Shown here one piece after another: positions 1-11,093 of a stretch of 11,093 bases of DNA. The translations under genes and the position numbers were made by a program. Each line of letters opens with the position of its first letter. The stretch's first letter is position 1. This DNA comes from Pseudomonadota bacterium (GTDB lineage: Bacteria > Bdellovibrionota_C > UBA2361 > OMIW01), in assembly GCA_900299205.1 (NCBI GenBank), contig OMIW01000004.1:1-11093 (forward strand), read 5' to 3'. Below the pieces are notes generated by a model that was given only the letters and a program-made list of their open reading frames with translations, was not told where the DNA came from and ran no database searches.

Positions 1-7
1 GGGCTAT

Positions 8-220
8 ATGAGCGAAGAAATGGTTCAAAAAGAGGAAATTGTTGAGGAAGTTGTTGTTGCAAAGAAAGAGAAGAAGCAGCGGGGTGCTGGGATGATTGAG
101 TATGCTCTGCTTGCAGCTATTGTGGTCGGCATCGCAGTTATTGCGAAGAACTCACTCTCAACTAACGTCTCAAGAGCATTCTCCGGGGTAAATTCGGGGG
201 TGGACAATGCACTAAACTAA
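8..220 (+). CDS. Flp/Fap-type (type IVb) pilin precursor, copy 1
   Basis: A 70-residue protein that looks like the major subunit of a Flp/Tad-type pilus. Seen in the sequence: a charged leader of about 26 residues rich in Glu and Lys, then the prepilin-peptidase site R25-G26|A27-G-M-I-E31-Y32 (Glu at +5 and Tyr at +6 of the mature chain, as in Flp pilins), then a hydrophobic helix at about 33-46 and a short Ser/Gly/Asn-rich tail. By family knowledge a TadV-like peptidase cuts after G26 and the Tad machine exports and assembles the subunit. The second pilin at 405-608 has the same plan and a matching tail (SLST...A-F/Y-SG...SG...LN), so the two are tandem paralogues. No secretion genes are in view. 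The ATG is 8 bases from the window edge, so its ribosome site cannot be judged and a more upstream start is possible. The acidic leader is longer than in many Flp pilins. Confidence 0.8.
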   Translation: MSEEMVQKEEIVEEVVVAKKEKKQRGAGMIEYALLAAIVVGIAVIAKNSLSTNVSRAFSGVNSGVDNALN

Positions 221-235
221 TTGTCGAATACTCGA

Positions 236-271
236 AGGTATCAGCTATGCTTTTAAGCTTGGCGGATACCT
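236..271 (+). other. hairpin between the two pilin genes
   Basis: AGGTATC (236-242) and GATACCT (265-271) form a perfect 7-bp stem around a 22-base loop that itself contains AGCT/AGCT pairing. It starts 16 bases after the first pilin stop. There is no T-run after it, so it is not a standard terminator. It could act as an mRNA-stabilising or processing hairpin that sets the ratio of the two pilins; that role is inference. Confidence 0.35.
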
Positions 272-404
272 CCTTCGGGTACAAGTGCATTTTTAACAGG
301 GTGGCTCTCGATATTGTTTCCTCATTCTGCCCGTACATACATCGGGAAACCTATTCTTCAGAACTCTCACTCTTTTTATCGTTCAAAGATACTTTTAGGC
401 TTAC

Positions 405-608
405 ATGCACCTAAAGGAGCGTAAAGTTGGAAAGGGCGTCCACATTTCAAAAGTCGGTCGAAAAGAGGATGGCGCGGGGTTACTTGAGTACGCCCTCATT
501 GCGACCTTTGTGATTCTGGCCTTCATTGCCGCGAGAACGTCACTTTCAACCTCGGGATCGAAGGCCTACTCCGGTCTTGATTCGGGTATGAACGACTTCC
601 TCAATTAA
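405..608 (+). CDS. Flp/Fap-type (type IVb) pilin precursor, copy 2
   Basis: A 67-residue pilin precursor with the same architecture as the upstream one: a basic leader of about 23 residues, a prepilin-peptidase site D22-G23|A24-G-L-L-E28-Y29, a hydrophobic helix at about 30-43 and a short polar tail ending in FLN. Glu at +5 and Tyr at +6 are the Flp-family hallmarks; it should be a pilin or minor pilin of a Tad-type pilus. Unlike copy 1 the leader is Lys/Arg-rich rather than Glu-rich, while the mature parts are alike, which fits an old duplication. The start is uncertain: ATG 405 has only a weak AGG 5 bases upstream, while a much better Shine-Dalgarno-like AAAGGAG lies just inside the frame at 413-419 with no in-frame ATG, GTG or TTG after it. 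ATG 405 remains the only usable in-frame start. Confidence 0.78.
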   Translation: MHLKERKVGKGVHISKVGRKEDGAGLLEYALIATFVILAFIAARTSLSTSGSKAYSGLDSGMNDFLN

Positions 609-941
609 TTGAGTCGGTTCGGACATCTTCGGACATCATAGTCCCCTCCGAACTTTTAGCCGGTTTCTTCAGGATGTTAGGCCATCCCGACGAGACGGCA
701 AGAGATTCGGCAGACAATCATCTTACCAAAAGCGGGCGTTACAAGAGGAAGGCGCCTAACCGAGCACTATATCAATTCCCCCCGGTATCTCGGCACGTGC
801 GTCGCTTCCCCCACTTCTCCAACTTCTCCGATTGCCGTTCCGCGCTAAATCCTTTAAAAAGGGGACTCATCGAAGGGCCGGGATTTTTTAATCTTACCCA
901 TCGGCGCATCAAACTTAGTTGTCGGGAATTCGGAGGATTGT
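609..941. other. gene-free leader upstream of the FadJ-like gene
   Basis: This 333-bp stretch has no convincing gene. It holds a tandem pair TTCGGACATC (618-627, 628-637), an 8-bp direct repeat ACTTCTCC (813-820, 822-829), and a perfect long-range complement GTTAGGC (676-682) with GCCTAAC (754-760) that would close a domain of about 85 nt. A promoter-like pair TTGCCG (832-837) and TAAAAA (855-860) with a 17-base gap is possible but weak. AAATCC (847-852) can pair with GGATTT (881-886), which runs into a T-tract, a weak attenuator-like shape. I recognise no known riboswitch class. Confidence 0.4.
932..936 (+). promoter_or_regulatory. ribosome binding site of the FadJ-like gene
   Basis: GGAGG lies 5 bases before ATG 942. 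It fixes the start of the long reading frame and gives the protein its extra polar N-terminus of about 55 residues. Confidence 0.7.
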
Positions 942-3212
942 ATGGGTGGGGAGGCTCAGGATCGGATGTCTTTTATCGAAAATCCTCGGGATGCGGTGCG
1001 CTCTCACCACGGAAGCGAGCAGCCGAATTCCCCTGAGAATGATGTCCGCAGGGATGATACCCCTTTGTCGAGAACGACGGACGCGAGCACAAATCCGTCC
1101 CCCAATCAGATTTCTTTTCTCGAGAGTGCCATCGCGCACATCCGTCTTGGTGCTCCTGGCGAATCAACCGTTATCCTCACAGAGGAGCGGCTTGAACAGC
1201 TGGGGCAACTTCTCGATCACGCGATCGCTCACAAAGCCAAAGGGATCATCCTGACGGGCCCGAGCGATGATATGTTTTCAGTGGGTGCTGATATCGGAGC
1301 GATCGAGCGGATCCAAAGCTCGTCCGAGGGGCGAGAGTTAGCATCGCTGGGCCAGGCACTTTTCGACCGGATCGAACACTCACCCATCCCGGTGGTTGCG
1401 GCTATCGCGGGTCCGTGTATTGGGGGAGCTCTCGAGCTCGCCCTTGCATGCTCGTCCCGTATCGCTGCGGATCGCCCCTCCACGAAGCTCGGGCTTCCTG
1501 AGGTGAAGATCGGGATCATCCCAGGGTTCGGGGGAACACAGCGTCTCACCCGTCTCATCGGGCTTCCTCGGGCGATGCACATGATCCTAAACGGTCGGAT
1601 CATCTCCCATCGCGAAGCTCTCAAGCTCGGCATCGTTTCGCGGATCGTCCCGACACCATCGCTGGTACGAACCGCAGAGGCGATGATTCTTGAGGGAATC
1701 TCTCGTCGCAGCCGCATGTCGCTTCTCGACAAGTTCTTCACCTTCACCCCACCCGGTCGCGCCCTCGTGCGACGACGGTGCGAGGGAGAGCTTGCCGCGC
1801 TTCACGGCCACTATCCCGCTCCTCAGAAGGCGTTGCGGTCGGCATTCGTTGGGCTCGAGAGGGGAATCCTCGCGGGGCTGCGGGCTGAGGCCGAGAGCAT
1901 CGGCGAACTTATCGTAACCCCCGAGTGCAAATCACTCGTGAAGTTATTTTTTCTGACGGAATCAGCAAAAAACCTCGGAAAGGGCGCACGTCGCTCCCTT
2001 GAGGGGCTTCAGGCCGTCGTGCTCGGAGCAAACCGAACGGGTGCGGCACTGACAGTCGACCTCGCACGTCGTGAATTCCCCGTGATTCTGCGCGACCCCT
2101 CCCCCGAGGCATTAACCCGCTCGATGGAGGATATTCGTCGCACCGTGAAGGGCTTTGGCTCTCTCTCGGAGGCGGATCGCAGTTTTGTCATCAACCGGAT
2201 TAACCCGCCGACTGGTACCCCCGCAGCGGTGGGAAGTGCTCAGGTCATTCTCGATAGCACCGTTGCCTCTCCCGCGCAGCGAAAACAGCATCTCACCGAA
2301 TTGGCGGCAACCGCTCAACCAACGAGTCTCATCGCAATCGGCGCAGCTCCGGGGGGGGTATCGAATCTCATGACGGATATTCCCCATCCCGAGCGGTGTC
2401 TTGGGATGCAGTTCTTTCCGAGAATCCACGGGTCATCGCTCGTCGAGATCGTACGCACCCCCGCCACAAGCCATCGATCACTCGCGCTCGCGGCCGCACT
2501 TGTCACCGGCATCGGACGATACCCCATTATCGTTGAAGACGGAGCCGGTCATCTCGTGGATCGCATCTTTGCGCCGTATCTGCTCGCTGCGTTGAGGCTC
2601 GTTCGGGAGGGCCATGCTATTGAGGACATTGATTCTGCGGCGACTCTTTTCGGCCTGCCGATCGGTCCCTTTTCGTACCTTGATCAACAAGGCTTTGATA
2701 CCGTCATACCGCTGCTGACGGCGCTCGCTGAAACTCACGGCGAAAGAATGGCGGGGGTCGAAGCCCTTATCGCACTCGCCGCCCAGGGACGTCGAGGTGC
2801 CGCGCACGGGGGCGGGTTCTACGATATGAGCACTAATCGTGAGCGAACCCCCGCTCCCGCTGTTCGAGAGATTCTCAAGCTCCCCACCGTATCGGAGCGG
2901 CTGGCTGCCGCGACGATTCTCCCCCTTCTCGTCTATCCGATGATCAACGAGGCGATCCGTTGCCTTGATGAGGGGGTCGCGGGCTCTCCCGGCATCGAAG
3001 CAGGCTTCCAGATCGATCTCGCCTCGGTGTTCGGCTTTGGGTTCCCGCCATTCCGAGGCGGTATCCTCCACTACGCCGAACGGGTCGGTGCAAAAACCAT
3101 CCTGCATCACCTCCACAACGCCGAGCGGGCGTTCGGGCCTCTGTTCAAGCCGACGAAAGGGTTGGCTCAAAGGAGCGCATCAGGGCGCAGCGTTTACGAT
3201 CCGTGTGGATGA
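942..3212 (+). CDS. FadJ-like enoyl-CoA hydratase / 3-hydroxyacyl-CoA dehydrogenase fusion, dehydrogenase half degenerate
   Basis: A 756-residue cytoplasmic protein with the layout of the beta-oxidation multifunctional enzyme: a polar N-terminal extension (1-55), crotonase domain (about 58-330), NAD-binding domain (about 354-540) and C-terminal 3HCDH domains (about 542-750). The crotonase half is intact: oxyanion region, catalytic Glu in GGALE165 and Glu in GLPE187. Their 22-residue spacing matches FadJ rather than FadB (20). The dehydrogenase half keeps its fold words (LVEIVRTP, GPFSYLD, GFGFPPFRGG) but not its chemistry: the Rossmann loop reads GANRTG (362-367) instead of GxGxxG, the catalytic His of G-M-H-F-F is Gln490, the SNTS segment is IGAA (466-469), and VNR is VDR (D540). 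Only the Glu of the His-Glu pair (E502) remains. It probably hydrates enoyl-CoA but may not oxidise hydroxyacyl-CoA. No thiolase partner (FadI/FadA) is adjacent. Length and reading frame show no damage, so this is not a pseudogene. Confidence 0.88.
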   Translation: MGGEAQDRMSFIENPRDAVRSHHGSEQPNSPENDVRRDDTPLSRTTDASTNPSPNQISFLESAIAHIRLGAPGESTVILTEERLEQLGQLLDHAIAHKAKGIILTGPSDDMFSVGADIGAIERIQSSSEGRELASLGQALFDRIEHSPIPVVAAIAGPCIGGALELALACSSRIAADRPSTKLGLPEVKIGIIPGFGGTQRLTRLIGLPRAMHMILNGRIISHREALKLGIVSRIVPTPSLVRTAEAMILEGISRRSRMSLLDKFFTFTPPGRALVRRRCEGELAALHGHYPAPQKALRSAFVGLERGILAGLRAEAESIGELIVTPECKSLVKLFFLTESAKNLGKGARRSLEGLQAVVLGANRTGAALTVDLARREFPVILRDPSPEALTRSMEDIRRTVKGFGSLSEADRSFVINRINPPTGTPAAVGSAQVILDSTVASPAQRKQHLTELAATAQPTSLIAIGAAPGGVSNLMTDIPHPERCLGMQFFPRIHGSSLVEIVRTPATSHRSLALAAALVTGIGRYPIIVEDGAGHLVDRIFAPYLLAALRLVREGHAIEDIDSAATLFGLPIGPFSYLDQQGFDTVIPLLTALAETHGERMAGVEALIALAAQGRRGAAHGGGFYDMSTNRERTPAPAVREILKLPTVSERLAAATILPLLVYPMINEAIRCLDEGVAGSPGIEAGFQIDLASVFGFGFPPFRGGILHYAERVGAKTILHHLHNAERAFGPLFKPTKGLAQRSASGRSVYDPCG

Positions 3213-3220
3213 GTAATCGG

Positions 3221-3297
3221 GATGACGTAACGAGCGGACGAGCAATGAGGGGACGACGTTGCTCGATGCCGATACCCGTCGGTGCATTTATGTCATC
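3221..3297. other. inverted repeats between convergent genes
   Basis: Between the FadJ-like gene and the convergent KAS gene are nested complements: GATGAC (3221-3226) with GTCATC (3292-3297), CGAGCAA (3239-3245) with TTGCTCG (3259-3265), and a smaller CCGA/TCGG hairpin near 3268-3282. They could end transcription from both sides, but no T-run follows, so an intrinsic terminator is not shown. Confidence 0.3.
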
Positions 3298-3330
3298 GCC
3301 TTACCGCCCCGAGGTGCGGCCTCGTGGCGC

Positions 3331-4572
3331 TCAACCCTCGCGACGCATCACAACCGCAATCGCATTCCCCCCGAAACCCGCCGCGTTGATCATCATTGCG
3401 TGGCGGCGGTCAATGCCATGAGCGACTGCCTCCCTGTAACCCCGAAGCCCATAGCTCGAAAACGGGGGCGCGGCAGGAATCAGCCCCGCCATCAGCAGGT
3501 CGGCAAACTCCATACTCAGGAGCCCCGATGCCCCGTACGTGTGACCGGTCAACCACTTTGTCGATGTGATGAGCGGTGGCAACTGCTCAAAAACCGCGCG
3601 AAGAGCCCGCCACTCAGCACGATCCCCCTTAGGGGTACCCGGGGCGTGGCAGACAATTCCTGACAGGTTTTCCTTAGTGAGACAGCCATCTATGAGCGCT
3701 CGTCGCATCGCCCCCTGAAAATTTTCCCCCTCGCTTCCTATCCCAGTCAAAGACGGAGGCACCTCGGCGGCACAACCTATCGATGCGATCCAGCAGCTCG
3801 GCCCCGACAACTCCCCCGCCAGCATCTCAGAAACCACCACAACCGCCACCGCCCCCTCGCCGAGCACCATAGCGGGGCCAGGTGGTTCCTCGCCCGAAAA
3901 GGGCCGACATGGCCATCGCTCCCCTTCCCCAGCCCCGAATCGGGGCGATATACGAAGCGCCGCGACCTGGTCCACCGTAAAAGGAGTGATGGCCGCCTCG
4001 GCACCAACCACGACCGCGATATCAAGGTCCCCCGCTCGGATGAGGGCGCGAGCCACCAGCAGCGCGTGAAGTCCCGAAGTGCACGTCATCGAGGTATCAA
4101 TGCTCATCCCCGCATCGATGCCACACACCGCCGCAATCGACGAAGCAAGCACCCCGCCAGTCGTTGAGGGCGATGTCGTTACCGAAACTCCCTGCCCCTC
4201 CAAAAAGCGGCCATGCTCAGCTTCAAGTGAGCCAGTCGCTCCCCGAGCGCTGCCACACACGATTCCTACCCGTCGCCCGCGAAAAGAGAGCCCTCTGGCC
4301 CTCGCCTCCGCCACTGCATCAAGCGCCGCGTATCCGCCGAGCTGTACCACCCGATCCCGCTCAGCAAGCAGCGGTATCGTCCGACACCGCCCCTTCAGCG
4401 CCTCCTCTGCCGCTTCAGCAATTGGTATCGTCGGAAGCGCACCACCCCGAACTGGAAAAGGCACCACCCGGATCGCATCTCCCCCCACGCCGTAGCCTCG
4501 CGCTACCGACTCGCGATCCGCACCCAGCGATGAGATACGTCCCCATCCGGCAACCACAACCTCGCGCACCAT
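3331..4572 (-). CDS. FabF-type beta-ketoacyl synthase in the biotin operon
   Basis: A 413-residue condensing enzyme of the thiolase fold. Numbered from this start, the active site is complete: nucleophile Cys164 in S-M-T-C-T-S-G, first His309 in C-H-A-P-G-T-P-K-G-D, Lys339 and second His344 in S-T-K-W-L-T-G-H-T-Y-G-A-S-G, and a C-terminal N-A-A-G-F-G-G-N motif. Cys-His-His marks the KAS I/II class; KAS III enzymes such as FabH and BioZ use Cys-His-Asn. It would condense an acyl-ACP or acyl-CoA with a malonyl thioester in the cytoplasm. It lies 87 bases after bioD on the same strand, so a role in making the pimeloyl precursor of biotin is inferred from context only. The start at 4572 has GAGG 7 bases upstream and begins at the conserved V-R-E-V-V-V-A-G strand; an ATG at 4611 would add 13 residues with a poor ribosome site. 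Its coding strand is strongly G-rich. Confidence 0.85.
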   Translation of the reverse strand: MVREVVVAGWGRISSLGADRESVARGYGVGGDAIRVVPFPVRGGALPTIPIAEAAEEALKGRCRTIPLLAERDRVVQLGGYAALDAVAEARARGLSFRGRRVGIVCGSARGATGSLEAEHGRFLEGQGVSVTTSPSTTGGVLASSIAAVCGIDAGMSIDTSMTCTSGLHALLVARALIRAGDLDIAVVVGAEAAITPFTVDQVAALRISPRFGAGEGERWPCRPFSGEEPPGPAMVLGEGAVAVVVVSEMLAGELSGPSCWIASIGCAAEVPPSLTGIGSEGENFQGAMRRALIDGCLTKENLSGIVCHAPGTPKGDRAEWRALRAVFEQLPPLITSTKWLTGHTYGASGLLSMEFADLLMAGLIPAAPPFSSYGLRGYREAVAHGIDRRHAMMINAAGFGGNAIAVVMRREG

Positions 4573-4659
4573 ACCGTATCCTCGCCATCCGCAACTATTC
4601 ACCCCTGTCATTCCGAATAACTCTCATGAGAAGGTGGGCTTCATAGCTACCGCCATCCT

Positions 4660-5313
4660 TTAGTGGTGGTCACTACTTCGAGATGCGAACAGGGTCGCAC
4701 TCTCTCGAATCGCCGCAGGCGTCAACCGCTCCATCCACGGTACTCGCCCAAGCACTGGCACATCAGTGAAGCACTGTATCGAGCGCTCAGTTTCGGGATG
4801 CTCGTCTCCCACAAACACAATACCCGCGACCGAAAGCCCCCGCGACCGTAGGTAGGACACACTCAAAAGGGTGTGATTGATACTCCCCAGATAGTGCCGC
4901 GACACCAACACAATCGACGCCCCGAGCAACGGAGCGAGATCCGCAATGACGGCATCCGACGAAAGTGGCACCAAGAGCCCCCCCGCTCCCTCGATAATCA
5001 GAGGGCCATCTGTTTCCGGGCACGCCGCGGCTATCATCGCCATCGAGATCGTGACCCCCGCAGACGCCGCTGCCGCATCAGGGGATACCGGACGGGGGAA
5101 TGCGTACACTTCACGGTGACAACGAACCGAGCCCTCGGTCAGCTGGTGCACCGTGATTCGATCACTATCGCCTGAATCATCCTCTCCGCTCAGACTCCGC
5201 GCCCCCGTCTGAACAGGTTTCCAGTAGTCAGCTCCCCATGCGACCGAAAGCACCGCCGACACGACGGTCTTTCCTACATCGGTCCCTATTCCCGATACCA
5301 GCCACCGCTCCAT
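4660..5313 (-). CDS. bioD: ATP-dependent dethiobiotin synthetase BioD
   Basis: A 217-residue cytoplasmic enzyme that uses CO2 and ATP to close the ureido ring of dethiobiotin from 7,8-diaminopelargonate. Seen from the chosen start: P-loop G8-I-G-T-D-V-G-K15-T16, the substrate-binding stretch Y30-W-K32-P-V-Q, a V-S-P-D segment near the SPH position of other BioDs, and I-E-G-A-G-G-L-L-V-P-L. The wording, including R-H-Y-L-G-S-I-N-H-T-L-L, resembles from memory the Bacteroidota-like BioD group rather than E. coli BioD1. ATG 5313 overlaps the bioF stop as TGATG and has AGGAGG 6 bases upstream, inside the end of bioF, so translational coupling is likely. The 10-residue longer frame beginning at 5343 lacks such support. 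Length fits the family. The KAS gene follows 87 bases downstream. Confidence 0.93.
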   Translation of the reverse strand: MERWLVSGIGTDVGKTVVSAVLSVAWGADYWKPVQTGARSLSGEDDSGDSDRITVHQLTEGSVRCHREVYAFPRPVSPDAAAASAGVTISMAMIAAACPETDGPLIIEGAGGLLVPLSSDAVIADLAPLLGASIVLVSRHYLGSINHTLLSVSYLRSRGLSVAGIVFVGDEHPETERSIQCFTDVPVLGRVPWMERLTPAAIRESATLFASRSSDHH

Positions 5314-6476
5314 CACTCTCCTCCTCTCGATTCGGCCCGCCATCCCCGCTTTTCAAAGACCTGAATCAGCGATTTGTACACCGCCGGATCATCCCCCGCG
5401 TGAAGACACACCCGGATCCGCTCGAGCCCCTCAGGAACCGTCGGCGCAAGAATGGGCAACACCCGATAACCCGCCTCGCGCGCCGCCGTCGCCATGGCCC
5501 GAACGACCGCCACCCCCGGCATCACGATCGGCACAATAGGGCTCTCCCCTCGCCACGCCAACCCCGCGGCCCCTAACACCGCTTCCATCACCGAAATCCG
5601 TTCCCACAACGCGCGCCGCCGCGAATCCCCCTCTTCGCTCCCTCCCATCCGTACAGCCTCACGGATCGCGATGAAAAAAGTATCCGCCGGCGCGGTCGAA
5701 TAAATAAAGCTCCGCGCACGATTAATCAACCATCGTCGAAGCACCGAGGAACCTACCACACACGCCCCATGAACCCCCACCCCCTTCCCGAAGGTATGAA
5801 CCCGAGCGACAATCCGCTCTTCCAACCCCTCATCAACCACCATTCCCGAACCGTTCTTTCCGAGAATGCCAGTAGTATGCGCCTCATCAACGATGCAATC
5901 AGCACCCCACTGCTCACAAAGGACGACTACTTCGCGGAGCGGACACCGGTCCCCATCCATCGAGTACACACTCTCAACCACCACCCACACCCGTCCCCGC
6001 CGTGGCGCCCGCGCCAATTTATCGCTCAGATCACTGATGTCGTTGTGCCGAAACTTCCACCCCTTCGCCCCACTCAATCGGATCCCATCGCGCAGAGATG
6101 CATGAATGAGTTCATCAAACAGAACCAGATCCTCCCGACCCACCACCGCGGAAATCAAACCGATGTTCGCGGCATATCCCGAGGAAAAAACCAGCGCCGA
6201 CTCCCCCCGAAAATGCGCCGCTAACTCCCGCTCTGTTCCTTCCGCCAGCTCAGAGTTGCCTGTCAGCAGTCGGGACCCAGTGCTTCCTACCCGCTCCTCC
6301 TCCGCTGCAGCTGCAGCCGCGATTCGCATCCGCAGCGCCGGAAATTTCGCCAACCCCAGATAATCATTCGAGCAAAGGTCAATCAGATCCCCCCGGGACT
6401 CAGGAAGATATCGTTCCGAACCTCCTTCTCTCATACCTTCGAGACGTTCGCGCAGTACTCCATCGAACCCCGTCAT
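5313..6476 (-). CDS. bioF: 8-amino-7-oxononanoate (KAPA) synthase BioF
   Basis: A 387-residue PLP enzyme of the alpha-oxoamine synthase family, which joins pimeloyl-ACP or pimeloyl-CoA with L-alanine to give 7-keto-8-aminopelargonate, CoA/ACP and CO2, the first dedicated step of biotin-ring assembly. Seen: S-N-D-Y-L-G-L (36-42), G-S-T-G-S-R-L-L-T-G-N (64-74), H125 in the cofactor-stacking region, E168-S-V-Y-S-M-D-G-D, D197-E-A-H200, and the PLP lysine K231 in H-T-F-G-K-G. All expected catalytic positions are present, and length matches E. coli BioF (384). ATG 6476 has AAAGGGG 5 bases upstream; a 38-residue longer frame reaching 6590 does not look like family sequence. It is the first gene of bioF-bioD-KAS. 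Upstream (6477-6683) I find no recognisable BirA operator, so its control is unknown. Confidence 0.94.
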   Translation of the reverse strand: MTGFDGVLRERLEGMREGGSERYLPESRGDLIDLCSNDYLGLAKFPALRMRIAAAAAAEEERVGSTGSRLLTGNSELAEGTERELAAHFRGESALVFSSGYAANIGLISAVVGREDLVLFDELIHASLRDGIRLSGAKGWKFRHNDISDLSDKLARAPRRGRVWVVVESVYSMDGDRCPLREVVVLCEQWGADCIVDEAHTTGILGKNGSGMVVDEGLEERIVARVHTFGKGVGVHGACVVGSSVLRRWLINRARSFIYSTAPADTFFIAIREAVRMGGSEEGDSRRRALWERISVMEAVLGAAGLAWRGESPIVPIVMPGVAVVRAMATAAREAGYRVLPILAPTVPEGLERIRVCLHAGDDPAVYKSLIQVFEKRGWRAESRGGE

Positions 6477-6683
6477 GATTACCCCTTTCTTGATCCGAAC
6501 CCCAAACGGCGCGAGTATACGGCAACGGGGTTGGTCGGAGAAGACCAGGGTCGTGCAGATCGGGGACGATGAGGCCGTTTCGCCCTTCATGTCACCACCG
6601 TTTGTGCCGATACCGGAAGATAGTATCGAGGGCGATCAAAAGGGGCGGGCCCCCGCCACCCCCTGAGGTGAGGAGATTTCCGT
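6477..6683. promoter_or_regulatory. divergent intergenic region between bioF and the AAA+ gene
   Basis: This 207-bp stretch must contain start signals for both the bio operon (minus) and the AAA+ gene (plus), but no clear -35/-10 pair or BirA-like palindrome stands out. A very GC-rich inverted repeat, GGCGGG (6644-6649) facing CCCGCC (6652-6657), sits about 15 bases before the AAA+ ribosome site AGGAG (6671-6675), which lies 8 bases before ATG 6684. Confidence 0.4.
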
Positions 6684-7919
6684 ATGATTCCAAAGCGTCG
6701 CATGCGGCGACTCGCAGAGGCTGCCGCGGCAGCCAGAGGGGGAGGGCTCGCTCCCGCCGTAGCTCGGGCGGGACTCACCCTTGCCACCCCCACTGCAACG
6801 ACACAATCGGCCGGGTTAACGCTCAGCACCTCGGGCATCGCGAATCAATCCGAGTCACCTTCCACCTCCGCCGCCCCCTCATCGGAAAAAAGGGCCTCCG
6901 CCTCCCGATACGACCGCTACGTCAACACCCAATTCGTCTCCGACTACCCCGTCGAACGCCCCGGGTTCGCCCACATCGGCAACCCCCAGCAGCTCACCCG
7001 TAAGTTTGCGGATGTCGGCTATCAGTGCCTTCCATACCTCGCCATCCAGATAGCTCTCTGCCTTAATGCCGAGCGCTCCAGCATTCGCTCGCTCCTCCTC
7101 GAAGGCCCCTCGGGGTGCGGAAAGAGTTTTCTCGCAAAATCGCTCGCCAAAATATCGGGAGCTGAGCTGATGTGCCTTAGCTGCTATCAGGGAATGCCGA
7201 CGCAGAACCTGATAGAATCCCCGTCGACCCTCGCCCTCGCAAACGCCATGGCGCGGGGTGGTTCCGAAAATCCCGAAGAGCTCATGAACCTCGGGATATT
7301 GTCTCGCGCCTTCATGCGATCGCACTCGCATCCCGTTATTCTTCTCGTCGATGAGCTCGATAAACCAGATGCGTCTATCGACACCTTCTTCCTCGGGCCG
7401 ATTCAGGACGCACGGATCTGGCTCGAATCTCGCCCCCCTGTCGATGCCAATCCAAACAACCTCCTCATTATATTTACCAAAAACTTCAATCGAGTCGTCG
7501 ATGAGGCGCTTCTCCGACGATGTCAACCTGTGGTAATGACTTATCTCGATTCGACGCTCGAGCGAGAGATACTCTCCCCCTTTTGCGACCCGCGCCTTAT
7601 CGCCAATCTCGTCGGGCTCGCCGACCGAATGCGGTACGGCGGCGGCTCTTACCAATTCGACCGACCACCCGCCCCCGAGGAGCTGCTTCAGGCAGCGACC
7701 TATATTATCCAGTTAGTGCAGTGGGGATTTGTTGATTATCAGATAATGGGGCATAGCGTGTTCAACATTCTTGCCAAATCAGAACACGACCGGGCGGTGC
7801 TCGAACACATGATGCGGTACCACCCCGATTTCGCTGAGGGAACAATCGATCCCAAAAATATGACGGTGGACGATGTGTATCGGAAATTCGGGCGGGTACT
7901 ACTCGCGGGAATCGCGTGA
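6684..7919 (+). CDS. MoxR-like / AAA_5-type AAA+ ATPase
   Basis: A 411-residue predicted ATPase. Residues 1-75 are low-complexity (Ala, Ser, Thr, Arg) and look disordered. The core shows Walker A G141-P-S-G-C-G-K147-S, Walker B V-I-L-L-V-D223-E224-L-D, sensor-1-like F-T-K-N267, and an R278-R279 pair placed like an arginine finger in A-L-L-R-R-C. A helical region (about 300-411) follows with no domain I can name. Such ATPases remodel partner proteins or complexes and often sit beside a von Willebrand A gene; none is seen here, so the partner is unknown. The start is well supported by AGGAG 8 bases upstream. It is divergent from bioF and followed by tRNA-Met on the other strand, so it appears to be a single-gene unit. 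All ATPase motifs are intact. Its specific job cannot be told from sequence. Confidence 0.8.
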   Translation: MIPKRRMRRLAEAAAAARGGGLAPAVARAGLTLATPTATTQSAGLTLSTSGIANQSESPSTSAAPSSEKRASASRYDRYVNTQFVSDYPVERPGFAHIGNPQQLTRKFADVGYQCLPYLAIQIALCLNAERSSIRSLLLEGPSGCGKSFLAKSLAKISGAELMCLSCYQGMPTQNLIESPSTLALANAMARGGSENPEELMNLGILSRAFMRSHSHPVILLVDELDKPDASIDTFFLGPIQDARIWLESRPPVDANPNNLLIIFTKNFNRVVDEALLRRCQPVVMTYLDSTLEREILSPFCDPRLIANLVGLADRMRYGGGSYQFDRPPAPEELLQAATYIIQLVQWGFVDYQIMGHSVFNILAKSEHDRAVLEHMMRYHPDFAEGTIDPKNMTVDDVYRKFGRVLLAGIA

Positions 7920-7966
7920 GGGGGGCAGAAGTTCGCTCGGCATGCGGATGGGTTTTAATCATCACC

Positions 7967-8006
7967 GACATAGCGACAAAGCGACATAGCGACATAGCGA
8001 CATAGC
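7967..8006. repeat. five-unit 8-bp tandem repeat (GACATAGC) at the tRNA 3' end
   Basis: Five consecutive octamers, GACATAGC, GACAAAGC, GACATAGC, GACATAGC, GACATAGC (second unit with one change), are followed by GAC. The last unit overlaps the tRNA-Met acceptor 3' strand (8003-8010). Read on the tRNA strand, the 3' end TCGCTA is repeated downstream as TGTCGCTA copies. The array likely grew by slippage from the tRNA end, or by repeated recombination there. Confidence 0.9.
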
Positions 8007-8076
8007 GACGGGTGGACTCGAACCACCGACCTCGGCATTATGAGTGCCGCGCTCTAACCAGCTGAGCTACGTCGCC
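8003..8076 (-). tRNA. tRNA-Met (anticodon CAT), elongator type
   Basis: A complete 74-nt cloverleaf on the minus strand: acceptor GGCGACG with CGTCGCT (a G-U closing pair) and discriminator A, D arm GCTC/GAGC with loop AGCTGGTTA, anticodon arm CGGCA-CTCATAA-TGCCG (anticodon at 8040-8042), variable loop AGGTC, and T arm GGTGG-TTCGAGT-CCACC. The CTCATAA anticodon loop and the overall wording match elongator tRNA-Met rather than the initiator, which would carry GGG/CCC pairs and a 1-72 mismatch. An Ile2 (k2C) tRNA also has a CAT gene anticodon and cannot be wholly excluded. The 3' CCA is not encoded and must be added by nucleotidyltransferase. The 3' end runs into the tandem repeat at 7967-8006. 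Confidence 0.95.
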
Positions 8077-8087
8077 GCAATGTCCCG

Positions 8088-8117
8088 ATTGTGACCGATA
8101 GGGGGCTGAGAAAGCAA
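8088..8117 (-). promoter_or_regulatory. possible tRNA-Met promoter
   Basis: On the minus strand TTGCTT (8117-8112) and CACAAT (8093-8088) are separated by 18 bases and end 11 bases before the tRNA 5' end. Position is right, but both hexamers match the sigma-70 consensus only partly. Confidence 0.25.
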
Positions 8118-8173
8118 GTTCTTCAGGGTAAAATCAAGAGGCAGGTACGCAATAATTTCCCCGAAGCCACCGC

Positions 8174-9265
8174 ATGATGTCACGACCAGAACGCCCCACA
8201 CACAGGGGACAACTCCTCGAAGCGGTTCCCAATATCAGTCTCGGCCGAGACGCTGCTGCGATCGACGAACTGGTGGCAGCAGCGGGGGCTGCGGGAGCAT
8301 ACGTTGCACACCGAGATACCAGCACATCCGCCAACAGAACCGTCATCACCTTGATTGGGTCGCCTCGCGAGGTAGTGGCGAGCTGCTCAGCGCTCATCGA
8401 CACCGCCCGCCACTTCATAGACATGCGTACCCACACAGGCACCCATCCCTGCGTCGGTGCCGTCGATGTCGCACCATTCGTTCCCCTCGGGGACATCTTA
8501 GGCAATATTCCCCGGGCCGACACCGGCATCTCTGAGACACCACCCCACCATGCGTCGCCGCACCCGACCGGCGGAGCCAGCTCGCCTGAAGCCTCGACGA
8601 CAGACATCTCCACCGCAACCCTCGCCGAAGCCATCGAATCAGCCCGCACCCTCGCCACATGGGCAGCCGCGAAGCACCACCTCCCCTCATTCCTCTACGG
8701 CGCCGCCGCCACTGTACCCGCTCACCAGTCGCTTCCGTTTCTGCGACGTGGCGGAATCAACGAGCTCGCGCGTCGGCTCGCAACGGGTGAGATACACCCC
8801 GACGCTGGCCCATCGAGGCTCCACCCCACCCTTGGAGCCCTCATCACCGGCGCGCGCGATATCCTTATCGCCTATAACATTCAGCTCTCTACCGCCGATC
8901 CCAAAATCGCGACCGCGATAGCCCGAGCCATTCGCACCTCCGGCCCCCCAGATCGCCCGCACGCCCTGCCCGCACTCCGCGCCATAGGATGGTACGAAGA
9001 GGCGTACCACTGCGCCGAAGTCTCGTGCAACCTCCTCGACTACCGAATCACCAGCCTCCGCACCGTCTGGCAGGCCGTGAAAGCAATCGCCCCCCAGTAC
9101 GGCTGCTACCCCGTCTCGTCAGATATCATCGGTCTCGTCCCGCGAGCAGCACTCTCCGAGGGGAACGATTCGATCATTGAGGAGGTCGGGCTCAATCTGT
9201 GTCGACCATTTGAGGGAGAGGCACGGACAATCGAGGTGGCCTGTTGGCGAGGGTTGGTACGCTGA
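8174..9265 (+). CDS. glutamate formimidoyltransferase (formiminotransferase domain only)
   Basis: A 363-residue cytoplasmic folate enzyme matching the N-terminal transferase half of FTCD. It moves the formimino group of N-formimino-glutamate (from histidine breakdown) to tetrahydrofolate; some bacterial stand-alone members act instead on formyl-glutamate/5-formyl-THF. Seen: E16-A-V-P-N-I-S-L-G-R-D, A-N-R-T-V-I-T, I-D-M-R-T-H-T-G-T-H91-P with H91 at the position of the catalytic His82 of the mammalian enzyme, L-P-S-F-L-Y-G-A (170-177), G-A-R-D-I-L-I-A-Y-N-I-Q-L, G-W-Y-E-E, and S-S-D-I-I-G-L-V-P. The cyclodeaminase half is absent. A Pro/Ser/Thr/His-rich stretch of about 40 residues (107-146) interrupts the core where mammalian FTCD has a short loop. 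An in-frame stop at 8153 leaves ATG 8174 or 8177 as start; neither has a clear ribosome site. No hut genes are adjacent. Confidence 0.9.
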   Translation: MMSRPERPTHRGQLLEAVPNISLGRDAAAIDELVAAAGAAGAYVAHRDTSTSANRTVITLIGSPREVVASCSALIDTARHFIDMRTHTGTHPCVGAVDVAPFVPLGDILGNIPRADTGISETPPHHASPHPTGGASSPEASTTDISTATLAEAIESARTLATWAAAKHHLPSFLYGAAATVPAHQSLPFLRRGGINELARRLATGEIHPDAGPSRLHPTLGALITGARDILIAYNIQLSTADPKIATAIARAIRTSGPPDRPHALPALRAIGWYEEAYHCAEVSCNLLDYRITSLRTVWQAVKAIAPQYGCYPVSSDIIGLVPRAALSEGNDSIIEEVGLNLCRPFEGEARTIEVACWRGLVR

Positions 9266-9305
9266 TTATTCGCGTGGAGTATTCAGGTAGATCCAATACT
9301 CGAAT

Positions 9306-9375
9306 GGAAATTATTCACCCCTATAATTTCCAACAATCTCCCACAACCCCTGAGGGGGTGTCGGGCGAACGCCCG
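9306..9375. other. cluster of three perfect hairpins after the formimidoyltransferase gene
   Basis: GGAAATTAT (9306-9314) pairs with ATAATTTCC (9323-9331) around 8 bases; ACCCC (9346-9350) pairs with GGGGT (9355-9359); CGGGCG (9362-9367) pairs with CGCCCG (9370-9375) around 2 bases. They lie between convergent genes and may stop or protect transcripts from either side. No T-run of normal length follows on the + strand, so a classic terminator is not shown. Confidence 0.5.
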
Positions 9376-9390
9376 TCGGGGGGGAAACAA

Positions 9391-9618
9391 CTAACGATTC
9401 AAAAAAGTAAGGACTCTGGCAACTACCCACGAGTACGGGTGAGTGGCTAACCTACCAAAGACAGCCACAAAGATGAGGGCTATACCAGCTATAACTGCTA
9501 GGCTCCCATAAACCTGAGCCATCCAAGTGCAGCCTAACAGCCCGACAAAAGCCATCGTCACAGAAAACGAGGACGGAGGGAATACTGCCGGGGCTTGAGG
9601 ATTCATACCGGGAAGCAA
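9391..9618 (-). CDS. small two-helix membrane protein (possibly DUF4395-like)
   Basis: A 75-residue protein of unknown function. Two hydrophobic segments (about residues 18-35 and 38-55) are followed by a basic, aromatic tail with H-P-Y and ending in T-F-L-N-R. This pattern, N-terminal Pro-rich stretch, two helices, then H-P-Y, is reminiscent of one half of DUF4395 membrane proteins, but the match is from memory and weak. The start is TTG 9618, chosen because GAGGA lies about 5 bases upstream; ATG 9606, four codons later, has no suitable ribosome site. The frame stays open upstream to a stop at 9715-9717, so it could also be the remnant of a longer protein. It lies downstream of the HD-domain gene on the same strand, 212 bases away. 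Confidence 0.5.
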   Translation of the reverse strand: MLPGMNPQAPAVFPPSSFSVTMAFVGLLGCTWMAQVYGSLAVIAGIALIFVAVFGRLATHPYSWVVARVLTFLNR

Positions 9619-9830
9619 GATGTTCCTCGCGACGAATGGCCTGGAATATGCGGGTGAACCTTGGGTATTGATACGCCCGCACTTCCCAATAACGAATGCC
9701 CATGAACCTACAAATCACCGCCCGCGACGCGAACCGAAAACTCCCCCCATGTCACCCAGACCACATATCTCGCCCCGCTTTTCTCTGGACGACCTGATTT
9801 TTGAGCGCAAATATCCGCAACTGCCACCTG

Positions 9831-10895
9831 TTAGATTCTCGGCTGCATATCCATCAGCAAATCGAACTGAGCCATGATCATCGGTTCGACCTTCGTGAGA
9901 AATTCGGTAACCGATTCCTCCTCAGCCAAAAGAGCACAGCATCGAGAGATGCCTTGGAAAAATATATCGGTCAATCCTTGGGCAGTTTGGCTGTGAGGTG
10001 GATAGCAACGACCACCCTCTGTGAAGCTCAGGGCCCGAGGGTTTAGAGGCGTTTCGATGCAGTTCCAACCGTCGGGCAGATCGCTATCCTCTTTGTAATA
10101 CCGAGCTATCCTCGCCTGGAGAAGAGCATTTGGCGACAAAACCTCCCCCATCTCGCAAATCCCCGCGCCCCTTGCCTTCACTAGCTTTTTCTCGTCTGCA
10201 CAGTATGAAAGCCAATCCTTTATAAAGCTCAATAGACTGATAGAAAAAAGGCTGTCCGCATCGAAATGATGCCTACCCATGGGAGGAAGCTCTTCATATT
10301 TTCCTATGAGCGGATGATCGTGCTTCTCGATGACGGTCAAAAATGTTTCGGTGTCAGCGCAAAGAGGAATTTTCTCGCCAGAGCCTCGCAAATGTTTCAC
10401 GACCCACTCTCGGCCGAGTTCTGCTGACAATCGTGAGTGCAACAAGCGGGTATCGACATTCTCCCAGTGTGCCCCATCTCGTTGCTGATAATCACGAGCC
10501 GTCTGGTCATTATTGCTCGCTAAAATCGCATAGCCTCTGTCATGCAAAATCGCCGCAGTTATCAACCACGAAGGGAGATCCTCGGAGGCTACGATACGCT
10601 GCATTGCAGACACGACGATAATGTCGTGAGGGTCGCGGTACCAATCTTTCGGGCTATACGGATGAGCTTTTGCAACCCACGCGTACAACTCCCGATCAAA
10701 TGGGGTGAGAGCATTCGTGAAGGCATCACTGTAGGTGGTAAACGCTTGCGAGGCGATCTTCTTTAGACCCTCGAGGAGTTCCTCTCGGGGGCCGGGATCA
10801 TTCGGCACCTTGTAAGAAAGGGGTAAGACGGGCATCGTCGACATCAGCCCCCTTCCCGACAGTTGGGTAGGACCGGGTTCGCTGTTCGGTAACAA
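9831..10895 (-). CDS. HD-domain-like metal-dependent phosphohydrolase, function unknown
   Basis: A 354-residue, apparently soluble protein. Seen: H90 in D-P-H-D, the doublet H118-D119 in A-A-I-L-H-D-R-G-Y-A, further His at 153 (L-L-H-S-R-L), 192 and 194 (K-H-D-H-P), and D212/D214 in H-H-F-D-A-D-S-L-F. The order H...HD...D with helical spacing fits the HD superfamily of metal-dependent phosphohydrolases acting on nucleotides or cyclic nucleotides. I cannot assign a subfamily or substrate. The C-terminal half (about 230-354) matches no family I know. The chosen start is TTG 10895 with a strong AGGAGG 4 bases upstream; ATG 10844 or 10835 would remove 17 or 20 residues and have less well spaced ribosome sites. 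Base composition is less GC-rich than the 942-9265 block, and a group II intron end lies just upstream, both fitting an accessory region. Confidence 0.65.
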   Translation of the reverse strand: MLPNSEPGPTQLSGRGLMSTMPVLPLSYKVPNDPGPREELLEGLKKIASQAFTTYSDAFTNALTPFDRELYAWVAKAHPYSPKDWYRDPHDIIVVSAMQRIVASEDLPSWLITAAILHDRGYAILASNNDQTARDYQQRDGAHWENVDTRLLHSRLSAELGREWVVKHLRGSGEKIPLCADTETFLTVIEKHDHPLIGKYEELPPMGRHHFDADSLFSISLLSFIKDWLSYCADEKKLVKARGAGICEMGEVLSPNALLQARIARYYKEDSDLPDGWNCIETPLNPRALSFTEGGRCYPPHSQTAQGLTDIFFQGISRCCALLAEEESVTEFLTKVEPMIMAQFDLLMDMQPRI

Positions 10896-10896
10896 T

Positions 10897-10902
10897 CTAC
10901 CT
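10897..10902 (-). promoter_or_regulatory. strong ribosome site before a TTG start
   Basis: AGGAGGTAGATTG on the minus strand places a near-perfect Shine-Dalgarno 4 bases before TTG 10895. It is the main reason for preferring this start of the HD-domain gene over later ATGs. Confidence 0.5.
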
Positions 10903-11000
10903 CCTCATATTTTCTTCATATGGGGAGTTGAAGCTAGCCGAGCCCACCCCTTCATTACGCAACCTCAAAGGCCTCAATGACTGCTCGCTGAAGTTATTAA

Positions 11001-11093
11001 ATCGACTAGGACCCCGCTCACGCGGGGGACCTCTCACACCACGTAGCGTACTTTTCGTACTACGCGGTTCCATAAAGACGGTTACCAATCAAC
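11001..11093 (-). mobile_element. 3' end of a group II intron (domains V and VI), cut by the window edge
   Basis: Read on the minus strand, 11071-11036 folds like domain V: lower helix A-C-C-G-C-G-T-A-G with its complement, a 2-base bulge on the 3' side, a 3-4 bp upper helix and a GAAAA loop, close to the usual 34-nt size. The linker GAG leads to domain VI (11032-11008): AGG..CCCCGC, GTGA loop, GCGGGG..CCT. An unpaired A at 11007 lies 7 bases from the putative 3' splice site after GAT (11001), the normal branch-point distance. The wording GGTGGTGTGAGAGG...CCTA.TCGAT is typical of bacterial group II introns. The maturase and 5' end would lie beyond 11093. Domains I-IV are not visible, so activity cannot be judged. 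Confidence 0.7.

Follow-up and report, generated by a model that had tools for sequence, protein, structure and literature searches.

The FadJ gene and its surroundings

The stretch of DNA analysed here (11,093 nucleotides, hereafter the window) carries on its forward strand a gene for a FadJ-type protein, for which the following features were assigned; counts refer to the conservation test described below.

931..944, +: Shine-Dalgarno-like GGAGG and ATG start (direct reading)
942..3212, +: whole 756-aa multifunctional protein of FadJ type, without its dehydrogenase site (domains, alignments, predicted fold)
942..1094, +: polar extension at the N terminus, residues 1-51 (pLDDT below 50, predicted to be disordered)
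1113..1691, +: crotonase (enoyl-CoA hydratase) core, residues 58-250 (keeps Glu165, Glu187 and 31/36 conserved positions)
2013..2540, +: degenerate HADH N domain for NAD binding, residues 358-533, with GANRTG, IGAAP and Gln490 (11/30 conserved positions)
2409..2411, +: codon of Gln490, at the position of the catalytic His158 (alignment)
2541..2831, +: HADH C1 domain, residues 534-630 (20/29 conserved positions; Asp540 in place of Asn208)
2832..3200, +: HADH C2/scaffold domain, residues 631-753, with GFGFPPFRGG (10/11 conserved positions)

The 756-codon frame contains no internal stop, as an earlier sequence-only reading had stated; about 60 stops would be expected from one neutral change per site, yet the frame is open, and its codon composition resembles that of the neighbouring genes. 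The product scored above the cut-offs for Pfam ECH_1, 3HCDH_N and 3HCDH, and the crotonase, HADH_N and HADH_C architecture of FadJ/FadB was recovered by Pfam and by whole-length matching with Foldseek and VIA. Scores for both NCBIfam FadJ equivalogs (464.5 bits, cut-off 869; 407.8 bits, cut-off 968) and for the FadB equivalog (367 bits, cut-off 870) were below the cut-offs. An AlphaFold2 model built from an alignment of orthologues from the same class (pLDDT 88, pTM 0.87) predicted the full FadJ fold, and was superimposed on E. coli FadJ over its whole length with Z 46.5 and an rmsd of 2.3 for 685 residues. The nearest solved structures are those of E. coli FadJ (6ysv, 8bnr) and of other trifunctional enzyme alpha subunits. 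The polar N-terminal extension noted earlier is present, and residues 1-51 are the only disordered part of the model.

Upstream of the gene lie two small Flp-type pilin-like ORFs (8-220 and 405-608, +) with the motifs GAGMIEYALL and GAGLLEYALI. At 3331-6590 (-) the genes bioD and bioF stand in tandem with one for a FabF-like ketoacyl synthase, which has Cys/His/His motifs and is perhaps dedicated to the biotin pimelate chain. A functional link of FadJ with these adjacent biotin genes was considered and dropped: the genes are convergent and do not form one operon, and no evidence for such a link was found. A MoxR/MadB-like AAA ATPase is encoded at 6684-7919 (+); its score of 72.8 bits is far below the MadB cut-off of 475. 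The ORF at 9831-10895 (-; 354 aa), which has an HD-like motif (LHDRGY) and a G+C content of 52 %, below that of its neighbours, gave no Pfam or NCBIfam match.

The hydratase and dehydrogenase sites

Active-site residues were placed by alignment with E. coli FadJ (6ysv), E. coli FadB (6tnm), P. fragi FadB (1wdk) and about 30 orthologues of the class; the alignments to the three structures were unambiguous across the dehydrogenase site. The human HADH numbers used here come from what is established about that enzyme, by counting residues through the motif.

In the crotonase half the catalytic pair Glu165/Glu187 is intact, in agreement with the earlier reading, and the oxyanion-hole motifs (GAD at 115-117 and G161-G162) are retained; these residues suggest that hydratase activity is retained. 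The Ser-His-Glu-Asn site of the dehydrogenase half keeps only its Glu (E502, equivalent to Glu170). His158 is replaced by Gln490 and the Asn of VNR (Asn208) by Asp540, while HFFNP reads QFFPR, with Pro493 in place of the motif Asn. The dinucleotide loop GxGxxG is GANRTG at 362-367, with Asn364 in place of the middle Gly; Asp385, which follows the second Rossmann strand, is kept. The alignments with FadJ and FadB thus bear out the His, Asn and loop changes that had been read from the sequence. The reported replacement of SNTS by IGAA also holds with a minor correction: SNTSS is replaced by IGAAP at 466-470, and it is the final Ala of IGAA, Ala469, that corresponds to Ser137. The HADH half has lost its catalytic residues within a fold that is predicted to be retained, as in a pseudoenzyme, and these substitutions suggest a loss of dehydrogenase activity.

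As a measure of conservation, 113 alignment columns were used that are conserved among 28 intact proteins. Of these the window protein keeps 31/36 (crotonase), 7/7 (linker), 11/30 (NAD domain), 20/29 (C1) and 10/11 (C2), so that losses amount to 28/59 in HADH N plus C1 versus 6/54 elsewhere (Fisher p = 3e-5). In a leave-one-out baseline the intact proteins keep 95-99 % on average in each domain. As an outside control, 40 FadJ-type proteins from genomes that do not belong to the class were examined, with reading frames picked by BLAST; in all 40 the site has Ser/Thr, His and Glu, and the GxGxxG loop is present. Seven of them have Thr or Ser at the Asn208 position with the rest of the site intact, and the Asn208 change was therefore dropped as proof on its own. 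The orthologue alignment, the baseline and the control support the view that the dehydrogenase site was lost selectively, the hydratase site and scaffold being retained, and C2, with the C-terminal signature GFGFPPFRGG, is as well kept as had been claimed.

Relatives, independent losses and metabolic setting

Full-length homologues were found in most of 45 genomes of the class, the nearest with 41-44 % identity; no second genome of the window genome's family was present among the 45. A search for orthologues with the same changes identified two (G005_L024 and G035_L081) that also lack Ser, His and Asn and keep the Glu170 equivalent and the hydratase Glu pair. Together with the window protein they are the three class homologues without the catalytic His (3/37 in the class versus 0/40 outside, p = 0.11, which is not significant on counts alone). 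The residues at the Ser/His/Asn positions differ: A/Q/D in the window protein, Pro/Ser/Met in G005 and Met/Asn/Met in G035. The crotonase domain of the G035 protein is degraded, keeping 17/36 conserved positions with a changed oxyanion motif; judged from these residues, hydratase retention appears to hold for the window and G005 proteins and not clearly for that of G035.

In the full-length FadJ tree the three altered proteins join with 98 % SH-aLRT, all on long branches (2.06 changes per column on the terminal branch of the window protein), but in a tree of the crotonase half only they are not joined. The RpoC tree set G035 apart, in a group with full support; a single clade of the window genome, G005 and G035 was rejected (p = 5e-6), while the window genome and G005 as sisters were not (p-AU 0.41). 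A single origin of the altered proteins was discarded on these grounds, and their joining in the full-length tree is probably long-branch attraction. Since RpoC rejects one clade of the three, the dehydrogenase site was lost at least twice, perhaps three times. The G005 gene has neighbours in common with the intact copy in G015 (a downstream 141-aa ORF and ArgRS), and the G035 gene shares a divergent 149-183-aa ORF with G041; such neighbours, common to intact copies elsewhere, argue for inheritance in place.

No thiolase gene was found beside the FadJ gene or elsewhere in the window. The absence had been pointed out as a peculiarity and is correct, yet it is no special feature, as most class relatives with a neighbourhood that was read have no thiolase beside FadJ either, and intact-site copies adjoin housekeeping genes (IleRS, ArgRS) instead. 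In several class genomes a solo FadJ gene directly follows that of a class I, IleRS-like tRNA synthetase, and the G005 FadJ gene overlaps a purL-like gene (L073, L077, L074, L079; L072), a housekeeping setting that is unusual for a beta-oxidation gene.

The window genome encodes six acyl-CoA dehydrogenases, two true thiolases and ETF. It also has a standalone 3-hydroxyacyl-CoA dehydrogenase with intact motifs on contig C133 (SNTSS/HFMNP/VNR) and two dehydrogenase-hydratase fusion proteins, likewise with intact dehydrogenase motifs, one on C26 (TNTSG/HFFNP/GNR) and one on C160 (SNTSS/HFFNP/ANR), the latter adjoining a thiolase gene. Across the class an intact solo FadJ occurs in 31/37 genomes with a true thiolase versus 0/5 without (p = 5e-4, uncorrected for kinship). 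G011 and G037 have no true thiolase, acyl-CoA dehydrogenase or FadJ, and G032 has no true thiolase and no FadJ. In G005 and G035 thiolase-family matches were weak (about 24 bits) and acyl-CoA dehydrogenase matches absent, although G005 is 85 % complete and some of its absences could be gaps. Divergent EtfA/EtfB-type pairs are present in both genomes despite the absence of acyl-CoA dehydrogenase matches (L140:703-2590 and L141:8186-10026), the pair in G035 being preceded by a 616-aa EtfQO-looking ORF.

Interpretation and comparison with known enzymes

The window protein, a FadJ orthologue, has probably become a (3S)-type 2-enoyl-CoA hydratase that is monofunctional, its dehydrogenase half being a structural pseudoenzyme. 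The crotonase half would hydrate 2-enoyl-CoA, or dehydrate the product, by means of Glu165/Glu187, possibly with the Delta3-Delta2 isomerase activity that is usual for this crotonase type. The HADH half, probably without productive NAD+ binding or 3-hydroxyacyl-CoA oxidation, would persist purely as a folded scaffold packed against the crotonase half. We propose that its C2 domain and the linker complete the crotonase half and that the HADH half has been retained for this reason; this role is suggested by the conservation pattern and by knowledge of trifunctional-enzyme structures. The 3-hydroxyacyl-CoA would pass to the separate dehydrogenases (the standalone enzyme on C133 and the fusions on C26 and C160), and this redundancy may have relieved the protein of the redox step. 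Against this reading, the hydratase half in G035 is degraded as well, which shows that loss need not halt at the dehydrogenase.

Sequencing or assembly errors are hardly a credible source of the changes: the genome is a draft of 206 contigs, but several separate multi-base codon changes lie in an otherwise perfect frame and two further assemblies show changes at these sites. It is also very unlikely that the dehydrogenase still works with relocated residues. His537, which stands three residues ahead of Asp540 where Phe is normal, and His496 are unique to the window protein among class homologues and lie near the site in the sequence, Glu502 and Asp385 are kept, and a change at Asn208 alone is natural, as the seven outside homologues show. 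Against this, the Ser, His, Asn, HFFNP Asn and middle Gly of the dinucleotide loop have all changed together, and no relative shows an intermediate state.

Decay of a gene whose beta-oxidation role has been taken by other enzymes, so that under relaxed selection no important function is left, would account for the long terminal branch, the redundant enzymes in the genome and the erosion of the G035 orthologue throughout. The complete frame, neighbour-like codons, good Shine-Dalgarno sequence and well-kept hydratase and C2 positions make it unlikely. We regard as similarly improbable a new role for the HADH half (sensing of acyl-CoA or nucleotides, a scaffold for a partner protein or different chemistry), which would make the protein a regulator or give it a new activity. 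The retained fold of this half and conserved C-terminal surfaces would fit, as would the persistence of FadJ in G005 and G035 without thiolase or acyl-CoA dehydrogenase; however, no conserved partner gene lies beside the altered copies, and the three altered proteins have no new residues in common at the lost positions. A shared new active site was rejected accordingly, as the replacements A/Q/D, P/S/M and M/N/M show no pattern. The earlier suggestion of either a monofunctional hydratase or a new activity is therefore upheld for the selective loss and not for the new activity.

With regard to the class as a whole, we tentatively suggest that solo FadJ may have a second, beta-oxidation-independent role, carried by the hydratase half and scaffold, such that the dehydrogenase site could be lost repeatedly with the protein kept, even where thiolases and acyl-CoA dehydrogenases are lacking. 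Automatic annotation treats FadJ/FadB proteins as bifunctional, and for the window protein this would misdescribe the redox half. Repeated loss of one half offers a natural test of the structural need of the crotonase half for the HADH half, and points to a possible use of FadJ outside beta-oxidation in this class. A literature search found nothing relevant on FadJ with an inactive dehydrogenase domain.

E. coli FadJ, the alpha subunit of the anaerobic trifunctional enzyme (6ysv/8bnr), has 31 % identity with the window protein and the same domain order, fold and hydratase Glu pair, whereas in the window protein the dehydrogenase Ser, His and Asn and the GxGxxG loop are missing, as is an adjoining thiolase gene. 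A Ralstonia protein of this architecture (6ium) is deposited as an enoyl-CoA hydratase. The dehydrogenase-first (FadN-like) fusions on C26 and C160 combine the same hydratase and dehydrogenase domains; they differ in the reversed domain order, in their intact dehydrogenase motifs and, for C160, in the thiolase neighbour. The solo FadJ orthologues of the class (for example G014, G015, G006; L013-L017) have the architecture of the window protein and, where the neighbourhood was read, likewise no thiolase neighbour, but unlike the window, G005 and G035 proteins they keep the full dehydrogenase site. The G005 and G035 proteins have lost the same three catalytic residues, with replacements that differ from those in the window protein.
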